Source: a virus
IMG/VR virus record: IMGVR_UViG_3300024999_000114
Span: 1-59,917 of that record
Direction: 5' to 3' (one strand)
DNA length: 59,917 nt
Part shown: positions 1-59,917 of the stretch, one piece after another
How positions within the stretch are numbered: position 1 is the first letter of the stretch
Layout: each line of letters opens with the position of its first letter
Made by a program: the position numbers and the translations under genes
Notes under the pieces: model-generated
The model's database searches: none
The model's input: the letters and a program-made list of their open reading frames with translations, nothing else
What the model was told of the DNA's origin: nothing

Positions 1-139
1 TCTTTAGGTATATCCCCTTGTCATTGGCAAGTATCTCCATCGGAGTACCTGCCCCAATATTCAACGACTTGCACAGCTCTTTTGGGATCACCAAACGATT
101 AAGGTTGTCCATTTTGCGTGTAATACCCATTGCCCTCAT
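1..139 (-). CDS. AbrB/SpoVT-type transcription regulator, C-terminus cut by window edge
   Basis: The readable part begins MRAMGITRKMDNLNRLVIPK and continues with a GTPMEILAND segment. That is the swapped-hairpin AbrB DNA-binding domain (R-x-hydrophobic-D-x-L/N-R-hydrophobic-V/I-P-K/E). Such small dimeric regulators bind promoter DNA in Bacillota and their phages. The first ATG overlaps the stop of the upstream gene (ATGA). A second in-frame ATG three codons on is an equally good start. The end lies outside the window. Confidence 0.8.
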   Translation of the reverse strand, partial: MRAMGITRKMDNLNRLVIPKELCKSLNIGAGTPMEILANDKGIYLK

Positions 140-609
140 TTTCTTGCCATCTCCTTCTTTTCCTTACTCCATCGGCTTGTATCTATCGGCCTTGTTGCCG
201 CATCCAATGGTTCCCACCCTCTACTCATTCTTTCGACAAATGCATAGCGAGATATTCCATTAGCAATCGCCATGTCTGCATATTTCTTAGGATATATCCG
301 TGTTTTTTCTGACATCTTTTGGCTAATTACATGTTGCGGTGTAATCGGGGTTGTAGCTGCTTTTTCTGGCGACATCTCATCCCTGTTTATCCGCGTGTAA
401 AAAGTAGAATGGCTTATACCGTTTTGTTTAGCTACCTCAAGCCATCCATTCCACTTACTATGGCTTTGCGGTGGCGTTGTCGTAGCCCTCTCTATGCCCC
501 ATGCGTAGTCTCTGACGCGCTTGGTAAGTAGATTGTAGCTAATACCATTAGAGAGGGCTTTAGCGTAGTCTGAGGGGGTTATATAGTATTGGTAATCCAA
601 TTGCATCAC
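136..609 (-). CDS. Protein of three helix-turn-helix-like repeats
   Basis: The protein has about 156 residues built of three similar units. Each carries an A-x-x-NGIS-x-x-x-F/L-x-x-R core followed by a hydrophobic/acidic stretch and an AATxP-like end (near residues 16-47, 57-90 and 110-143). The units resemble small HTH modules of Bacillota phages, so DNA binding is likely, but I cannot name a function. It overlaps the AbrB gene by four bases. GTG (609) and ATG (606) are both possible starts behind AGAGGTG. Confidence 0.6.
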   Translation of the reverse strand: MMQLDYQYYITPSDYAKALSNGISYNLLTKRVRDYAWGIERATTTPPQSHSKWNGWLEVAKQNGISHSTFYTRINRDEMSPEKAATTPITPQHVISQKMSEKTRIYPKKYADMAIANGISRYAFVERMSRGWEPLDAATRPIDTSRWSKEKKEMARK

Positions 610-646
610 CTCTGAGGATTGGGGTAGTTGTTGGCTACCCCTTTAT

Positions 647-1288
647 TTACTTACTTTCCGATGCTGAAAGACTGGATTTACTTGCCTTAAGATCAACGAG
701 AAGTTTATCTAATTTCGATCTGTCCCAATCCTTAATGCTGCTAACTTTGGCGAATTCGTGAACTTCTTCTTGAGTAAAGCCAATGTTTTTGCAACCCTGC
801 CAGAATGCTGGCCAGTTTATTGGTTTTTGATTATTCTGCTGAGGTTTTACATCCGGTTCCCTTGGCTTTTGATTAGTATCTGATTTTTCTTTATTTCCTG
901 TCGCATGGTTGGCATCATCGTCTTCTTCGCTCGTAATACCCAATATAGCTGAGAGCGCATAGCGTCTTCCGTAGGTTATTGCACTCCCTGCTCCCTGCGC
1001 TGTCACCTTATCAGCTTTAAGTATGAGGGGGTCACCTTCTATCCATTCCCCCGACGAGTGCATTAGGAGGGTAGTGATCACAATCCTCTCACCATCACCA
1101 GAAGGGCTTTGTAGGACGCTTAACCCCTGTTTAGCCATAATAGGCTTAACTGTGTTAATAACCTCGTTTAAAGGCGCATATTTGCTCTTAAAAAATGGGT
1201 TATTTGCGCTGTTCTTTGGATTAGATACCTCGCCTTGGAATAGAGCTAACGCTTGGGCTAGATTCGCTATGCTGTCAGATTTATTCAC
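647..1288 (-). CDS. erf: ERF-family single-strand annealing recombinase
   Basis: 213 residues. The N-terminal ~125 residues match the ERF superfamily: an early FKSKYAPLNEV segment, then hydrophobic strands, then GAGSAITYGRRYALSAILGI, the family's signature region, followed by an acidic EEDDDAN stretch. The tail is charged and variable. ERF proteins anneal complementary single strands during phage recombination and genome circularisation. It lies just downstream of a Gam-like gene, the usual pairing in a recombination module. Confidence 0.88.
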   Translation of the reverse strand: MNKSDSIANLAQALALFQGEVSNPKNSANNPFFKSKYAPLNEVINTVKPIMAKQGLSVLQSPSGDGERIVITTLLMHSSGEWIEGDPLILKADKVTAQGAGSAITYGRRYALSAILGITSEEDDDANHATGNKEKSDTNQKPREPDVKPQQNNQKPINWPAFWQGCKNIGFTQEEVHEFAKVSSIKDWDRSKLDKLLVDLKASKSSLSASESK

Positions 1289-1290
1289 AC

Positions 1291-1854
1291 TTATCCCTCC
1301 AACTTTATGGATAATTTAGCCTCACGCTCGGTAATAGTCACTCCGGGAACTATCTCGCCCGTATTTTCATTGATTAAATGCCCATTACTAAGGGTAAAGA
1401 AATCCTTAATAAGCTCTTTTATAGGTTCCTTTTTAACCTTTAGTAATGATGTCTTGCGTTCTTTTTCCAAGTAGGCTACTAAAGCCTCCTCGTCATACTC
1501 CCACTGATCCTTTTGTTTATGGAAATTAATCTTTCCGTAAGGAGTCTTACTACCCTTCCACTTAGGATCTTCAACGCGTTGTGTTTCTGCGTAATCCCCA
1601 ATAAGTCTTTCGAGGTACTCCTTGCTGTATTGATACTGCTTGTCCTGCTTGGTGAACCATTGTTGTATGCGCTCAATCTCTGCATTGGTAACAGCAACCT
1701 CTTCTGCTCGTTTTTTGTCCAATACAGAAAGTTTACGCATGGCCCAATTTAAGGTTTGCAGGTCTGTTATTTTGAAATGTTCCTTTTCCTCTGTTCCGCC
1801 CGTAAAAAGCATGTCGTTAGCTTCAGTTAGTTCGGTATCATTTAGCCAATTCAT
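1291..1854 (-). CDS. gam: Gam-like host-nuclease inhibitor
   Basis: 187 residues. A helical coiled-coil N-terminal half follows an ITDLQTLNWAMRKL segment, and a central basic/aromatic stretch contains KTPYGKINFHKQ. This is the pattern of Mu-Gam-like DNA-end-binding proteins in Bacillota phages, which shield linear phage DNA from exonucleases. It ends two bases before the ERF start, so the two are probably co-expressed. Confidence 0.75.
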   Translation of the reverse strand: MNWLNDTELTEANDMLFTGGTEEKEHFKITDLQTLNWAMRKLSVLDKKRAEEVAVTNAEIERIQQWFTKQDKQYQYSKEYLERLIGDYAETQRVEDPKWKGSKTPYGKINFHKQKDQWEYDEEALVAYLEKERKTSLLKVKKEPIKELIKDFFTLSNGHLINENTGEIVPGVTITEREAKLSIKLEG

Positions 1855-1857
1855 ACA

Positions 1858-2061
1858 TTATCCCTCTTCCTTCTTCTCGAATTTCCAATGATGCAACGCT
1901 CCTGTTTGGCATCCACCGGGACAATGGTTATTATGTTCGCAGTACGGGCATTCCTCCAAGTCTATTTCCTCTTCCGGTTCTTCAGTGCATTCCCCATGTT
2001 CGTGGTCCTGCTCTTTAAATTCCCTGTACCATTCCCGACCACGGAAGATGTTTTCGGTCAT
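1858..2061 (-). CDS. Small acidic Cys-rich protein, probable zinc binder
   Basis: Chosen start is MTENIFRGRE at 2061; an upstream TTG has no good ribosome binding site. The protein is rich in Glu and has a CPYCEHNNHCPGGC cluster that could bind a metal. Function is not recognised. It sits in the early operon directly upstream of gam and overlaps the end of the preceding gene. Confidence 0.55.
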   Translation of the reverse strand: MTENIFRGREWYREFKEQDHEHGECTEEPEEEIDLEECPYCEHNNHCPGGCQTGALHHWKFEKKEEG

Positions 2062-2270
2062 ACCCTGAACACTTCCGCACCAGTCAACCCCTCGCAATTA
2101 TCCCCCTGTGCTACCATTTCTCCCCTGTCCACCTTTGCATTTAATACACTTCTTAGCTCTGTGTGTTTGCCGCATAGAAACCCTAATGAACTTAGAGTTA
2201 GATAGCGGCAGCATTCATTTCCTTGACCGATTTTACAGACTTCTTTGGCCTGAACTTCTGATATGTTCAA
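2058..2270 (-). CDS. Hypothetical early protein
   Basis: 70 residues starting MNISEVQAKEVCK, with several cysteines (ECC, LC) but no recognisable motif. It lies between two operon genes with almost no spacing. Coding status rests mainly on context. Confidence 0.45.
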   Translation of the reverse strand: MNISEVQAKEVCKIGQGNECCRYLTLSSLGFLCGKHTELRSVLNAKVDRGEMVAQGDNCEGLTGAEVFRV

Positions 2271-2273
2271 TTA

Positions 2274-2705
2274 TTACCCCTCCTGCTTAATTATTTGTTC
2301 AATGCTGCACGGCCCAACTAGTTCTGCTATTGAGTTTCCTATGATACAATCTAAGTGAGTAGTTTCCTTGTCAGTCGGAATCTCTGTTGGCGCGGAGATT
2401 CCTTCTTTTTGCTCAAAAGACTTCTTGATCACAAGATTGATTAGGGTTTCTCTATCAACATCAATCGAGAAGTATTCCGAGATAACTCCATCCTCGACAC
2501 TAATTCCTGCCTTGCCTCGATATTCTAATTCAGGGAAGATAGTATTCAGCAAGGCATCTATCTCGTTCCAGCTCGCATTAACCTTAGATATGACCGTTAC
2601 GCGCCTTAGTGAGCTGGAATGACCGTCGATCGACCACTGCTCTATGAGTGAGCTGTCTTCTAGATCTTGGATGGATGAGAGTTCATCTTTGGTTAGTTTT
2701 CTCAT
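2274..2705 (-). CDS. Hypothetical early protein
   Basis: 143 residues starting MRKLTKDELSS, acidic and mixed alpha/beta in appearance. The start is preceded by AAAGGAGCAACCAAC. No family is recognised. It is placed immediately downstream of the DNA methyltransferase gene. Confidence 0.6.
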   Translation of the reverse strand: MRKLTKDELSSIQDLEDSSLIEQWSIDGHSSSLRRVTVISKVNASWNEIDALLNTIFPELEYRGKAGISVEDGVISEYFSIDVDRETLINLVIKKSFEQKEGISAPTEIPTDKETTHLDCIIGNSIAELVGPCSIEQIIKQEG

Positions 2706-2720
2706 GTTGGTTGCTCCTTT

Positions 2721-3881
2721 CTATGTGAGTTTTTTGGCAATTTCATAAATTACGTTTACGGTACAAGCATCCCCGGCACCGCGATACATTTGCGTATCGC
2801 TTATTCCCGCTTGGATTACTTTATCTGTAATTTCGTCGGGGATTCCCTGGAGTCTCCAACATTCCCTTGGGGTCAGTTTGCGAATTCTGGAGTTCTGCAA
2901 TAAATGATCGTTCTGCTCCCAACTATTCTTAGTTAGGGTTGGAGATATTTCGTGGATTCCTCCCTGATTAAAACCTCTCGCCATCTGAATCATCCCAGTC
3001 CTTTGCCCGTGGTTATCTAACCCTTTGTGGTAGTTAGCGTCAATGCAGTTAGATATATCGGTGAGTTTAAGTTCGTTATGGACTACCACGCACGGAACCT
3101 TGTCCAATCTAGCGGCTTGCAGTGTTCCTGTTTCGTTATAATGAATAGTTGTTGTTGCTCCATGGGTTTTCTGGATCACGATTATCAGAGTTGTCATACC
3201 GCCCGTTGGAGTTCGCAAGCAAGGACTAATTCCCTCAGCATCGTAAACCCTACCTGGTACTGAATTGTTTTTATTTCCGCTTGGCATTAAGTTTCCGAGA
3301 CACTTAATGTTTGCAGTAACCTCTCTGTCTGTACTGACGAGAGGAAATACTTTTCCAGAACTTCTTCCTCTAAGATGTCCAACAACGAACACCCTTTCCC
3401 TATTTTGGGGGACTCCGAAATCTTTGGAATTGAGCAAACTGTATTCAATTCGATCGTAGCCGAGCGAGACCATTTGATCGAGGATTCCGAGAAAATCTCT
3501 TCCCCTGTTTGAAGAAAGCATTCCTTTAACGTTTTCATAGATAAGGTATTTGGGTCGATCTTCTTCCGTGGTTTCCCTGATGAGTCGAAAAACTTCGAGT
3601 ACAAGGGATGACCCTTCTCCTTCCATTCCTGCTCGCTTTCCTGCAATGGAAAAATCTTGGCAGGGTGCCCCAAAGCACCACACATCTGCTCTTGGTATAT
3701 CTCTAGCGTTAGTTGCTCGAATGTCACTACCTTCTGGCTCCTTTCCAAAAATGATTGAGTATATCTTTCGTTTATGCTTGTCCCATTCAACCGAGTAAAC
3801 GCATTCGTGGGATGCTTGCTCCATTCCCATTCTGATTGTGCCAATGCCACAGAATAGGTCGACGAACCTTAGTCCACTCAA
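2721..3881 (-). CDS. dcm: DNA (cytosine-5) methyltransferase
   Basis: 386 residues with the full motif set of C5 methyltransferases. Motif I is VDLFCGIGT (residues 7-15), the SAM site. Motif IV is GAPCQDFS, with catalytic Cys74. Motif VI is YENV (115-118), motif VIII is QNRERVFVV (159-167), and motifs IX-X are LTPRECWRLQG and YRGAGDACTVNVI near the C-terminus. The region between VIII and IX (about 170-320) is the variable target-recognition domain. No cognate endonuclease is visible beside it, so it is probably an orphan phage methylase that protects phage DNA. Confidence 0.95.
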   Translation of the reverse strand: MSGLRFVDLFCGIGTIRMGMEQASHECVYSVEWDKHKRKIYSIIFGKEPEGSDIRATNARDIPRADVWCFGAPCQDFSIAGKRAGMEGEGSSLVLEVFRLIRETTEEDRPKYLIYENVKGMLSSNRGRDFLGILDQMVSLGYDRIEYSLLNSKDFGVPQNRERVFVVGHLRGRSSGKVFPLVSTDREVTANIKCLGNLMPSGNKNNSVPGRVYDAEGISPCLRTPTGGMTTLIIVIQKTHGATTTIHYNETGTLQAARLDKVPCVVVHNELKLTDISNCIDANYHKGLDNHGQRTGMIQMARGFNQGGIHEISPTLTKNSWEQNDHLLQNSRIRKLTPRECWRLQGIPDEITDKVIQAGISDTQMYRGAGDACTVNVIYEIAKKLT

Positions 3882-4198
3882 TACCCATCCCCAACCTTCT
3901 TAGACTTCTCTGCCCAATTAATACAGTTCATCCTCGTAAACACCGGGTTAAACGGCTCCCCAACTCTCCCCCTACCAACATAATCCACCGCTACAACTTT
4001 CATCCTGCCATCTTCCTTATCCTCGCCTCGAACCGTATTACCACACCGCATTAACTCGGTAAAATCAGCTTTGTTGTGCTTGATACGCTCCTTGATGACC
4101 TTCTTTTCCTGCTCGATTTTGTAAGCTTGGATTTCGCGGTTGATCCAGCCTATTTTTGACGCTTGATAGCCGATGGCCTTGATTAATCTTTTTAACAT
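3878..4198 (-). CDS. Hypothetical basic protein
   Basis: 106 residues, Lys/Arg-rich N-terminal helix, then a predicted beta segment (RMKVVAVDYVGRGRVGEP). It overlaps the methyltransferase start by four bases (ATGA) and touches the gene upstream, indicating one operon. Function not recognised. Confidence 0.6.
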   Translation of the reverse strand: MLKRLIKAIGYQASKIGWINREIQAYKIEQEKKVIKERIKHNKADFTELMRCGNTVRGEDKEDGRMKVVAVDYVGRGRVGEPFNPVFTRMNCINWAEKSKKVGDGY

Positions 4199-4503
4199 TA
4201 CAGCTTTCCCTCCTTTATAAGCTTGTCAGCGCATTCATAAACCTTTCGGTAAATATCCCTAGATAACTGAATATTTTCATCAGAGACGCTTCGCGCGTAT
4301 TCCCTAGCAGCCGCCCTAGCGTGTGGGTCGGTGTCTAGGCGAAGAACAAAATATGTTGCATTTTTATCCACTTCCATTAGCTTAACTTCACCATCACAAG
4401 CCATTCCGCAGTCTGTTTTGTTGGAGTCGCAAGTTGTACATGTCACCTTTGTCGGTTTGAGTATTACATACTTTTCTTTCCAACCACCTTCCTTGTGGAT
4501 CAT
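4198..4503 (-). CDS. Hypothetical protein with N-terminal Cys cluster
   Basis: 101 residues. The N-terminus holds CTTCDSNKTDCGMACDG, a possible zinc site. The C-terminal half is helical. It overlaps the gene before it by four bases. Function not recognised. Confidence 0.6.
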   Translation of the reverse strand: MIHKEGGWKEKYVILKPTKVTCTTCDSNKTDCGMACDGEVKLMEVDKNATYFVLRLDTDPHARAAAREYARSVSDENIQLSRDIYRKVYECADKLIKEGKL

Positions 4504-4739
4504 TTCATCGCCTTCCTCTTCCGCTTATTTCTCACTCGCTCAACCTTTGCCACAATAGGCACATTCGTCTGCCTAGAACATTCTCCCTGGCAAAATGGGA
4601 ACATTAGATTCGTGAACCATATCCCCTCTGTGCTAATTTCCCAGACGCGAGAGCATTGGCAGACTGTCTTTATTTCTCCATCTGGAAAGATCATCGTGCG
4701 ACCACAAATGCACCGTTGAGTTGGTTGTGGTTGTACCAT
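4500..4739 (-). CDS. Small zinc-finger-like protein
   Basis: 79 residues with CICGR and CQCS knuckles about 17 residues apart, a third Cys pair (CQGEC) and a strongly basic tail (VRNKRKRKAMK). This suggests a nucleic-acid-binding zinc ribbon. It is part of the early operon by ATGA overlap. Confidence 0.6.
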   Translation of the reverse strand: MVQPQPTQRCICGRTMIFPDGEIKTVCQCSRVWEISTEGIWFTNLMFPFCQGECSRQTNVPIVAKVERVRNKRKRKAMK

Positions 4740-4751
4740 TTGACATCCCTC

Positions 4752-5018
4752 CTAAATATCCAACAACTCCATAAGTTCCCTCTTGAACTCCCTAACCTCT
4801 TCAAGCAACTCCTTAAACGTAGTAGCATCCGATACCCTAACCTTATGGTCAATCAGGAATTTAGCACACTGCGGAAGATTCTTCAGATAAGCCAACGGTA
4901 CGAGAGCTTCCTTGCCAAAGTTTTCACTGTCCTTTTTCGTGACAGTACGCTTCATGTTAACGGTGATTTGATCCGAATCTGATGTGAGACAGATTTCTTC
5001 GTTAATGTCAATTCTCAT
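4752..5018 (-). CDS. Hypothetical early protein
   Basis: 88 residues starting MRIDINEEICLTS. An N-terminal beta-rich half is followed by a C-terminal acidic/basic helix. The start is preceded by AAGGAGGACAAGCAC. Function not recognised. Confidence 0.6.
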   Translation of the reverse strand: MRIDINEEICLTSDSDQITVNMKRTVTKKDSENFGKEALVPLAYLKNLPQCAKFLIDHKVRVSDATTFKELLEEVREFKRELMELLDI

Positions 5019-5039
5019 GTGCTTGTCCTCCTTATTTAA

Positions 5040-5174
5040 TTAACCGATTACGCGAACTTCGGTTATTTCACGGTTCAATCCAAAAGTTTGGTTGATGTAA
5101 GAAACGATGTTCTTATCGATAATACAAACCTTTCTGAGTTCCTTGTAAAAAGTTTTGTTCATGGCATAAATCAA
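5040..5174 (-). CDS. Small hypothetical protein (44 aa, TTG start)
   Basis: A TTG start at 5174 lies seven bases behind GGAGG and gives MIYAMNKTFYKELRK...REITEVRVIG. The in-frame ATG four codons on is too far from the ribosome binding site. Basic and helical, no motif recognised. It fits the gap between two early genes. Confidence 0.5.
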   Translation of the reverse strand: MIYAMNKTFYKELRKVCIIDKNIVSYINQTFGLNREITEVRVIG

Positions 5175-5188
5175 TTTTCTTCCTCCTC

Positions 5189-5371
5189 TTATTTAATTAG
5201 TTTCGCTGTGAAAACTTTCAACTGGCCTTCAGTTAACTGAACCGACTTCAGGACATCCTTAAAACATGGAATGGACTTCGAGTTGATGCGTTGGGCTTCT
5301 TGATACTTTAGCCTTCTGACCTGATCTTTACGCAATAGACTTGCCCCTTTCTGGTGGTGGATTAGAATCAC
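5189..5371 (-). CDS. Small basic hypothetical protein
   Basis: 60 residues, Lys/Arg/Gln-rich, probably helical. Its GTG start overlaps the stop of the upstream gene (GTGA), suggesting translational coupling. No function recognised. Confidence 0.45.
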   Translation of the reverse strand: MILIHHQKGASLLRKDQVRRLKYQEAQRINSKSIPCFKDVLKSVQLTEGQLKVFTAKLIK

Positions 5372-5703
5372 TCCTTTGGCAAGAAATAGCTCGTTCCTGT
5401 GTCTAAAGGACTTACCTCAAAGCACTTTTTGCAAGGAAATCTATACAGACCCCAGGTATTAGCGCAATCGCTGCAAGACCTAACGTCTCCATTTCCAAGA
5501 ACTAAATTGAATCTAGGGATACATAGGGTTAGCTTGGAAGATTTTGTCTGAACTATTGGCTTTGTGCTTCTCCTCATTCTTCGCATTTGCCTAGCTAATT
5601 TGCGGTTCTTTTTGCGGTTTGGTTTTACTGGAACCATAACTGGCCTACTAGATGTCCATGTAGCACCGAGCTTACCCCATGAGTCGGACGGAAACATCAT
5701 CAA
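5368..5703 (-). CDS. Basic protein with C-terminal zinc-ribbon-like Cys pairs
   Basis: About 110 residues. The N-terminal third is extremely basic (NRKKNRKLARQMRRMRR). The C-terminal part has CSDC and CKKC pairs about 15 residues apart, the spacing of a zinc ribbon. Nucleic-acid binding is likely. The start is one of three tandem Met codons at its head. Confidence 0.55.
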   Translation of the reverse strand: MMMFPSDSWGKLGATWTSSRPVMVPVKPNRKKNRKLARQMRRMRRSTKPIVQTKSSKLTLCIPRFNLVLGNGDVRSCSDCANTWGLYRFPCKKCFEVSPLDTGTSYFLPKE

Positions 5704-5951
5704 TAAGCACTCCTCTTCTCAATCAAACTTCTCATTTGAGACATAATCCTCATCATGGGGCTAGTGGACCCGGTCAACGCTAGATTAAGTATGTTATCCA
5801 TCTCACGCTTCTCCTTGCGAGTTTCCTTCTTGCCGCCCCAAATGAACTTTTGCACATGATGGGGTTGAGTTGATTCGATGTACTCCCAGTAGGATAGGCC
5901 GCGAGCTTTGGCGGCTTGACTGATTTGGTTTGCTGGATTGTTAGATTTCAA
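5700..5951 (-). CDS. Hypothetical early protein
   Basis: 83 residues starting MKSNNPANQISQAAKARGLS. The helical N-terminus resembles a short HTH (QAAKARGLSYWEYI) but too weakly to call. It overlaps the following gene by four bases. Confidence 0.55.
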   Translation of the reverse strand: MKSNNPANQISQAAKARGLSYWEYIESTQPHHVQKFIWGGKKETRKEKREMDNILNLALTGSTSPMMRIMSQMRSLIEKRSAY

Positions 5952-5957
5952 TTTGGT

Positions 5958-6257
5958 TCACCCCTTATTTGTCTGCTCTTTTATTAGAGAAAAATCAGTT
6001 CCGTATTTCTCGTTTAAGTAGCTCAGGTAACCCTTGAGTTCTCCTTTCGCTATTTCCATTTGTTGCTTATCCATAATTGAATCAAATTTTACCCTTGAAC
6101 CATTCCTTGTGGGAGTCAACCACTTAGAAGGTTTCATGCTGTCGTTCAGCATACTTGACCAGAAATACGCTTTGCCAACCTCAAAAGATTGCTCATTCTC
6201 CTTTAGAAATTTTGCTGTTAGATCAGGTTGGATAACTTCTCCGCCGATACAATGCAC
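5958..6257 (-). CDS. Hypothetical early protein
   Basis: 99 residues starting MHCIGGEVIQPD, mixed alpha/beta, no recognisable motif. Located directly downstream of the BRO-family gene in the leftward early operon. Confidence 0.55.
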   Translation of the reverse strand: MHCIGGEVIQPDLTAKFLKENEQSFEVGKAYFWSSMLNDSMKPSKWLTPTRNGSRVKFDSIMDKQQMEIAKGELKGYLSYLNEKYGTDFSLIKEQTNKG

Positions 6258-6277
6258 TACTAATCCCCCTTGCCCAC

Positions 6278-6892
6278 CTAGTTCAAATACTTCCCCTGAA
6301 CCGTCTTGCTAATTGAGAGATCCAAATTAAACTTTTCATTAACCCCCATAAGGTTTACAGTTTCACCGAGGACTTCTTGACGTTGCACTAACATCTCAGG
6401 TGTCATTTCATCCTTCTTGATCATCTTGGGATAACCGAACATTGTAGATACCGTTTTGTTGGCAACCGTGTTGGCCTTGATGTAGTCAACTTTGATAGGT
6501 TGAGATAAATTAACCTTAAGTTGAGTCATAGCTTCACGTTGGTGTTCCTTATCAAGCATACGGAATATCTGGAAACCTTCTAAGTTAGTAGCTTGGCGAA
6601 GTTGCTTGAGCATTTCAAAAACCCATCGCTTGAATTCCTTGGCTTCCTTTTTGCGGCTTTCAAAGATTGCCTCGTAAATCCCGTATTCATTAACGATAAG
6701 CATCTCCTGTATACCGCCTGATGTTTTAAGGGGGCAATTTGAAATGACATCCTTCGGTAATCTCTGCCTAATTCCCTTGGCTGATAATTCCACAGCTTTC
6801 GCTATGTCCGCCAGTACTGCCCACCAGTCATTAGGGCTAACTTCCACGAAACGGATTTCGTGGCCTAGCCAATTTTCAGTTCGGATGTTCAA
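6278..6892 (-). CDS. BRO-N/AntA-type phage antirepressor
   Basis: 204 residues. Residues ~8-105 form a Bro-N domain: W-L-G-H-E-I-R-F-V at the start, WWAVLADIAKAVELS, GIRQRLPKDV, then MLIVNEYGIYEAIFESRKKEA and FKRWVFEMLKQLR, all typical of the family. The C-terminal half is a separate helical region. Such proteins bind DNA and often counter a repressor. Its place next to the immunity region supports that role. Confidence 0.85.
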   Translation of the reverse strand: MNIRTENWLGHEIRFVEVSPNDWWAVLADIAKAVELSAKGIRQRLPKDVISNCPLKTSGGIQEMLIVNEYGIYEAIFESRKKEAKEFKRWVFEMLKQLRQATNLEGFQIFRMLDKEHQREAMTQLKVNLSQPIKVDYIKANTVANKTVSTMFGYPKMIKKDEMTPEMLVQRQEVLGETVNLMGVNEKFNLDLSISKTVQGKYLN

Positions 6893-7227
6893 CTTAAATC
6901 CTCCTTAGTCATTACGTTATTTACGCTTCCCTCGATACTAACTTGTAAAAACTCCAAGTCCTGCACCTGCTTTTTCAGTGACGAAATCTTTTCCCCGATC
7001 ATTGAATTGAGGAAGAAAGCCGAACTCGCCTTATGAGTCAACGAGTGATTATTGAGCACTTGATGGACGAACTGCCTACTAACTCCATATCTTTCGGCAA
7101 TATCGCCACCGTTGTAGCCTGTCAGCCTCTTAAATTCTCCTACTAGTGCCTTTTCTATCTCTTTCCCCTCCTTGACGAAACGATTCCAAAACATACATTT
7201 TCTAATACTTTTTTGCAAAAATGTCAT
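6889..7227 (-). CDS. HTH regulator of the early operon
   Basis: 112 residues at most. A helix-turn-helix lies in YNGGDIAERYGVSRQFVHQVL (the recognition helix follows GVSR). A short coiled C-terminus follows. The ATG at 7227 lacks a clear ribosome binding site, and Met12 (7194) is an alternative start. It overlaps the BRO gene by four bases. Confidence 0.6.
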   Translation of the reverse strand: MTFLQKSIRKCMFWNRFVKEGKEIEKALVGEFKRLTGYNGGDIAERYGVSRQFVHQVLNNHSLTHKASSAFFLNSMIGEKISSLKKQVQDLEFLQVSIEGSVNNVMTKEDLS

Positions 7228-7269
7228 AAATTAATTGAAAAACCTATTGCCAAGCTATTATTTATAGTG

Positions 7270-7445
7270 TAAGATGAACACAGTTAAACAAGAGCGTAGC
7301 AAACAAGCCCCTTGGGTTACGGTAGTGTTTGACGCGGCTACTGAAATAGCCGGATCGTTCTGTGGTGGGACGAAAAATTACTCAGAGCAATGTTGCTCCT
7401 TTGGCATGCTTTCGCTTTTACGATGCTGGTAACATCGTTGAATTG
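7270..7445. other. Highly structured non-coding stretch (three perfect hairpins)
   Basis: Between the early operon and the XRE gene the DNA has three perfect stem-loops in series. They are CGGCTA/TAGCCG near 7336, GAGCAA/TTGCTC near 7387 and ACGATG/CATCGT near 7420. A 52-codon open frame without a good ribosome binding site also runs through it from 7274 (plus). The stem density suggests a structured RNA or leader on either strand. No known family is recognised. Confidence 0.4.
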
Positions 7446-7565
7446 GAAGCGTGCCCAATCATTATTAAAGAAATATAAATGACTTCCTTCTGTTGCATTG
7501 GTAAGGTGCATAGGAAGGTTTGTTTAGGGTTGAGGATCTTTTTAAAAGAAATAAAAAAGAAAGAT

Positions 7566-7772
7566 TTACACCGTTTGGAATAGACAGGCAACTTCGATCT
7601 CAAGAGCTTCAGCTACCCTTCTGAGCGACTTTATACTTGGGTCGCACTTATCGTTTTCAATATCACTCAAAGTATTCCCTTTGAGCTTTGCGCGTTCTCC
7701 AAGCTCGCTTAATGTCCACGCTTTTTTATTCCGATATTTGCGAACTTGGCTGCCGATTGTCAATTCATCCAC
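7566..7772 (-). CDS. XRE-family HTH regulator (Cro/CI-like)
   Basis: 68 residues, almost entirely one XRE HTH domain: IGSQVRKYRNKKAWTLSELG, then KGNTLSDIENDKCDPSIKSL and RRVAEALEIEV. It is the first gene transcribed leftward from the divergent promoter region and faces away from a second XRE gene, the layout of a lysis/lysogeny switch. Confidence 0.88.
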   Translation of the reverse strand: MDELTIGSQVRKYRNKKAWTLSELGERAKLKGNTLSDIENDKCDPSIKSLRRVAEALEIEVACLFQTV

Positions 7773-7786
7773 CCCCTCTTAAAGTA

Positions 7787-7900
7787 ATACCGAATAACTT
7801 GATTTCTGAGTTCTAGACTATCAATCCAGAACATACACCTATTGTATATCGGAGACAGCGATAAAGCAAGCTTAAAAGTAGTCAATTTCGGTATAATTGG
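7787..7900. promoter_or_regulatory. Candidate operator half-sites between divergent XRE genes
   Basis: TACCGAA at about 7789 and its inverse TTCGGTA at about 7887 occur on opposite sides of the divergent promoters. The right copy lies just before the rightward -35. A shared inverted motif is what a CI/Cro-type pair would need, but only two copies are visible. Confidence 0.35.
7841..7869 (-). promoter_or_regulatory. Leftward early promoter
   Basis: Reading the minus strand, TTGCTT (7869-7864) and TACAAT (7846-7841) are separated by exactly 17 bases. This is a good sigma-A-type promoter for the XRE gene at 7772 and possibly the whole leftward early operon. Confidence 0.6.
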
Positions 7901-7925
7901 AAAAATATTTTCATTTCAGTTATAG
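7897..7925 (+). promoter_or_regulatory. Rightward promoter for the second XRE gene
   Basis: TTGGAA (7897-7902) and TTATAG (7920-7925) with a 17-base spacer lie about 65 bases before the gene start, downstream of an operator-like TTCGGTATAAT. Confidence 0.45.
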
Positions 7926-7990
7926 CGAACATATGTAAATGAGAATACTAATAATTAGATAATACTTTACATGAATGGATGGTGTGTCAA

Positions 7991-8374
7991 ATGGACTACG
8001 GCCACAAGATTAGATATATTAGAGAAACAGTGAGGGGAATGACCCTTGCTGATCTGCGCGACCTAACAGGGTTTTCTTTATCCTACTTGTCTGATGCGGA
8101 AACAGGAAAGAGTAACATGTCAATCAGAGCATTAGAGAAGGTAGCCAAGGCATTGGGTGTTGACTCGGCATATCTGCTAGATAATAATATCATGTCTCTT
8201 CGTAAGCTGGTCGAGCTTAACAATGTTGACCTTCCGGAGGATCTGGTTGAGTTTTTTGCCAAACAAGAGAGTCTACCTTACGCTATGTTAGCCCGACAGC
8301 TTTACAACGAAAAAATAGACCCCGAATTTCTTCGTGATCTTCTGGAGTCGATCAAAAAAATGAAGTCTAAGTGA
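7991..8374 (+). CDS. XRE-family repressor-like regulator
   Basis: About 127 residues from ATG 7991 (MDYGHKIRYIRE); the ATG at 7979 is the alternative. The N-terminal ~65 residues are an XRE domain with GMTLADLRDLTGFSLSYLSD and SIRALEKVAKALGVD. The C-terminal half is acidic/helical and may dimerise. Followed by a strong terminator. It is likely the lysogeny repressor or an accessory regulator. Confidence 0.85.
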   Translation: MDYGHKIRYIRETVRGMTLADLRDLTGFSLSYLSDAETGKSNMSIRALEKVAKALGVDSAYLLDNNIMSLRKLVELNNVDLPEDLVEFFAKQESLPYAMLARQLYNEKIDPEFLRDLLESIKKMKSK

Positions 8375-8382
8375 ATATTTTT

Positions 8383-8424
8383 GTGAGTATCCAATCGCAA
8401 TACATCGGATACCCACTTTTTTTT
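8383..8424 (+). terminator. Intrinsic terminator
   Basis: GTGAGTATCC pairs with GGATACCCAC (nine of ten pairs) around a 13-base loop, followed by nine consecutive T residues. It ends the XRE transcript. Confidence 0.85.
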
Positions 8425-8532
8425 GCACATTTTTAGATATAAGTAAATATATAGTCGTAATTATGGTCATAAAGACCCCCTGAAGGCAGGGAAAATGTAT
8501 TGTATTATAGGGTAAGAAAGGAAGTTTTGCAA

Positions 8533-8646
8533 ATGATTGTTGAACGCGATTTAGCAGGATTCTTTAAGTGGATAGTAGTGGATGACGAACTGACTATACT
8601 TGACCCTCAGTATTTGTATGAGTTTGTTACTTATTTTTTCGGGTGA
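8533..8646 (+). CDS. Small acidic hypothetical protein (37 aa)
   Basis: Starts MIVERDLAGFFKWIVV with AAAGGAAG upstream. Acidic and aromatic, no known motif. It precedes the replication control region, so it might be a small copy-control or leader peptide, but nothing proves that. Confidence 0.4.
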   Translation: MIVERDLAGFFKWIVVDDELTILDPQYLYEFVTYFFG

Positions 8647-8694
8647 TTATTTTGAAGGATAATTTGTTGAACCTGTCGAATTAAAGGGAAAAGG

Positions 8695-8778
8695 AAAAAC
8701 CTCTTCGAACTACCCACCGCCAAAGTGATGTTCGAAGAGGCCCGCCAGACAGGAATTATCCTGTGTTTTGTGCTGTTT
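8695..8778 (-). ncRNA. Candidate antisense RNA controlling the rep leader
   Basis: On the minus strand, TAGACA (8813-8808) and TATACT (8790-8785) are 17 bases apart, predicting a start near 8778. About 40-78 bases on is a perfect 11-bp stem (8700-8710 with 8730-8740) directly followed by TTTTTCC on that strand, an ideal terminator. The resulting RNA of roughly 80 nt would be fully complementary to the leader of the rep gene at 8848. This is the arrangement of transcription-attenuating antisense RNAs of inc18-type Bacillota plasmids. Confidence 0.65.
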
Positions 8779-8846
8779 AATTCAAGTATAAGACATTTGA
8801 CAACTCCTGTCTAGTTTCCTAATAGAAATTGACAGGGGTTTTTTGT
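8747..8846 (+). promoter_or_regulatory. Transcription attenuator with competing antiterminator before rep
   Basis: Terminator form: ACTCCTGTC (8803-8811) pairs with GACAGGGGT (8831-8839), then TTTTTT, then the rep ATG at 8848. Competing form: AGACAGGAATT (8747-8757) is complementary at ten of eleven positions to AACTCCTGTCT (8802-8812), so it would sequester the terminator's 5' arm. An antisense RNA covering 8695-8778 would block that competing form and favour termination. Confidence 0.65.
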
Positions 8847-8847
8847 T

Positions 8848-9234
8848 ATGTTCAGATTGCCACGCCCTAAGAAAAACTATACAGAAGTACCCAACGTAGT
8901 ATTTGACCAACTCATGCCAGATATTACGAATTTTGCTGCCCTCAAATGCTACTTTACCCTTATTAGGAAGTGTTGGGGTTGGGAGAAGGTTGGGGATTAC
9001 CTGGCTATGCCTCAACTATTAAAACTAACTAGATTATCAAGGCCAAGTATTACGGCTGGGATGAGGTGGCTAGAGGAACGCGGTTACATATGGATAGTAA
9101 AGGCCGGAATGCCAGGTGACGAGAAGGTGATGTATTTTCTTTGTTCTGAGGACACAGAACACCTTGAGCGATCCGTAAAAGAAGGATTAATAAGTCCTAA
9201 TACACTCTACGAAATGATGATGAAAGAGAGATAA
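8848..9234 (+). CDS. Winged-helix replication initiator-like protein
   Basis: 128 residues. It starts MFRLPRPKKNYTEVPNVVFD and has the N-terminal winged helix seen in phage replisome organisers and small plasmid Rep proteins (NFAALKCYFTLIRKCWGW, then LMPQLLKLTRLSRPSITAG-like recognition region and a RWLEERGYIWIV wing). The start lies directly after an attenuator, and a DnaA-box origin follows the stop. The position argues that it initiates replication at that origin. Confidence 0.7.
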   Translation: MFRLPRPKKNYTEVPNVVFDQLMPDITNFAALKCYFTLIRKCWGWEKVGDYLAMPQLLKLTRLSRPSITAGMRWLEERGYIWIVKAGMPGDEKVMYFLCSEDTEHLERSVKEGLISPNTLYEMMMKER

Positions 9235-9237
9235 TAG

Positions 9238-9390
9238 TTATCCACAACCCAGTAAGATTCTTTCCCCCTCCCCGAAAGAATCTTACTGGGACCCCGAAAG
9301 AATCTTTCCCCACAAGAAATACTCTTACAAGAGTGATCTTATTATTAATACGCGCGAGGATATTATCCACAGAAAGGATGTGCATAAGTC
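9238..9390. other. oriV: Predicted origin of replication
   Basis: Two TTATCCACA DnaA boxes (9238-9246, 9363-9371) and an inverted TGTGCATAA box (9379-9387) flank a perfect 15-bp inverted repeat, CAGTAAGATTCTTTC with its complement, separated by a C-rich spacer (about 9250-9289). A second CCCCGAAAGAATCTT copy lies just downstream. An A+T-rich stretch (about 9330-9365) could be the unwinding element. It sits between rep and a segregation-type gene. Confidence 0.65.
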
Positions 9391-9930
9391 GTGTACTTAA
9401 CTCTCAAGGACTGTGCGGAATTAGCCAAAGTTGGGGTTAGTTCGGCCCGCTTTTATAAAGACAAGGAAGAGTTTAGGAATTACTTCAAAACAACAGGAGA
9501 AGGCAAAAAGATAAAATACGAACAAGATTCAACCGTAGAGCTGCTTTCATTTATTAGTAAATCATACTCCGAAGGGCTGGATGCAGATCAAATTGTTGGG
9601 TTAATGGAAAATAGATTCGGAATGATAGTTACCGACTTAGCAACGCAAGAACCGGACAACAACACCGAGGCAACGCAACAAGAAGATTTAGTGCAGAGTC
9701 TACGGGCCATGCTTCAGCAGGAGTTAAGCAGGAGGGACGAGCTAATCCTTGAATTACAAGAGGAAATAGAGGGTATAAGGCAAACCCTAACAGATCACAA
9801 TAAGAGAGCAGAGGATAGGTCTAGGAGCGTAGAGGAGAGAGATAATGAGGTATTACAACGCCTGACGGAAATAAAAGAAGCACAACAACGCAATAATCCT
9901 TGGTGGAGAAAGCTATTTAGCCGGACATGA
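9391..9930 (+). CDS. MerR-like HTH plus coiled-coil protein, plasmid segregation type
   Basis: 179 residues from GTG 9391. The N-terminal ~70 residues form a MerR-like winged HTH (LTLKDCAELAKVGVSSARFY). A long acidic/basic coiled coil follows (about 95-165, many Glu/Arg heptads), and a basic-aromatic tip (NPWWRKLFSRT) could touch the membrane. This architecture resembles RacA/DUF3967-type plasmid proteins of Bacillota that anchor or partition DNA. Confidence 0.65.
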   Translation: MYLTLKDCAELAKVGVSSARFYKDKEEFRNYFKTTGEGKKIKYEQDSTVELLSFISKSYSEGLDADQIVGLMENRFGMIVTDLATQEPDNNTEATQQEDLVQSLRAMLQQELSRRDELILELQEEIEGIRQTLTDHNKRAEDRSRSVEERDNEVLQRLTEIKEAQQRNNPWWRKLFSRT

Positions 9931-9946
9931 TATGTCTGGTTTTTCT
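9921..9946 (+). terminator. Intrinsic terminator
   Basis: CCGGACA pairs with TGTCTGG (one G-U) over a five-base loop, followed by TTTTTCTTTT. The stem overlaps the stop codon of the preceding gene. Confidence 0.75.
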
Positions 9947-10028
9947 TTTGCCTAAATTTAACAGGAATATAGTACAAACAGTATCCCATACCTTCATGTA
10001 ACACAACGATTACCCAGGAGGTACACAA

Positions 10029-10223
10029 ATGGACGATATATCAATTCTTAGGGCTAGGTTAAGGAAAAGGGATAAGGATATTCGGCAAGCTATTATGTGT
10101 CTCAGCCTTGAAGAAGGAGAACTAGCCGACATGATTAGGGACGGACTGAGGAAAGTATTGATTGAAAGGGGATTGATGGATGAAGCAGCAAAACGTAATA
10201 GAAGAAGTCAGGGACCAGCTTAA
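10029..10223 (+). CDS. Small helical protein preceding the FtsK-like gene
   Basis: 64 residues, highly charged and helical (LRARLRKRDKDIRQ). A CCCAGGAGG ribosome binding site precedes it. It overlaps the FtsK-like gene by 44 bases, so the two are probably coupled. Function not recognised. Confidence 0.6.
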   Translation: MDDISILRARLRKRDKDIRQAIMCLSLEEGELADMIRDGLRKVLIERGLMDEAAKRNRRSQGPA

Positions 10224-11313
10224 ATCGCTTTGGCTCCATCGTAAGGGCAATGATGCCCATGCAGCAGTTCAGGATTGCGTAGATGCCCTGTACTCCAAGG
10301 GTGAACTAAAACCTTTAATTATCCATAAATCAAAAGATGGTGAAGTATGGACGTTTAGAATCTTCCTTCCTCCTGGAACTGGATTCTCTGATTTTCAGAA
10401 AAAGACTCAACTATTTGCAGATGCAACAGGTGGTTCAGTCCATATCGAAAAGCACGGAAAATTAGTCACCATGGAGGTTATGACCGAGGAACTTAAAAAG
10501 AAGTACCCATACTCTCTCTATGACCACACTAAATATTCCAAGATGGAATTACCACTACCATTAGGTGTATCCGCTAAAGGATTAATAGTTAGGGACCTTG
10601 TGGATTATCCGCACCTACTAACAGCCGGGGAAACGAACTATGGAAAATCGAATCAACTCCATGTTATCGCGAACTCAATCCTCCTTTACAGGCCGGACAC
10701 CAACTTGATTATCATCGACCCTAAATCGACTGAGTTTGATTATCTTAATGAAATGGCTTTGGTAGTAGACGAAATGAGTCAAGTTAAGGGTTTGTTCGAG
10801 TCACTGAATAAAGAGATGGATAAGCGAAAGAAGATTCTAAAGTCAGCATCATGCGCTAAGATCAAGAAATACCACAAGAAAGGCCACCAGATGCCCTATA
10901 TAGTCCTAATTATAGACGAGTGGGCAGACTTGCCAGAAGATGCACAAGACAGCTTATGGAGGCTTCTGAGGATGGGGAGATTTGTTGGAGTACATGTGAT
11001 TGCAGCCACACAGAGGCCATCCTCCAAAGTGTTTGAAAAGTTTGGTGATCTAAAAGCAATGTTTCTCGGAAGGATATGTTTTGTTGTGGCCGATATAATT
11101 AACTCCAGGATGATCTTGGACAGTGATGAGGCGGCACACCTTCCAGCAATAAAAGGCAGAGCTATCTATAAATGTGGTCTTGAGAAATTAGAGGTTCAAA
11201 CATTGTTATTAGAACCCGACGAAGCGATAAAACTCTATAACAATAGGCCAATGATTGTACGAAGCGAGTTGATAAAGATTGAGCAATCACCAAAAATGTT
11301 ATCGCCGCGATAG
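10180..11313 (+). CDS. FtsK/SpoIIIE/TraB-like DNA translocase ATPase
   Basis: 377 residues. Walker A is GETNYGKSN (150-158) and Walker B is IVLIIDEWAD (241-250), followed by a sensor-type HVIAATQRP motif, the HerA/FtsK signature order. No membrane segments are evident, so it is a soluble motor like those in Bacillota plasmids and integrative elements. It is followed immediately by a Replic_Relax-like gene, a pairing typical of plasmids, not phages. Confidence 0.85.
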   Translation: MKQQNVIEEVRDQLKSLWLHRKGNDAHAAVQDCVDALYSKGELKPLIIHKSKDGEVWTFRIFLPPGTGFSDFQKKTQLFADATGGSVHIEKHGKLVTMEVMTEELKKKYPYSLYDHTKYSKMELPLPLGVSAKGLIVRDLVDYPHLLTAGETNYGKSNQLHVIANSILLYRPDTNLIIIDPKSTEFDYLNEMALVVDEMSQVKGLFESLNKEMDKRKKILKSASCAKIKKYHKKGHQMPYIVLIIDEWADLPEDAQDSLWRLLRMGRFVGVHVIAATQRPSSKVFEKFGDLKAMFLGRICFVVADIINSRMILDSDEAAHLPAIKGRAIYKCGLEKLEVQTLLLEPDEAIKLYNNRPMIVRSELIKIEQSPKMLSPR

Positions 11314-11965
11314 GGCAATAGTTGACCTCCTAGAATCTCAAACAGCACTAACTACGGATATGATTCACCTACTCTTATTCAAAGGTAATTGTCTCCGCAT
11401 AGTTCAACGCCGCCTTGCCATCCTTTCATCTCCACCACACGCTAAAGTCAATCGTTATAGACTAAGGCTAGGTGAACCATATCATTACTACCTAGATCGT
11501 AGGCCGGGGCAGCTAGAGCATGTTCTAGGCGTGTCGTGGGTCTTCACTTGGATAACCGCAACTCTCTCCAATATGGAAAAACTTCATTGCTTCGACCGGG
11601 AGATTAAGGACTACAAGACTATTCGGCCGGATGCTTTTGTGGGGATAAAAAATCTATGGCAAGATGCTATGTATTTCTATTTCGTCGAAATGGATATTAA
11701 TAGAAGTGGTAACGACTTTGCAAAGAAAGTTAAAAAATACAACGAGCTTTTTAATTCAGGAACCTATATGGATCAATGGTGGGTTCCCTTGTCCAAGCGA
11801 TTCCCTGCTATTATCGTTGTGACTACTGGAAGAGTTAAACCTATCAAGGAGAAAATTGATAAAGAGAATGCCCATAATCTTGAATTTCGTGTTTATTCAT
11901 TAGATCAAATAAAGGAGGAATGCTTAAATGGCAGAAGCAGCAAGGGAGGTATTCGGACCAGGTAA
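11279..11965 (+). CDS. Replication-relaxation (Replic_Relax) family protein
   Basis: 228 residues from TTG 11279. An N-terminal winged HTH (RDRAIVDLLESQTALTTDMI) is followed by the family's RIVQRRLAIL, YYLDRRPGQLEHVLGV and RPDAFVGI segments. Relatives on Gram-positive plasmids sit beside FtsK/TraB-like ATPases and are thought to help replication or transfer initiation. Overlaps both neighbours. Confidence 0.72.
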   Translation: MSNHQKCYRRDRAIVDLLESQTALTTDMIHLLLFKGNCLRIVQRRLAILSSPPHAKVNRYRLRLGEPYHYYLDRRPGQLEHVLGVSWVFTWITATLSNMEKLHCFDREIKDYKTIRPDAFVGIKNLWQDAMYFYFVEMDINRSGNDFAKKVKKYNELFNSGTYMDQWWVPLSKRFPAIIVVTTGRVKPIKEKIDKENAHNLEFRVYSLDQIKEECLNGRSSKGGIRTR

Positions 11966-12164
11966 GCCTGGATTCGTAATTATCATCTTAGTTATGCTTG
12001 GTGTGGGATCTTGGTTAGGGGAATTAATTTTAGGAGCATTGAATAAGGGTCAGGTCGCAGGAATGCTAAGAACGGCAACTACAATTGTTGCTATCCTTTC
12101 GGTAGTAGCCGTAGCGTGGCAGTTGCTCAAGAAGTTCTTCGACTTTACGACAGGCGTGATGTAA
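11928..12164 (+). CDS. Small two-transmembrane protein
   Basis: 78 residues with two hydrophobic helices (about 16-36 and 48-66) joined by a short loop, and AAAGGAGG before the start. The size and two-TM topology resemble pilin-like (VirB2/TrbC) or holin-like proteins. The neighbouring ATPase and peptidoglycan hydrolase slightly favour an envelope/transfer role. Identity uncertain. Confidence 0.6.
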   Translation: MAEAAREVFGPGKPGFVIIILVMLGVGSWLGELILGALNKGQVAGMLRTATTIVAILSVVAVAWQLLKKFFDFTTGVM

Positions 12165-12165
12165 T

Positions 12166-12750
12166 GTGGCTTTATGGATTTTCCACATAGTATTTATTGC
12201 GGTAGCATCATTTATAGCCTATGTAATTCTTATCGCTGTAGAGAGAAAACAACTCGCTAACTTGGTTGCGATGGTGGCTATCATGTTGGGCCTACTAACT
12301 ACTATACAGGATCTTGCTCCGACCCTGAAAAGGTTGAACGCAAGGATAGACTCTATCCAAGGTACAGTAGAAAGAGTTTCAAATATTGGTCAAGGTAGTA
12401 ATGAGTTGCCAATGAAAGGTAAGATAACGAAATACTTCAACGGCGTGGACCATCACGGAATTGATATAGCTGCCAACGAAGGAACTCCCGTAACTTCGTA
12501 TTGGGAGGGAGATGTAACCAAGGTATGTTGGGATGATATTTATGGAAATATGATTATCGTGAATCATGGAAATGGAGTCGAAACTTTATATGGTCACTTA
12601 AGTGGGTTATCTGTGAAAGTTGGCTATCCTGTAATCGCAGGTTCTAGGATTGGTAATTGTGGAAGTACGGGTAGATCAACAGGCCCACACCTACACTTTG
12701 AGGTCAGGAAGGAGGGGGTTGCTGTTGACCCTGTGAGGTACTTAAAGTAA
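12166..12750 (+). CDS. Membrane-anchored M23 peptidoglycan endopeptidase
   Basis: 194 residues from GTG 12166. Two N-terminal membrane segments (about 4-24, 29-46), a short coiled linker, and a LytM/M23 domain from about residue 83. The zinc motifs are HHGID (96-100) and HLHFE (175-179), and GYP, GSTG and GPH landmarks are conserved. Such enzymes open the cell wall locally. It could act in transfer or in envelope passage. Confidence 0.85.
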   Translation: MALWIFHIVFIAVASFIAYVILIAVERKQLANLVAMVAIMLGLLTTIQDLAPTLKRLNARIDSIQGTVERVSNIGQGSNELPMKGKITKYFNGVDHHGIDIAANEGTPVTSYWEGDVTKVCWDDIYGNMIIVNHGNGVETLYGHLSGLSVKVGYPVIAGSRIGNCGSTGRSTGPHLHFEVRKEGVAVDPVRYLK

Positions 12751-12861
12751 ATCCCCCTTGCTTGTCCTTTGGAATCCTTAATCATTCCCCCTTAACCCTC
12801 TTTTTCCTAGAAAAATCATAGGTATTTAGCGTATTTTGGCTTGTACATCAGTCGTTTATGG

Positions 12862-12909
12862 CGACCGATGCAGTGACTGATATAAAGAACGACCGATATA
12901 GTGACCGAT
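12862..12909. repeat. Iteron-like tandem repeat
   Basis: Two 20-base units, CGACCGATGCAGTGACTGAT (12862-12881) and CGACCGATATAGTGACCGAT (12890-12909), repeat with a 28-base period. Each contains a half-site pair (GACCGAT, TGACYGAT). An inverted ATCAGTC lies just upstream (12848). It could be a binding array for a replication or partition protein. Confidence 0.5.
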
Positions 12910-12920
12910 TAGACATGATA

Positions 12921-12960
12921 ACAAATCCCTCTATTCGCAATGATTAGAGGGATTTGTTTT
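12921..12960 (+). terminator. Strong, probably bidirectional terminator
   Basis: A perfect 13-bp stem, ACAAATCCCTCTA with TAGAGGGATTTGT, closes an 11-base loop and runs into TTTT. It ends the plasmid-like operon. Confidence 0.85.
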
Positions 12961-13012
12961 GCATAATTGTTCGTTTTTCAGGTAATAATAATTTTGAGCA
13001 AAGGAGAGATGG

Positions 13013-13288
13013 ATGATGAAAAGATTAGCTATATTAGCTGTGGTGTTAGTTGCGATGGCGGCCACAAACCCACCTAGAAGCGATTATGTAGCATGGGCAA
13101 AGGATAAGGTGATAGAGCGCAGCGCACCTGGCTTAGAGAGTGGATTAGTCTCTTTCTTTGGCGGGCCATTAATAAGTTCAGCCACGACATCTAAGGATAT
13201 TTACTTTGGAACTATTTACACTACGTACTATGGCGAGAGGAAGGTAACTACTTTAGGAATGTTTAATCGGTTCATTCCCTTGAAATAG
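13013..13288 (+). CDS. DUF4359-like small secreted or membrane protein
   Basis: 91 residues with an N-terminal signal/TM helix (RLAILAVVLVAMAA). The body has NPPRSDYVAWAKDKV and a terminal GTIYTTYYGERKVTTLGMFN segment, matching the DUF4359 pattern. RBS AAAGGAG; flanked by terminators on both sides, so it is an independent unit, perhaps a cargo gene expressed in the lysogen. Confidence 0.65.
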   Translation: MMKRLAILAVVLVAMAATNPPRSDYVAWAKDKVIERSAPGLESGLVSFFGGPLISSATTSKDIYFGTIYTTYYGERKVTTLGMFNRFIPLK

Positions 13289-13292
13289 ATAA

Positions 13293-13320
13293 TGCCATCC
13301 GAGCTGGATGGCATTTGTTT
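13293..13320 (+). terminator. Intrinsic terminator
   Basis: TGCCATCC pairs with GGATGGCA over a five-base loop, followed by TTTGTTTG. It ends the DUF4359 gene. Confidence 0.75.
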
Positions 13321-13350
13321 GTGCTATTAGTATGTGAAATATTCCTTAAT

Positions 13351-13470
13351 CTATTGGTCACTAGGCATTATAACTTTTATGGCATAATAAACGTCCTTTA
13401 TCGTTATGTCTCCATCTTCAGCCTTTCTGATAAGTTCGTTTATTTTTAAGAGAATTTCCTTTTCTCCCAT
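13351..13470 (-). CDS. Small hypothetical protein (39 aa)
   Basis: Starts MGEKEILLKINELIRKAEDG; charged and helical. The upstream GGGAGTGAAGAGGG provides a ribosome binding site. No function recognised. Confidence 0.45.
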   Translation of the reverse strand: MGEKEILLKINELIRKAEDGDITIKDVYYAIKVIMPSDQ

Positions 13471-13483
13471 CCCTCTTCACTCC

Positions 13484-13798
13484 CTACAATATTGATTTAA
13501 CTGCTTGCCATAGTGCATCTATAAGCTCAGCCTCATAATTTAATTTATCAAGATGGCGAAGTCTCACTTCCCAAGTAAATTTATTATCGTATTCTACTCC
13601 GAATACAGCATTTGTTATATTAATGCATCTGTCGTGTTCTTCAAGTACCTCGATACACTTCCCGATAGTAACCTTTTTGTGATGATAATTGGCGTAATCT
13701 TTGCGCCTTACACTTCCCCAATGTTGATTTTTGAATAGAGAGTAGAATTGTTCTTCGGTTATCTCTTTTGCTTGGGATGGAGTTATGTGTTGCTTCAT
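13484..13798 (-). CDS. Hypothetical protein
   Basis: 104 residues starting MKQHITPSQAKEITEEQFYS; amphipathic helices and a KVTIGKCIEVLEEHD core. No family recognised. It overlaps the end of the DUF1653-like gene by 158 bases. Confidence 0.6.
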   Translation of the reverse strand: MKQHITPSQAKEITEEQFYSLFKNQHWGSVRRKDYANYHHKKVTIGKCIEVLEEHDRCINITNAVFGVEYDNKFTWEVRLRHLDKLNYEAELIDALWQAVKSIL

Positions 13799-14102
13799 TC
13801 CTGTTCACCCTCCCATACTTTTTCAATAGATTGTTCATGTAGTTTTCTTGTCTTTTCACGAATTTTTCTGCATCCTTGCCTTTGATTATTGGATATTCCC
13901 TTGGAGCTGAATCTATCTCCTTAAACCTCTGAACCGTCTCCCCATCGACTAAAATATACTCAAAGAACATGGCGTGAGGTCTTGCGAATACTTCTCCACC
14001 TTTGTTCTGATATATCGCAAGTCGCTCATCCGTCTCTGTGTGGTATGCCGATGCCGATATAAGAGTATAGATGCCACCTTTGTAGTGCTGGTATTTAGTC
14101 AT
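13641..14102 (-). CDS. DUF1653-like protein with an extended C-terminus
   Basis: The first ~65 residues (KYQHYKGGIYTLISASAYHTE, then ARPHAMFFEYIL) match DUF1653, a small beta-rich domain common in phages. From about residue 101 the frame runs 158 bases into the next gene and turns basic and low-complexity. The natural stop has probably been lost, or a sequence error lies near 13800. Confidence 0.6.
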   Translation of the reverse strand: MTKYQHYKGGIYTLISASAYHTETDERLAIYQNKGGEVFARPHAMFFEYILVDGETVQRFKEIDSAPREYPIIKGKDAEKFVKRQENYMNNLLKKYGRVNRNEATHNSIPSKRDNRRTILLSIQKSTLGKCKAQRLRQLSSQKGYYREVYRGT

Positions 14103-14104
14103 AA

Positions 14105-14341
14105 TTACTTTAACCTCCTACCACACATAGGACAAAAATTTATATAGATGCGTTCCGAGGAAACCAAATCATTGTTAGCTCGTAACTCACACTTTACGTC
14201 ATCCACATACCATCTATTATGCACGGTATGACTAATTAATTGTTTACCCTTCATGCAGTAGTTACATCCGTTAGTTATGGGAACCTCCATTAAGTTCCGG
14301 ATTGATTGCATTTGCTGCTTTACATATGGATTATCACTCAA
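14105..14341 (-). CDS. Small zinc-finger protein (TTG start)
   Basis: From TTG 14341, one base after the stop of the preceding gene and behind GAGGAGGGG. Contains CNYC and CPMC pairs about 40 residues apart, closing a zinc site, and ends in basic GRRLK. A longer frame upstream exists but overlaps the previous gene. Confidence 0.5.
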   Translation of the reverse strand: MSDNPYVKQQMQSIRNLMEVPITNGCNYCMKGKQLISHTVHNRWYVDDVKCELRANNDLVSSERIYINFCPMCGRRLK

Positions 14342-14342
14342 C

Positions 14343-14510
14343 TTACTTCCCCTCCTCAAAACTCCCAATACCCTCATTGATCTCCTCAAGCTTTAGTAGA
14401 CAATAGAAACTCTTATGAATAATCATTTCCGGCAAATCATCATGCCATTGAATAATTAGGACTTCATCACCTTCATGTATAGGCATTGAGCAACCTTCGC
14501 AGTTAATCAT
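14343..14510 (-). CDS. Small Cys-containing hypothetical protein (55 aa)
   Basis: Starts MINCEGCSMPIHEGDEVLII with GGAGGTGAAACAAG upstream. The CEGC pair plus a distant Cys suggests metal binding. Acidic C-terminus. Function not recognised. Confidence 0.55.
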   Translation of the reverse strand: MINCEGCSMPIHEGDEVLIIQWHDDLPEMIIHKSFYCLLKLEEINEGIGSFEEGK

Positions 14511-14527
14511 CTTGTTTCACCTCCTTC

Positions 14528-14713
14528 TCAACCCCTACTAACCTTAGAACATTTGGGGCATATCCAGCCATATAGCGTAGTGTTTCTCCAACCATGTTTC
14601 CTTGCGAATTCGATTGTGTCCTTTTTATTATTTCCACTAAATTGCTCCCATTCTCCACATTCTTCATTTCCGCACCAGAATGTATATTCCTTAGAAATGT
14701 AACCGATACCCAT
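14528..14713 (-). CDS. Zinc-ribbon protein
   Basis: From ATG 14713 (MGIGYISKEYTFWCGNEECG), preferred over an upstream in-frame Met because of GGAGGGGG. It has CxxxxC (WCGNEEC) and CPKC pairs about 38 residues apart, a typical small phage zinc ribbon. Confidence 0.6.
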   Translation of the reverse strand: MGIGYISKEYTFWCGNEECGEWEQFSGNNKKDTIEFARKHGWRNTTLYGWICPKCSKVSRG

Positions 14714-14717
14714 TCGC

Positions 14718-14864
14718 TTATTCCCCCTCCTCCCCAATCTCTACCACCTGAGAAAACTCACCAAATTCATTCGCCCTGCATGTTATCCTAACATCTCCCA
14801 CTAGTACGCAGTTCCCGGACTTTGTTCCCCATGTACATTCTTTGCATTTTTCATACTTATTCAT
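14718..14864 (-). CDS. Small Cys-rich protein (48 aa)
   Basis: Starts MNKYEKCKECTWGTKSGNCV. Four Cys residues (CKEC, C, C) could bind zinc. Acidic tail. It overlaps no neighbour but lies one or two bases from each. Function not recognised. Confidence 0.5.
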   Translation of the reverse strand: MNKYEKCKECTWGTKSGNCVLVGDVRITCRANEFGEFSQVVEIGEEGE

Positions 14865-14866
14865 AG

Positions 14867-15016
14867 TTATTTCTCCTCCCCAATCTCTCCTCCGCCCTTA
14901 AAAATAATATCCCTAAGTATCCCCCTCGCTTCGTCATCATCAGATACGCCAAATTGGGCAGCCATAATGTCGATAAATTTTTCTTCAATTAAGTCTTTAG
15001 CTGATTGCTTATTCAT
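14867..15016 (-). CDS. Small acidic protein (49 aa)
   Basis: Starts MNKQSAKDLIEEKFIDIMAA; helical and acidic, no motif. Its start overlaps the end of the upstream membrane-protein gene by eight bases. Confidence 0.5.
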   Translation of the reverse strand: MNKQSAKDLIEEKFIDIMAAQFGVSDDDEARGILRDIIFKGGGEIGEEK

Positions 15017-15134
15017 CTTTACCTTCCTTCTCAATCTCTTCCTTTCTTATCATCCACTGACGATAGAAACAAAAAGTTCCATAATACAAAACACCGCTAA
15101 CAATTATAAATATTGCAAACCAATCTGTTTTCAT
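15009..15134 (-). CDS. Small single-pass membrane protein (41 aa)
   Basis: Starts MKTDWFAIFIIVSGVLYYGT: one N-terminal membrane helix (about 5-23) followed by a charged cytoplasmic tail (RQWMIRKEEIEKEGK). The layout resembles tiny membrane regulators found in phages. Function unknown. Confidence 0.5.
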   Translation of the reverse strand: MKTDWFAIFIIVSGVLYYGTFCFYRQWMIRKEEIEKEGKDE

Positions 15135-15160
15135 CCTACTTACTTATTCCTCCTTAATAA

Positions 15161-15451
15161 TTAATACCCATCAAATTCAGGCAAGCTATCATATTCCTCT
15201 TGAGTCATTTCTTCAGCCTGTATCATATATGGGCCAAATACAGCGATTGCGGTTGCGTCGTTAATATCTCCCGTTATTGGCAATGATTCTAGTGATTTCT
15301 TCAGCTTAGGTAAATTATCCCTAGTGAATCCGCACTCTTGATCTTCTCCCGATTCATCTAGTTCGGTTTTTAGCTCTATAATCACATCACCTGAATTGGT
15401 TGTTATTGGCCCGTAGTCGTGGTCGGTGTGGCACATTCTATAGACTCTCAT
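15161..15451 (-). CDS. Hypothetical acidic protein
   Basis: 96 residues starting MRVYRMCHTDHDYGPITT; acidic, alpha/beta. Ends in QEEYDSLPEFDGY. No family recognised. Confidence 0.6.
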   Translation of the reverse strand: MRVYRMCHTDHDYGPITTNSGDVIIELKTELDESGEDQECGFTRDNLPKLKKSLESLPITGDINDATAIAVFGPYMIQAEEMTQEEYDSLPEFDGY

Positions 15452-15488
15452 CCTATTTCTTCCTCCCTCGCTAATCCATCGGTTTCAA

Positions 15489-15908
15489 TTAACTCCATTC
15501 AACCCCTGTTTTATCCGAAAATATACTCTTCAAATCTGACATTTTGGCACAATCTTTTCTACCAGAATAACCAAAACTAATGTTATCGTCACACCCTTTA
15601 ATTAATTCGTATATCTGCTTTGCCTGTTTTCTATCTACCTTTCCATTGCAATCGCTTTGATATAGAAAATTAGCAACTTCTATAGTTACTTCCCCTTGTT
15701 CATTAAGTTCCTCGGTAGCAGCGTTGTACTTTTCAAAAAACTCTGTTCTTTTATCTCCACTTGAAAATATAACTTCTGGAACATCCATACTCGTGTAATG
15801 CTCATGAAATTTAACGCCAACTTTTTCGGATACCATATTTCTGAATCTACCAAAACCGCCATACCCCATGTCACAACTATGCCTTTTTGAACTTATTGTT
15901 ATTCCCAC
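15489..15908 (-). CDS. Hypothetical phage protein
   Basis: 139 residues starting MGITISSKRHSCDMGYGGFG. The His/Cys/Gly-rich head and mixed alpha/beta body give the look of small phage proteins of unknown role. No catalytic motif is seen. Confidence 0.6.
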   Translation of the reverse strand: MGITISSKRHSCDMGYGGFGRFRNMVSEKVGVKFHEHYTSMDVPEVIFSSGDKRTEFFEKYNAATEELNEQGEVTIEVANFLYQSDCNGKVDRKQAKQIYELIKGCDDNISFGYSGRKDCAKMSDLKSIFSDKTGVEWS

Positions 15909-15985
15909 CCTTATTTACCACCCTTCTTCTTCCTAATCTCCCGAATAGCCCAAATCCTAAACCAAGCACTAGCTGATAAGTATTA

Positions 15986-16861
15986 TTAATTAATCTCTCG
16001 TCTCTCGTCATACTTAGTTTCATAATAACGGTTAATCCTTATCTCTCCTGATAAAAAATGAATGATGCTGTGGTCTCCTGATGTGTACTTAGTTTTAAAA
16101 TGAGCATCGATTATATTCTCCATTGTGTAGATATCATTATCAACCGATGTATTCCTTTGGCTATCCCAAAGGTGGAACCATGTATCCACAACATAAGCCC
16201 ACTTCTTGCTCGTTAGCTTTGAATGTTCCTTTTTCCTATATCGCTTAAATGATTTTAAGTAATAATCAATACTTTCTTCCTCAAAATCACCAACAACATA
16301 TCTAAGTTTGTATTCAGAAAAAGATATAGCCTTTTCTTTTACACACGAATTTACATCGTCAGATGAAATTCCCATGTTATTAGTATTGTGCTTTGTATTC
16401 TTAGACTTAGTATTATTTGCTCTCCCATATAGCGTTTTTGTTTCCGCTACCTTGGAGTCTTTAATTCCTCCCGAATGGCGTAATTGTGATGTAGTAATGG
16501 TTTCAGCTTGTTTTATCTTGCCTTTAGCCAGTAAGTCTTTTAGGAGAGATTCGTTATCCAGAATAGAGAAATACCTCTTAGGAGGCATACCTCTTCTATC
16601 GGAGTCTATCAATCCCAATGTTTCCAAGTTCTTAATTGCACTCCTTTGAGCTTTTTCACCTAAACCCGTTCCTGATTGCAGATCACTAATTGTATTGTAG
16701 AAGTAACCGTCACTTTCAAGCCTGTCTCTGTCTGAAAAATAACTAAACCTAGATACTAATTCTGCGTAGATAATTGATTCGTGAAGTCCAATTGCAAATA
16801 TTAAGTTCTTATTTACAACAATACTCCCGTCTGCTCTAAGTAAGTCGTAAATAGGATTCAC
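15986..16861 (-). CDS. Replication initiator-like protein with N-terminal winged helix
   Basis: 291 residues from GTG 16861. The N-terminal ~115 residues (VVNKNLIFAIGLHESIIYAE; DLQSGTGLGEKAQRSAIKNL; LIDSDRRGMPPKRYFSI) match the winged-helix domain shared by plasmid RepA_N-like and phage replisome-organiser proteins. A Thr/Asn/Lys-rich linker and a second helical domain follow. The GTG overlaps the stop of the upstream RHH gene (GTGA), so expression is coupled to that regulator. Confidence 0.7.
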   Translation of the reverse strand: MNPIYDLLRADGSIVVNKNLIFAIGLHESIIYAELVSRFSYFSDRDRLESDGYFYNTISDLQSGTGLGEKAQRSAIKNLETLGLIDSDRRGMPPKRYFSILDNESLLKDLLAKGKIKQAETITTSQLRHSGGIKDSKVAETKTLYGRANNTKSKNTKHNTNNMGISSDDVNSCVKEKAISFSEYKLRYVVGDFEEESIDYYLKSFKRYRKKEHSKLTSKKWAYVVDTWFHLWDSQRNTSVDNDIYTMENIIDAHFKTKYTSGDHSIIHFLSGEIRINRYYETKYDERREIN

Positions 16862-16989
16862 TTCTTTTTCATCTCCTTATCAAAGATCCTTCTCACAAAT
16901 TCAGACTTCCTTATTCCTATTTTCTTAGATTGTTCCTCTAACCATTTATTCTGCTGTTCCGTGATGTATAGGTCTATTCTTTTCACCAT
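16858..16989 (-). CDS. Ribbon-helix-helix (CopG/Arc-like) regulator
   Basis: 43 residues, MVKRIDLYITEQQNKWLEEQ followed by SKKIGIRKSEFVRRIFDKEM. The pattern is a beta strand, a helix, a turn with GIRKSEFVRRIF and a second helix, the CopG fold. CopG-type proteins often repress the rep gene downstream, and here the next gene is an initiator-like protein, translationally coupled. RBS AGGTGA. Confidence 0.75.
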   Translation of the reverse strand: MVKRIDLYITEQQNKWLEEQSKKIGIRKSEFVRRIFDKEMKKK

Positions 16990-17012
16990 TTCACCTCCAA
17001 ATATATGTGTTA

Positions 17013-17041
17013 ATTATACACCATAAAGTAATAAAAGTACA
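17013..17041 (-). promoter_or_regulatory. Promoter of the RHH-rep operon
   Basis: A perfect TATAAT (minus strand, 17018-17013) lies 24-30 bases before the RHH start. The -35 (TGTACT, 17-base spacer) is weak, as in promoters subject to control. The A+T-rich flanks could hold the RHH operator. Confidence 0.5.
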
Positions 17042-17077
17042 GGTTTAACGCAGAGCAAATTCCTATATTTTGGCATA

Positions 17078-17106
17078 AAAAATAACCCCCACCTTTACGG
17101 CAGGGG
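17078..17106 (-). terminator. Terminator of the lysis operon
   Basis: On the minus strand CCCCTGCC pairs with GGTGGGGG (two wobbles) over GTAAA and is followed by TTATTTTTT. It lies just after the last lysis-cassette gene. Confidence 0.8.
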
Positions 17107-17128
17107 AAATTGCAAACTATGCAAATTG

Positions 17129-17338
17129 CTATTCTGTTTTATCCTTACCCTTCAATGCATCAACCACAGCATTGATACCTAAGCCACTAGAAAACGCCAA
17201 TAGACCAGTTATGACCTGACTTAGTAATCCAGTGTCTACAGGCTGCCCTGTCATGACTGATGCGATAACAACGGCGAGGGTTATGGCTATTACGCCGAAG
17301 ATGGCGAGTATAGTTGAGTTATCCTTCATAAGGTTCAC
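17129..17338 (-). CDS. Small membrane protein, holin candidate
   Basis: 69 residues with two hydrophobic helices (about 8-29 and 37-60), a polar start and a charged tail (KGKDKTE). The size, topology and place immediately after an amidase suit a class II holin. Confidence 0.65.
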   Translation of the reverse strand: MNLMKDNSTILAIFGVIAITLAVVIASVMTGQPVDTGLLSQVITGLLAFSSGLGINAVVDALKGKDKTE

Positions 17339-17350
17339 TCCTTTCTTGCG

Positions 17351-17385
17351 TTGTAAACCCTTCCGGGAGGGCTTACGGTTTACAA
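17351..17385. other. Perfect hairpin between amidase and holin genes
   Basis: TTGTAAACC (17351-17359) pairs with GGTTTACAA (17377-17385), with an inner CCTTCCGGGAGG foldback. No T-run follows, so it is more likely an mRNA-stability or processing element than a terminator. Confidence 0.5.
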
Positions 17386-17390
17386 TTGAT

Positions 17391-18023
17391 CTACGCTAAT
17401 TCCATCCTTTTGGCAGCAAAACCAAGTTTGTTGATATCCTTAATCGCTTGGTCTGCCAAATGATCCAGAACGCGAACTGATAAATAAACATCGTTGGGAT
17501 GGATTTTCTTTGGCTTAACTTCTTCTGCCACATTCTCAACTCCTCTCAAGCCATTGAATAGTCTCTCCCAAGGAAACCACGGACCCGGGCAATCCGGTCG
17601 GTCAACGCTGTCAATGCGGTAATGGCCGATGATATGTTCTGAATCAATGGGAATTGAATATTTAGTAGTGAGCTCTTTGTGGAGGAATAAGGTAGCTTGA
17701 TATTGTTCTTCTGTTAGGCTGCCATCATATCCTTCATGCTCGATACCGAGGGTGTAACGATTGCAATTCGTGCCATCATAAAGCGACCAGTTAGGCTTAT
17801 TTGCGATACCTGCATGATAGGCAGCACTTCCCTCCTTGACGAGCTGAATAATCCTTCCCGACCTTGTGATGAGGTAGTGGGCACTAACCTTGGACGCTGG
17901 ATTCTGAAACCATGAGAGGGCACTCTCTGCTGTACCTGATGTTGTGTGGTCAACGATAGCTATGATGCTTCTGCCGTTTCTGCTACCGAAGTTGGGGGAT
18001 GGGGACCATTCTTCTATTGGCAT
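17391..18023 (-). CDS. N-acetylmuramoyl-L-alanine amidase, endolysin
   Basis: 210 residues. An Amidase_2/PGRP domain fills residues ~8-150, with zinc ligands His26 (VDHTTSG), His134 (IIGHYRI) and Cys145 (RPDCPGP). It cleaves the amide between MurNAc and L-Ala. The C-terminal ~50 residues (VYLSVRVLDHLADQAIKDIN) form a small separate module, probably wall binding. Lysis genes flank it on both sides. Confidence 0.92.
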   Translation of the reverse strand: MPIEEWSPSPNFGSRNGRSIIAIVDHTTSGTAESALSWFQNPASKVSAHYLITRSGRIIQLVKEGSAAYHAGIANKPNWSLYDGTNCNRYTLGIEHEGYDGSLTEEQYQATLFLHKELTTKYSIPIDSEHIIGHYRIDSVDRPDCPGPWFPWERLFNGLRGVENVAEEVKPKKIHPNDVYLSVRVLDHLADQAIKDINKLGFAAKRMELA

Positions 18024-18033
18024 AATTGCCCTC

Positions 18034-18261
18034 CTATCTAGCCTCTAACTTTCTCTCGATTCTCTCAACAGACGTTTGGACATCCTTGATAACCTCCAGG
18101 TTGTCAGACAGTTTTTCGATTGTCGTAATATACCTGCCTTCTCTCTCATCATTGGTCTGGAGTATCCACTTTATCAGCCATGATAATCCACCTATTGACA
18201 ATACAAACAGGGATAGGAAGATAATATTGTTATCAATTCCGTACTTTATCAAACTTTCCAA
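18034..18261 (-). CDS. BhlA/UviB-like small membrane protein, holin candidate
   Basis: 75 residues: one N-terminal membrane helix (about 10-32), then a charged coiled tail (NDEREGRYITTIEKLSDN ... ERIERKL). This single-TM plus charged coil is the BhlA/UviB/XhlA-type pattern seen beside amidases in Bacillota prophages. Confidence 0.7.
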   Translation of the reverse strand: MESLIKYGIDNNIIFLSLFVLSIGGLSWLIKWILQTNDEREGRYITTIEKLSDNLEVIKDVQTSVERIERKLEAR

Positions 18262-18262
18262 A

Positions 18263-18667
18263 TTACAACCCCCTCGTTTTAACTTTATCCTCGATTGCCT
18301 TTATGGTTTCTGGGCCTATCCCGCTAACCCGATCCAGTGCCCAAACGTCTTCATAAGGCCTACCTTCAACGATTCTCCTTGCTAATACTGGGCCGATGTC
18401 AGGAAGAGATTCTAAAGACTCAATGCTTGCAGAATTTATATTTATTTTGGAGTATTCGATGTAAAGGGCGAGGAAGGACATAGACAAAAGGACTACGGTT
18501 AATACGCCGATGATTAGCGGTTTATTTGGTTTAATGTCTGCTACATACTCGCTTGTCTCTTGAAATGCTTTTCTGTAGCCCTTGCTCCATAGTTTAGTGC
18601 TTTCGTTGTGGTTGTCCGGTGGAAGTCGTTCTTTTTCTTTGAGCCAGTTGCATAGCTTAACCCACAT
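18263..18667 (-). CDS. Membrane-anchored helix-hairpin-helix (ComEA-like) protein
   Basis: 134 residues from ATG 18667 (MWVKLCNWLKEK), preferred for its GGAGGG spacing. One TM helix lies near residues 48-69. A C-terminal pair of HhH motifs follows: INSASIESLESLPDIGPVLA and ALDRVSGIGPETIKAIED. ComEA-type HhH domains bind DNA non-specifically. Finding one anchored in the membrane inside a lysis cassette is unusual. It could contact incoming or outgoing phage DNA. Confidence 0.75.
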   Translation of the reverse strand: MWVKLCNWLKEKERLPPDNHNESTKLWSKGYRKAFQETSEYVADIKPNKPLIIGVLTVVLLSMSFLALYIEYSKININSASIESLESLPDIGPVLARRIVEGRPYEDVWALDRVSGIGPETIKAIEDKVKTRGL

Positions 18668-18693
18668 AGTTGCACCCTCCTTTTGGGAATAGG

Positions 18694-18727
18694 AAAAGAC
18701 AGGCATCAATTCGATACCTGTCTTTTT
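18694..18727. terminator. Bidirectional terminator
   Basis: AAAAGACAGG (18694-18703) pairs with CCTGTCTTTT (18717-18726); A and T runs on both sides make it usable on either strand. Confidence 0.75.
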
Positions 18728-18729
18728 AG

Positions 18730-18842
18730 GTGCGATATATCAGCACCCCTTGTCATTGGGATTTGTCCAGTAATACTAAGGCTGCTCGGACAAGGAGCGT
18801 GCGTCGCTAAATGATCAGTTTAGCCAAGCCTTAGTTTTAATA
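18730..18842. other. Structured intergenic region with nested stems
   Basis: GGTGC/GCACC closes a small hairpin near 18730-18747. Then ACTAAGGCT (18775-18783) pairs perfectly with AGCCTTAGT (18827-18835) and encloses a second perfect hairpin GCTAAA/TTTAGC (18806-18811, 18819-18824). TTTTAAT follows on the plus strand. This may be a small structured RNA or leader; no known family recognised. Confidence 0.4.
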
Positions 18843-19005
18843 GTGTACCACGGATGTCGATTTACGCAAAGACAATTACTGTAAAGTGATTTTATTATTT
18901 TGCAACAAATTACAGTAAATTTTGCAAGAGACAAATGGTATGATTATGAGAAAATTTAGAGGAGGTGAATAAATGAATAATTTTTCACGAAAGGAGGAAG
19001 GAAAA

Positions 19006-19383
19006 ATGAAGAAAAGATTTTTAGCGTTGCTACTTGCAGGTTTAATGCTTATGGCTTTCGCCGCGCCAGCTTGTGCCTACACCTACTATGATTACGGCGG
19101 CAATACCGGAACCGACTATAGCGTCGGCAACAGTTACTACACCAATTGGGATAATGGCCTATCGTCTACCAGTTCCAGAGTAGGCAACTACAACTACACA
19201 AACTGGAACAACGGACTAAACTCTACTAGCAGCAATATAGGCAACAGCTATTACACTAACTACAGTAACGGAGATTATAGTACAAGAACCAGAGTGGGCA
19301 GCTATGATTATTACCGCGACAGCAACGGTAGTACCGGAACAGGCTACTGGATCGGGAATACTTACTATTATAATGGCAGGTAA
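19006..19383 (+). CDS. Secreted Tyr/Asn-rich tandem-repeat protein
   Basis: 125 residues from ATG 19006, RBS AAGGAGG. A signal peptide (KKRFLALLLAGLMLMAFAAP) with cleavage near ACA-Y is followed by about five degenerate repeats of roughly 21 residues with the core GNxYYTNWxNGLxSTSSxxG, rich in Tyr, Asn, Ser and Gly. Another in-frame ATG at 18973, also with a good ribosome binding site, would add 11 residues. The gene stands alone between terminators and probably decorates or is released from the host envelope. Confidence 0.7.
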   Translation: MKKRFLALLLAGLMLMAFAAPACAYTYYDYGGNTGTDYSVGNSYYTNWDNGLSSTSSRVGNYNYTNWNNGLNSTSSNIGNSYYTNYSNGDYSTRTRVGSYDYYRDSNGSTGTGYWIGNTYYYNGR

Positions 19384-19390
19384 GACATTT

Positions 19391-19414
19391 AGCCCGGTGT
19401 AATGCCGGGTTTTT
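19391..19414 (+). terminator. Intrinsic terminator
   Basis: CCCGG pairs with CCGGG over a seven-base loop, then TTTTTG. It ends the secreted-repeat gene. Confidence 0.75.
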
Positions 19415-19461
19415 GTTTGCCATCAAGGGGAGTTAAAAAACTATAAATACTTAGAAGTGGG

Positions 19462-19495
19462 ACAAAAGAGCAGGTAATAAACCCTGCTCTTTTGT
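19462..19495. terminator. Bidirectional terminator
   Basis: A perfect 13-bp stem, ACAAAAGAGCAGG with CCTGCTCTTTTGT, lies between convergent genes and can serve both strands. Confidence 0.85.
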
Positions 19496-20413
19496 TTACA
19501 CTAGGGAGAGCTGTTGGATGCCGTTGACATAACCGAGGTAGGAAAGGATTTTTGCTTCTCGTTCGGGGGAGTAGTGCTTGAATCCCCTGAACCACGAAGT
19601 AAAATCTTTCGCACTCTTTTGACTATTGCAATTCCTACAAGCAGGTATCACATTATTATATGTGAATCCACCCCCTTTCTTTAAGGGAATAAAGTGGTCG
19701 TAAGTAAGGTTTTTATCCTTGCCACAATAAGCACATTTGTGGGCAAAGTGTTCCTTGATGGAGTTCCATTGTTCAACCGTTAATGTGCTTGGCAAGTCAT
19801 GCGCCAGCGCCCTTCTTCTTTGGGACCTTAGTGCTAACGATGTCTTATAACTTTGACGATGGCGATTAGCAATGGAATACTGCGTACTCCTAATAACTGC
19901 TTTTGCTAAATATTCCTTATTGTTGGAACAATGCTTTTGATACCAATCCCTTGCGTATTGCCTCTTATGTTGATTATTTTCATCATATTTCGTTTTTGAT
20001 TGCTTGCTAGCGCATTCCTTGCAATCTGCCCTTAAAGTATAGCCGGTGCTATAAAAATACTCTCTAGTGAAGGGTAGTTTCTTGTGGCATACGATACACT
20101 CTTTGTATCCATCAACCACCTTCATAACCTCCATGAATTTATACCCTCGACACTCCTTGCATATAGAGCAAACGCCAAATCTGCATTCCTTATCCTTGCT
20201 AAAGTAATATGTGGTGGCCGGAAGCTCTCGCTTGCACTTGGTGCATATCTTATGACCATCTTTTATAAATGGTTCAGGCTTTAGGAACTCACGCCCTCCA
20301 CACTCTCGACAAGAAGAATATAACCCACCCCTGGTTCCTTTTGATACATAAAAATGAAGCCTGTCTGCTGGCAAATTTCTCCCACACCGACTGCACGTCT
20401 TAATTTCACACAC
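19496..20413 (-). CDS. Multi-zinc-finger HNH endonuclease
   Basis: From GTG 20413 (a GTG at 20452 lacks a ribosome binding site) about 305 residues. Four Cys-pair repeats (CSRCGR, CTKCKR, CIVCHK, each about 40 residues apart) precede a C-terminal HNH domain: HKCAYCGKDKNLTYDHFIPL, then NNVIPACRNCNSQKS. The fingers may recognise DNA and the HNH cut it. It probably is a mobile HNH gene or restriction-like nuclease. The start overlaps the end of the upstream small gene. Confidence 0.82.
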   Translation of the reverse strand: MCEIKTCSRCGRNLPADRLHFYVSKGTRGGLYSSCRECGGREFLKPEPFIKDGHKICTKCKRELPATTYYFSKDKECRFGVCSICKECRGYKFMEVMKVVDGYKECIVCHKKLPFTREYFYSTGYTLRADCKECASKQSKTKYDENNQHKRQYARDWYQKHCSNNKEYLAKAVIRSTQYSIANRHRQSYKTSLALRSQRRRALAHDLPSTLTVEQWNSIKEHFAHKCAYCGKDKNLTYDHFIPLKKGGGFTYNNVIPACRNCNSQKSAKDFTSWFRGFKHYSPEREAKILSYLGYVNGIQQLSLV

Positions 20414-20576
20414 AAGCAACCACCCCCGGCGGTATGTAGGAGAAAAGTTCACTTAAATAGCTTTGATCCACTAAGACAACATCTTGAGTAACCACCCACT
20501 TAAAATGGCCTTTCATGTCATACGGCGAAACTAACTTTACTTCTCCATCCATTGTGATTGTTTCTGGAAAATCCAT
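20406..20576 (-). CDS. Small hypothetical protein (56 aa)
   Basis: Starts MDFPETITMDGEVKLVSPYD, RBS AGGAGG at ideal spacing. Beta-rich appearance, no known motif. It overlaps the HNH gene start by eight bases, suggesting coupled translation. Confidence 0.55.
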   Translation of the reverse strand: MDFPETITMDGEVKLVSPYDMKGHFKWVVTQDVVLVDQSYLSELFSYIPPGVVACV

Positions 20577-20670
20577 GGCAAAATCCTCCTTTATTTTGCC
20601 CTTGCCCGAAAGAAGAATCCCTGTTAATATGATGAGTGAGACGTTCCTTTTCGGAGGGCTGTTTTCGTGA

Positions 20671-20706
20671 GGAAGTCTGTAACTCTTAGTCGTGGAGCAG
20701 ACTTCC
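20671..20706. other. Perfect hairpin upstream of the small gene
   Basis: GGAAGTCTG (20671-20679) pairs with CAGACTTCC (20698-20706) around an 18-base loop, without a T-run. It lies in the leader between the HTH gene and the 56-aa gene. Confidence 0.45.
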
Positions 20707-20710
20707 TGAT

Positions 20711-20887
20711 TTAATTCTTAGACTGATTCCCCTCAATCCATTGCAAGACTTTCTCCTTGCGGAAACGGACCGCGGTGCCAATTTTGAAATATGGCATACC
20801 CTCGTCGCGCATCCTATCGATAGTTCGAATACCAACCTTCAATAGTTTAGAAAGTTCCTCTTTTGTCAAAATCTCATCCTCGTCCAT
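20711..20887 (-). CDS. Excisionase/MerR-like small HTH protein
   Basis: 58 residues: ILTKEELSKLLKVGIRTIDR, then MRDEGMPYFKIGTAVRFRKE. The V-G-I-R-T-I-x-R helix and YFKIGTAVRFRKEKVLQWI wing are those of HTH_17 excisionase-family proteins. In phages these act as Xis or as transcription regulators. No integrase is visible nearby, so a regulatory role is equally likely. Confidence 0.8.
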   Translation of the reverse strand: MDEDEILTKEELSKLLKVGIRTIDRMRDEGMPYFKIGTAVRFRKEKVLQWIEGNQSKN

Positions 20888-20928
20888 TTCCCATCTCCTA
20901 ACATAGTCTGTAATAACCTTACGATGTC

Positions 20929-20957
20929 ATTGTAAGCCTACGCTAGACATTTGTCAA
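20929..20957 (-). promoter_or_regulatory. Consensus promoter with palindromic operator
   Basis: TTGACA (20957-20952) and TACAAT (20934-20929) with a 17-base spacer on the minus strand. The imperfect palindrome TTACGATGTCATTGTAA (about 20919-20935) overlaps the -10 and could be the operator of the HTH protein it drives. Confidence 0.7.
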
Positions 20958-20977
20958 GAAAGGAGACGGAAAATGAA

Positions 20978-21193
20978 ATGAAGATTTTTCGACAAGACGT
21001 TGAGGAAATAGGAATATTTATATTTTTTGTAATATTTCTTTTCTCCGTAAGTTATATCGCGGATGGTGGGTCGAGTTTGTTAGCCATTATACCCATAATT
21101 GTATTCGGAACGCTTGCGACTACCGGGATATTAGCGAATATGGGTGATTTTATTAGAGATCACTACTCCAAGAAAAGCCGTATACCAAAATGA
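20978..21193 (+). CDS. Small two-TM membrane protein
   Basis: 71 residues from ATG 20978 with two hydrophobic helices (about 11-30 and 36-55) and a basic tail. Five bases upstream a complete ATG-AAA-TGA minigene has the better-spaced AAGGAG, and its stop overlaps this ATG (ATGA). The function is not recognised; a cargo or lysogeny gene is possible. Confidence 0.55.
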   Translation: MKIFRQDVEEIGIFIFFVIFLFSVSYIADGGSSLLAIIPIIVFGTLATTGILANMGDFIRDHYSKKSRIPK

Positions 21194-21221
21194 TAATAAA
21201 GGAAAATTAGGCAAGGGCTAT

Positions 21222-24200
21222 TTATTTTAGTCCCTTGCCTTTTAATATTTCCTTCTTTGCTAATGCTTTCGATTCAGATATTGCATCTGCTAGTAATTTT
21301 GCCTTCACTTCATCCGGTGATTGCAACTTCGTCTTTCTGGCACCAACGTATGAGCTATTATTCATGATCTTCTTGAAAGAATTTAAAGTTAATTCTCCCA
21401 CACGTTTTTGATACTGGATAGCTTCTTCGGGGGTCAATGTGATCCTTGGATGAGTTTGCGTTTTCTCAATATAATTAGGGACCATCGTTGGAAATTGAGT
21501 TTTAAGCCCCTCTACATCGTTCAATCTTCTTAACTCAGCATCAATTTTTGGGTCAATGCCTTGATCCTTAGTAATAATACCAGGGCTAAGAAATTGAGAG
21601 AATGCCCTGCCGATTGGATTCTCGATTTTCTTCACATCTTCGCCGAATGGGGTTTGCTTGGCTGGTAGCTTTTTACTTGCCAATGGAACTCTGGATATCA
21701 ATGCATTTTTAAACGATTGAGGTATATCACCTTTAACATATGCTTGCCTAACAAGGGGATCAACTGAACCTGCTATCTGATTCAGTGCCGTAGGGATAAA
21801 TTGGGTAGCATAGTTTTGTGGAAGTTGAGAAAGTCCCTCCATTACCCCTTGCTGACTCCCAAGTAATAACTTAACTCCCTTAAATACAGACATATTAAAG
21901 ACGGTATCTCCAGATGCGTTCATTCCATCCAGTATAGCCTCAGATGCATTGGCCGCCAATTTACCTAGCTTGTCAAGGTTATTACCTTGCACAACGCTAT
22001 CCATTTTGGCCTTATCTTCTGGATTATCCTTGACCGCATTATAAATCTGAACACCTACAGACAGTGGGATTGACAAAGGAGCCCCCCAGTCGAAGCTGTA
22101 TTTCCCCATCACGGAAAATGGAGAATGCCCAGTACTGCTATCGTAAGCCCTCACGTCGGCATCCTTGGAAACCTTACCAGTTAACACGCCTTTACTAGCC
22201 AGTAAATACCCTAGACCCAATACACTCGTTCCCGTTAATCCCTTAGCAAGTTCGTCAATTGCGGCCGCGGCACCCTTGGAAGATTTTATACTCCCTAGCC
22301 CGTTAGCCACCCCGATAGGCGAAAATTGTAAGCCACGCTTTAACACGTTTAGGGGAGTCTTTGCAAATGGAATAACAGCCTCCGTTAATACCGCCCCGGC
22401 CTTTCTTGCTATCCCTGCGTCTTTATCAGGACGTTTTGCTTTGTTGAGGAAATCAGCGATAATACTACTGTCTTTATACGTGGCCTCCATGGCTTCTTTT
22501 TTCGCAATATCAAAGGCTTCTTGCGGTAATTCGGAGAAGTCCTTTATCTTTTTTGCCTGAGCATATGAAGCAAGGCGATCCTCGTATGCTTTACGAAAGA
22601 ACGGAGTATCACCTTTTTGCAGTAAGGCATAGTTGAATTTACGAGTCTTTTCGAGAATATCAACGTCCTTGCCCAATACTTCACCAATACGGCTCTTTCT
22701 AAATACCCTCTTGTCGGGCATGTTCAAGCTTATTCCCTCTTGGAATTTATTTTCTCCACCTAGTAACTCCTTGCTATTGGACGAAAAATACTCCTTTGCC
22801 AAATCCTTATATTCCTTATTGACTAGAACTGATTGAGTCCTATCTGATTCCTTAAGGAATGTCTTCTGAATTACACCGGATGTTCTTTGTGCCGCCTTTC
22901 TCATCGCCATCATAATCGCATTGCCGCCGACGTTACGAACATTTGATTTCACATTTAAAAGCATCGATATATGACGCCAAGCGTTAATCTTCTCCATTGA
23001 GGTTGCTGGCATTTCGTCAGCTATCCTTGCCTGTATCTGCTCAAAAGCAGAATCATAAGATGCTTGATTTCCACGCTCAATATTTCCAACCATAGTCAGT
23101 TCATCAGGAGTCAAGTCAACTTCTTTCCACTTCTTACCATAGGTATCTAGCCCTTCCTTATTGAGCTTCTTTAACATCTTGTCAAAGCTCATCAGGAATG
23201 TTTCAGGGTCAGCATCCCTCAGTATTCTAAATGCCTGTCCGAATTGGCCGGATTCAGTAGCCCGGTTAGCAGCGTTGGACATTAATTCCCTCGCTCTTAC
23301 AACATTTCCTTCGTTCGTCAATTTGTCAGCCAACATCTTAACCAATGGCGCGGCTTCTGGCTTGAGATCTTTGATTAAGGTATCTAGCTCAGAAATTGCA
23401 GGTTCAAGTCCTTTGTCAAAGATGCTCTGCGCTTTGGCTAAGGTTTCCTTGTTTCCTAGTTGTTTATAAACTAAAGGGTCGACGGAATAACTATCCCTCA
23501 ACGCATCAGGACGGTTAGCATCAGTTCTGATATTTTCCGATACCCCCCGTTCCTTTAGGCCAGCAGGAATATCACCTTGGGGGAAATCCTTAACGGTATC
23601 CGGCCCTTTAAGCCTCATCGTAGACGTAGGACTCTCTATCGAAGTCGCAGCACTTCTATTGCCCAAAGAATTAATAGGTTCCCCGATCGGCGCAACAGAA
23701 TCCCCAAGTGTTGGGATTTTAGCAGGAGCATCCCTTAACTGAGCGCGAATGGGATCGGCATTACTAACCGAAGGTATCCCCTCTCTATTAGTCCAAGTCA
23801 ACGGTTCTGGTCGCTCGGGTAATATCCTCTCCGTTGGAATCGACTCCATTGTTTGAGGCCCCTTTAGCTCTCTCGGTTTAAGCGAGATGTTAGGCCTTAT
23901 CGGTGGTGGATTATCAACAGGAAGATTACCAGAAAGCCCCATTCTTTGTGGTTGCTGCTCGACGGTTGATTGGAGGTATTCCCTTGGCTTAAGTGGCGGT
24001 ATTACCCCTGCCGCCCTACCCATTCTCAATGTTTCAGGCGTTAATGAGGATTTGGGTTTAATCTGAGATTTCTCCCAATTGGTAATAAGTTTAGGTAGGT
24101 CAATGCCTGTGTAGTGTTTGATGTTATCGAACTGAGCTTCTTTAGTAAAATTCGAGCCAGAGAATTCATTGATAAGCTTGTCGCTTCCGAGGAATTCTTG

Positions 24201-25439
24201 AGCATCTTTAATCCCTTGTTCTAGCTCATTAAACGCCTTTTGCTCATTTGCGGTCAGGTTAAATTTCATAGACTCTCCAGACTTCATAAACGCTTCTAGC
24301 CCATCGTATGAACCGGTAGGGTTGTTAATCCCTAAACTCTTGTCGATGTTACCCTGCAAGGTATTGAGAGTCGCAGGGGTTTCCGTGGAGCCTATAGGAA
24401 GATCCTTGAATGTGCTTTCTAGCTCAGCTTGCCTAACTTCATGTGCTCGTTGACCAGGCTTTATGGTTTGTTTTATTTTGTAGTTGTTTAATGGATCTCC
24501 GAAAACGCTTTGGTAGTCAGATTGCTTTTGTGAAATTAATTCGGCATCGGTTAAGCCTTGGCTTGAGAGAGGTTGTCTAATATTTACGGGTTGTTCTGTA
24601 GTTATCGGCTTCGACGTATCAGCGAAGATATTCTCATACTGCTGAGTTTTCGCATCGCGAAGAGAAGGTTTCTTAAAGGCATTTTGCACAGCCTCATCTA
24701 ATGGTTGAGCTATTTGTCCAAGTCTACGGTCAGCAAGGATGTTACCCACTTCACCGATACCCTTTCCAGCTAATTGACCACCGCCATGAAGCAACGAGCC
24801 GCCTAACGCCATTACAGGAACTTTCTTTTCCCTCTCAATTAATCCCTGTAACCCATCGCCCTCCATTGCGGTTTCAACAGGAGCAATAACCCCTCCATAG
24901 GTAGCTCCGGCCCTCACTCCGGTAGATAGTGCAGGAGTTAACGCTTTAGGAAGAAAACTGGTAGCCTTTGCAATCGGTGCAGTTTTAGACAATGCCGCCA
25001 AAGGTTTAGCTAATACAGCATCCCCGGACAGCCAGAGGGGCAAGTCTGACCCCATGTTCCCGGCAAAGGATACTGCTTCCTCCCCCAGTGTTTTCTGCTC
25101 GGGAAGAGTTGATAAATCTACCTCCTTCCCTGTTATCTTTTCAGCCAAAGGGGTTAACGCCCGGCCAGCTAACGAACCGAGCGTTCCCTTTATCCATGCT
25201 GCCTTGTAGTTTGGCTCGTCTTGCTGAATTGGTGCATCGGTTGACGCATGAGACGAACGCAAATTATCCATACTGATTAGAGGTTCACGTCGAGTAGTGG
25301 GCGTTGTGGTATCCGGAAGCTCGTCCAGGAAATCAAATATGTTTCCACCGGACGAGCTATTTCCAGCAGTAGGGGTGATAACGCTTATTGATTTATTCCC
25401 TTCGTCTTCCTCGTCTAAGTAATCGAATATATTCGCCAT
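21222..25439 (-). CDS. Very large virion/internal (ejection-type) protein
   Basis: 1,405 residues. The N-terminus carries a duplicated motif (NIFDYLDE at 3-10 and NIFDFLDE at about 33-40). A small hydrophobic region follows, then a long Pro/Arg-rich linker (about 470-640), a helical region and a conserved-looking segment (HISMLLNVKSNVRNVGGNA onward) with Gly/Ala-rich, possibly membrane-active helices near 1020-1110. Its length, its place at the end of the virion operon and the lack of a tape measure suggest an internal protein ejected with DNA, as in podoviruses. Confidence 0.6.
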   Translation of the reverse strand: MANIFDYLDEEDEGNKSISVITPTAGNSSSGGNIFDFLDELPDTTTPTTRREPLISMDNLRSSHASTDAPIQQDEPNYKAAWIKGTLGSLAGRALTPLAEKITGKEVDLSTLPEQKTLGEEAVSFAGNMGSDLPLWLSGDAVLAKPLAALSKTAPIAKATSFLPKALTPALSTGVRAGATYGGVIAPVETAMEGDGLQGLIEREKKVPVMALGGSLLHGGGQLAGKGIGEVGNILADRRLGQIAQPLDEAVQNAFKKPSLRDAKTQQYENIFADTSKPITTEQPVNIRQPLSSQGLTDAELISQKQSDYQSVFGDPLNNYKIKQTIKPGQRAHEVRQAELESTFKDLPIGSTETPATLNTLQGNIDKSLGINNPTGSYDGLEAFMKSGESMKFNLTANEQKAFNELEQGIKDAQEFLGSDKLINEFSGSNFTKEAQFDNIKHYTGIDLPKLITNWEKSQIKPKSSLTPETLRMGRAAGVIPPLKPREYLQSTVEQQPQRMGLSGNLPVDNPPPIRPNISLKPRELKGPQTMESIPTERILPERPEPLTWTNREGIPSVSNADPIRAQLRDAPAKIPTLGDSVAPIGEPINSLGNRSAATSIESPTSTMRLKGPDTVKDFPQGDIPAGLKERGVSENIRTDANRPDALRDSYSVDPLVYKQLGNKETLAKAQSIFDKGLEPAISELDTLIKDLKPEAAPLVKMLADKLTNEGNVVRARELMSNAANRATESGQFGQAFRILRDADPETFLMSFDKMLKKLNKEGLDTYGKKWKEVDLTPDELTMVGNIERGNQASYDSAFEQIQARIADEMPATSMEKINAWRHISMLLNVKSNVRNVGGNAIMMAMRKAAQRTSGVIQKTFLKESDRTQSVLVNKEYKDLAKEYFSSNSKELLGGENKFQEGISLNMPDKRVFRKSRIGEVLGKDVDILEKTRKFNYALLQKGDTPFFRKAYEDRLASYAQAKKIKDFSELPQEAFDIAKKEAMEATYKDSSIIADFLNKAKRPDKDAGIARKAGAVLTEAVIPFAKTPLNVLKRGLQFSPIGVANGLGSIKSSKGAAAAIDELAKGLTGTSVLGLGYLLASKGVLTGKVSKDADVRAYDSSTGHSPFSVMGKYSFDWGAPLSIPLSVGVQIYNAVKDNPEDKAKMDSVVQGNNLDKLGKLAANASEAILDGMNASGDTVFNMSVFKGVKLLLGSQQGVMEGLSQLPQNYATQFIPTALNQIAGSVDPLVRQAYVKGDIPQSFKNALISRVPLASKKLPAKQTPFGEDVKKIENPIGRAFSQFLSPGIITKDQGIDPKIDAELRRLNDVEGLKTQFPTMVPNYIEKTQTHPRITLTPEEAIQYQKRVGELTLNSFKKIMNNSSYVGARKTKLQSPDEVKAKLLADAISESKALAKKEILKGKGLK

Positions 25440-25451
25440 ATTATCACCGCC

Positions 25452-26318
25452 TTACTTATACCGAGATTCGTCATCGCCGTTCCATGTGTACGCCGAGCTT
25501 GCCAACTTCGCTAGATTATCCATATCTACGCCAGCACTCATAAACGCGTTGGAATTGGAGTACATCCAATTAAGAACCTGATCCCTCGTCCATCCAAGAT
25601 TAGCTTTTTCTTGCAGCTTGGACATGGCTTGCGCTGTTACCTGTTGCGAATTTTGCTTGTCTTGGTAATTTAATTCGCTAACACTAGGACTACCCCCACC
25701 ACTTGACCTAGCCTGACTAGCAGCCAGCGCATTATACCTGTACCCCATCTCTGCATCAAACTGAGCATTCTTAATCGCATCAGCAGTCTTCTCATAAGTA
25801 TCCTGCCCCTTGTAATTTCCCATCATCCTACCAACGTCGTATTCGTTGGAGAAATTATCTTGACTAACGGTGTGGTCGAGAGTGTCCTGCTTGTACTTAT
25901 TGGATATTGCATCTTGACCTTTATCGTAAGTGAATTTGTTCTGGTTATAGGCATTTGTTACTGCATCCTGAATTTGCTTCTGCTCCATATCCAATCTTTC
26001 ACCCGTTGGCATCCCCATATATGAGTCTGAACGAGGGGCACTATTGGCGGCTGTTACAGCCTTTATTTGTGCCGCTATATCGTTCGTCTCGAATGGTGAT
26101 TGGTTACTTTTTTGAAAAGAGTCGAATGCTTTTGCGGTACCCTCGGAATCATTTCCGAACACTCGGGTGCCTCCGCCCAGCATATCATCAGTTACTCCAG
26201 TTCCCGGCCCTCCCAAGAACACGTCATCATCATTTAGCTTTGTCTGTCCAGGAATAAATAACTGGACACCTTTTCCTTGATTTCTGTCCATGTCAGATTG
26301 CAGCGCGTAAACAGCCAA
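25452..26318 (-). CDS. Virion-associated hypothetical protein
   Basis: 288 residues, Gln/Asn/Asp-rich, with long helical heptads (about 90-230) and an early FIPGQTKLNDDDVFLGG segment. It lies between two other probable internal proteins; a structural role is inferred from position only. Confidence 0.5.
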   Translation of the reverse strand: MAVYALQSDMDRNQGKGVQLFIPGQTKLNDDDVFLGGPGTGVTDDMLGGGTRVFGNDSEGTAKAFDSFQKSNQSPFETNDIAAQIKAVTAANSAPRSDSYMGMPTGERLDMEQKQIQDAVTNAYNQNKFTYDKGQDAISNKYKQDTLDHTVSQDNFSNEYDVGRMMGNYKGQDTYEKTADAIKNAQFDAEMGYRYNALAASQARSSGGGSPSVSELNYQDKQNSQQVTAQAMSKLQEKANLGWTRDQVLNWMYSNSNAFMSAGVDMDNLAKLASSAYTWNGDDESRYK

Positions 26319-26352
26319 ATTTCATCAACTCCTCTCTAGTGCAACATCAAGG

Positions 26353-27003
26353 CTACCCACCATAATAACGCTGCCTAACTCCTGAGCCTGAAGTAAACGT
26401 ATAGCCACCGTTGGCATCCCGAACAATATTAGTTGCTCCGGGGTATAGGTTTGCGATAGTAGCTGGGAGACTTACACTTGATGAAGAACTAGACGTACTT
26501 GGTCCGATATACCGACTCCCACTTGACCATCCCGGATACATATCAGTTATAGCGCTCGGTGCCCACCTAGTTATCTCTGCAGCGGATACCGCATTGTCGA
26601 AACCACTCTGCTTCTGTTTCTCTTTAAATTCCTTCTCCCACTGCTTCAACTTTTCCTGAAATTCATACTGCTCATTTCCTTGAGTTCTTGACGCTAAAGT
26701 AGGAACGCCATAATAATCATACGCCCCTCTTCCGCTATCAACCGTCTTATTGTCAGTAGTTATATGAGTCACCTTAGAACCCTGAGCGTTATAGGGATTG
26801 CCCGGCCTTTGAATAGGCTGCACGTTTCCAGATACAGTTCTTATTTCATCAGCCCTTTGAGTTACAGCAGGATCTTGAGCAGGAGTCGAGCCGCTTATAT
26901 TCGTTCCGATCGGATACCCTGCTTGAGGAGCTTGTCCAGTAGCCCCCGGTATAGGTGTTCCATCCGTATAATATCCCGGCCTGTTTGGATCAATTGTAGG
27001 CAT
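26353..27003 (-). CDS. Virion-associated hypothetical protein
   Basis: From ATG 27003 (MPTIDPNRPGYYTDG). Pro/Gly/Thr-rich, unstructured N-terminal third, Ser-rich stretch near residue 165 and a short C-terminal beta segment. Likely a small internal or head-tail protein by position. Confidence 0.45.
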   Translation of the reverse strand: MPTIDPNRPGYYTDGTPIPGATGQAPQAGYPIGTNISGSTPAQDPAVTQRADEIRTVSGNVQPIQRPGNPYNAQGSKVTHITTDNKTVDSGRGAYDYYGVPTLASRTQGNEQYEFQEKLKQWEKEFKEKQKQSGFDNAVSAAEITRWAPSAITDMYPGWSSGSRYIGPSTSSSSSSVSLPATIANLYPGATNIVRDANGGYTFTSGSGVRQRYYGG

Positions 27004-27018
27004 ACTAATCATCCTTTC

Positions 27019-28533
27019 TTAGACATTCTTGTACTGAGGTATCCCATCATCCCTTGTCCCGGTTTTTGTTGATCCTGCCGGAACGACACCCGCAGGTAAC
27101 TGGTCAGCATAGATAGGAGCGTAGTATTTCTTGCCGTGAGAGGTGTACGTCAATCTGTAACCTGTCAGAGCATACCCTCCAGCGTTGGTGGCAGGAGCAT
27201 TAGTTCCCGGCCCAACTATAGCGTAGTTCTTCCACTCAGTACCTGTCTTCCCGGTAGTAGTTCCTTCGAGGTCAGGAGTTATATTGCCCGATGCGTCGAT
27301 TACATCAGTGGTCGGAGTTTCTTCAACGGGGTCAGTAGCTTCTACAGGAACAATGCTAATACTTCCATCAGGATTAACAACAACCCTATCTGTACCGGTA
27401 CTAACATCACCCGGATAATTACCCGTTGTATTTCCAACTGCAATACCATTTTCAAACTCTTGTTGACCCACCGAAGCGTTATAGTTCAACGCCCATTGCT
27501 GTAACCCAGAGTAGTATTGCTGCGTACTTAATCCAAGTTGTGCCGCAAACTGACTAGCATTCTGGTCAAGTCCGGCCTGAGCTAGAGAGTTCTGCGCCCC
27601 ATTCTGAGCTATTTGTGCCGCTAATTGCTGTTGAGATAGGCCTAGCGACTGAGCGAATTGAGACGATTGATTATCTATTTGCTGTTGAGCTTGCCCGGAT
27701 GTTACTAACCATTGGTTATCCGCCACAGCATCCCTGCCGTATTGATAAGCAGCCGTATTATAATCAACAGCAGCCTGAGCCTGAGCAGCCACTATCTTAT
27801 CGGCAAAACTTGCGTCGAGTTGTTGTCCCGCGAGATTATTGGCATTGATATTATTGGCGGTATTAGAGTTGTTGGCCAATTGTTGCGTTGCCGATTCCCC
27901 TGATTGCAGTAGCCCCATTTGTGATAAGGCATTGCGAATATGTTGAGCGTTCACCATTCCTGTGGAGGATGCCGTATTATTCGCGGTTTCCGTTTGCCCC
28001 GGTATCTTTGCTCGCTCTGTGTTATATGTTCCGACTTGTGCGGCTAATTGACCTTCCATCGTAGTCTTTAGGTTTGCAAGCGCCTGAGCTTGGCGTATTC
28101 TTATTGCCTCTGCTTCTGCCTGTCTTGCCGCTTCTGCTGCTGCTTCTCTCGCTGCTGTTGCCTCTGCCTGTTGGTTGGATGTCGCTTGCATTGCCGCTAT
28201 GGCTGCTTGTATTTGTGCAGCGTAGTCGACTGGAGGAGTTGTTGTGGTTGTTGCTTCAGGGGTTGAAGTTGTTGGGGTTGTTGTTGGGGGTGTGGTAGTC
28301 TCAGGGGTAGTAGCCGGAGTTGTCGTATCGGGGGTTGTTGACGCCGGGGTGCTGTTTGGATTAGGAACACCCGGTATCATAGCAGGTGGCCCACTTTCAG
28401 CTAGTCCACTTCCTGCTAATCTGTCGGTGGTAGTCGTTGGGGTGTCGTAGAGATTCCTTGTGCCACTTGCCTGAGCAGCCGCAATACTAGCTTTCCTTAT
28501 TTCATCTGCCGTTTGAGATGCGGTAGTTGCCAT
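27019..28533 (-). CDS. Ala/Gln-rich virion protein with Thr-Pro linker
   Basis: 504 residues. A Thr/Pro-rich linker (about 62-103) is followed by a long Ala/Gln/Asn-rich helical region (about 105-350) that includes LGLSQQQLAAQIAQNG repeats, and then a beta-rich C-terminus. This composition is common in phage ejection or internal core proteins. It is part of a four-gene run with the 1,405-residue protein. Confidence 0.55.
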   Translation of the reverse strand: MATTASQTADEIRKASIAAAQASGTRNLYDTPTTTTDRLAGSGLAESGPPAMIPGVPNPNSTPASTTPDTTTPATTPETTTPPTTTPTTSTPEATTTTTPPVDYAAQIQAAIAAMQATSNQQAEATAAREAAAEAARQAEAEAIRIRQAQALANLKTTMEGQLAAQVGTYNTERAKIPGQTETANNTASSTGMVNAQHIRNALSQMGLLQSGESATQQLANNSNTANNINANNLAGQQLDASFADKIVAAQAQAAVDYNTAAYQYGRDAVADNQWLVTSGQAQQQIDNQSSQFAQSLGLSQQQLAAQIAQNGAQNSLAQAGLDQNASQFAAQLGLSTQQYYSGLQQWALNYNASVGQQEFENGIAVGNTTGNYPGDVSTGTDRVVVNPDGSISIVPVEATDPVEETPTTDVIDASGNITPDLEGTTTGKTGTEWKNYAIVGPGTNAPATNAGGYALTGYRLTYTSHGKKYYAPIYADQLPAGVVPAGSTKTGTRDDGIPQYKNV

Positions 28534-28650
28534 ATATACCTCCTTTATGGGGAAACAGGCAAAAATAATAGAGCTTTTCAGCCCTTACTTCTGTCTGTTA
28601 TTGTTTTATTGGTGTGTTGCATAATTAGTCTACTGTCTCGTAGAAGGGCA

Positions 28651-28690
28651 AAGGAAAAACACCTTCCGTGGTGCCTTCTCTGCCCTTTAG
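28651..28690 (-). terminator. Terminator-like nested hairpin
   Basis: On the minus strand GGGCA ... TGCCC encloses CACC-ACGGAA-GGTG followed by TTTTT. It lies after the tail-fibre genes and before the internal-protein genes, so it may set their relative expression. Confidence 0.55.
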
Positions 28691-28693
28691 GAA

Positions 28694-28843
28694 TTAAGTT
28701 AGTGGAACGATTAAATCCTGTCTACCTTCTGCGGTTAGGATTGCATCAACGTTAGCCTTATATGGTAGATAGCGAGAGATTGAGAAAAAAGCTAAATAGT
28801 CTAGACCACCGTCAATGATTTCACCTGCGATATAAATTGCCAT
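28694..28843 (-). CDS. Small hypothetical protein (49 aa)
   Basis: Starts MAIYIAGEIIDGGLDYLAFF, RBS GGGAGGTG. Hydrophobic core, no motif. Lies in the tail region. Confidence 0.5.
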   Translation of the reverse strand: MAIYIAGEIIDGGLDYLAFFSISRYLPYKANVDAILTAEGRQDLIVPLT

Positions 28844-28869
28844 TTTGTTCACCTCCCTTCACTTCCTTT

Positions 28870-29067
28870 CTAAAATGAATTCATTAAGAGAAAATTAATT
28901 ACTTCCTTCGTTGCCTCAAGTTCTTCTTGCAGTATTTCCATCTTTGGTTTGGGCTGAACAATAGGTGGCAAACTTGCCTCGTATTCTCTTTGAGCAATTT
29001 CTTCAGGGGTAAAGTCCCGTTCACTAACTTCCCCGGTTGAACAATTAAGTTCATAGATATTAGGCAT
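28870..29067 (-). CDS. Small tail-fibre-associated protein
   Basis: 65 residues, N-terminal beta part (MPNIYELNCSTGEVSERDFT) and acidic C-terminal coil ending INFLLMNSF. The layout is like the XkdW-type small proteins next to tail-fibre genes. It overlaps the fibre gene by one base. Confidence 0.55.
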   Translation of the reverse strand: MPNIYELNCSTGEVSERDFTPEEIAQREYEASLPPIVQPKPKMEILQEELEATKEVINFLLMNSF

Positions 29068-30395
29068 TATTTAACCCCCCATAAAACAAACTGACTTCCC
29101 GTCTTAATGCTATCGCTAGATGCGATTAAAGATATTTTCGTAATATACTCAGTAGGAGTTTTGTACCATCCGCCGTTACCGATGTTTATATTTAACCCAG
29201 CCACCAGATACGAAACTCCCCGTTTCGATATTTGCTTATTTTGTATTAGAATTTCCCCTACTGAAGGAGCGGAAGCGGCATCAGATATGGGCAATGCGTC
29301 TATAATCTTTATTGATGTTGTAGACTCAGTTGCACTAGCTACAGTACTTCCGTTGCCTGTCATACTTGTACCATTATAATTAGTTGCGTTATCATTAAAT
29401 TTTAGTCTTAAATCCCTGTATGATGTTGTGCTGGTTGATGTTGCATTGAATATGACTTTTAAGAGTTTATACGTGTTAGCTATACTTGTAAAATCTACTT
29501 GTGCAACATCTGACCCTAACGTTGTTTCCGCAATTTTCTCCCATGTTTTTGTAGATGCTACGTTTGCGGGTGTAACCGCTATGGTTGTGCTAGTTCCAGC
29601 TGCATATTCTGCATCTGTGGCTATTTCAATTATACCTTTTACCGTGTCTGATGCATCAACAACCGTAACCTTAATCCCGCTAGTAACTTGCCACCAATCA
29701 TTAGCGGAGTCCCACTTTACGGTTATGATTGCCCCTGCTTCAATATCCCCTGTTTCCAAGGAATCATTGTAATATTTCCTTAAATCCTTTGCCCCTCCAC
29801 CTGCATTCAATGTTGCTGCTCCGGTATTGGCGGTTTTGCAGAATATATCAAGTGTCATTCCTTCAACGTAAGAAGTAATGGCAGGACTCAGGGCAACAAC
29901 GTAATCATCTGTACCCCCTGCATCCTTTTTGTAATGATGTGCATAATCCGCCAAATGCGTAGAAATAGCGCTGGTATTTCCTTTTACCGTTTCAGTCGTT
30001 CGCCCATCCCCCGCTAAATCATCCAACTCAGCTTGAGTCGCAACATCTGCCGCGCACTTAGCTGCGGTCACTGAACCATTGGCATACTTAATCGTAGCTA
30101 ATGAACCATCCGGTATTGCTCCTAATACTGCGGCAACAATTTGAGCGTACAGCCAATCTACTCTATCTCTTACGTTTGTTCCGCTACCTGCTATGGTTTC
30201 AGGTATGCCGGTATTATCAGCACCGCTTACATCGCTCGTTGTGGCATTGAGGAGATTAGCGACTGCATTTAGGGCTACCCTTAATTCCTCTCCCCGAGCA
30301 TTCATGTACTCCTTCGTCTGAGCAGGAGTCCAATTCGGATAATCAGTCTGCGCTTCAAAATCAAAAGTGAAAGTATCCTTTGTTGGAAATGCCAT
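29067..30395 (-). CDS. Tail fibre / receptor-binding protein
   Basis: 442 residues. A short N-terminal helical part with FPTKDTFTFDFEAQTDYPNW and a helical connector (about 25-150) leads to repetitive Thr/Ala/Ser-rich beta segments and a C-terminal beta domain (about 285-440) with SYRDLRLKFND, as in phage fibre tips. Position between tail protein and small fibre partner agrees. Confidence 0.7.
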   Translation of the reverse strand: MAFPTKDTFTFDFEAQTDYPNWTPAQTKEYMNARGEELRVALNAVANLLNATTSDVSGADNTGIPETIAGSGTNVRDRVDWLYAQIVAAVLGAIPDGSLATIKYANGSVTAAKCAADVATQAELDDLAGDGRTTETVKGNTSAISTHLADYAHHYKKDAGGTDDYVVALSPAITSYVEGMTLDIFCKTANTGAATLNAGGGAKDLRKYYNDSLETGDIEAGAIITVKWDSANDWWQVTSGIKVTVVDASDTVKGIIEIATDAEYAAGTSTTIAVTPANVASTKTWEKIAETTLGSDVAQVDFTSIANTYKLLKVIFNATSTSTTSYRDLRLKFNDNATNYNGTSMTGNGSTVASATESTTSIKIIDALPISDAASAPSVGEILIQNKQISKRGVSYLVAGLNINIGNGGWYKTPTEYITKISLIASSDSIKTGSQFVLWGVK

Positions 30396-32167
30396 TATCT
30401 AACCTCCGATCCCTTGTCGTACTCAATGTTGAGAGAGATAACGCTCATCCCCTCGTCAAGTACATTGTTAGAAAATCTAAATTGAAAATAATTAGCTCGC
30501 TTGGACATCCTCTTTCTTTTTAGCACAGGGAAGAATGATGTATTGAACGTGAAATTAACAAAGCAGAATCCAACGAAGCTGAATGCGCTCGTTTGCATAG
30601 TTAAAACGACATCGCTATTGCTTTTACGAGAACGGAATGAGACGAGCGTTGATCCCCTGCTCATTGGTTTAGCGAGTAGGCCTATCTTGTTAATTACCTT
30701 GACCATATTCGGCGTGCCAGCACATTCCTCGCGCAGGTCATACCATGCGTCAATTGCCACGCCATCATCATTCGCAATTAATGGGTCGAATTGATAAACG
30801 ATGCCATCAGTGTTACTGCCGAAGCAGAGTGTGTTGTCTATTACAGCAAAACATGATGCAGGAATGTTTGTGTCAAATAGCCATGCGTTGAGTTTGTAAT
30901 CCCAAACGTAGCAAACATCATTAATGCATAACCCGTAGTAGCCATCATGATTATAGGATACTGTATTGGTTAAATTACCTTCTTGGAGGATGCCTAAGTC
31001 TGTTCTGCCCGAACCTGACTTGTTTACTAGGTCGCTAATGTCGTTAATGGATAGGCGATTATTAACAGTGGTGTTGGATAGGACTTGCATTACTCCGTTG
31101 CTCGTAGAGGCACATACAACAGTGTTGTCGACCTCTTGAATGGAACCAGGTATGTCACTGCCCTTTTCGAGATTGATGTCAGCATAGGGGAATATGGGGT
31201 AGGCTGTGCCATCTGCATAGGAGAGGTATCCATGCCCTTTGCTATGCGAGACATAAAGTAGGTCAAAGATATGCGCTAGTCCCGCTACATTGCCCGGTAC
31301 TTTTTGTACTGCATCATCAGGGAAATAGTCGGCGTTGTAGTTTTCTCCGTAAAGGCGAGAGTGCCAGATTAAGTCTGGGTAGTTGGGGTTGCCGGAGAAG
31401 AATACTGTCGCTTCCGTTTTGCCACCGTAGACCTCAGCGTGTTTGCAGTTAAGGATTAATGCAGGGGTGGTGAGCGATGCCTTGAATGCCGTAATTATGA
31501 CGTTATCCGTTCCGATGGCTGGAGCAATGTTGAATGTAACCACGCCTGTTGTTCTGTTGACCGTGAAGTTTGTTGTCTCTACCATTGCTACGCCATTGAC
31601 TATGGCTGTTATGGCTGTTGCGTCGAGAGAGGTATACGGGAGAGTGTAGGCCGTTGCTGTGCCTGTTGCAGAGAATGAGGTACGGAAGCCAGGGGAGATG
31701 ATGTTGAAGGATTCGTTTGGAGTCCCATAGTTGGGTGATCCCGTTGGTGAACGTCCGACGAGAATTAGGGGGATGTACCCGACGACATCAGCGCAGGTAG
31801 TGCCGTTAAAGGAGATATAGTCAGTCCCATTCTTCATGTACAGGGTATTGCTGAGGACAAAAAAAGAAGCCTTAGCGTTTGCTAGGCCCGACTTGATTTC
31901 GACGGGTTGATCATTGTTTTCTTGAGTGAATAACTTTGTGCTCCACGCGATTAAGCGAAATTTAGTTCCTGACGCCTTGATGTATGGGGATATTCCGTTG
32001 ATGCCACCTACGCCGAGGGACGTAGGGTATAGGCGGGAATAGCCATTTCTTTTGCTTATGCTGAGATCCCTAATTCTCACATTCTGGCTTTCCGGGCTTT
32101 GATTTACTGCAATCAGTGAAGGATTGTCTCTGTAATTATTACCTCCAGAGAAATCAGAATAAGTCAA
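30395..32167 (-). CDS. Tail protein (large, beta-rich)
   Basis: 590 residues, starting MTYSDFSGGNNYRDNPSLIA with NVRIRDLSISKRNGYSRLYP. The N-terminal pattern (Q-N-V-R, G-Y-x-R-L) and repeated beta blades (DYISFNGTTC, LLYVSHSKGHGYLS, YYGLCINDVCYVWD) look like tubular tail or stabilisation proteins of short-tailed phages. Overlaps the fibre gene by one base. Confidence 0.6.
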   Translation of the reverse strand: MTYSDFSGGNNYRDNPSLIAVNQSPESQNVRIRDLSISKRNGYSRLYPTSLGVGGINGISPYIKASGTKFRLIAWSTKLFTQENNDQPVEIKSGLANAKASFFVLSNTLYMKNGTDYISFNGTTCADVVGYIPLILVGRSPTGSPNYGTPNESFNIISPGFRTSFSATGTATAYTLPYTSLDATAITAIVNGVAMVETTNFTVNRTTGVVTFNIAPAIGTDNVIITAFKASLTTPALILNCKHAEVYGGKTEATVFFSGNPNYPDLIWHSRLYGENYNADYFPDDAVQKVPGNVAGLAHIFDLLYVSHSKGHGYLSYADGTAYPIFPYADINLEKGSDIPGSIQEVDNTVVCASTSNGVMQVLSNTTVNNRLSINDISDLVNKSGSGRTDLGILQEGNLTNTVSYNHDGYYGLCINDVCYVWDYKLNAWLFDTNIPASCFAVIDNTLCFGSNTDGIVYQFDPLIANDDGVAIDAWYDLREECAGTPNMVKVINKIGLLAKPMSRGSTLVSFRSRKSNSDVVLTMQTSAFSFVGFCFVNFTFNTSFFPVLKRKRMSKRANYFQFRFSNNVLDEGMSVISLNIEYDKGSEVR

Positions 32168-32224
32168 CTCGCGAGCAGTTGAAGGAAATTTTGGTATTTT
32201 AATCTGAGCGATGTTACCACCCCC

Positions 32225-33133
32225 TTACCAGCCACTATAGTTTTCTATCGTGTTGTTTTGCTCGTCAATCGTCGGACTCGATTCGGTCATAAAGGAATCG
32301 AAAATATTGAGCAGCGTTAAGCCCTGGGCTTGACTCCCTGTAGAGAAAAGCCAAGTTCCGGCAGCAAAATATGCCAAGTAATTATGATTTTGCTCCTGAA
32401 TCTCAGGTTCGTCAGTATCGAGAACTAATTTAGTAGGACGCTTGAAGTACAGAACATCGAAGCTACCTGTATAAAAGTAATTAATGACCAGATTTTTTTT
32501 CTCGATAGAATAATCAATCAAAGTGGAATGCAATCTATCATCAGAGTTCTGAACAACTTTGTTAAGGGCGATATAATCGCTTGGTAACTCATACTTGATG
32601 TACGGCTGGAAACGTGGCACATCAGCAGCACTAGCAAACGTGTATCCATACAATGCAGTTCGTCTAATGTTATAGGGGTATGATCCAGAGAAGCGCATTC
32701 TAACAGTGTTAGTCGCACTCGAAGGGGTAACTAGCCCCTTGTACTCCGTAAATCCACTGATGCCCGTTATGGTCAGTGTGGAAAGATTTGTCCACACTCC
32801 GTCAATACTTTCCTCAAGGTGGACAACACAGCCCTTATCAACCTCGAAATAATACGATTTAACCCCTATGGCCGATACTTCAATATCTGCATCCAAGTGC
32901 TGAACAAGATTGAATGAGCTGTAGATATTGAGTAAATTAGGAATAGGGTTCTGAGTTATAGGATGAACTGCTTCAATTTTGTCTTTTTCGGCAAACTTAT
33001 TTTGGGCAGTATTTAAAAAATCATTGAAAGCAAGTCGAAAATCCCCCGTGTCCGATAGAGGTAATAATTCTGAATCAGCAGAATAGGAGTTAGCTAACTT
33101 TAACGCTAAGTCCCTTATCTCTCCAAGGTTCAA
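32225..33133 (-). CDS. Head-tail adaptor / tail tube-like protein
   Basis: From TTG 33133, behind GGAGG, giving an N-terminus LNLGEIRDLALKLANSYS. The helical head, central beta domain and C-terminal segment (YLAYFAAGTWLFSTGSQAQG) are reminiscent of gp11-like adaptors and tubular tail A proteins. Function by resemblance and position. Confidence 0.55.
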   Translation of the reverse strand: MNLGEIRDLALKLANSYSADSELLPLSDTGDFRLAFNDFLNTAQNKFAEKDKIEAVHPITQNPIPNLLNIYSSFNLVQHLDADIEVSAIGVKSYYFEVDKGCVVHLEESIDGVWTNLSTLTITGISGFTEYKGLVTPSSATNTVRMRFSGSYPYNIRRTALYGYTFASAADVPRFQPYIKYELPSDYIALNKVVQNSDDRLHSTLIDYSIEKKNLVINYFYTGSFDVLYFKRPTKLVLDTDEPEIQEQNHNYLAYFAAGTWLFSTGSQAQGLTLLNIFDSFMTESSPTIDEQNNTIENYSGW

Positions 33134-33175
33134 GCAACTTCCTCCTTTCATAAAAATAAAAGCACTAGTTAACCC

Positions 33176-34045
33176 TTAAACCTCATACCCCTTCACCACA
33201 ATAAAGCAATCCAAGGCTCCTGAAGTTGTAACCTTCAAGACATTATCCGCAGTCGCAGAGACATCCGGGGAATTCGCACTTTCCACCACTAATCCATTAA
33301 CCCCAAGCTTGTACTCGCGTATAATTGTGGAATCATCCAAAAGTGTGATCGTTCCTGCCGTTGCCGTACTCGCGACAATATCTGTTATGGCAAATTTCTT
33401 ACCACTAGCCGGAGTCCATAGGGCTGCGGCGGTTTGTTGTGCTGTATAATCTCCTGTTTTACGAAGATTTGTCAAACTTGTTCCGGTGCCTTGTAGCTGT
33501 GCCATTATTCCTTTTAGATTGGCATTTACCGAACTTGATGCCGTGGGGTCGATATTTTTTGCATCAGCCTTTACTCCCAAGGTCGCAATATCCCCATCTG
33601 CCACCATGACGGGATCGATGTTAACACCCTTGGTATAATGAATCATAATAAAACTTGTTTGAGGCGTAGCACCATTTACATATCTGCATCTTGAATAACG
33701 TCTGCTTAATTTTGTCCAAGCTAATATATTTGAGACTCCTGCCGAAACTACCGCAGACGATGTCGTTGTCCAGTTTGTTCCATTGTGGCTCTCTTCTAAA
33801 TAAAGGTTTCCGCTTTGATCAGCTAATACCCAAATACGCGTGTAACCGTCAGGGATAGTTTGTTCTGGTCTATCCACAACAGGCGAAGTATACGTTGCAT
33901 TAGCTCCAAGCAAATCTCCTGTTCCTATAGTAGTATCCACTAATACCATAGGGATATTGCCGGAAGCCGGATAGACCGGAACGGAATTATTGGCATCAGC
34001 TACCAATTTTACTTCATGCCCTTGTGCATCACTTAGTCGTGGCAT
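33176..34045 (-). CDS. Beta-rich virion protein
   Basis: 289 residues starting MPRLSDAQGHEVKLVADANN; beta-rich with a discoidin-like SGNLYLEESHNGTNWTTTSS segment. Decoration or tail role is likely. Overlaps the upstream gene by 17 bases. Confidence 0.55.
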   Translation of the reverse strand: MPRLSDAQGHEVKLVADANNSVPVYPASGNIPMVLVDTTIGTGDLLGANATYTSPVVDRPEQTIPDGYTRIWVLADQSGNLYLEESHNGTNWTTTSSAVVSAGVSNILAWTKLSRRYSRCRYVNGATPQTSFIMIHYTKGVNIDPVMVADGDIATLGVKADAKNIDPTASSSVNANLKGIMAQLQGTGTSLTNLRKTGDYTAQQTAAALWTPASGKKFAITDIVASTATAGTITLLDDSTIIREYKLGVNGLVVESANSPDVSATADNVLKVTTSGALDCFIVVKGYEV

Positions 34046-34289
34046 TTGTTTTCCCCCTTTTGGCTATTTGTTTAGGTTTTACTGTATTAACTTCTTTCTG
34101 CACTAAGCCCTTCGCGATTGGGCTTAGGACTGCGAGAAGTTGAGATAACCAGTCGTTTGAAGTGTTGTTATTTTCGACCACGTTTGAAACGAGGACGGAT
34201 AATAGCTCATTGGTTTTTCTTGCTTCTTTGCGAATGTCGTAGAGTAGTTGGCGTTCTGTTGTTGAGGTATCAATTTGAGATTCTTGCAT
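34029..34289 (-). CDS. Small helical virion-region protein
   Basis: 86 residues starting MQESQIDTSTTERQLLYDIR; helical with a basic tail (KPKQIAKRGKTNATTK). Begins after a terminator hairpin. Function unknown. Confidence 0.55.
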   Translation of the reverse strand: MQESQIDTSTTERQLLYDIRKEARKTNELLSVLVSNVVENNNTSNDWLSQLLAVLSPIAKGLVQKEVNTVKPKQIAKRGKTNATTK

Positions 34290-34302
34290 AAGTTCACATC
34301 CT

Positions 34303-34330
34303 TAAAAAGAAGAGGGCGATTAAGCCCTCT
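34303..34330 (-). terminator. Terminator downstream of the head genes
   Basis: On the minus strand AGAGGGC pairs with GCCCTCT over a six-base loop and is followed by TCTTTTT. It follows the capsid and decoration genes and may partly separate them from the tail genes. Confidence 0.8.
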
Positions 34331-34805
34331 ATAGTGCTGTGTAATATATTTCGTAAGTGCCGACAAGCCCTGCGGTTGCCCCGCCAGCGACCATTGAACC
34401 TGTCACCCATTTACCAGATGCCAATCGTTTGAATGGTTTTCCGTTTGTTCCTGCACTTTCATCGTTGGTGAATATTCCCGTTGCCGCTGCGATGTCTTTA
34501 CCGTCGATTAGGGTATCACTAGAGGTTGTTGCGTTGGTGGCAGTAGTACCAACATCAATGGAACATGCTCCGGTAGTTTTTGTGGTTACATTTAGGACTA
34601 CATGAGTTACCAGGATTGCTCCTGCTTCTGGATTTGCCCATGCGAATATTCCTCCGCCTGTATCGACAGCCGCTAATGCTCCGGTAACTTTCTTCATGGA
34701 ACGATTGAGTTCTGCGGCGGTTGCTGTTATTACTACGCCTCCCATAGAAAAAGAATCTGCATCTACGATGGTAAAATTACTAACTCCTTCGGGCATGTTA
34801 TTCAC
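34329..34805 (-). CDS. Head-associated beta-rich protein (decoration candidate)
   Basis: 158 residues starting MNNMPEGVSNFTIVDADSFS; beta-rich, with GSMVAGGATAGLVGTYEIYY near the end. Directly follows the capsid gene. Decoration or head-fibre role inferred. Confidence 0.6.
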   Translation of the reverse strand: MNNMPEGVSNFTIVDADSFSMGGVVITATAAELNRSMKKVTGALAAVDTGGGIFAWANPEAGAILVTHVVLNVTTKTTGACSIDVGTTATNATTSSDTLIDGKDIAAATGIFTNDESAGTNGKPFKRLASGKWVTGSMVAGGATAGLVGTYEIYYTAL

Positions 34806-34825
34806 TCCTTTTAAAAATAAAGTAA

Positions 34826-34852
34826 GGCGAGTATTTCTACCCGCCTGTTAAT
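34826..34852 (-). other. Hairpin after the capsid gene
   Basis: On the minus strand AGGCGGGTA pairs with TACTCGCCT (one bulge) over GAAA, with TTACTTTATTTTT downstream. A weak terminator or RNA-stabilising stem. Confidence 0.45.
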
Positions 34853-35862
34853 TAAAGTGCTGTTGCCCCTGCAAGACCAGGTGCGCCACAAAGGATTGTT
34901 CTAAAATTGTTGATACCTGCTGAGTACCTGCTTCTTCCGGCGAACACGTTGGAATCGTCATTGTCATTAATGTACGACTTTGTAGTGAGAGGAATGCGAT
35001 CCAACCAAATCAGTGCTTGATACGCTTCGTTGAATGCAGAATCCATGATGAACCATGTATCAAGGCCGCTAGTTGTTCCCGCAAACGCTGTGAGGTAAGG
35101 CGATATTACGACATTCCAGCGAGATGCGTTAATATTAATTCCATTATTTGCCGTTGTTGGGTTTAATTCGGATCCGATGGCCTCGAATACCAATTTCTTG
35201 ATAGATGCCTTGTCGGGGATAATGATAGTGTCGGGAGTCACCGAGAGTATGTGGCCATCATCGTCAGTTAGATAATGCGCTTTTTCCTCAAGGTAGTTCA
35301 AGTTGTCGTAGGAGAACGGCGCATTGTAGAGGTTAGACTGTACGCCAGTTCCGCCAGTAATGGAAGGATGGTCAACCGCAAACATTGCCTTGCCGTCAGC
35401 ACCAGAGATGTCAAAGTTTTTGCCCATGAAATTCATTGTGGTAGCATTTCCCTTATTAATAATGCCAGCCGCAAAAAGTTCCTTTGTCCGATTGTAGGAC
35501 AACATGAAGGCAGAAGCACGAGACTTAACCTTACCGAACTTGGCATCCTCAACCATCTCTTGGGTCACGGAGAATTGGTTCTTCCAAGTTTCAGGCTCAA
35601 TGGTCTTACTGTATCCTTCTTGGAAAGTAGATTCAGGATATTTCCCATTTTCCCCCACAGGACTGAAATTCCCGAGACTTGTCTCAATGGTATACTTATT
35701 GGCAAAATCCTTCGTCTCATCCATATAAAAAACCTTGTTAATAATGGACATCTTTTGGAAGGCTTCCTCTTGCTGTTCTAGCATCATCTTAATAGGCTCT
35801 TGACTCTTACCGAAAATAGAATCATTTACTCCACTTGCTTTACTAAAAATCATTTTCTTCAC
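34852..35862 (-). CDS. Major capsid protein (HK97-fold, gpT-like)
   Basis: 336 residues. It has the expected length and pattern: helical N-arm (MMLEQQEEAFQKMSIINKVF), PETWKNQFSVTQEMVEDAKFG, a P-domain segment with YLEEKAHYLTDDDG, and a GDNFRTIL-like end (GINNFRTILCGAP). It resembles Mu gpT-type heads. The scaffold and decoration genes upstream agree. A hairpin precedes the gene. Confidence 0.82.
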   Translation of the reverse strand: MKKMIFSKASGVNDSIFGKSQEPIKMMLEQQEEAFQKMSIINKVFYMDETKDFANKYTIETSLGNFSPVGENGKYPESTFQEGYSKTIEPETWKNQFSVTQEMVEDAKFGKVKSRASAFMLSYNRTKELFAAGIINKGNATTMNFMGKNFDISGADGKAMFAVDHPSITGGTGVQSNLYNAPFSYDNLNYLEEKAHYLTDDDGHILSVTPDTIIIPDKASIKKLVFEAIGSELNPTTANNGININASRWNVVISPYLTAFAGTTSGLDTWFIMDSAFNEAYQALIWLDRIPLTTKSYINDNDDSNVFAGRSRYSAGINNFRTILCGAPGLAGATAL

Positions 35863-35876
35863 TCCTTAAAATTTCA

Positions 35877-35906
35877 TACAAAAAGGACCTCCATATCGAA
35901 GGTCCT
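35877..35906 (-). terminator. Attenuator-like hairpin before the capsid gene
   Basis: GGACCT pairs with AGGTCC around a nine-base loop; TTTTTG follows on the minus strand, 15-20 bases before the capsid ribosome binding site. Confidence 0.6.
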
Positions 35907-35939
35907 TACTAGGTCATGCTATTGAATTACTAAATCAAC

Positions 35940-36341
35940 TTATCTGCGGAAATAACCCTTCACATTGGAAGTGGTTGTTGCCCCATCAGTCGCACTAATC
36001 TCAAATACTCCGCTAGAACTCGTTGCTGTACAAAGCAACCCATCAGTATGCAATGTAACCTTAGTCCCGATCACGGTAGTCGCCACAGTCGCCATACTCT
36101 TTGTGGAAAATTCTAGCAACTCAGTAACCCGAATAACGGGTAAATCTGTAACGGAAGTTGCCTCAGCAGTACGGTCGCACATTGCAATAAACTCCGGCAC
36201 TCCGGTAGCCGCACACTTTGTCAATCTTCCAGACGTTTGCGACAACGCTTCACCAAGGGTTGCTCCCTCATTATCAGTTAAGAGGAAATACTCAAAAGGT
36301 GCTTGTGTGCCATTAAGTCCACCTACTACTTTAAAAGCCAT
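35940..36341 (-). CDS. DUF2190-like head decoration protein
   Basis: 133 residues, all-beta: GLNGTQAPFEYFLLTDNEGA, then RLTKCAATGVPEFIAMCDRT and the TVIGTKVTLHTDGLLC strand. This matches the capsid stabilising/decoration family next to major capsid genes. Confidence 0.7.
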   Translation of the reverse strand: MAFKVVGGLNGTQAPFEYFLLTDNEGATLGEALSQTSGRLTKCAATGVPEFIAMCDRTAEATSVTDLPVIRVTELLEFSTKSMATVATTVIGTKVTLHTDGLLCTATSSSGVFEISATDGATTTSNVKGYFRR

Positions 36342-36355
36342 CTAAATCCATCTCC

Positions 36356-37252
36356 TTAATTTTTACTAGCCTTATAATGCTTCTTGTACTCATCCATGCT
36401 CTTACCCGGATTAAACTTCTTGTACATCTCCATGACATCATCGGGAATCCTCACCGTATCCCCTTCGACTCCCTTGCCATTGCCCCTCACATGATCCTTC
36501 GACTGAATGTTGTTCAGGGTAGCTTGTTTAGCCGCCTCAACCCTCCTCGTCTCGATGTTCTTCCTCTCGACAACAAGATAGGCCTCGTTCAGCGTTAACC
36601 CTGTACTTCCATTCTTCCACTTCCTCCAAACATCCGGCGGGACATCAGCTACACCCTTGATCTCCGGATACTCCTTCGTCAGCTCATCAAACGAACTAAC
36701 GAGAAAACTATCTTCCTGTGCCCGGATTGCAGCTTGCTTAAACTCCCTTGCCGCCTGAAGATCAGGATGCTCATCTACGAGCTTCTTTACCATGTCCGGG
36801 TCAATGCCCTTAGCGGCGTATTCCTCGCGCCTTAGAGCTTCTTCAAATTGCGCTACGTTGTGAATACCATGCGACTGACCATATTTCTCAGCCACATCAG
36901 CATCGGAGAAAACACCATACTGCCCGAACTTGCGGGCTATTTGTGCGTCCCTTTGACGTTGTGCCTCAACTTCTATTGCTCGACGTTCTGCCGCTTCTGC
37001 CTTACGTCTAAGGTCTGCGAATGCGGCATTCTGTTCAGGCGATTGCTTTTGTTTAACATCTACTTCATTCGCATTATCGGTTGCTCCTTCACCTTGGTTT
37101 GATTCAAGCTCTGTGGAGTCTATTGATATATCGGATGAGTTATCCGTTGATTCTATTGACTCGGTTGATTCTTGGGGAGATGCGATTCCCCCGCCTCCAG
37201 CATCAATCTCATCCATAAACGGATGCAAATTACAATTAAAAAAGTTAAACAT
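36356..37252 (-). CDS. Scaffolding protein
   Basis: 298 residues, strongly charged and coiled-coil: acidic Ser/Glu-rich N-terminus, central AFADLRRKAEAAERRAIEVE, C-terminal basic patch KKFNPGKSMDEYKKHYKASK that could contact the coat. The order portal-scaffold-coat is standard. Confidence 0.78.
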   Translation of the reverse strand: MFNFFNCNLHPFMDEIDAGGGGIASPQESTESIESTDNSSDISIDSTELESNQGEGATDNANEVDVKQKQSPEQNAAFADLRRKAEAAERRAIEVEAQRQRDAQIARKFGQYGVFSDADVAEKYGQSHGIHNVAQFEEALRREEYAAKGIDPDMVKKLVDEHPDLQAAREFKQAAIRAQEDSFLVSSFDELTKEYPEIKGVADVPPDVWRKWKNGSTGLTLNEAYLVVERKNIETRRVEAAKQATLNNIQSKDHVRGNGKGVEGDTVRIPDDVMEMYKKFNPGKSMDEYKKHYKASKN

Positions 37253-37257
37253 TCTAA

Positions 37258-37288
37258 TACCTCCGCATTTTTACGCTATGCAAGCGAA
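37258..37288. repeat. Leader repeat, copy 1 (before scaffold gene)
   Basis: TACCTCCGCATTTTTACGCT and the next eleven bases match copy 2 at 37841 in about 27 of 31 positions. On the minus strand it holds a CGCT-AGCG hairpin, an A run and the scaffold ribosome binding site. Confidence 0.7.
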
Positions 37289-37317
37289 ATACGCCATTAG
37301 GCGGCGAACCCGTGATA

Positions 37318-37836
37318 TTACATTCCCATTGCATCTTGGCTGAATGGCATATTTTCCTTCCTAACTTGAATGGAGAAATGTTCTGCATCCCTGAATACCT
37401 TAAAACGCTTATTAAATCTCTTTTCTCCAACCCTGATGTCAACTCGCCAACCTTTTTCATCCTTGTCATAATAAACACCATTAATGCCCGTCTTTGAATT
37501 CTTACTCAGCTTTCGATTCTGCCCATTCTCGGCTATTGTCGCCAGCCTAATATTGCATCTCCTATTATCCAATGTGTCGCGACTTTTATGGTCCACGACA
37601 TGGCCTTGGGGAGCATTAAGTAGGAGTCTCGACAAGGAACGGCTAACTCGCTGAATATTCATAACCACATAATAATCTCCATTGTGGCGACTATCACAAC
37701 CAGCAAACCATGTGCCACTTAAGGAGTTCGCCAACGGCAGGTCTACAGTGTCTATTGTTGTTTCAAGGATTTTGCCATTTTTGCATTGAAGGAAGACTAC
37801 TGTAATATCACCGCGAATTTCATACTTATTTTTCAT
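37318..37836 (-). CDS. HNH homing endonuclease with AP2-type domain
   Basis: 172 residues. HNH part: HVVDHKSRDTLDNRRCNIRL. C-terminal AP2/ERF-like domain: GINGVYYDKDEKGWRVDIRV. This is the common phage homing-endonuclease fusion. It is inserted between the head genes and preceded by a duplicate of the scaffold leader. Confidence 0.88.
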   Translation of the reverse strand: MKNKYEIRGDITVVFLQCKNGKILETTIDTVDLPLANSLSGTWFAGCDSRHNGDYYVVMNIQRVSRSLSRLLLNAPQGHVVDHKSRDTLDNRRCNIRLATIAENGQNRKLSKNSKTGINGVYYDKDEKGWRVDIRVGEKRFNKRFKVFRDAEHFSIQVRKENMPFSQDAMGM

Positions 37837-37840
37837 TATT

Positions 37841-37870
37841 TACCTCCCGTTTTTACGCTACTCAAGCGAT
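37841..37870. repeat. Leader repeat, copy 2 (before HNH gene)
   Basis: TACCTCCCGTTTTTACGCTA and the following ten bases repeat the scaffold leader (copy 1). It supplies the HNH ribosome binding site. Confidence 0.7.
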
Positions 37871-37907
37871 TCGCACCGTCTTTTCCGATGAGTCAGCCAC
37901 TACTAGG

Positions 37908-37965
37908 CAAAAGAAAAGGTATACCTATGGTAATTAGGTATACCTTGGTAAACGTTTACCTTTTA
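37908..37965 (-). terminator. Palindrome cluster, probable terminator
   Basis: Two GGTATACC palindromes pair as AAGGTATACC...GGTATACCTT, followed on the minus strand by TTCTTTT. A separate perfect palindrome GGTAAACGTTTACC lies beside them. Confidence 0.6.
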
Positions 37966-37971
37966 GTAAAC

Positions 37972-38103
37972 TTACTTACCAGAACCCGAACGAAGGTCTT
38001 TGCCGGTTGACTTCTTAGGCGCAGCATTCTTTTTGTCCATGTTGGTTGCCTTGATGTACCCTGCGCTGTTTTGGGGGATTTTCATTTTGTCTTTCATTGC
38101 CAT
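37972..38103 (-). CDS. Small Lys-rich protein (43 aa)
   Basis: Starts MAMKDKMKIPQNSAGYIKAT; strongly basic (12 Lys/Arg). Clear GGTGGTG-type ribosome binding site. It could bind DNA or be packaged in the head. Function unknown. Confidence 0.5.
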   Translation of the reverse strand: MAMKDKMKIPQNSAGYIKATNMDKKNAAPKKSTGKDLRSGSGK

Positions 38104-38218
38104 CACCACCTTTCAAGCGAGGTAATGTCGCCGCTTTAGACGACTGCATAAAAATAAGAACCTTATCGGTTCGTCAGTTGGCGTTTATTCGTGGTCATTT
38201 GAAACTACCACGGACTAT

Positions 38219-38395
38219 TTAGCATGGTTTCTTACCCATACCACCCTTTTTGCCAGACTTTGGTGCAGATTTCTTAGCCATTTTATCAACTCCTTTCATC
38301 GGCATCATTCCTTTGGGTCCGATACCAGGCATGGCCTTGGCTAACATAATGTCGATCTTAACGGTTGGCTTTTTCTTTGCGTCTTTTTTAGGCAT
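38219..38395 (-). CDS. Small Lys/Gly/Met-rich protein (58 aa)
   Basis: Starts MPKKDAKKKPTVKIDIMLAK and ends MAKKSAPKSGKKGGMGKKPC. AGGAGGT precedes the start. Extremely basic, low-complexity, histone-tail-like; position in the head operon suggests a DNA-binding internal protein, unproven. Confidence 0.5.
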   Translation of the reverse strand: MPKKDAKKKPTVKIDIMLAKAMPGIGPKGMMPMKGVDKMAKKSAPKSGKKGGMGKKPC

Positions 38396-38408
38396 TATTG
38401 TTGACCTC

Positions 38409-38657
38409 CTATGATTTCAATTTGACCAACTCTTTAATAATTCGTTCAGGTTCAATATGATTGAAGATATATAGAAGTTCTTCCCCGAACTCGTTCCTTA
38501 TGCTGGTAAGCAAATCTTCCGATTTATTAAAATTCACCGTATCTCCATTAGGTAATACTAGGTCAATCCTTTCCTTCATTAGCCTAGCCAAAAGAAAACA
38601 CTCAGTATCCGTGTACCGTTGAGTCCTTTTCTTGTATTCATGCACCTTGTCCACCAC
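38409..38657 (-). CDS. Hypothetical protein overlapping portal
   Basis: 82 residues, MVDKVHEYKKRTQRYTDTEC; helical. It overlaps the end of the portal gene by 20 bases. Function unknown. Confidence 0.55.
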   Translation of the reverse strand: MVDKVHEYKKRTQRYTDTECFLLARLMKERIDLVLPNGDTVNFNKSEDLLTSIRNEFGEELLYIFNHIEPERIIKELVKLKS

Positions 38658-40791
38658 CCTGTTGTTGTATCATTAACTGCTGAACGATTTCAATCTTCTT
38701 CTCATCCGGAAGTTGAGCGAACGCATTCCGTTCCTCTTCGCTCATATGCTGCATGGCTTGCTCAAGGACTTCCTGAACTTGTTGCTGTTGGTTTACGCCA
38801 CCTTGCGGTTGTTGTGGCTCCATTGGTTGCTCTGTGCCCTGTGGCGGCATTTCTTGAGGTTGTTTATTTGCTCCAGACATTGGTGTCGGTTGCAAGCTTT
38901 GTTGTGGCATTTGTAATAGCTGTCCCATTTGGTCTGGCTGTCCTCCTTGCGACTTAATCCCCATCTTGCCTAGCATTTGAGATTGAGCATCAGGCATTAA
39001 GTCTTCGTAGTTGATAGATACTTTGGATTCAGGCTGTGCCGGTGGGGCTTTCGCCTGTGCTTCTAGTTGCTTATTGATGCTGTCGAGGATTGTCTTGGCA
39101 TTAGGGAATTTCTGCGCCACTAATTGAGTCCACAGAACTACGGATGCTGGGCCCGGGTTATATGCTCCATACTTAAGCATTTCAGTTGCTTGGTTGAATA
39201 ACCACATCTTGTCTCGCGGTAGCCCTGCCCCTGCGTCTGCTTGAAAGATGAAGTCTGTGTTGTAGTAGAGTTCTCCTGCTTTATCGCGAACAAGAAAGGC
39301 ATACTTATTGAAATCGCCGAATGAATCTTGTCCATTAGCGTCTTTTGTTACGAATGGTCGAAGTTCATCATAGAATGCTAATTTGAACTCGAACATGATT
39401 TCGTAGAGTTGCTTAAATGCGGCGTATTTGTTTGATTCTTTTGAGCGTAGGCGACCGGACGCTTGCTGTACTTGGATTTGCTTTGCTAGACCGGATACTG
39501 CGGTCGAGTCTGATTTACCTTGATATGAGTTTGTTATACCGAGGGTTGACTGTGCTGCCTTGTATTGTTGTTGAGCAAAGGCAAGGTCGTTGGAAATATT
39601 TGCAGACAAATTCTTTACATTGAGCGCGTTCAACTCGGACTGAGTGCCCCTAATAATTCCGTATAACTCATTAGATAGGTTGAACCTATGACCGTCTAAA
39701 GCTGTAACCACAACAGACCCACGTAAAATCTTTTCCTCAATAGTGGAGACTACTTTTTTATAAGCGTCTTGTTGGTCGCGGATAACATCTACGTCAGATT
39801 GTCCACCAAATGCGAAGTTGAGGGGAATGTTCTCGCGAATGATTAGAGGGTAGCGTGTTGGAGTGAAGTAGGGAACTTTTGTTCCTACGGGGAGGACTTC
39901 GCCGGGTTGCCCATTAACCGAGGATAATGTTACTTCTGTACCTAGCTCTTCAAACTCTTGAATCTTGCCGTTGATGCGCCTTGCATAAAAGTTTTCCATA
40001 TCTTCAAGGATTTCATCCTCGCACCAAACAAGCTTTGACACTTCTCCATCATCATTCTTGTACCAGCACACGATCTCTGTTACCATGTCGGGGTTGTTGG
40101 GCTGAGTGGTGTTACTGACAAGGCTAATGTTGGGAAATTGTTCTCCTACATTCTCGAGATCCACATCATACCGTTTTTTGATGTAGTTCTTTGTGACTGA
40201 ACTCAAAATAAAGAAGTAGTCCATTTTTTGAAGGTCAAATACGCCGGGTTGCGGAATAATCCTTTTGGGATGGACTGACTCTATTTCCAACTCGCCACGG
40301 TATAGGTGATGCTTAAAGTCTGGATTCCAACCCACCAACATAGCAGAGTAGCCTTGCACCGGGGTTATGCGCTCGTTAACATCATTAATGGCTGTCATGC
40401 CTAGTTCTGTTATGTCTGAGGTTAGGGAATCCTCGATCATTGTGGCTTGTACTTCATAGCCAGGGAGCTTGGTTCGGACGGAGGGTTGTGGGATTGTTGA
40501 GTCAACGCCTGTTTCTATGAATTCTAAGACTAGGTTGACTACGTTGTTGGCTTGCTTGCGCTTGCCATTAGATGTACGAGTATTCACATTGCCATCGACA
40601 ATTTTTGTGCCAAGGTAGATAGCTTCTCGCTCGTCTCTGATTGCCTCGTCGATGCCGGCGCGCGCCTCACTAAATTTGTCCTGGAATTTTTTCAGCTTGG
40701 CTTGCTGTTCTGATTCTTCTTTCATGGAGAGTTTTTTATCTTTCAACTTCTTCACCACCTTTTTGCCGAAGTCTTTTATTGCATCAATCAC
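38638..40791 (-). CDS. Portal protein
   Basis: 717 residues, the size of P22-like portals. N-terminal basic helices, then ARAGIDEAIRDEREAIYLGT, RIIPQPGVFDLQKMDYFFIL and the wing/stem region, and a long Gln/Pro/Met-rich C-terminal tail (from about residue 610). It is directly downstream of the terminase genes. Confidence 0.85.
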   Translation of the reverse strand: MIDAIKDFGKKVVKKLKDKKLSMKEESEQQAKLKKFQDKFSEARAGIDEAIRDEREAIYLGTKIVDGNVNTRTSNGKRKQANNVVNLVLEFIETGVDSTIPQPSVRTKLPGYEVQATMIEDSLTSDITELGMTAINDVNERITPVQGYSAMLVGWNPDFKHHLYRGELEIESVHPKRIIPQPGVFDLQKMDYFFILSSVTKNYIKKRYDVDLENVGEQFPNISLVSNTTQPNNPDMVTEIVCWYKNDDGEVSKLVWCEDEILEDMENFYARRINGKIQEFEELGTEVTLSSVNGQPGEVLPVGTKVPYFTPTRYPLIIRENIPLNFAFGGQSDVDVIRDQQDAYKKVVSTIEEKILRGSVVVTALDGHRFNLSNELYGIIRGTQSELNALNVKNLSANISNDLAFAQQQYKAAQSTLGITNSYQGKSDSTAVSGLAKQIQVQQASGRLRSKESNKYAAFKQLYEIMFEFKLAFYDELRPFVTKDANGQDSFGDFNKYAFLVRDKAGELYYNTDFIFQADAGAGLPRDKMWLFNQATEMLKYGAYNPGPASVVLWTQLVAQKFPNAKTILDSINKQLEAQAKAPPAQPESKVSINYEDLMPDAQSQMLGKMGIKSQGGQPDQMGQLLQMPQQSLQPTPMSGANKQPQEMPPQGTEQPMEPQQPQGGVNQQQQVQEVLEQAMQHMSEEERNAFAQLPDEKKIEIVQQLMIQQQGGGQGA

Positions 40792-40815
40792 TTACAGCAC
40801 CTCCTGAAAATGGAC

Positions 40816-40841
40816 ATAAGAAAAGCACCCCGCAGGATGCT
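40816..40841 (-). terminator. Terminator between terminase and portal genes
   Basis: AGCATCC pairs with GGGTGCT (one G-U) over TGCG, followed by TTTTCTT on the minus strand. It probably attenuates read-through into portal. Confidence 0.7.
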
Positions 40842-40850
40842 GTGAGTTCG

Positions 40851-40982
40851 TTATTTAATTTGTTCTGGTAGTTTGAATTTGTCTACCCATGTTTTAGGGT
40901 CAATGGTTAACTCTGTGGGTTTTGTGACCATTACCAACGATTCTGTGTCGAGTCGGTATTCAATTACTAACACTTTAATCAT
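40851..40982 (-). CDS. Small hypothetical protein (43 aa)
   Basis: Starts MIKVLVIEYRLDTESLVMVT. Its ATG overlaps the stop of the terminase C-terminal gene (ATGA), so it is translated by coupling. No known family. Confidence 0.55.
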   Translation of the reverse strand: MIKVLVIEYRLDTESLVMVTKPTELTIDPKTWVDKFKLPEQIK

Positions 40983-42001
40983 CTTCCAATCTTTTTAAGG
41001 ATATATGCCCTCATTTCAGGGGTAGCTCTTTCCAAATCTTCAAGCAAGTCTTCAGGAAGATCGTTCAGGTTTTGCTTCTCTACTATTTGAACAGTAAACC
41101 TCTGTTGTGGTCTTATTTCAGCCGCGATCATATCCGACATTAATAAATCATCATGTTTGCCCGGTGTTGCATCCGGTCGGTTGTTCTTGTCATAGATAAA
41201 GGTTAGGCATTCGCCGAGCATCGTAATGTCGGTGAATAATTCAATGTGTTCCTCAATAAGTGCAATTTCCTTGTCAATGATAAGTGGTCTACTATTCCCA
41301 TCAGTCTTCCATCCGAACTTCTTTTGAATTTCCTTACTGATGCTGTCGTAGGATTGGCGCATGTATTGTTTTGGGTATCTCAGGCGTTCGAGTTCTTCAA
41401 GAGGTGCAGTATTAAAGTTCATTTCAATTCCAATAAGAGCCTCGTTGAAATACTTTCCAAGGCAATAGACCTGATGAGTATATGGTTTAGAATTTGATGA
41501 TTGCATATGAAGTGTGGCGGAACGCTTTCCTGTGATGTTATTTAGGACTGTAGAAGAGTAATAATCTCCCCCTTCTCCTTTTGTGTCTCCACCAATTACA
41601 TATGGATAATCTTTTTGCACATCCTCATAAATGGTAACGAAACCTCGTTCGTCCTCTACCCAATGAATAGAATCATCCTTGATCTTATTTTGAGTATCAG
41701 GATCATCCCATTCAAAAGAAAAACGCCCTCGTTTTGGAGGGTGTTCCTTATAAAGCTTCTTTAGTTCTTCAATCCGCATCTCTACGATTTCATTTGCAAA
41801 TACAGGCCGGCCAGTTGAAAGGAACGCCTCTTTTGGATATGAGGGGTTCTCCTGCTTCATGAGGTTGTGGTCCCCGCCGCAATCGTTCTTTAGTTTCCAA
41901 CGATACCACTTGATTTGACCAAAATCAACTCCATATAGGCTTATTAGACTTTTTTCATAATCATTAAGACTTAATACCTTATTAGCTTCTTCTATATTCA
42001 T
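40979..42001 (-). CDS. terL: Terminase large subunit, C-terminal nuclease half
   Basis: 340 residues from ATG 42001, which overlaps the HNH stop and uses a GGAGGTG inside the HNH gene. It begins mid-protein (LSLNDYEKSLISLYGVDFGQ, then KWYRWKL and PSYPKEAFLSTGRPVF). It carries the RNase-H-type nuclease: VIGGDTKGEGGD, LIGIEMN and GKHDDLLMSDMIAAEI. It lacks the ATPase domain, which is encoded separately at 42495-43370. Confidence 0.88.
   Translation of the reverse strand: MNIEEANKVLSLNDYEKSLISLYGVDFGQIKWYRWKLKNDCGGDHNLMKQENPSYPKEAFLSTGRPVFANEIVEMRIEELKKLYKEHPPKRGRFSFEWDDPDTQNKIKDDSIHWVEDERGFVTIYEDVQKDYPYVIGGDTKGEGGDYYSSTVLNNITGKRSATLHMQSSNSKPYTHQVYCLGKYFNEALIGIEMNFNTAPLEELERLRYPKQYMRQSYDSISKEIQKKFGWKTDGNSRPLIIDKEIALIEEHIELFTDITMLGECLTFIYDKNNRPDATPGKHDDLLMSDMIAAEIRPQQRFTVQIVEKQNLNDLPEDLLEDLERATPEMRAYILKKIGR
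41977..42001. repeat. Direct repeat flanking the HNH insertion in terL, copy 1
   Basis: Contains (minus strand) ATGAATATA, nine bases, then AATAAGG. Copy 2 at 42500-42523 has the same two blocks eight bases apart. The AATAAGG is read in the same frame in both halves of terL. Confidence 0.55.
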
Positions 42002-42489
42002 GGCACGCACCTCCATGAAATGTTTCTCTTTATCCTGCTAACATGGCATTGCTTAATATCGTAATCTTTTGCTATTTCCTTCTGCAATCTATTATCATTT
42101 CTTATCGAAATAATTTGATCGTTAGTTAGTTTTGATTTACCACTTTTTTCCCCAGCTAAGCATGGTGGTCTGTTTCTTTTCTTCTTAATCATATCCATGG
42201 TATTACCCTTCGGAGTATCTACAAATAGGTGTGCAGGATTAATGCACGATTTGTTATCGCATTTATGGCAAACAAACAAGCCTTCCGGTATTTTTCCTTT
42301 ATATTTTTCGTACATGTACCTATGGACTTTAATTATTTTGCCGCCCCTATTCATTTCATGATAACCGCTAGTAACATTAATCCTATGACTATCGCATATC
42401 CAGCAACCATTTTCAGAAACACTCCACGATACCTGCTTGTAGTTATGAGGCTTCCAATTTTCTGCTCTAATGTATTTACCCTTCGGCAT
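41998..42489 (-). CDS. HNH homing endonuclease inserted in terL
   Basis: 163 residues from ATG 42489 (MPKGKYIRAENWKPHNYKQV), RBS AAGGAG lying in the last codons of the upstream terL half. HNH_3 signature: CHKCDNKSCINPAHLFVDTP, then NTMDMIKKKR, and a C-terminal HTH (QKEIAKDYDIKQCHVSRIKR). Its frame differs from terL, so it is not an intein. Confidence 0.92.
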   Translation of the reverse strand: MPKGKYIRAENWKPHNYKQVSWSVSENGCWICDSHRINVTSGYHEMNRGGKIIKVHRYMYEKYKGKIPEGLFVCHKCDNKSCINPAHLFVDTPKGNTMDMIKKKRNRPPCLAGEKSGKSKLTNDQIISIRNDNRLQKEIAKDYDIKQCHVSRIKRNISWRCVP

Positions 42490-42494
42490 GGAAA

Positions 42495-43370
42495 TCACTC
42501 CTTATTGGAATTTATATATTCATTATATACTCTCCATGCCTCATCTTCAATAGCTGTTGTATCAAGCCTATAAAGTTCATAGTCATGCCAAGCGAAGAAC
42601 ATAGGGATAAAGTCATTCTCCCCGGCCTCTGCCTTGTCCCACAAGTCTTTAAAATCGTTCATGCCATTTGCTGTACTCTCTATGATAACAATCGTTCCCG
42701 GTATGTTGGGAACCGACTGAAGTATCCCGGAAAGAGTGGTTGCGGGATTTCCGCCATAGAAGGCGAACTCCGAAAGATGAACGTAGTAATGAGTATCAGA
42801 GCGTCCGATTCCGTCACTGCCAGCAGTTTGAACCTTAATCTTACTATTCAAGCCTTCGCCTTTCCCCTTGTGAGTAGCGGGAAGGTCAAATATAAGTTCA
42901 CGGGCATTAGAAGCTTTCTGTAATGGCTTAATCCGGTCAGGGAGCTTGCTGTACATAAACTTAGCTTTTTCAAAGATGGCATTGGTCGAGTCGTCGCGAT
43001 GGGCAACCACAAGTGCATTTCTGTTCTTATTCTTTGTCAGTCTACAAATCAACTTTCCTTGGGTATATGTGGAAACACCTTCCTGTCTTGCCTTCAATAC
43101 AATGATTCGGGCAGGGATTCCGAGTGTTTCTAGTTCCTTTATTTTATCGTCTATTATTTTCTGGATTGAATTATAGGTTAAGAAAACTTCATTTCCTTTT
43201 TTGTCGATTACCTTGATATAGAAACGACAGAAATCATCATCATTGCGCCTAGCTAATTCGTCCTTAATAGCATCTAACGATGGTAAATCACTCTGCTTTA
43301 TTTTAGGCCTAGCAACTTTAATAGGAGTATCCACGATATCCTTACTCGCCTTTTCCTTCTTGACTACCAT
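42495..43370 (-). CDS. terL: Terminase large subunit, N-terminal ATPase half
   Basis: 291 residues. Walker A variant KARQEGVST (93-101), a HLSEFAFYGG segment in the Walker B position and the coupling motif VIIESTANG. It stops (NSNKE) soon after the ATPase core, at HNH insertion. Large terminases normally carry ATPase and nuclease in one chain of about 600 residues; here they are two. Confidence 0.88.
   Translation of the reverse strand: MVVKKEKASKDIVDTPIKVARPKIKQSDLPSLDAIKDELARRNDDDFCRFYIKVIDKKGNEVFLTYNSIQKIIDDKIKELETLGIPARIIVLKARQEGVSTYTQGKLICRLTKNKNRNALVVAHRDDSTNAIFEKAKFMYSKLPDRIKPLQKASNARELIFDLPATHKGKGEGLNSKIKVQTAGSDGIGRSDTHYYVHLSEFAFYGGNPATTLSGILQSVPNIPGTIVIIESTANGMNDFKDLWDKAEAGENDFIPMFFAWHDYELYRLDTTAIEDEAWRVYNEYINSNKE
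42500..42523. repeat. Direct repeat flanking the HNH insertion in terL, copy 2
   Basis: Second copy of the ATGAATATA/AATAAGG pair, at the end of the N-terminal terL half. Confidence 0.55.
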
Positions 43371-43374
43371 ACTA

Positions 43375-43530
43375 TCACTCCAAAGATACTTGATACGTCA
43401 CCCAGTGTCGCACCCATATTTCTTCCCGGCATTTGTGCTTGCTGTAATTCCATCGTTTGCAGTTTGCGCAATTAACTAGGATACCAGGTTCATTACTTTT
43501 AAATTCGGAGCATGATCTATTTTCGGACAT
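43375..43530 (-). CDS. Small Cys-rich protein
   Basis: 51 residues from ATG 43530 (MSENRSCSEFKSNEPGILVN), RBS AGGAG. CANC and a further Cys (KHKC) suggest zinc binding; ends VRHWVTYQVSLE. Sits between terminase and VUT genes. Confidence 0.5.
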   Translation of the reverse strand: MSENRSCSEFKSNEPGILVNCANCKRWNYSKHKCREEIWVRHWVTYQVSLE

Positions 43531-43584
43531 GGTTTTCACTCCTAGAGATATAAAAATAATCAGCAAGGGCAACGCCGATCTGAA

Positions 43585-44247
43585 CTATTTAGATTGCGTT
43601 CCGCAAGATGGCTCCCACAAAGGGAATTTGTTTTCACTGTTGCACCCAGCCCTATTACACCTAGTCGAAGGATTATAGATTGACATTACGGATAACGGCA
43701 TCCTTTTTCCGCATGTCTCGCAGTTCCTATTTGTTTTTCCTCCGAATCGTTCCAAGTCACCAACTCCGATAAGCTGCATTACCGTTTTAACGATTATTTG
43801 ACCAATTATAGCCATCGGAACTGCTCCCCAAGGTATAAACCCTGCTCCCAATGGAGACAACCCAACCATCACAAATACAGAAGAATCTAAAACACCTGAA
43901 ACCATCCCGCTATAGATAACTCTAAGATGCATCGGTAATCTTAATCTAGTATAAATTTCTGTATCTGTGGTTTCGCTCAATAAAAAACTAACTGCACTAG
44001 CAAGCACAATCCAAAGCGTGTCGCCCAATAATCGGGATGATATTGTGGATAAAATTAATGCCAAAATAATAATTAAATACGTGTTTCTTCTGCCGTGTTT
44101 TTCCTGAACCAAATCCCTTAGGACAAAAGTAGCACCGATTAGAAATGTCCCTAAGGTTATAACAAAAGGCCCTATAATTAATGGTGCGAATGATGCAGTT
44201 AAAACATTAGCGATTATAATTGCCATTAGATAAAGAAATACAATCAA
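43585..44247 (-). CDS. VUT-family transporter, queuosine-precursor type
   Basis: About 220 residues from TTG 44247, whose GGGAGGAG lies inside the dpdA end. At least five membrane helices: an N-terminal ANVLTASFAPL, then GTFLIGATFVLRDLVQEKHG (the family's acidic-basic hallmark loop), SRLLGDTLWIVLAS, SGVLDSSVFVMVGL and WGAVPMAIIGQIIVKTVMQ. This is the YhhQ/QueT-like VUT fold, which imports 7-deazaguanine precursors. A C-terminal tail with CETCGKRM and RCNRAGC is an extra zinc-like module. Confidence 0.85.
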   Translation of the reverse strand: MIVFLYLMAIIIANVLTASFAPLIIGPFVITLGTFLIGATFVLRDLVQEKHGRRNTYLIIILALILSTISSRLLGDTLWIVLASAVSFLLSETTDTEIYTRLRLPMHLRVIYSGMVSGVLDSSVFVMVGLSPLGAGFIPWGAVPMAIIGQIIVKTVMQLIGVGDLERFGGKTNRNCETCGKRMPLSVMSIYNPSTRCNRAGCNSENKFPLWEPSCGTQSK

Positions 44248-44867
44248 GCAAACTCCTCCCAATATTGTTGATTAAGAGTTGCTAATCCCCTTGGAATTAG
44301 CGTATCCGGAAACATGCTAAATCCAGAACCATCCACAGAATTACATCCAATAAGTCTGGCATAATTAATCCTCTTTTTGCTGTTCACCCTACCCATATGC
44401 ACGAACTTACCTCTCAACCGCGCTTCCTTGACAAGTTCCCTAACATAAGCACCAAGTTTGAATTCTGTTGTACCCCCAATAAAAAGTGCCCCAAACTTAG
44501 TCCAATGCACATCGCATTTATCTAATCCATCTTGAGCCACAAGGGATACCGGAAGGTCATACGACTTGATAATAGGCTGCCAATATTCAAACTGCTTTAG
44601 GGTTAGCTCAGCGTTACCAACTACGTCAGGTGCATTTACGAATAGACAACCTTGTTTTCCTTGTATCCTTTTCAAGGTATTTATAAAAGCTTGCTCGTTA
44701 AAACCTGTAAAGCAATCATTGTCCATCGCCCATTTTAGTCCGTAGTCGATGATTATATTTATGTCGTGTCCACCACGGGGAGTTAATAGAAATCCAAGAT
44801 TAGGATTGTCTTTGTATTTTTTAATTGTTTTTGTTGCCCCACTTACCAGAAGTAAGATAGTGTCCAC
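44244..44867 (-). CDS. dpdA: DpdA-family 7-deazaguanine DNA transglycosylase
   Basis: 207 residues from GTG 44867. Its TGT-like barrel motifs are those of phage DpdA: FVNAPDVVG (76-84, base-binding), VAQDG (110-114), FIGGTTEFKL (129-138), HMGRVNS (157-163) and GCNSVDG (174-180), with the Asp as candidate nucleophile. Phage DpdAs exchange guanine in DNA for a 7-deazaguanine, protecting it from restriction. The overlap of its stop with the VUT start (four bases) indicates one salvage unit. Confidence 0.88.
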   Translation of the reverse strand: MDTILLLVSGATKTIKKYKDNPNLGFLLTPRGGHDINIIIDYGLKWAMDNDCFTGFNEQAFINTLKRIQGKQGCLFVNAPDVVGNAELTLKQFEYWQPIIKSYDLPVSLVAQDGLDKCDVHWTKFGALFIGGTTEFKLGAYVRELVKEARLRGKFVHMGRVNSKKRINYARLIGCNSVDGSGFSMFPDTLIPRGLATLNQQYWEEFA

Positions 44868-45018
44868 ATCCCTTGTCTTAAACTAGTCATTAAACCATTA
44901 ATAATACGTTTAGTAATACGCCCGCTAACTCATTGCCTGTCCTTAACGATGGACAAGGTTAAAACGTGATGAAATCAAGGTTTTTATTTAAAAAGAAGGG
45001 GTTAATGGGAAAAAATAA

Positions 45019-45339
45019 TTAAATTACTTTCCTACCAAGTAAATCCAACGCTTGCAAAACAGTTCTAACCGTAACCCTGTCGTAATCCTTTATGTTCTCA
45101 GATAACTCTCCATACGGGTACATATCAGCATGGCACTTAGCACACCATTTATAAAGCTTAGGGTTGTGGTTATCTTCAAACCTATCCTTGGCTTCTCTAT
45201 GCGATTGTAAGTATCCAACATGTTCCTCGCTGACACATTCACTCGGAGAATGAAATCCTTGGTTTTTCTTTTCTCTCCACCATGCATCATGCACTTTCTC
45301 GCTTAACTGATCGATAAGATTGTTTGTATTTGAATCCAT
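45019..45339 (-). CDS. RyR-domain protein
   Basis: About 106 residues from ATG 45339 (MDSNTNNLIDQLSEKVHDAW), behind AAAGGAG. The body fits the small RyR domain: ALLEKVHDAWWREKKNQG-like head, then PKLYKW, PYGELSENIKDYDRVTVR and TVLQALDLLG. In bacteria and phages RyR-domain proteins are linked to nucleotide or signal binding, with no settled function. It lies upstream of dpdA. Confidence 0.8.
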   Translation of the reverse strand: MDSNTNNLIDQLSEKVHDAWWREKKNQGFHSPSECVSEEHVGYLQSHREAKDRFEDNHNPKLYKWCAKCHADMYPYGELSENIKDYDRVTVRTVLQALDLLGRKVI

Positions 45340-45385
45340 TGGTTTTACATCTCCTTTAATTATTAACATTAAAAATGAGGTAAAT

Positions 45386-46057
45386 TTACCTCAACCCTAT
45401 TTTCTGCATAGCTTCGTCAATTCTACTAAGCCCGTGCTTCCACTCTTTTATTTTCTGAATAACATGCTCGTCCGGCCTAAACCATTCTCCCTTTAATCTC
45501 GATGCTTCAAATTCCTTATGCACCTGTCTCTCTGTGGACTCGTTTCCAGGAACCATAAAAAGAATTGTGAGAGTGTCGGGGTATCCAGTTTGCAATGCTC
45601 TCAATCTCTTCACCGGGTCTACTGAAAATCCTATCTTAATAGCTCCTCCGCACAGGCCCTGAATAAAGTAAACATAGCCCTTCGGGTCAACAGGGAGAAT
45701 AGTTAGTACGTCATTTTCAATTACTGCATCCGGTTTCGCTACCGACATCATGTCTATTTCTTTTCTAATTCGCAAAGCCTTTATTGCTTCATTCTTCTTG
45801 TTCCAGTATTCAGTCCATCTTGGGTCGTCTTTTCTCCACGACCATTTATTGATTTCGTTTTCCAAGATGCTCATGAATCTTCGGTCATACTTAAAGGCGT
45901 TTAACTTATCTTGGCTTCTCCAAATACTAAAACTAATTCCCTTTTCCGCATGACCATCATTCTCTAGCTTTTTCAGAAAATCCTTAATCTTAGCATCCAT
46001 TGGAATACCTAATACACCAAGGAATGCTTGGGCATAGGTTGTGACTCTATTAGACAT
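45386..46057 (-). CDS. T5orf172/GIY-YIG-like nuclease
   Basis: From ATG 46057 (MSNRVTTYAQAFLGVLGIPM), behind GGGGGAC. N-terminal ~130 residues form a separate helical domain. A C-terminal T5orf172/Mug113 domain follows, from GYVYFIQGLCGGAIKIGFSV, then KRLRALQTGYPDTLTILFMV, ERQVHKEFEASRLKGEWFRP. Mobile-nuclease or regulatory function likely. Confidence 0.75.
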   Translation of the reverse strand: MSNRVTTYAQAFLGVLGIPMDAKIKDFLKKLENDGHAEKGISFSIWRSQDKLNAFKYDRRFMSILENEINKWSWRKDDPRWTEYWNKKNEAIKALRIRKEIDMMSVAKPDAVIENDVLTILPVDPKGYVYFIQGLCGGAIKIGFSVDPVKRLRALQTGYPDTLTILFMVPGNESTERQVHKEFEASRLKGEWFRPDEHVIQKIKEWKHGLSRIDEAMQKIGLR

Positions 46058-46058
46058 A

Positions 46059-46598
46059 TCAATTGTCCCCCACTTCATTCATTTTTCCTTTTTTAATTAA
46101 ACGCGATGAAATAACATAACCGCCATCAGTTGAATAAAGGAGTTCGTGTTCCTTCATGTCACCCAATAGGCGGTTTAATTTCTTATTGCCACATCCAAAT
46201 ATTGCTTGAAGCTCTTTATAATTCAGGGGATTCTTATTTCGCGTCTGAATTAATCTCCCTGTGTTCCACTCAACGTATTTACCCAAAGAAACTAAGTACC
46301 CTGCCAATTCCTCGACATTCTTAACTCCACCCTTCTTCAGCTTCTCAATCTCTTCAACCATGAGCATGATATAAGGTTTCTTCCCTCCGGTGTGCTTCGG
46401 AGGGTCTTTATCTTTTTTGGCAGGTTTATTGAGTTTACTCCACCAACTATCAACCACAAGTTCTTCTTCACCATTAGGCATCTTCAATGTCATAAAGTTT
46501 GTTCCATTTGGCGACTTCTCACGAATAAGATACGAACCGGGAGGAAGGGGTAAAATATCAGACGTTTCATTGTAAAAATCAACTATCTTTTTATCCAT
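46059..46598 (-). CDS. Winged-helix protein, RepL-like
   Basis: From ATG 46598 (MDKKIVDFYNETSDILPLPP), behind GAGGTGG. Central PNGEEELVVDSWWSK, then helical GGKKPYIMLMVEEIEKLKKG and a winged HTH end (LNYKELQAIFGCGNKKLNRL, SRLIKKG). The tail matches RepL-like plasmid replication or regulatory proteins. Its long leader is full of hairpins. Confidence 0.6.
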   Translation of the reverse strand: MDKKIVDFYNETSDILPLPPGSYLIREKSPNGTNFMTLKMPNGEEELVVDSWWSKLNKPAKKDKDPPKHTGGKKPYIMLMVEEIEKLKKGGVKNVEELAGYLVSLGKYVEWNTGRLIQTRNKNPLNYKELQAIFGCGNKKLNRLLGDMKEHELLYSTDGGYVISSRLIKKGKMNEVGDN

Positions 46599-46621
46599 AT
46601 TAACCACCTCAAAAGCCCTTT

Positions 46622-46800
46622 CAATGGGCATTACTTAGGTGTCGAAACGACACGTTGTAAAAATGGCACTCAGCCTTACTCTCCCTAAGCGTGTAGGGTT
46701 TTTTGCATGTAATTCGTTTATATATACGTTCTAGCTTTGTTTCGTTCTACATTAACGCAACGCCAAAAACCCCTCATAACATATATAAGGGGTGGGTAGT
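46622..46800. promoter_or_regulatory. Structured leader with opposed terminators
   Basis: Minus strand: GCCC-ATTGAAA-GGGC then TTTT just before the ribosome binding site; hairpin GTGTCG-AAA-CGACAC (46639-46653); and ACCCCT...AGGGGT followed by TTTTT at about 46765-46794. Plus strand: CCCTA-AGCGTG-TAGGG-TTTTTT (46683-46706). A plus-strand terminator without a plus-strand gene hints at an antisense transcript. Confidence 0.45.
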
Positions 46801-46840
46801 TTTATTTAAGTACCTAGTGAGTTATTTGGGGTACAGGGGG

Positions 46841-47002
46841 CTATGAACGAGTTAGAAGCTCTTCTGTATCTGCTATTAACTTATCTCTGAATTCTTTTGT
46901 CATAACATAACATTCTCCAATTCCAACTTGATATGTTGTAGTAGCTCTTTCAAATGCTGAGGATAATGAGGTTATGAATTCCCTAATGTCTTCATCCATC
47001 AT
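46841..47002 (-). CDS. Small hypothetical protein (53 aa)
   Basis: Starts MMDEDIREFITSLSSAFERA; acidic helical, no motif. AAAGGAG sits in a CTTTC-CGC-GAAAG hairpin, so initiation may be controlled. Confidence 0.55.
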   Translation of the reverse strand: MMDEDIREFITSLSSAFERATTTYQVGIGECYVMTKEFRDKLIADTEELLTRS

Positions 47003-47662
47003 CAAGACTCCTTTCGCGGAAAGTTTTTTATTTTTTGTAATTTTTTATTTTTATTTTTTTTGTAGAATACTTAGCTGTCTATTGAGGATATGTAGTATAT
47101 ACCCCGGTACTTCCACCAAGCCCTATCTCGTGCCACCTCTGACGAGGGGGTGGAGGTATTCTCGGACATCGCACATCATGAAGATAGCCACTGCTTACGG
47201 GTACAGTAGTCGAAACCTTTGTAGGCGACAGACTGTAAGTAAATCGCATGTAAATCATGTTTAGTTAGCTATAGAGATATATACACAGATCACCCCTTTA
47301 CCCGGCTCACAGCTCGTGCCCAGGGGGAGGGTCGAAATCTCAATATTCAGCATCCCCATCACTACCCGGATCAGCACAGCAACCATGTCACATCAGAGCC
47401 AGACAGCAGAGAAAGAGCATAAGCCAAAGTAGCACAGCACAGCCGATGCCAGCCAGCCAAGACAACAGCCATCACCCGGCAAGCTATCAGCACTACGCCA
47501 CAAACCATATTAGCACATTATAATGATACTCATTCACTTTGTGACACATTCGCCAAAACCCTACATCCCTACTCTCCCAATGGTTTCAGCGATTTACTCA
47601 TTATCAGTGATTTCATTATCATTTAGGATGCCACTCTAATTGAGAATAGCATACATAATATG
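47003..47662. other. Long intergenic region next to terS
   Basis: No convincing gene. The right part (about 47350-47530) is rich in CAGC/CCAGCC/CACAGC and poor in G and T on the plus strand; the left part has an A-rich run (minus) and a CCACC/GGTGG foldback near 47138-47158. Packaging-site candidate, since phage pac sites often lie in or beside terS, but no direct proof. Confidence 0.35.
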
Positions 47663-48214
47663 TTAATCTTTAGGCTCAATATCGACGATCTCACCCTGGA
47701 TCTGTGCTCTCTCCATTATCTCAGCCATGAGCCGCAAATCCTCATCCGAGTAGGCAGAGACAGCCTGGATGAGGAGAGGGCCACCGTTTGGGCCTGTATA
47801 CTCCACAGACTGAGTGTCTTTCCATCCCTTGAAGTTGTTTGTTAGGCTGAATTTAGCACCGTTAACACCATCACGGTCGAAGAGTCTGGCCTCTGTATAT
47901 TCTTCGATCCGGGCCTTAGCTATCAAGATAGTGTCCATGAATTCTTCTTTATCTGTATAATTCAGCAATGTCATCCTACTTGTAAACCCTAAAGCTAATG
48001 CCAGCCCTGTCACTGTAGGAGGTTTACTAACTATCACTGGTTGACCATGCTTATCATAAATAGGTGTTCCGTATTCATCCTTCAGTATCTCGCCCTGGCA
48101 TTTATCGAAATACTTATCTATAATAAGCTGCATTTCCTCAACCGACTTATATCTTGGCTGCCTACCACTTGTAGCACATCCCAACGCATATTGATTACCA
48201 ACCGCAGCAGCCAT
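47663..48214 (-). CDS. terS: Terminase small subunit
   Basis: 183 residues from ATG 48214 (MAAAVGNQYALGCATSGRQP). Helical N-terminal DNA-binding part with VEEMQLIIDKYFDKCQGEIL, PPTVTGLALALGFTSRMTLL (HTH) and a VNGAKFSLTNNFKGWKDTQS end typical of Bacillota-phage TerS. It lies 4.3 kb from terL, unusually far, with DpdA and others between. Confidence 0.78.
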   Translation of the reverse strand: MAAAVGNQYALGCATSGRQPRYKSVEEMQLIIDKYFDKCQGEILKDEYGTPIYDKHGQPVIVSKPPTVTGLALALGFTSRMTLLNYTDKEEFMDTILIAKARIEEYTEARLFDRDGVNGAKFSLTNNFKGWKDTQSVEYTGPNGGPLLIQAVSAYSDEDLRLMAEIMERAQIQGEIVDIEPKD

Positions 48215-48227
48215 ACTAATCACCTCC

Positions 48228-48383
48228 CTACTTATTACTTACAATACCAAAAGCCCTATTTAGTAACTCTATCTTTAACTCGCACCTTGATTTATTATCA
48301 CCCGAAAGCAAATTCTTGTTTTCGTATTCCAGTGACTCAATTCCTATTAATGTCCTAATGATACTTTTTAACTCATCACTCAT
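48228..48383 (-). CDS. Small hypothetical protein (51 aa)
   Basis: Starts MSDELKSIIRTLIGIESLEY; charged and helical. GGAGTG precedes it. No motif. Confidence 0.5.
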   Translation of the reverse strand: MSDELKSIIRTLIGIESLEYENKNLLSGDNKSRCELKIELLNRAFGIVSNK

Positions 48384-48395
48384 CTATTAACACTC

Positions 48396-48638
48396 CTATT
48401 CAGATAAATTCCAAATTACTTTTGCGCCACAATGCGGACAGTAGTTATGAGTAAATCTCTCATTCCAATCCTTTTCTATGAGATTGTATCTGCAATTAGG
48501 GCAATCAAATTGTATTGACTTATTTGCATTAATTACGCTCAATTGTTTATTTGTGATCTCAACTACTTTTTCTTTTTCGATAGCCATCTTCTGAGCCTTC
48601 ATGTCTGTATACTCCTTGCTTTCAAAATCTCTATCCAT
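48396..48638 (-). CDS. Zinc-ribbon protein with coiled N-terminus
   Basis: From the third of three tandem start codons, MDRDFESKEYTDMKAQKMAI. Basic helix then CPNC ... CPHCG zinc ribbon. RBS GGAGG. Function unknown. Confidence 0.6.
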   Translation of the reverse strand: MDRDFESKEYTDMKAQKMAIEKEKVVEITNKQLSVINANKSIQFDCPNCRYNLIEKDWNERFTHNYCPHCGAKVIWNLSE

Positions 48639-48656
48639 CATCACACCTCCTACAAT

Positions 48657-48854
48657 CTACTTCCCCAACATCTTATCTACCCGATCCATAGTAAGCTCCA
48701 TACTCCCCATTGATTCAAGCGTATAACCCTCTATAAACTCAACATACTCATCCTCTGTTAATAACCCTTTCTTGTACAACAAATAGGCCACTGGTGCAAA
48801 CACATCATTCATGCTAGGAAATGAAAGTTCTCTCCAATTCTTTGCAGCATCCAT
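48657..48854 (-). CDS. Hypothetical protein
   Basis: 65 residues from ATG 48854, MDAAKNWRELSFPSMNDVFA; helical, ends in DRVDKMLGK. No family. Confidence 0.55.
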   Translation of the reverse strand: MDAAKNWRELSFPSMNDVFAPVAYLLYKKGLLTEDEYVEFIEGYTLESMGSMELTMDRVDKMLGK

Positions 48855-48859
48855 ACTAA

Positions 48860-49000
48860 TCACCTCTCCACTACCTCATCATCTTTACTTAGTACATTCC
48901 CGCCATTATCAACTGGAACAAACCATTCGCACGGCAAACCAAACGCACATTCATTCAAGCATCCAAAGCTCTCGGTTTTAGCACAAGTATAACCACTCAT
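48860..49000 (-). CDS. Small Cys-rich protein (46 aa)
   Basis: Starts MSGYTCAKTESFGCLNECAF; four Cys in the first 24 residues (C, C, C, C), then an acidic tail. AGGAGG precedes it. Possible zinc-binding leader gene of the late/small gene cluster. Confidence 0.5.
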   Translation of the reverse strand: MSGYTCAKTESFGCLNECAFGLPCEWFVPVDNGGNVLSKDDEVVER

Positions 49001-49099
49001 CAGCACACCTCCTTAATACCTCACCACAGCCCCTACAATCAATCCTAAGACCACTAATTAACCACTCGATACAAATGCACCAACTAGCTAATCACTGTC

Positions 49100-49149
49100 C
49101 TCAGAAACATTCCTTCTAAATAATGTAGATCAGACATGAAAATAATCTT
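49100..49149 (+). promoter_or_regulatory. Upstream regulatory repeat, copy 1
   Basis: CTCAGAAACATTCCTTCTA ... AGATCA ... AAAATAATCTT; matched by copy 2 at 49824-49871 with the same order and nearly the same spacing. Both lie just before plus-strand promoters. Confidence 0.55.
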
Positions 49150-49169
49150 AACTTTATTTTTCCACGCCA

Positions 49170-49198
49170 TTGCATTATCAACAAATATGTTGTATACT
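49170..49198 (+). promoter_or_regulatory. Promoter of structured RNA/small genes
   Basis: TTGCAT (49170-49175) and TATACT (49193-49198) are 17 bases apart. The expected start (about 49204-49206) coincides with the first base of the closing stem of the RNA element downstream. Confidence 0.7.
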
Positions 49199-49203
49199 CA
49201 CAT

Positions 49204-49371
49204 TAGTAGATGGATAAAGAAAGTGCATGGGACAGTATGCGGGTATTGAATCCTGCTGGTGCGGAAGAGTGGTAACCAATTCCACTTATAATCCTCCTTC
49301 AACATAGGAGGGAAGAAACGAAGATCCGGCACTCCCACAATACTGATAACGCTACCACCTTCCATCTACTA
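49204..49371 (+). ncRNA. Candidate structured RNA leader (about 168 nt)
   Basis: Closed by a perfect 11-bp stem, TAGTAGATGGA (49204-49214) with TCCATCTACTA (49361-49371). Inside, GTATTG pairs with CAATAC, GTGC/GGA with TCC/GCAC (one bulge), and two hairpins, AGTGG/CCACT and CCTCC/GGAGG, complete a multi-branch fold. The promoter places the 5' end at the first stem. It precedes a 45-aa gene by 49 bases, so it may act in cis. No known class is recognised. Confidence 0.6.
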
Positions 49372-49420
49372 CAAACTAATCAACCATACCACCTGTAATG
49401 ACAAATTAGGAGGAATTATT

Positions 49421-49558
49421 ATGAATAATTTAATGGGATCATGTGATGAATATGAATGCGTAATATCCATGACTGATGAAGATGTTAAATTAGCCATAAA
49501 GGAAACGAATAATATTGTAACATCACGCAAATTTATTGAATCATTGCCGCAATTTTGA
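49421..49558 (+). CDS. Small acidic protein (45 aa)
   Basis: Starts MNNLMGSCDEYECVISMTDE, RBS AGGAGG seven bases away. Acidic, two Cys. Stop overlaps the start of the next gene (TGATG). Confidence 0.6.
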   Translation: MNNLMGSCDEYECVISMTDEDVKLAIKETNNIVTSRKFIESLPQF

Positions 49559-49728
49559 TGCCTAAAGGCGGTAAACGCCCCAACTCGGGCCCAAAAACAA
49601 GAGCAGGCCAAAAAGCAACTAACCGGACAATCCGTATGACTAATGCAGAATGGGAAACCATACGCCAACTAGCCGCAGCAGCAGAGCAAACCATATCGGA
49701 CTACATTAGGACTAAGGCCACTAAATAA
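49558..49728 (+). CDS. Arc/RHH-like DNA-binding protein
   Basis: 56 residues. Basic Gly/Pro-rich arm (MPKGGKRPNSGPKTRAGQKA), then a beta strand TNRTIRMTNAEWETIRQLAA and helix QTISDYIRTKA: a ribbon-helix-helix pattern. Translationally coupled to the gene before. Confidence 0.7.
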   Translation: MPKGGKRPNSGPKTRAGQKATNRTIRMTNAEWETIRQLAAAAEQTISDYIRTKATK

Positions 49729-49823
49729 GGTGGTCTTTCCTTATGCCATCACAGCCCCACAACTCCACCTAAGCCCCTTACTAATCCCTCTAATACATTC
49801 CCGCCAAAAGGATTAACAACAGG

Positions 49824-49871
49824 CTCAGAAACTTTCCTCCTATAGAGCAGATCAATCCAAAAAATAATCTT
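49824..49871 (+). promoter_or_regulatory. Upstream regulatory repeat, copy 2
   Basis: CTCAGAAACTTTCCTCCTA ... AGATCA ... AAAATAATCTT, parallel to copy 1; 10 bases before the -35 of the next promoter. Confidence 0.55.
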
Positions 49872-49881
49872 GAAAAAGTGT

Positions 49882-49911
49882 TTGATAATCAAATTATGAT
49901 TATGGTACAAT
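49882..49911 (+). promoter_or_regulatory. Promoter for the 49943 operon
   Basis: TTGATA (49882-49887) and TACAAT (49906-49911), spacer 18. A GGGAGG ribosome binding site and the ATG follow. Confidence 0.65.
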
Positions 49912-49942
49912 AAATCAAGATCAAATACAGGGAGGCCACAAC

Positions 49943-50389
49943 ATGCTCTACCATCGCTTTACCAACTCCGAAAACCCAATGTCAAACTGGGGTCACGCAA
50001 TGTTTTCTACCAACAGATCAAAAGTCGAAAACTACGGCAAGAACGAGTTTACATTTAAATCTACTAAAGACAACCGCCGGACCATCAAATCGTTAAAGGC
50101 ATTAATCATTAAAACATGGAAATATGATCAACAAAACGGCTTTACTGGAGATTTCGGCAACGGCTGCACAGATGATTACTACTACAACGTAGAAGAAAAC
50201 GATGTCGATGCACTCAGTATCTACAACAGCTTTGACCCATCCGACATTGTAGACTCGGCCAACGCTTGGGACTCCGATCTATACCAATGGTTTTGGGAGC
50301 GTATCGCAGAGCCTAATGGCATCATGGCAGTTACCACGCAAGATGGCGCAATCGTATTTGATGTAGAATTAATCAAGGAGGTAGCGTAA
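49943..50389 (+). CDS. Hypothetical protein, possibly ART-like
   Basis: 148 residues. MLYHRFTNSENPMSNWGHAM and the FSTNRSKVENYG that follow vaguely recall the N-terminal portion of small ADP-ribosyltransferase-like domains (YHxT ... FS...YG), but the catalytic Glu context is not evident. C-terminus acidic with Asp/Trp-rich AWDSDLYQWFWERIAEPNG. Function unresolved. Confidence 0.55.
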   Translation: MLYHRFTNSENPMSNWGHAMFSTNRSKVENYGKNEFTFKSTKDNRRTIKSLKALIIKTWKYDQQNGFTGDFGNGCTDDYYYNVEENDVDALSIYNSFDPSDIVDSANAWDSDLYQWFWERIAEPNGIMAVTTQDGAIVFDVELIKEVA

Positions 50390-50656
50390 ATGTCCAACAG
50401 CGAATATGAGGTGATGACAGCTAGAATAGCAAGAGTCGAGCGTGATCTTACTAAGCTTTTGGGTAAATGCTGCGAGAACGCTCCCGATATCAAATACGGG
50501 TGGAGTGGGTCGAGTATCGATGTTTATCTTACTGGTGGCAACTGGCAAATAAGAATCATGATTGAGCGCCATATCGAAAATAGCAAGATGTATCGAAGCG
50601 TGAGTATTGCAAATAACGACCCTAAAAAAACGATTAGTTTTTATCTAAATGATTAA
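50390..50656 (+). CDS. Hypothetical protein
   Basis: 88 residues directly after the preceding stop. N-terminal coiled segment (ARIARVERDLTKLLGKCCEN), C-terminal beta-rich DVYLTGGNWQIRIMIERHI. No family. Confidence 0.55.
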   Translation: MSNSEYEVMTARIARVERDLTKLLGKCCENAPDIKYGWSGSSIDVYLTGGNWQIRIMIERHIENSKMYRSVSIANNDPKKTISFYLND

Positions 50657-50671
50657 AAAGGCGGCGAAACT

Positions 50672-50845
50672 ATGAGTGATAAACAAATAACCCACGGAGG
50701 CTACCGCCCCGGCTCCGGTCGCAAACCAACCGGTCGCACTCGCCGATCATTCCAACTCACTGATGCCGAGTACGCAAAGCTAAAAGAGCTACTGGATAAG
50801 CTCAGAACCACTAAATCTAACGAAGAAGATGAAAGAAGGAATTAA
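50672..50845 (+). CDS. Second Arc/RHH-like protein
   Basis: 57 residues with the same plan as 49558: basic Gly/Pro-rich arm (GGYRPGSGRKPTGRTRRSFQ), strand, then TDAEYAKLKELLDKL. Paralogous with it in layout, not sequence-identical. Confidence 0.68.
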   Translation: MSDKQITHGGYRPGSGRKPTGRTRRSFQLTDAEYAKLKELLDKLRTTKSNEEDERRN

Positions 50846-50846
50846 A

Positions 50847-50999
50847 ATGACAAATCTAACATTAGCCAAGTTGCTATCTCTGAATGATGACCAAAAGATT
50901 GAGGCATTTGAAAGGATAGTAACTTCCTACATGAGCTCAGGCGACTCAAGCGAACTAGATAGCAGCATTACAAGCATCCTTGTTTCTTACACTAAATAA
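50847..50999 (+). CDS. Small acidic protein (50 aa)
   Basis: Starts MTNLTLAKLLSLNDDQKIEA, helical, overlaps nothing; one base after the RHH stop. Unknown. Confidence 0.5.
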   Translation: MTNLTLAKLLSLNDDQKIEAFERIVTSYMSSGDSSELDSSITSILVSYTK

Positions 51000-51047
51000 C
51001 TAAATCCAAAGCCAAGCCGAGCTATATCGGCGTAAGGAGGAAATCAC

Positions 51048-51332
51048 ATGACAAACTACAAACTCGTAATGGAGATCATATCTCTCGCTGTCCTGATCAA
51101 CGAAAACACCGAGCTATGCACATTCGTTGACTTCTCCGGCCACGTCAAGTCGATAGATGTCAGAGTATTCCCTTCGAAATCAGAGGAGCATACCCAAAAC
51201 GTACACAAGATTTACTCTGTCAATTCCTACTACAGTGATGATTCTTGGATGGATGGGGATAAGGTATTATCCAAGCTGCAAGAAATAAAAGAAGTTTTAT
51301 CCGGTTATCTGTTTAATATCGTGGAGTCCTAG
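51048..51332 (+). CDS. Hypothetical protein
   Basis: 94 residues after TAAGGAGGAAATCAC. Beta-rich with a RVFPSKSEEHTQNVHKIYSV core. Last gene of the plus-strand small operon. Confidence 0.55.
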   Translation: MTNYKLVMEIISLAVLINENTELCTFVDFSGHVKSIDVRVFPSKSEEHTQNVHKIYSVNSYYSDDSWMDGDKVLSKLQEIKEVLSGYLFNIVES

Positions 51333-51348
51333 CAATAGGGCCCCCTTT

Positions 51349-51507
51349 TTACCCCGGCGCAATCCAAACCCCTTTGTTGTGCCTCATCGCCTTATCAAGC
51401 ACATCAAACCTTTTCGAATCCTCGAATCTCTCAAACCTTGCACAATCCTTCGGTGGCTTATCCCTCTGCCAGCATGTCTTTTGGCGAGTGCAATATTTAC
51501 AATCCAT
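51349..51507 (-). CDS. Small Cys-containing protein (52 aa)
   Basis: Starts MDCKYCTRQKTCWQRDKPPK; CKYC and two more Cys suggest zinc binding. GGGGGTG precedes. Converges with the plus-strand operon. Confidence 0.5.
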   Translation of the reverse strand: MDCKYCTRQKTCWQRDKPPKDCARFERFEDSKRFDVLDKAMRHNKGVWIAPG

Positions 51508-51528
51508 ATCACACCCCCAAAAATTAGA

Positions 51529-51568
51529 AAAGACGCGTCAAGGCTATAATTAAGCCATGCGCGTCTTT
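51529..51568. terminator. Bidirectional terminator
   Basis: AAAGACGCG pairs with CGCGTCTTT, plus an inner GGCT/AGCC; A- and T-runs flank it. Confidence 0.75.
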
Positions 51569-51663
51569 ATTTTGTCCGTTATTATGTCCCTTAGAGTGTA
51601 ACATTAGATTTTATTATTTCCTACCTATTTATATGGCATTACTATGACGCTATTGTGCCGATT

Positions 51664-52566
51664 CTAGCAAAATATACTGCTTTTCACTTGTTTTACCTTG
51701 TTTATGGACAAGGCGTTCAACGTCTTGAAGTTAATCCTTGGATACTTATACTTCTTAACCATGTTCCAACTTTCTTCTTTAACCAATTCGGAGAAGATTC
51801 TTCCAAGTAGCATTGGTATATACTTGCTTTGCCACCCATCATTTTCGGAGACAATTTTAGCATACTCCTTTTCCACAAACGCTTCGGTAAGAAAGTCATT
51901 GACTATCTTTTCCTCAACCATTACCTCAGCATTTATATTAGGACATCCCATAGCCTTAACGTGTTTTTCCTTAAACTCACTTGTAACAATCTTCGCCCAC
52001 GTTTGACGCTTGAATCTATTATAGAAGTCATAGTTTTTAATTACTATTCCTTCCCCATACCCTTTTCCGTCCTCAATCAAAAATATGTTTTGCTCAAGAA
52101 TCTTAATTAAGCTGTCATAGTTGGCATTTTTTATCTTAACAATTGGGGGAATAAAGTCTATTCCGAATTCCTCCAACATTGGTTTGTAGGTTTCATAAGG
52201 AATATATTCAACCGATTCCGCGCCATTGTCCACGCACACATCGAAGACATAGAACTTGCGCCACGCATCAACGCGATAAGTTTTGAGAGAATGGGGCACT
52301 AACCATTCACCATAAAGTCTATGAGTAGGATGTTTCATAAAATATTCTCTAATGCCAGTATTGGCACAAGCCCAATTATAGAAACCTGCATTGTCATTAT
52401 CTAGTTCTAGTTTTCGGTTCCTACTACCTCCTTCAACCCCATCACCGAACCATAATGACCCATTTGTTCCATCAATCTTGGGGAAGACATAACAATCCCC
52501 TAGCTCTATTCCATCTACCTCATCAGTTCCAAATCGCTCAAGGTGTTGATATTTTCTAAATTCCAT
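51664..52566 (-). CDS. RNA ligase (Rnl2/DRB0094-like)
   Basis: 300 residues. Nucleotidyl-transfer motif FPKIDGTNG with Lys30, RLYGEWLVPH (motif III), EGIVIKNY (motif IV), WAKIV (motif V). These define an ATP-dependent RNA ligase, used by phages to seal tRNAs cut by host defences. C-terminal ~80 residues form the Rnl helical tail. Confidence 0.88.
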   Translation of the reverse strand: MEFRKYQHLERFGTDEVDGIELGDCYVFPKIDGTNGSLWFGDGVEGGSRNRKLELDNDNAGFYNWACANTGIREYFMKHPTHRLYGEWLVPHSLKTYRVDAWRKFYVFDVCVDNGAESVEYIPYETYKPMLEEFGIDFIPPIVKIKNANYDSLIKILEQNIFLIEDGKGYGEGIVIKNYDFYNRFKRQTWAKIVTSEFKEKHVKAMGCPNINAEVMVEEKIVNDFLTEAFVEKEYAKIVSENDGWQSKYIPMLLGRIFSELVKEESWNMVKKYKYPRINFKTLNALSINKVKQVKSSIFC

Positions 52567-52584
52567 ATCTTAACACTCTCCTTA

Positions 52585-53058
52585 TTATTGCTCTATTTGT
52601 TCCCCGAACATCCTTGCTACCTCCATGATAGCCTCATCTCTTAATCGTTCATAGGTTCCATGGTGCATAGTTCTCCATTTGTATTTTCTAGCGTTAGCCC
52701 TAAGTGTTATTCTTGCGTTTTTGTCTTGTCCATATTCCGTAAGGTATCTAGTTTTAACTATTAACTGCTTCTGCTCCGACAACATCCCCACCGCTAAATC
52801 AATCAACTCATTTTCATTTTGCAATTCTACGAGCAATTTCTTTTTGTCAGAAATCTTAGACGCCAAATCACCTGTAGAATCACTCATACCGCTACTATGC
52901 GGCATGTCAGTGTAAACCTGCGTTGTCTTAACACCCATCATGGCCAGTTCCCTAAGTAAGTACGCTATCCTGTCCTGATTGGGCTTGTAGCGCGTTAGGC
53001 GAGCTATCACAGCGTAATAATACAGAGGATGTCTAAGCTTTTTTTCTGTTTGTTGCAA
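52585..53058 (-). CDS. ArpU/RinA-type late transcription regulator
   Basis: 157 residues with the family's layout: N-terminal helical YYYAVIARLTRYKPNQDRIA, KKKLLVELQNENELIDLAVG and a C-terminal HTH (RITLRANARKYKWRTMHHGT). Such proteins switch on late genes of Bacillota phages. Confidence 0.72.
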   Translation of the reverse strand: MQQTEKKLRHPLYYYAVIARLTRYKPNQDRIAYLLRELAMMGVKTTQVYTDMPHSSGMSDSTGDLASKISDKKKLLVELQNENELIDLAVGMLSEQKQLIVKTRYLTEYGQDKNARITLRANARKYKWRTMHHGTYERLRDEAIMEVARMFGEQIEQ

Positions 53059-53070
53059 GGTTCAAACCTC

Positions 53071-53280
53071 CTAATTCAATGTTTCCGGAATGAAATCCAA
53101 AACCCTTGTTAGCATAAGCACATTCATCCCTTGATGACCAGGGTTAACGCTACCCTCTTGATTATCCCACCTAAGTATCGTTAAGTACTCCGGCAGAGTA
53201 GAAAAACCTTCCGTAATTATCGTACCAATCACCCTTCTTCCAAACTTCTGAAAGTAATCCTCATTTGTCCTTGCTTTCAT
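53071..53280 (-). CDS. Hypothetical protein
   Basis: 69 residues starting MKARTNEDYFQKFGRRVIGT; no motif. One operon with its neighbours. Confidence 0.5.
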   Translation of the reverse strand: MKARTNEDYFQKFGRRVIGTIITEGFSTLPEYLTILRWDNQEGSVNPGHQGMNVLMLTRVLDFIPETLN

Positions 53281-53283
53281 CCT

Positions 53284-53682
53284 TCATTCCCCCAAACTCT
53301 TAATATCAAACACAATGCCCCTGCAGTACTTCTCCCCATCTTCCATGATGTTGAATGTTGCGTGAGGTATTTCTGTTTCGTAGATCCACGAATAACCTTC
53401 CTTGTCCCAGATCGCTTCAATCGTTTTGCATTTTTCCCTTGCCCTACAAGCGTGTTTACAGCCTAATTCGCATTCGTGAAAAATACCATCCTTGTCGAGA
53501 TAAATTGTTTTTCCATCAGGGCAGTCAACTTCATCGTTGATAGCCCCCATAAGTATGCATAGATCATCAGATGCCCCAAAGACTACCACAAACCCTAGTT
53601 CCTTAGCTTTCCCATCCTCATTCCATGATTCATCTCCGTATTCATTTCCATCCAACATCTTAGCAAATTCTTGTATTGTCAT
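53284..53682 (-). CDS. Hypothetical phage protein with Cys cluster
   Basis: 132 residues. A Cys-rich CELGCKHACRAREKC motif (about 73-87) lies between two beta-rich parts. It looks like small metal-binding phage proteins. Function unknown. Confidence 0.6.
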   Translation of the reverse strand: MTIQEFAKMLDGNEYGDESWNEDGKAKELGFVVVFGASDDLCILMGAINDEVDCPDGKTIYLDKDGIFHECELGCKHACRAREKCKTIEAIWDKEGYSWIYETEIPHATFNIMEDGEKYCRGIVFDIKSLGE

Positions 53683-53686
53683 TTAT

Positions 53687-54157
53687 TTATCCCCTCTCTA
53701 AAAACTCATAGTATTCCTTCTCGCTAATTTCCCCACTATGCCATTTACCGCGCATAATTCGACGTTGATTGCTATTCTCAATTTTCGCCTTGTGCTTCAT
53801 TTTTTCTTTGGCAATATCAGTGTTAATCTTTTCTTTCCACTTGTCCCATAGATGAGTATCAAATGGCCTCCACCCTACGCACGGTAATGAAAAGCTTAAT
53901 TTATCTTGTGCCTTATCATCTCGGTTTAAGGGTGGCTTAAATTCGTTTATAAAGTAAATTTCATAAACATTCATATCGGCTTCCGTTTTGAATTCGGCAT
54001 ACTCAATTTTGGTCACAAAATTTATGTCAATGTCTCTGTGCATGGGACGCTTAAAGAAATGCCCACGAATGCGATCCTGTAACGATTGTTTTGTTCTTCC
54101 GAGATATACCATCTGAGATTCGTAAAATATCCTGTAAAGGATAAATCCTTTTATCAT
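53687..54157 (-). CDS. GIY-YIG endonuclease
   Basis: 156 residues. GIY-YIG fold variant: FILYRIFYESQMVYLGRTKQ, RIRGHFFKR, EADMNVYEIYFINEFKPPLN. C-terminal helical domain. Probably a homing endonuclease in the early/middle operon. Confidence 0.85.
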   Translation of the reverse strand: MIKGFILYRIFYESQMVYLGRTKQSLQDRIRGHFFKRPMHRDIDINFVTKIEYAEFKTEADMNVYEIYFINEFKPPLNRDDKAQDKLSFSLPCVGWRPFDTHLWDKWKEKINTDIAKEKMKHKAKIENSNQRRIMRGKWHSGEISEKEYYEFLERG

Positions 54158-54160
54158 TTT

Positions 54161-54298
54161 TCACCCCTTACAAATATAAGCATCCTCACCCTTTTGCACT
54201 CTGTAGATACTGCCGCTGTACGGGTCTAATACCATCACATCAGACCCGAATATCAGTTTTAGGATGTCACTAAACTTTAGACGTAGTTTTAGATTCAT
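54161..54298 (-). CDS. Small hypothetical protein (45 aa)
   Basis: From ATG 54298 (MNLKLRLKFSDILKLIFGSD), behind GGAGGAAAAC; the longer frame lacks a site. No motif. Confidence 0.5.
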   Translation of the reverse strand: MNLKLRLKFSDILKLIFGSDVMVLDPYSGSIYRVQKGEDAYICKG

Positions 54299-54434
54299 AG
54301 TTTTCCTCCTTACGCGTTTGGCATTCAATGTACTCAAGGTCTCCAATGTGATTAAGCACTATATCAATAACCTCAGCACAGCAATTGCAATTATCGTTGT
54401 ATTCACACTTTACAACATCGCATCTAACCCTCAT
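54270..54434 (-). CDS. Small Cys-rich protein (54 aa)
   Basis: Starts MRVRCDVVKCEYNDNCNCCA with six Cys in 20 residues, likely metal-binding. Overlaps the next gene by 29 bases. Confidence 0.55.
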   Translation of the reverse strand: MRVRCDVVKCEYNDNCNCCAEVIDIVLNHIGDLEYIECQTRKEENYESKTTSKV

Positions 54435-54439
54435 ACTAC

Positions 54440-54688
54440 CTACTCCTTTCTTAACCCCAATCCCATATCCTCCAACTTATCGCTAACTTCCTGACATGTT
54501 GACCCAGTCGAGTTTCTAATCCCAGAAAGTTCTTTCCAAGACATCTTTACCAAATCGCCAACTGTGACAATTCCTCCCTTCCTTAGCGTGTGGAAAGTCC
54601 TCGCCGTGAATCCGCAATCTACGAGCTTTACGGTTAAATCCGTGTTGTATCTCTTGTCCATCTTTGCGCGAATTTTATCCATTAGCAT
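54440..54688 (-). CDS. RNA polymerase alpha-CTD-like protein
   Basis: 82 residues. LKLVDCGFTARTFHTLRKGG-like head, then IVTVGDLVKMSWKELSGIRN and STCQEVSDKLEDMGLGLR match the helix-hairpin-helix alpha-CTD (normally SxRxxNxLkxagI.TvgdLv...l..i.n.G.kSl.Ei...L...gl.L). No alpha-NTD is present. It could compete with or replace host alpha-CTD contacts at promoters. Confidence 0.8.
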   Translation of the reverse strand: MLMDKIRAKMDKRYNTDLTVKLVDCGFTARTFHTLRKGGIVTVGDLVKMSWKELSGIRNSTGSTCQEVSDKLEDMGLGLRKE

Positions 54689-55017
54689 TTAGCCACCATT
54701 TCCTCCCTGATATCAATATCTACTCCCAATGCGAATATAGCTCGGCATACTGCATGACTTAGGTGATCGTCCTGCCTATCCCCCGCAAGATAGGCGTACG
54801 CATGAATTAGCAAATGGTTCAGGTGATCATTAGTTGGTATTTTGCGCCAATTATCATCTCCATACTTATCAAATCCCTCTTTTAATACCCTAGCAGTAGC
54901 AAATAACGCTTTCGGGTCTATCAAATCAAAGCGATAACCAGAACTCGACTGACTTCCCCCTGATTCGTTCTTTTCTATTGGAGCATCTTTGCCAACTCCG
55001 TCAATTACTCTTTTCAT
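54682..55017 (-). CDS. DUF5664 family protein (dATP/dGTP diphosphohydrolase-like)
   Basis: 111 residues. YRFDLIDPKALFATARVLKE, YGDDNWRKIP, HLLIHAYAYLAGDRQDDHLS and CRAIFALGVD fit the phage DUF5664/MazG-like helical family, possibly acting on deoxynucleotides. Overlaps the alpha-CTD-like gene by seven bases. Confidence 0.75.
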   Translation of the reverse strand: MKRVIDGVGKDAPIEKNESGGSQSSSGYRFDLIDPKALFATARVLKEGFDKYGDDNWRKIPTNDHLNHLLIHAYAYLAGDRQDDHLSHAVCRAIFALGVDIDIREEMVAKC

Positions 55018-55034
55018 AATTCCTTTTCTCCTCT

Positions 55035-55172
55035 CTATTTTTCAGGCCTAACCCATGTGGCAACTACCCCACAATATATGGCATCAGTTATGTTATTTGT
55101 TACGAATAAGCCAATGCTTCCTGATATGGCAAGCGCAAATATTATCCGTTGTGCCATTTTTAATTTTGTCAA
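55035..55172 (-). CDS. Small membrane protein (45 aa, TTG start)
   Basis: From TTG 55172 behind GGGAGAAGG. One hydrophobic helix (IIFALAISGSIGLFVTNNI). Unknown. Confidence 0.45.
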   Translation of the reverse strand: MTKLKMAQRIIFALAISGSIGLFVTNNITDAIYCGVVATWVRPEK

Positions 55173-55187
55173 TTGACCTTCTCCCTT

Positions 55188-55283
55188 CTATCCGCAAGGG
55201 GAATATCCACAGATGCAGAACACACAGCCACTTCCATGTTTTAGGACTCTTCCACACTCAGGGCAGATATTGCTATTGCTCAT
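55188..55283 (-). CDS. Tiny zinc-ribbon protein (31 aa)
   Basis: MSNSNICPECGRVLKHGSGC followed by CICGYSPC: two Cys knuckles, a minimal zinc ribbon. AAGGAGG precedes it. Confidence 0.55.
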   Translation of the reverse strand: MSNSNICPECGRVLKHGSGCVFCICGYSPCG

Positions 55284-55301
55284 ACTAATTCCTCCTTAAA
55301 A

Positions 55302-55853
55302 TTACATTGATCCTGTCGACCCAAATCCATCCGTACCCCGGTCACTCTCTCCCAGCTCATCCACCTGCACAAACTCAGTCTGTAAATATGGAACTATTAC
55401 CAGTTGGGCTATGCGCTCTTTTGGGTTAATAACAACATAATTTGAGTCGAGAGGATTAAACACATTCATGGACATTTCGCCTCTATACGAACTATCTATA
55501 ATTCCTGTGATCGTTAGTTTTCCCTCTCCCGATGCCCCAGAACGCGGCTGTAATAATCCAACGTAACCAGGCGGTATTTCGACAGCAACGCCAGACGGAA
55601 CCTTGTGCAGTTCGCCAGGATGCAATCTAATTGGCTGTTCTATCCGCGCTCGAAGGTCTGCACCTGCATCGTTAGGATGCTTGCGGTATGGAAGGAATAT
55701 GGGGTCTGTGGTGTGCATTAGTTTGGTGGGAATTACTTTAAGATTAATGTTTTCGCCAGGAACCCACTCGTTAAATTCTCCACTACAGTCAGAACAGGGG
55801 TAAAGCGCTAGTGGTAGTTTCATAAATTTGCAATTGTCACATGATTTTTCCAT
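55302..55853 (-). CDS. dut: dUTPase with N-terminal zinc finger
   Basis: 183 residues. All five dUTPase motifs: DAGADLRA, PRSGASG, GIIDSSYRGE, RIAQLVIVP and RGTDGFGSTG. An extra N-terminal CDNCKFMKL ... CSDC finger (residues 5-23) is unusual for dUTPases. Keeps uracil out of phage DNA. Confidence 0.93.
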   Translation of the reverse strand: MEKSCDNCKFMKLPLALYPCSDCSGEFNEWVPGENINLKVIPTKLMHTTDPIFLPYRKHPNDAGADLRARIEQPIRLHPGELHKVPSGVAVEIPPGYVGLLQPRSGASGEGKLTITGIIDSSYRGEMSMNVFNPLDSNYVVINPKERIAQLVIVPYLQTEFVQVDELGESDRGTDGFGSTGSM

Positions 55854-55879
55854 TCCCTCATCATCCTCCTATTATTGCG

Positions 55880-56422
55880 CTATTTTTGCGTCGTTGCTTT
55901 AGTTCTCTTTTTCATTTTTGGGTTTTTAATAGCATCGATAATCTCTTCCCTAGCCTTGGATAAGTTTGGCATAAGACTATGATAAGCCCTACCAAGACAA
56001 CAAAGCCAATGCGCGTCTGTCTGGTCTGTTGTCGGATACGATAACCTAAACTCTTTCATAAGCTGTACGCCCATTGCTACCTTATCAGCCGCACCCTTGC
56101 CTGTAGCGAACTTCTTAAGCGTTGTTGGAGGAACTATAACAATTGGGATACTCGCATCATATAGCGCAAGCCTCAGCACGCCTCCAAGCTCTCCAAGTGC
56201 CTCTCTTTGGTTATTTGCTCCAAAGGCATATCCTTCGATAAATGCGTGCAAGTTACTTCTCATAGTAATCAAGTTCATTATCTCTCGCCTAAAGTAAGCT
56301 AATCTCTTCTGACCTACATCATTTGGTTGAATTACTATTGTCTCGCCAATCTCGCCAGTTTCCCCGTTCATCAAGCATATCCCTGTAGAATTGAGCGAGG
56401 GATCAATACCGATTATTATCAC
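55880..56422 (-). CDS. RuvC-like Holliday-junction resolvase
   Basis: 180 residues. RuvC active-site pattern: GIDPSLNSTG (Asp7), FIEGYAFGANNQREALGELG (Glu63), TTDQTDAHWL (Asp133/136). Resolves branched DNA before packaging. Overlaps the upstream gene by four bases. Confidence 0.85.
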   Translation of the reverse strand: MIIIGIDPSLNSTGICLMNGETGEIGETIVIQPNDVGQKRLAYFRREIMNLITMRSNLHAFIEGYAFGANNQREALGELGGVLRLALYDASIPIVIVPPTTLKKFATGKGAADKVAMGVQLMKEFRLSYPTTDQTDAHWLCCLGRAYHSLMPNLSKAREEIIDAIKNPKMKKRTKATTQK

Positions 56423-56841
56423 GCCTTACCATCTGCTTTCGCCAACGCCATTCGTATAATGTTAGGAGTTTCTAGTGCAGGATCACCGCTATCTATATCC
56501 GGCATCCGAATATAACCATTTTCCCTGCCGTTGGTGATGAATAACAACGCTCTTTTCAATGCTCCGTACATTTCAGGAGCAGCCGCAATAAGATTGGCAT
56601 TATTTTTAGCCATTTCAATCCACCATTTTGGCGGAAACTGTACCCATGGTTCATATCCGATCAAAGGCTTAGGTTCTCCAGCAGGAGTAATGGACGTGCC
56701 TTCAGGAACTGTCCATATTACACTTCCCCCATCATTAGGCCTATATTTTTTTAATTCAGGTATCGCAGCCTTTATCTCCCATCCGGCCCCAGGTGAATTA
56801 TTTACCATCCATGGACCAGGCGTAAACTTAACATCGCTCAT
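56419..56841 (-). CDS. Phage hypothetical protein (NANLIAAAPEM type)
   Basis: 140 residues with FTPGPWMVNN and NNANLIAAAPEMYGALKRAL, hallmarks of a widespread but uncharacterised phage family. Located in the DNA-metabolism operon. Confidence 0.75.
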   Translation of the reverse strand: MSDVKFTPGPWMVNNSPGAGWEIKAAIPELKKYRPNDGGSVIWTVPEGTSITPAGEPKPLIGYEPWVQFPPKWWIEMAKNNANLIAAAPEMYGALKRALLFITNGRENGYIRMPDIDSGDPALETPNIIRMALAKADGKA

Positions 56842-56906
56842 CCCGACTTCCTCCTCTTTTTAAGGGGTGGACATTCCGCGCACCCCTATTTATTTACTTA
56901 GTTTCC

Positions 56907-57311
56907 TTAAAATGGGATATCATCATCTAATTGTACTTCTCTCCCAAATGAGCTTGCAGGTGTTCCTTCTGTTGCGTTGTTGCTCTCCTGTTCCCTTGGG
57001 CTTAAACCATTGACGCTATCCGCAATCACCTCAGTTGCCCATCGTTTCTGTCCATCGCTACCATCGTATGTGCGGACCTGTATCCTACCATCCACTGAAC
57101 AAAGATTTCCTTTTTTTAGGTAGTTCGCCGCATATTCAGCCGATTGTTTAAATGTAACGCAGGGGATAAAGTCTGTCTCACGCTCGCCATTTGCGCTCTT
57201 AAAATTACGCTCAACCGCAAGAGTAAAATTTGCAATTGCGACACCTGCGCCCGAGTACCTAAGCTCAATTTCCCTACAAATTCTACCCACTAATACAGCA
57301 CGATTCAGCAT
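56907..57311 (-). CDS. ssb: Single-stranded DNA-binding protein
   Basis: 134 residues from ATG 57311 (MLNRAVLVGRICREIELRYS), RBS GGAGGAAG. OB-fold with FTLAVERNFKSANGERETDF and DGRIQVRTYDG; C-terminal acidic tip DDDIPF recruits partners. Confidence 0.95.
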   Translation of the reverse strand: MLNRAVLVGRICREIELRYSGAGVAIANFTLAVERNFKSANGERETDFIPCVTFKQSAEYAANYLKKGNLCSVDGRIQVRTYDGSDGQKRWATEVIADSVNGLSPREQESNNATEGTPASSFGREVQLDDDIPF

Positions 57312-57312
57312 A

Positions 57313-58749
57313 CTATCTTCCTCCCAAAATTTGATTAATTCTCTCATTAAACTTAATTTCAGCTCGCATAATCATTCGTTCGCGTAACCCCTTAAGGTCA
57401 TCGGTAACCGTTATCCATAATTCTTCATCCAATTCTTCGGTATCTAAACCCGTAATTGCATCTAATAATTTTCTCTCTTCTTCGTCGCTCATCCTTCTCG
57501 GTATACGTCCTGAATACTCAGGAGTCCACGCTGGTTCCGGTTCAGCCAACCCTCCGAGATCATCCCTTGTTTTCTTAATAGGATTTTCCTTAACAAAACT
57601 ACATTCGCTAATTCTTCCACAAGGAGTTAATTCACAGGAAACATCGTATTGTCCAAAGCAATCTGTATATTCCCTTTCCGGCTCGACTTTCACCTCCTCA
57701 ATACATTCCTCCACCCCCTCAACCTTCAACGGCAAGACAACCCCTTCTGTGACCCCTACGGCCTCATTTATCGCTTGATAGCTCTCCGGTGTATTGGGTA
57801 TTTCGAAAAAAGTCGTCTCTTCCATCTTCATTTCTTTTACCTCAGTAACTGCCTCCACCCTCTTCACCTCCCCTTCACTCATAAGTTTTTTCATCCAAGC
57901 ATAGGCCGTGCTTTTTCCGACTCCATACTTATTCGCGACATCCTCATAAGTTCCGATTGTGCCAAATTTAGCAAAAGTATCAACCTCTTCGCGCATTAGT
58001 TTTGTCTCAGGTGATATTTCTCTGCCCATAGCTTCATCCTCCAATCTTTTTTGCACATCTCCATATTGACGCGCTGTTTTCATTAGTTTTTCTTCAAGCC
58101 TAGTGATATACGATTGACTAAGTCCCATGATATCCGCTATTTCTCTTTGCGTTTTTTCTCCAACTATGCGTAGTCTGTATATTTCTTTAAGTTTAGGTGG
58201 TAATTGTGTAACAAAATCATCAACTATTTCCTGACTTTCGTTTATCTCGTCACATTTTCCAAACATATCCCCAAGGGTAATATTTCCACCCTCTGTGACT
58301 ATTTCACGATCCATGCTATCGGTGTTAACCGCAACACTTGCCATAACCGCCTCAGTGGCTTCTTTGGTGCTAATCCCTGCTTTTATTGCAATTTCCTCAA
58401 TGGTTTCATTCCCGATTAATCCTGCGGAATTTAGCTTAGCGATTAGGTCAATAGCTCTTCTCCCGAGGTGGATAGGACGGTCAACGCGAAGGAATGTCAT
58501 GATGAATCCGTGAATTGTACTCCCTGCGTATGCCGCAAATGTAATCTCTTTGCCATCTTGACCAGTTCTTCCCTCTGGATTAAATCCTTGATATGCCTTA
58601 ACTAGCCCAAGATTGGCGACACTCAGGATATCATCAGGGTCACGATCTTTACGAGATTTAACGTATTTCCAAGCAATATGTCGAGCTAATCCAAGATTCT
58701 TTTCGATAAATTCATCCGGTGTTCCGTCCAAGTATGGATTCCTATCCAT
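57313..58749 (-). CDS. Phage sigma factor (SigB/F/G-like) with long C-terminal extension
   Basis: About 478 residues; Met at 58749 has the better site. Region 2: RDPDDILSVANLGLVKAYQG, ITFAAYAGSTIHGFIMTFLR; region 3; region 4: EIADIMGLSQSYITRLEEKL. The remaining ~240 residues hold an extra HTH (TYEDVANKYGVGKSTAYAWM) and acidic linker with a Cys pair. Likely redirects host RNA polymerase to phage genes. Confidence 0.85.
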   Translation of the reverse strand: MDRNPYLDGTPDEFIEKNLGLARHIAWKYVKSRKDRDPDDILSVANLGLVKAYQGFNPEGRTGQDGKEITFAAYAGSTIHGFIMTFLRVDRPIHLGRRAIDLIAKLNSAGLIGNETIEEIAIKAGISTKEATEAVMASVAVNTDSMDREIVTEGGNITLGDMFGKCDEINESQEIVDDFVTQLPPKLKEIYRLRIVGEKTQREIADIMGLSQSYITRLEEKLMKTARQYGDVQKRLEDEAMGREISPETKLMREEVDTFAKFGTIGTYEDVANKYGVGKSTAYAWMKKLMSEGEVKRVEAVTEVKEMKMEETTFFEIPNTPESYQAINEAVGVTEGVVLPLKVEGVEECIEEVKVEPEREYTDCFGQYDVSCELTPCGRISECSFVKENPIKKTRDDLGGLAEPEPAWTPEYSGRIPRRMSDEEERKLLDAITGLDTEELDEELWITVTDDLKGLRERMIMRAEIKFNERINQILGGR

Positions 58750-58945
58750 TACATACCCTCTCAACCCCCTCACGATAGCCTTTATCCCAGCTAAAAATAC
58801 CTACATTACTCGGCAAATCGTTTTTATCTCGCCATGCCCATATAGTGTTTGCGCTGCATCCTAACTCTTTGCCAATTTCTTTGTCGAGCAATCCGTTAAG
58901 CCAAAGTTGTAGTGCCTTTTCTTTGTCCAAATGACTTCTTGCCAC
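58742..58945 (-). CDS. Small HTH protein
   Basis: 67 residues from GTG 58945, behind GAGGTG. HTH in NGLLDKEIGKELGCSANTIW. Directly upstream of and overlapping the sigma gene. Confidence 0.7.
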   Translation of the reverse strand: MARSHLDKEKALQLWLNGLLDKEIGKELGCSANTIWAWRDKNDLPSNVGIFSWDKGYREGVERVCNG

Positions 58946-59060
58946 ACCATTTCACCTCTTTGATCTGTATTACCACCGCGAAATCTAGCATCTTCCGACA
59001 AGTAGGACACGGTTTAGGATCATAATCCTCTCCGTAACTTCGCATATTTCCGCGTTTCAT
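58896..59060 (-). pseudogene. Deaminase-like C-terminal fragment (54 aa)
   Basis: MKRGNMRSYGEDYDPKPCPT, then CRKMLDFAV: the PCPTCRKM zinc half-motif and flanks match the deaminase at the right edge (about 80% of 45 bases) but the HAE half and the fold core are absent. Probably a duplication remnant. It overlaps the HTH gene by 50 bases. Confidence 0.55.
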
Positions 59061-59473
59061 TCTTCAGCATCCTTTATGATTTCATTCTTGAAACCAATAA
59101 CCCTCACACTAACAATAGAGTCCCCTATTTTTCCCTCACTCTCAAATTCAATCAGACATGATTCTCCTTCATTTGTGTACATTTCCAGCCCTACGGTCTC
59201 TATTTTTCTGCGTGATCCCTTTTTGATTGACTTAATATCATCTCCATCCTTATTGTGCAGAACGGCTCCATACCTCCCCTCGCAAAACTCTTCCCACAGA
59301 TCATCAGATAGGTCTTGCATTAAATCATAGCAAGATGTATTTCCTGACCATTCCCTAAATAATCTCCTTGAAAATTCATCAACCTGTAAAATAATCTCGA
59401 CCTTCGTTGTGGCTTTCGTGTTGCAACATTGTTGGTCATAATAATTAACATTTGGATATTCAACCCATTGCAT
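59057..59473 (-). CDS. Hypothetical protein
   Basis: 138 residues, MQWVEYPNVNYYDQQCCNTK, alpha/beta, EVDEFSRRLFREWSGNTSCY-like core. The open frame extends further upstream without a good start. Unknown. Confidence 0.55.
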   Translation of the reverse strand: MQWVEYPNVNYYDQQCCNTKATTKVEIILQVDEFSRRLFREWSGNTSCYDLMQDLSDDLWEEFCEGRYGAVLHNKDGDDIKSIKKGSRRKIETVGLEMYTNEGESCLIEFESEGKIGDSIVSVRVIGFKNEIIKDAEE

Positions 59474-59575
59474 ATCCTCGGCTAGTACCGATGTATCAGT
59501 AGCGTAATATAGCTCGTGTGATTCTCGGTCAAAAAGACTAACGCTCTTTTCAATCCTTGGACAAGATAAACTAGA

Positions 59576-59734
59576 TCATTTTTCGGACATAACCTGATTC
59601 TTGTCTGCATGTTTTTCATCTGTGTATATCCTCTGAATCGGAACCGCAATATATCTTCCTTCGTATGATTCAAGAACTCCTATTTCCTCGCCAGTAGGCA
59701 GAGTATACATTTTTGTGTATTTGCTATTGCTCAT
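59576..59734 (-). CDS. Small hypothetical protein (52 aa)
   Basis: Starts MSNSKYTKMYTLPTGEEIGV; ATG overlaps the deaminase stop (ATGA). Beta-rich, unknown. Confidence 0.55.
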   Translation of the reverse strand: MSNSKYTKMYTLPTGEEIGVLESYEGRYIAVPIQRIYTDEKHADKNQVMSEK

Positions 59735-59917
59735 ATTGCGCCATCCTTTTCTCTCATCAATTTAACCCCGGCCCAATCCATCATCTTCCGGCAAGTCGGA
59801 CATGGTATAGGATCAACCTCATCCGAGCATACTAGGTATAACTCAGCACCATAAAGGCTCTCTTCCGTCCCAATCATGGCCATTTGCTCTGCGTGGATTG
59901 ATTTGCACTCCGCATAG
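59731..59917 (-). CDS. dCMP/cytidine-deaminase family enzyme, N-terminus outside window
   Basis: The visible 62 residues hold both zinc half-motifs: CKSIHAEQ (His-Ala-Glu) and PIPCPTCRK, with GAELYLVC between. This is the dCMP-deaminase pattern, feeding dUMP/dTMP supply together with the dUTPase gene. The start is beyond the right edge. Confidence 0.85.
   Translation of the reverse strand, partial: YAECKSIHAEQMAMIGTEESLYGAELYLVCSDEVDPIPCPTCRKMMDWAGVKLMREKDGAI

Follow-up and report, generated by a model that had tools for sequence, protein, structure and literature searches.

By textbook account the large terminase subunit (TerL) is a single-chain motor. In the viral DNA analysed here (the window, positions 1 to 59,917 of IMG/VR virus record IMGVR_UViG_3300024999_000114), an earlier note had described the ATPase and nuclease halves of terL as separate reading frames with an HNH homing gene between them, and had proposed that the phage may package with a two-chain terminase. 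The question is whether such a gene might still provide a working terminase, and how the arrangement may have arisen. In the reading preferred here, to which a probability of roughly three in four is assigned, a free-standing HNH gene lies in terL together with a ready-made split junction, the message is not spliced, and the two chains would be made separately and associate as a two-chain motor.

Organisation of the interrupted terL locus

The terL locus consists of three genes on the minus strand, which overlap or abut and lie in three different frames (Table 1). Their coordinates and their PHROG and Pfam assignments agree with the order ATPase, HNH, nuclease that the earlier note had given. 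The HNH gene starts at ATG 42489, preceded by AAGGAG (the list of open reading frames began it at GTG 42498), and the nuclease chain at ATG 42001, preceded by GGAGG (listed from 42016); separate ribosome binding sites for the insert and for the second half, as claimed, are thus present. The HNH start codon lies 5 nt beyond the TGA of the ATPase gene, and the ATG of the nuclease chain overlaps the TGA of the HNH gene in the sequence ATGA. The possibility that the stop and the HNH gene are sequencing artefacts was removed by two further assemblies (metagenomes 3300025011 and 3300001041) that carry the identical split with one difference across 8-9 kb, so the split in the window is genuine and no product of assembly.

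Table 1. Features of the terminase region in the window
Feature	Coordinates	Strand	Evidence
TerL chain 1, ATPase core, 291 aa	42495..43370	-	PHROG terminase large subunit 1e-12
HNH_3 endonuclease gene, 163 aa	41998..42489	-	Pfam HNH_3 4e-12; PHROG HNH endonuclease 2e-26
TerL chain 2, remaining lid helices, hinge and RNase H-type nuclease, 340 aa	40979..42001	-	PHROG terminase 2e-16
Left flank of the insert, diverged 3' end of chain 1 (foreign junction)	42495..42575	-	Identity drop versus L003
Right flank of the insert, diverged 5' end of chain 2 (foreign junction)	41918..42001	-	Similar to split viruses L048/L049
Portal protein gene, downstream of terL	38638..40791	-	PHROG portal 2e-37
Small terminase gene, about 4 kb upstream of terL	47663..48223	-	PHROG terS 3e-21; Pfam GP3_package 2e-17

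An intein is excluded, because inteins are inserted in frame with the host gene and the three parts here lie in three frames with stop codons between them. An intron has more to be said for it, since the terL interruptions with RNA data that were found in the literature are all spliced (ICP1, PMC10448857; CB7 and the Jug phages, PMC7344957 and PMC12363816), and the insert might accordingly lie within an unrecognised self-splicing intron whose removal yields one TerL. This is very unlikely for the window, in which cmscan detected no Rfam intron at the gathering threshold; nor did any group I or group II family, and hence any conserved group I core, match at E values up to 10 at three junctions, that of the window and those of two other split viruses (L048 and L049, see below). 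Almost no non-coding sequence is left between the abutting or overlapping genes, in line with the view that an HNH frame unlike those of terL leaves no room for an intron core, each part of terL has its own start, stop and ribosome binding site, and the flanking ends (the tail of chain 1 plus the head of chain 2) encode about 20 residues beyond the linker of intact proteins. The terL genes of ICP1, Pectobacterium phage CB7 and the Jug phages resemble that of the window in being interrupted, often with a homing gene (HNH or other) in or beside terL, but theirs are introns with splicing proven or mapped, whereas none is detectable here. A literature search, with most subscription papers outside its reach, turned up no naturally split terL that lacks splicing and, within the same limits, neither a split junction shared among several terL backgrounds nor a terL broken in the ATPase lid.

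Domains of the two chains and signs of their use

Chain 1 gave a profile match to the T4 gp17 ATPase (3ezk/3cpe, E 6e-16). Its Walker A-like KARQEGVST, VHLSE and ESTA motifs are invariant across the alignment (K93, R95, Q96, G98, T101, S200-E201 and E231-S232-T233-A234) and provide the Walker A, the Walker B with the catalytic acid, and the coupling motif of a gp17-like TerL. Chain 2 carries the RNase H-fold nuclease with its acidic triad (D139, E193 and D284/D285), also invariant in the alignment; in fold, the nuclease domain of an intact relative matches RB49 gp17 (Z 21, rmsd 2.2, 188 residues) as well as the G20c nuclease. The two domains share one polypeptide in the close relatives but not in the window, L048 or L049.

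The position of the cut was located on a model of the intact TerL of one close relative, L003 (pLDDT 84), in which residues 23-331 align to the T4 gp17 ATPase domain (100-360) and residues 332-572 to the RB49 nuclease domain. The cut corresponds in this model to residues 270-281 and falls in a short helix (269-277), approximately 50-60 residues before the hinge. On the gp17 profile alignment it falls at about residues 327-338, in a numbering anchored on the Walker A lysine, which we take to be residue 166. As modelled, then, the break sits inside the lid region of the ATPase domain and not at the hinge between ATPase and nuclease, so that chain 2 would hold the remaining lid helices and the hinge along with the nuclease. 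Chain 1 ends in a split-specific tail, EDEAWRVYNEYINSNKE, for which a helix is predicted at 273-288, with confidence falling to about 50 at the end. Because of this predicted helix, each chain would seem to have its own version of the linker helix; a true duplication between tail and head is conjecture.

Between the window and L003, the ATPase gave a dN/dS of 0.038 and the nuclease one of 0.024, values that span both branches and may partly predate the split; against L004, the other close relative, they were 0.031 and 0.059. Since part of the L003 divergence may be older than the split, the split-specific head of chain 2 was compared between split viruses. In two pairs of these, other than L048 versus L049, pS was 0.57 and 0.67 against pN of 0.20 and 0.27 (p 0.007 and 0.004; 28 codons only). 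The best reading of the substitution patterns is that both chains appear to have stayed under purifying selection, and the evidence for a functional split terL may be called good, short of proof.

Alternatively, the split terL might be a dead gene carried by phages that are decaying or dependent on a helper. An additional frameshift in the nuclease chain of L046-L048 would agree with this, as would the T4 precedent, where gp17 cut at the hinge kept its ATPase and nuclease activities and lost translocation (PMC3012670, PMC9958956). Decay is nevertheless improbable, given that the window chains have no stops and keep their catalytic residues, that dN/dS is 0.02-0.06 and the split-specific head is constrained, that no second terL exists elsewhere in the window, and that three separate viruses, in several assemblies, carry the split. 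The loss of translocation on splitting the T4 linker means that a two-chain motor would need special compensation, and a natural cut elsewhere is therefore of interest. The engineered T4 protein is likewise a two-chain terminase, but its cut is artificial and at the hinge, whereas that of the window is natural, lies earlier, in the lid, and comes with added ends.

Relatives, the HNH insert and the history of the junction

The survey covered about 260 loci, including genome contigs, and found an intact terL in 231 by the same profile test. Halves parted by an endonuclease gene occurred only in the virus of the window, in L046/L047/L048, which are one virus in three assemblies, and in L049, the contig of which is extended by L131 through an exact overlap of 48 nt. 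The closest other relatives of the window, L003 and L004, have a single intact terL of 608 and 609 residues with nothing between the halves, which supplies the comparison with intact genes that the earlier note had proposed; their ATPase is 97% and 96% and their nuclease 90% and 81% identical to that of the window. In L048 and L049 the cut in terL falls at the point seen in the window. The inserted gene encodes an HNH enzyme of 260 aa in L048 and of 237 aa in L049; the two proteins share 38% identity, their NUMOD3 motif is clear in L049 and below threshold in L048, and neither has a detectable relation to the HNH_3 protein of the window. A nucleotide search of the phage collection gave no match.

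Several other candidates for a split terL were rejected. Those in L167, L134, L039/L086 and L212 are truncated or interrupted elsewhere and differ in layout, and Vibrio phage 1.182.O and Sinorhizobium phage PBC5, where annotated features beneath the match had suggested a split, each have one terL CDS. The nuclease region of terL contains an in-frame stop at L039:5231 (L086:4231) and a frame change at L134:6034-6053 and L212:1777-1901. In L048 (5165-5180), as well as in L046 and L047, a +1 shift breaks the nuclease chain at AAT CCC TAG C, where decoding as P followed by S recovers QENPSFASEAF; the site is identical across the three assemblies. In Listeria phages +1 frameshifting is known to occur at CCC_UGA (PMC5009743), and the shift in L046-L048 may reflect either recoding or decay. 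A different terminase is encoded by L027 (5001-6617) and L028 (5001-6614), of which the first approximately 36 and the last approximately 31 residues match the TerL of the window, as if the entire middle had been exchanged between conserved ends.

The insert of the window matches HNH_3 over positions 2-45 of 46 (46 bits against a cut-off of 24.8) and thus carries the HNH catalytic motif expected of a free-standing Mob-like homing endonuclease; a possible helix-turn-helix at its C-terminus is indicated by a Sigma70_r4 match that stays below threshold (12.6 bits, E 0.1). Its relatives were found in about 1100 phage records at many sites, and those of the L048/L049 type are also common at other phage sites, as expected for mobile genes. 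Among 82 loci, no HNH relative was found inside other terL genes beyond the known splits. The site is occupied in the window and empty in L003 and L004, with altered flanks, as in homing with co-conversion. Other endonuclease-like genes of the window are an HNH_3 gene after the portal gene (37318-37836), an endonuclease VII/HNH-type gene (19496-20452) and, between terS and terL, a gene of the T5orf172 (GIY-YIG-like) type (45386-46078).

Instead of being a homing enzyme, the HNH protein might serve in the packaging machinery itself, as HK97 gp74 does; HNH genes beside the terminase of HK97 are described as assisting cos cleavage in work cited in PMC10448857. Such a role is hard to reconcile with the empty site in the closest intact relatives, with two unrelated HNH families among three splits, or with relatives of both genes mostly at other sites, and it is regarded as highly improbable. 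HK97 gp74-type proteins are similarly encoded next to terL, but outside it and conserved in the packaging module.

The TerL proteins of the window and L003 are identical or nearly identical along their length (100% over residues 41-260 and 301-380) except at residues 261-300, where identity drops to 35% over residues 261-280 and 55% over the remainder of 261-300; the blastn match to L003/L004 stops at window 42577-42580, and identity resumes at QIKWYRWK. In the chain 2 head, 12 informative sites join the window with L048 and 2 join it with L003 (hand-made short alignment), against 2 and 129, respectively, in the rest of the nuclease (Fisher p 7e-14 for the head/body contrast). All three split nuclease chains begin at one alignment column, MNIEEANKVLSLNDYEK, MNLPEALQVLNLNDYEK and VDIKEANGILNLSEYEK (MNIEEA, MNLPEA and VDIKEA), and all three ATPase tails contain EAW.V[YF], which was not seen in the intact linkers listed. 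The terL bodies group differently: that of the window falls with L003 and L004, that of L048 with the L115/L100 lineage, and that of L049 adjoins that group. Three changes between intact and split are required on each of the two body trees (ATPase and nuclease), and a single clade of the three split viruses is rejected for the nuclease bodies (p 1e-7) and undecided for the ATPase bodies (p 0.46).

Independent insertions of different HNH genes at one sensitive site would account for the two unrelated HNH families and for the scattering of split viruses over different parts of the body trees, and the ATPase tree neither rejects nor supports one clade. Such repeated insertion is unlikely, since the start-codon column and the tail motif are common to the splits and the heads are more alike among them than to their own intact relatives. 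To judge from these comparisons, the junction is old and common to other viruses rather than the outcome of a one-off event. We infer that homing with co-conversion may have carried one old split junction into terL genes of different backgrounds, with a later exchange of the HNH gene. Homing is documented to co-convert flanking sequence (PMC2988022), and in ICP1 the replacement of one homing gene by another at a single locus has been documented (PMC10448857). A donor of the window junction with HNH_3 was not found.

Imperfect repeats (ATGAATATA...AATAAGG) had also been noted at the borders of the insert. They are present on both sides, and the AAT AAG codons have the same phase in both copies, so that joining at AATAAGG would indeed restore the frame. 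The joined sequence occurs in no relative, however, and would have a linker about 11 residues longer than that of intact relatives. The best local similarity between tail and head is weak (P 0.04 against shuffles) and lies in a register other than that of these repeats, and no matching flanking repeat was seen in L048 or L049. The repeats were for these reasons rejected as a target duplication and not used as evidence of the insertion point.

Proposed two-chain motor and its known parallels

A free-standing HNH homing endonuclease gene would thus sit inside terL, having arrived from another split phage, by double-strand-break repair, with a ready-made junction made up of an ATPase-chain end and a nuclease-chain start; the divergence footprint suggests co-conversion of about 80 nt on each side of the insert. 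The three genes would be translated separately from an unspliced polycistronic message, by coupling or from internal ribosome binding sites. Each chain would contribute a version of the linker helix, the ATPase chain at its end and the second chain at its start, and non-covalent association of the two chains might rebuild the ATPase lid and the motor. Intact relatives, two further splits and the lack of an intron core favour the original proposal of a terminase in two chains after HNH insertion, which would also fit the separate ribosome binding sites, the conserved catalytic residues and the purifying selection. We lean, though not strongly, towards the wider view that this is a natural two-chain packaging motor with a shared ATPase lid, and that tail, endonuclease and head form a mobile cassette by which intact terL genes of several lineages have become split, with exchange of the endonuclease.

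Essential phage genes split by an endonuclease are already known, and the window appears to be the terL case. In Aeromonas phage Aeh1, the essential gene nrdA is cut into two frames by the free-standing HNH gene mobE, is not spliced, and yields two chains that form a working enzyme (PMC2988022). The window differs in that the host gene encodes the packaging motor, that two-chain function is a prediction, that the junction is common to viruses with differing gene bodies, and that the HNH type appears to have been exchanged. T4 gene 39/60 (mobA) and gene 43 of Aeromonas phages, the latter a working split enzyme (PMC2988022), are likewise split essential phage enzymes tied to homing endonucleases, but in different genes, and the window has no visible translational bypass element. 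The split terL viruses would also provide a clear case in which a homing endonuclease rewrites the architecture of an essential gene and carries the change between lineages.

Several elements were also observed around the terminase genes. In a 45-nt element (45349-45393), T-rich sequence and a ribosome binding site follow a perfect 18-nt palindrome, TGAGGTAAATTTACCTCA; despite the divergence of neighbouring genes, the element has 100% identity in L005 and in L027 and 95% in L048, and it is a candidate operator, promoter or terminator-like element. Between the terminase genes (43585-44867) lie a Vut_1 transporter gene (PF02592) and a phrog_15826 gene, the latter presumably resembling a TGT/DpdA-type protein, and the two are possibly involved in 7-deazaguanine DNA modification. 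Directly upstream of terL is a small cysteine-rich ORF (43375-43572, NCANCKRW...CREE), and similar small ORFs precede terL in L048 and L049.

Follow-up and report, generated by a model that had tools for sequence, protein, structure and literature searches.

A short DpdA-like transglycosylase gene coupled to a VUT-type transporter gene: a probable salvage cassette for 7-deazaguanine modification of phage DNA

The field has yet to settle where DpdA phages that lack synthesis genes obtain their base. For DpdA-only phages (group 3), host supply of preQ0 or its uptake has been proposed, and YhhQ homologues were noted in some phages, uncorrelated with any group (Hutinet 2019, PMC6884629); the uptake concept for such phages is already published. 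Other DpdA phages make the base themselves. E. coli phage 9g and Seuratvirus combine a long DpdA (PHROG_887) with a full synthesis pathway, and the annotated preQ0 transporter carried by Seurat-like phages supplements synthesis rather than replacing it. The 9g DpdA alone inserts dPreQ0 (PMC6884629). In Streptococcus phage Dp-1, whose DNA is modified with preQ1 (dPreQ1) (PMC6884629), a QueT transporter gene (orf6) overlaps the gene for a long canonical DpdA (orf7), and a DUF165-type membrane gene (orf72) and preQ0 synthesis genes are present as well. ReqiPine5 (gp04-gp03) pairs a VUT transporter with a short DpdA, coupled or nearly so and near TerL, and Arthrobacter phage Aoka (gp38-39-40) has the same two genes with a QueF-like gene between them.

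The virus studied here (IMG/VR record IMGVR_UViG_3300024999_000114), whose 59,917 nucleotides were analysed as a whole and are called the window below, resembles the group 3 phages in having a DpdA without preQ0 synthesis genes. It shares a transporter gene overlapping the DpdA gene with Dp-1 and a DpdA transglycosylase with 9g and Seuratvirus, but its DpdA is of the short form and its transporter belongs to a family other than QueT. ReqiPine5 and Aoka encode both protein types, although in the order VUT then DpdA, with a VUT that has no Cys-rich tail and with about 31-44% identity to the window proteins. An earlier note, made from the sequence alone, had placed the pair inside the packaging operon, and the open reading frames of the window bear this out: dpdA and VUT sit between TerS and the TerL pieces, all on the minus strand. 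The features of the locus are as follows.

44244..44867, minus strand: dpdA, short form, predicted 207-aa DpdA-like DNA transglycosylase; GTG start; PHROG_15826, E 9e-53
43585..44247, minus strand: predicted VUT/YhhQ (QPTR)-type transporter of 220 aa; begins with a TTG that overlaps the dpdA stop; PF02592, E 1.6e-15
44262, minus strand: alternative TTG start of VUT, giving 225 aa
44244..44247, minus strand: TTGA overlap in the sequence, VUT start TTG (44247-44245) and dpdA stop TGA (44246-44244)
44253..44260, minus strand: GGGAGGAG, Shine-Dalgarno sequence of VUT, within the dpdA 3' end
43588..43737, minus strand: Cys-rich C-terminal VUT tail, CETC-x17-CNRAGC; AlphaFold (AF2) pLDDT about 50
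43375..43572, minus strand: small Cys-containing ORF between VUT and TerL, without a family match and not clearly part of the system
47663-48223, minus strand: TerS
42495-43370 and 40979-42016, minus strand: TerL, in two pieces

The translational coupling proposed in the earlier note stands, with a different start codon. A strong Shine-Dalgarno sequence inside the end of the upstream gene, together with a TTGA overlap, is the usual mark of such coupling. Here the junction reads GGGAGGAG-TTTGC-TTGA, and the TTG at 44247, 5 nt after GGGAGGAG, is a likelier start than the TTG at 44262. Coupling from this start, which shares the TTGA, would be tighter than first described. The GTG of dpdA is the sole in-frame start downstream of a TAG, and homologous N-termini fit it; the Shine-Dalgarno-like AAGGG in front of it lies nearer to the start than is ideal. 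Upstream of dpdA, neither a search at Rfam gathering level nor a permissive scan of 44840-45110 found a preQ1 or other riboswitch. No tRNA genes were found. Directly upstream of dpdA lies a gene for a RyR-domain protein (45019-45369, minus strand; PF02026, E 2e-8).

The transporter passes Pfam Vut_1 (PF02592) with 58.3 bits against a cut-off of 27.2. With NCBIfam TIGR00697, 'queuosine precursor transporter', it scores 45.6 bits (E 7e-12), under the equivalog cut-off of 50.95, and we therefore treat it as a divergent Vut_1 member whose substrate is not assignable from the name. Of the label it had first been given, 'YhhQ/QueT-like', only the first half fits: Vut_1 and TIGR00697 were the only profiles matched, whereas QueT represents a different transporter family and the QueT/QrtT (ECF-type) profile gave no match. 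ThiT/RibU-like folds occur among its PDB structure matches, at a level that is not significant. The AF2 model has five long helices, with pLDDT about 90 up to residue 170, and the signature residues R49, D50 and D126 (225-aa numbering) are intact. The extra Cys-rich tail described earlier is real, with five cysteines after residue 170 and zero before, and lineage-specific: it occurs in this phage and on contigs that carry an identical pair, and in no other VUT seen; the nearest relative (L007, 44%) ends in an unrelated tail. A family function for the tail was considered and dropped, as it matches no profile, is not conserved and is modelled at low pLDDT.

The 207-aa protein matches a phage family of about 200 aa whose cultured-phage members are mostly labelled 'DpdA-like tRNA-guanine transglycosylase'. 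Pfam gives no match for it or for any of 67 relatives, the TGT family (PF01702) being hit by 0 of the 68 short-family members at E<=0.01, and a sequence search found no relative in the PDB. We compared 66 short members with eight long phage DpdAs, including the characterised enzymes of 9g and Dp-1, using hhalign, and obtained a match over 89 columns (E 1e-5, Prob 82) that pairs D49, D81, Q112 and GG of the short form (207-aa numbering here and below) with D72, D114, H141 and GG of 9g. Beyond this block, and by eye only, VHMGRVNSKKR...SVDG of the short form resembles KVHGFGITSRPLMER...SCDSS of 9g, pairing D179, whose region falls outside the hhalign block, with SCDSS. Fifteen columns are invariant in the 66 short sequences, among them D49, D81, Q112, G131, H157 and D179. 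The same comparison with bacterial TGTs was not significant, though with an alignment of three TGT sequences it is weak either way, and the long DpdAs likewise fail it.

Structure prediction, which the earlier note had proposed for both proteins, gave a TIM barrel for the short DpdA (AF2, pLDDT 95.2). TGTs are among the PDB structures that Foldseek matched to this model (TM about 0.55), not above other TIM barrels, and so the PDB matches by themselves do not pick out TGT; in a search of viral models, queuine tRNA-ribosyltransferases of phages are among the best named matches. The hhalign match, the TIM barrel and the physical linkage to 7-deazaguanine genes carry the assignment beyond its inherited label, and together they support the short enzyme as a distant relative of DpdA. 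The window has no canonical DpdA (phrog_887), and only two of 47 records combine it with the short form, both of which also have QueC, indicating that the short DpdA is normally the sole transglycosylase.

To see how often the pair recurs, we scanned IMG/VR three times with short-DpdA profiles, obtaining 206 usable loci that fall into 113 clusters (DpdA at 80% identity), in which VUT, QueC and QueE were scored within the fetched DNA. VUT is present in 64 of the 113 clusters, always on the same strand as DpdA, within 100 bp in 56 of them and within 756 bp in all. QueC or QueE is present in 13 clusters, none of which has VUT as well (Fisher p 7e-6, phylogeny ignored), and 36 clusters have neither VUT nor synthesis genes, which means that the transporter is not required. 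Pfam searches of 47 whole records agree: QueC was found in six, QueD in five and Vut_1 in 23, two of these scoring below the curated cut-off, and no record combines VUT with QueC or with QueD. Several QueC/QueD phages have the short form as their only DpdA. Five clusters have a QueF-like gene; VUT is present in each of them, and in the loci read the QueF-like gene is flanked by VUT and DpdA. These genes match TIGR03139 below its cut-off (E 2e-8 to 3e-7). In the reverse direction, short DpdA adjoins VUT in 35 of 41 loci fetched by a VUT profile, a figure biased upward because the profile covers an actinophage-type subset seeded from DpdA-linked VUTs.

On the DpdA tree, the states VUT, synthesis and neither switch about 25 times; they are clustered relative to shuffles and far from a single origin. 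A phylogeny-aware test of VUT against synthesis genes found five supported independent pairs and none contrary, too few for significance. Within the DpdA subclade to which the window belongs, VUT is missing from most relatives. Comparative genomics strongly favours a functional DpdA-VUT pair, and its recurrence in divergent phages, never together with QueC or QueE, suggests that such phages scavenge their base. Whereas YhhQ homologues were uncorrelated with any group in the published survey (PMC6884629), among short DpdAs VUT adjoins the DpdA gene in 64 of 113 clusters and is mutually exclusive with QueC/QueE. This tight linkage looks new, as do the form with QueF and the way in which VUT and synthesis genes exclude each other; we did not find them in the papers available.

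The earlier note had reported no preQ0-synthesis genes (queC/D/E/F) in the window. Profile searches agree, finding none of QueC, QueD, QueF and FolE, nor QueE by a family-built profile. The window appears to be an incomplete (linear) record. Its relative G001 (64,923 bp) has a 126-bp terminal repeat, and for this reason is probably complete; it aligns to the window in permuted order, with several kb of G001 uncovered at the window's ends. QueC, QueD, QueF, FolE and QueE are missing from G001 too, so their absence from the window is not merely truncation, although G001 is a related genome rather than this one. The portal protein of the window phage matches only uncultured human-gut phage records. 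Its gene for a C5-cytosine DNA methyltransferase (2721-3881, minus strand; PF00145, E 4.5e-69) is possibly a second one for DNA protection, and C5-methyltransferase-like genes also occur just upstream of DpdA in three other loci (L008, L010, L011).

We consider it likely that dpdA and VUT form a salvage-type cassette for 7-deazaguanine DNA modification, in which the transporter would import a preQ0- or preQ1-like base for the short DpdA. The phage-encoded importer would be placed in the host membrane and would take up a preformed queuosine-type base, in all likelihood preQ0 or preQ1, from outside the cell, so increasing its amount in the cytoplasm. The short DpdA, as a minimal TGT-type TIM barrel with an Asp nucleophile, would then swap guanine in phage DNA for the imported base, and translational coupling would yield the two products together. 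Since the window phage has no QueF, the imported base itself would be expected in its DNA, as dPreQ0 or dPreQ1. The modified base may hide phage DNA from restriction or other nucleases.

The main competing possibility, to which we give a smaller but appreciable chance, is that the DNA is modified with a base drawn mainly from the host queuosine pathway, the transporter topping up or recapturing the pool or importing queuine. Host supply must often be enough, as the 36 clusters with DpdA and neither VUT nor synthesis genes attest, and the transporter may thus only raise supply; QPTR members also vary in substrate, which is preQ0/preQ1 in E. coli and queuine in Chlamydia (PMC11130926). The strict exclusion between VUT and QueC/QueE, however, implies that the transporter replaces synthesis, and the QueF-like genes in some VUT cassettes point to preQ0 import in those phages. 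A substrate other than DNA is unlikely for the short DpdA, whether tRNA, with the enzyme serving as a minimal TGT, or the N-terminus of a protein. The latter is known from Cap10 of type IV CBASS, described as a member of the TGT family that acts on protein (PMC11996544), and a canonical DpdA accompanies a short one near DNA polymerase in E. coli phage phiG7 and in Vibrio phage R29Z, where the short form could have another job. Yet a protein of about 200 aa is too short to include the Zn/PUA parts of tRNA TGTs, the CxCxxC...H site is missing from the window protein sequence, neither Cap9 nor a nucleotidyltransferase was seen as a partner, the profile affinity is toward DNA-acting phage DpdAs rather than bacterial TGT, and in several QueC/QueD phages no other DpdA is available.

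Two further explanations seem still less plausible. The pair might be a mobile moron that has no modification role in this phage and came to lie near TerL by chance or transfer. It is identical in the window and G001 (0 mismatches), within a block (43276-47797) about 99% identical between the two, whereas in the adjoining TerL region their nucleotide sequences are unrelated; this sharp mosaic boundary on the TerL side indicates that the block was exchanged by recombination. Against a passenger without function, the catalytic-type residues of DpdA and the VUT signature residues are intact, and coupling and linkage recur in divergent phages. Least probable in our view is that the TIM barrel belongs to another enzyme class that co-occurs with VUT by chance. 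Foldseek does place barrels of pyruvate kinase, EAL and DHPS first in the PDB, and a Pfam TGT match is absent, but the hhalign match to DpdA, the DpdA-like order of motifs and the best named viral fold matches all speak for a transglycosylase, as does the linkage of the family both to que synthesis genes and to a queuosine-precursor-type transporter.

For phages that have DpdA and no synthesis genes, a coupled importer as the salvage cassette's second gene is a concrete and testable answer to the question of the base source. An importer in place of synthesis genes predicts that protection of a phage can depend on the supply of queuosine precursors, and the two genes of the pair offer a compact tool with which to write 7-deazaguanines into DNA. 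We lean, if only slightly, toward a broader reading in which a portable salvage cassette (a minimal DpdA of about 200 aa coupled to VUT, with or without QueF) has repeatedly been exchanged with a QueC/D/E version, so that the chemistry of virion DNA would hang on a scavenged micronutrient.

Several other observations concern short-DpdA genes outside the window. Escherichia phages phiG7 (gp20/gp21; L261:7881-8473) and SHIN8 have a short DpdA split in two overlapping ORFs beside DNA polymerase, together with a canonical DpdA and the full pathway, and in Vibrio phage R29Z the short copy that accompanies the canonical DpdA is intact. One phage contig carries three consecutive short-DpdA ORFs (L054:1-3352), and the same record holds two QueC genes. 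Long open frames run on the opposite strand over short-DpdA genes (L010:9583-10536, L036:9304-10533 and others), one cluster of them spanning 77 loci, which is probably an effect of composition and codon use.

In the window itself, TerL (40979-43370, minus strand) is interrupted by the ORF of an HNH endonuclease (41998-42498; PF13392), which overlaps each of the two pieces. An intron of group I or another known type was considered as the cause and rejected: Rfam gives no match, and a typical intron would be longer than this insert. At the same place, G001 has one intact, highly divergent TerL ORF of about 540 aa.
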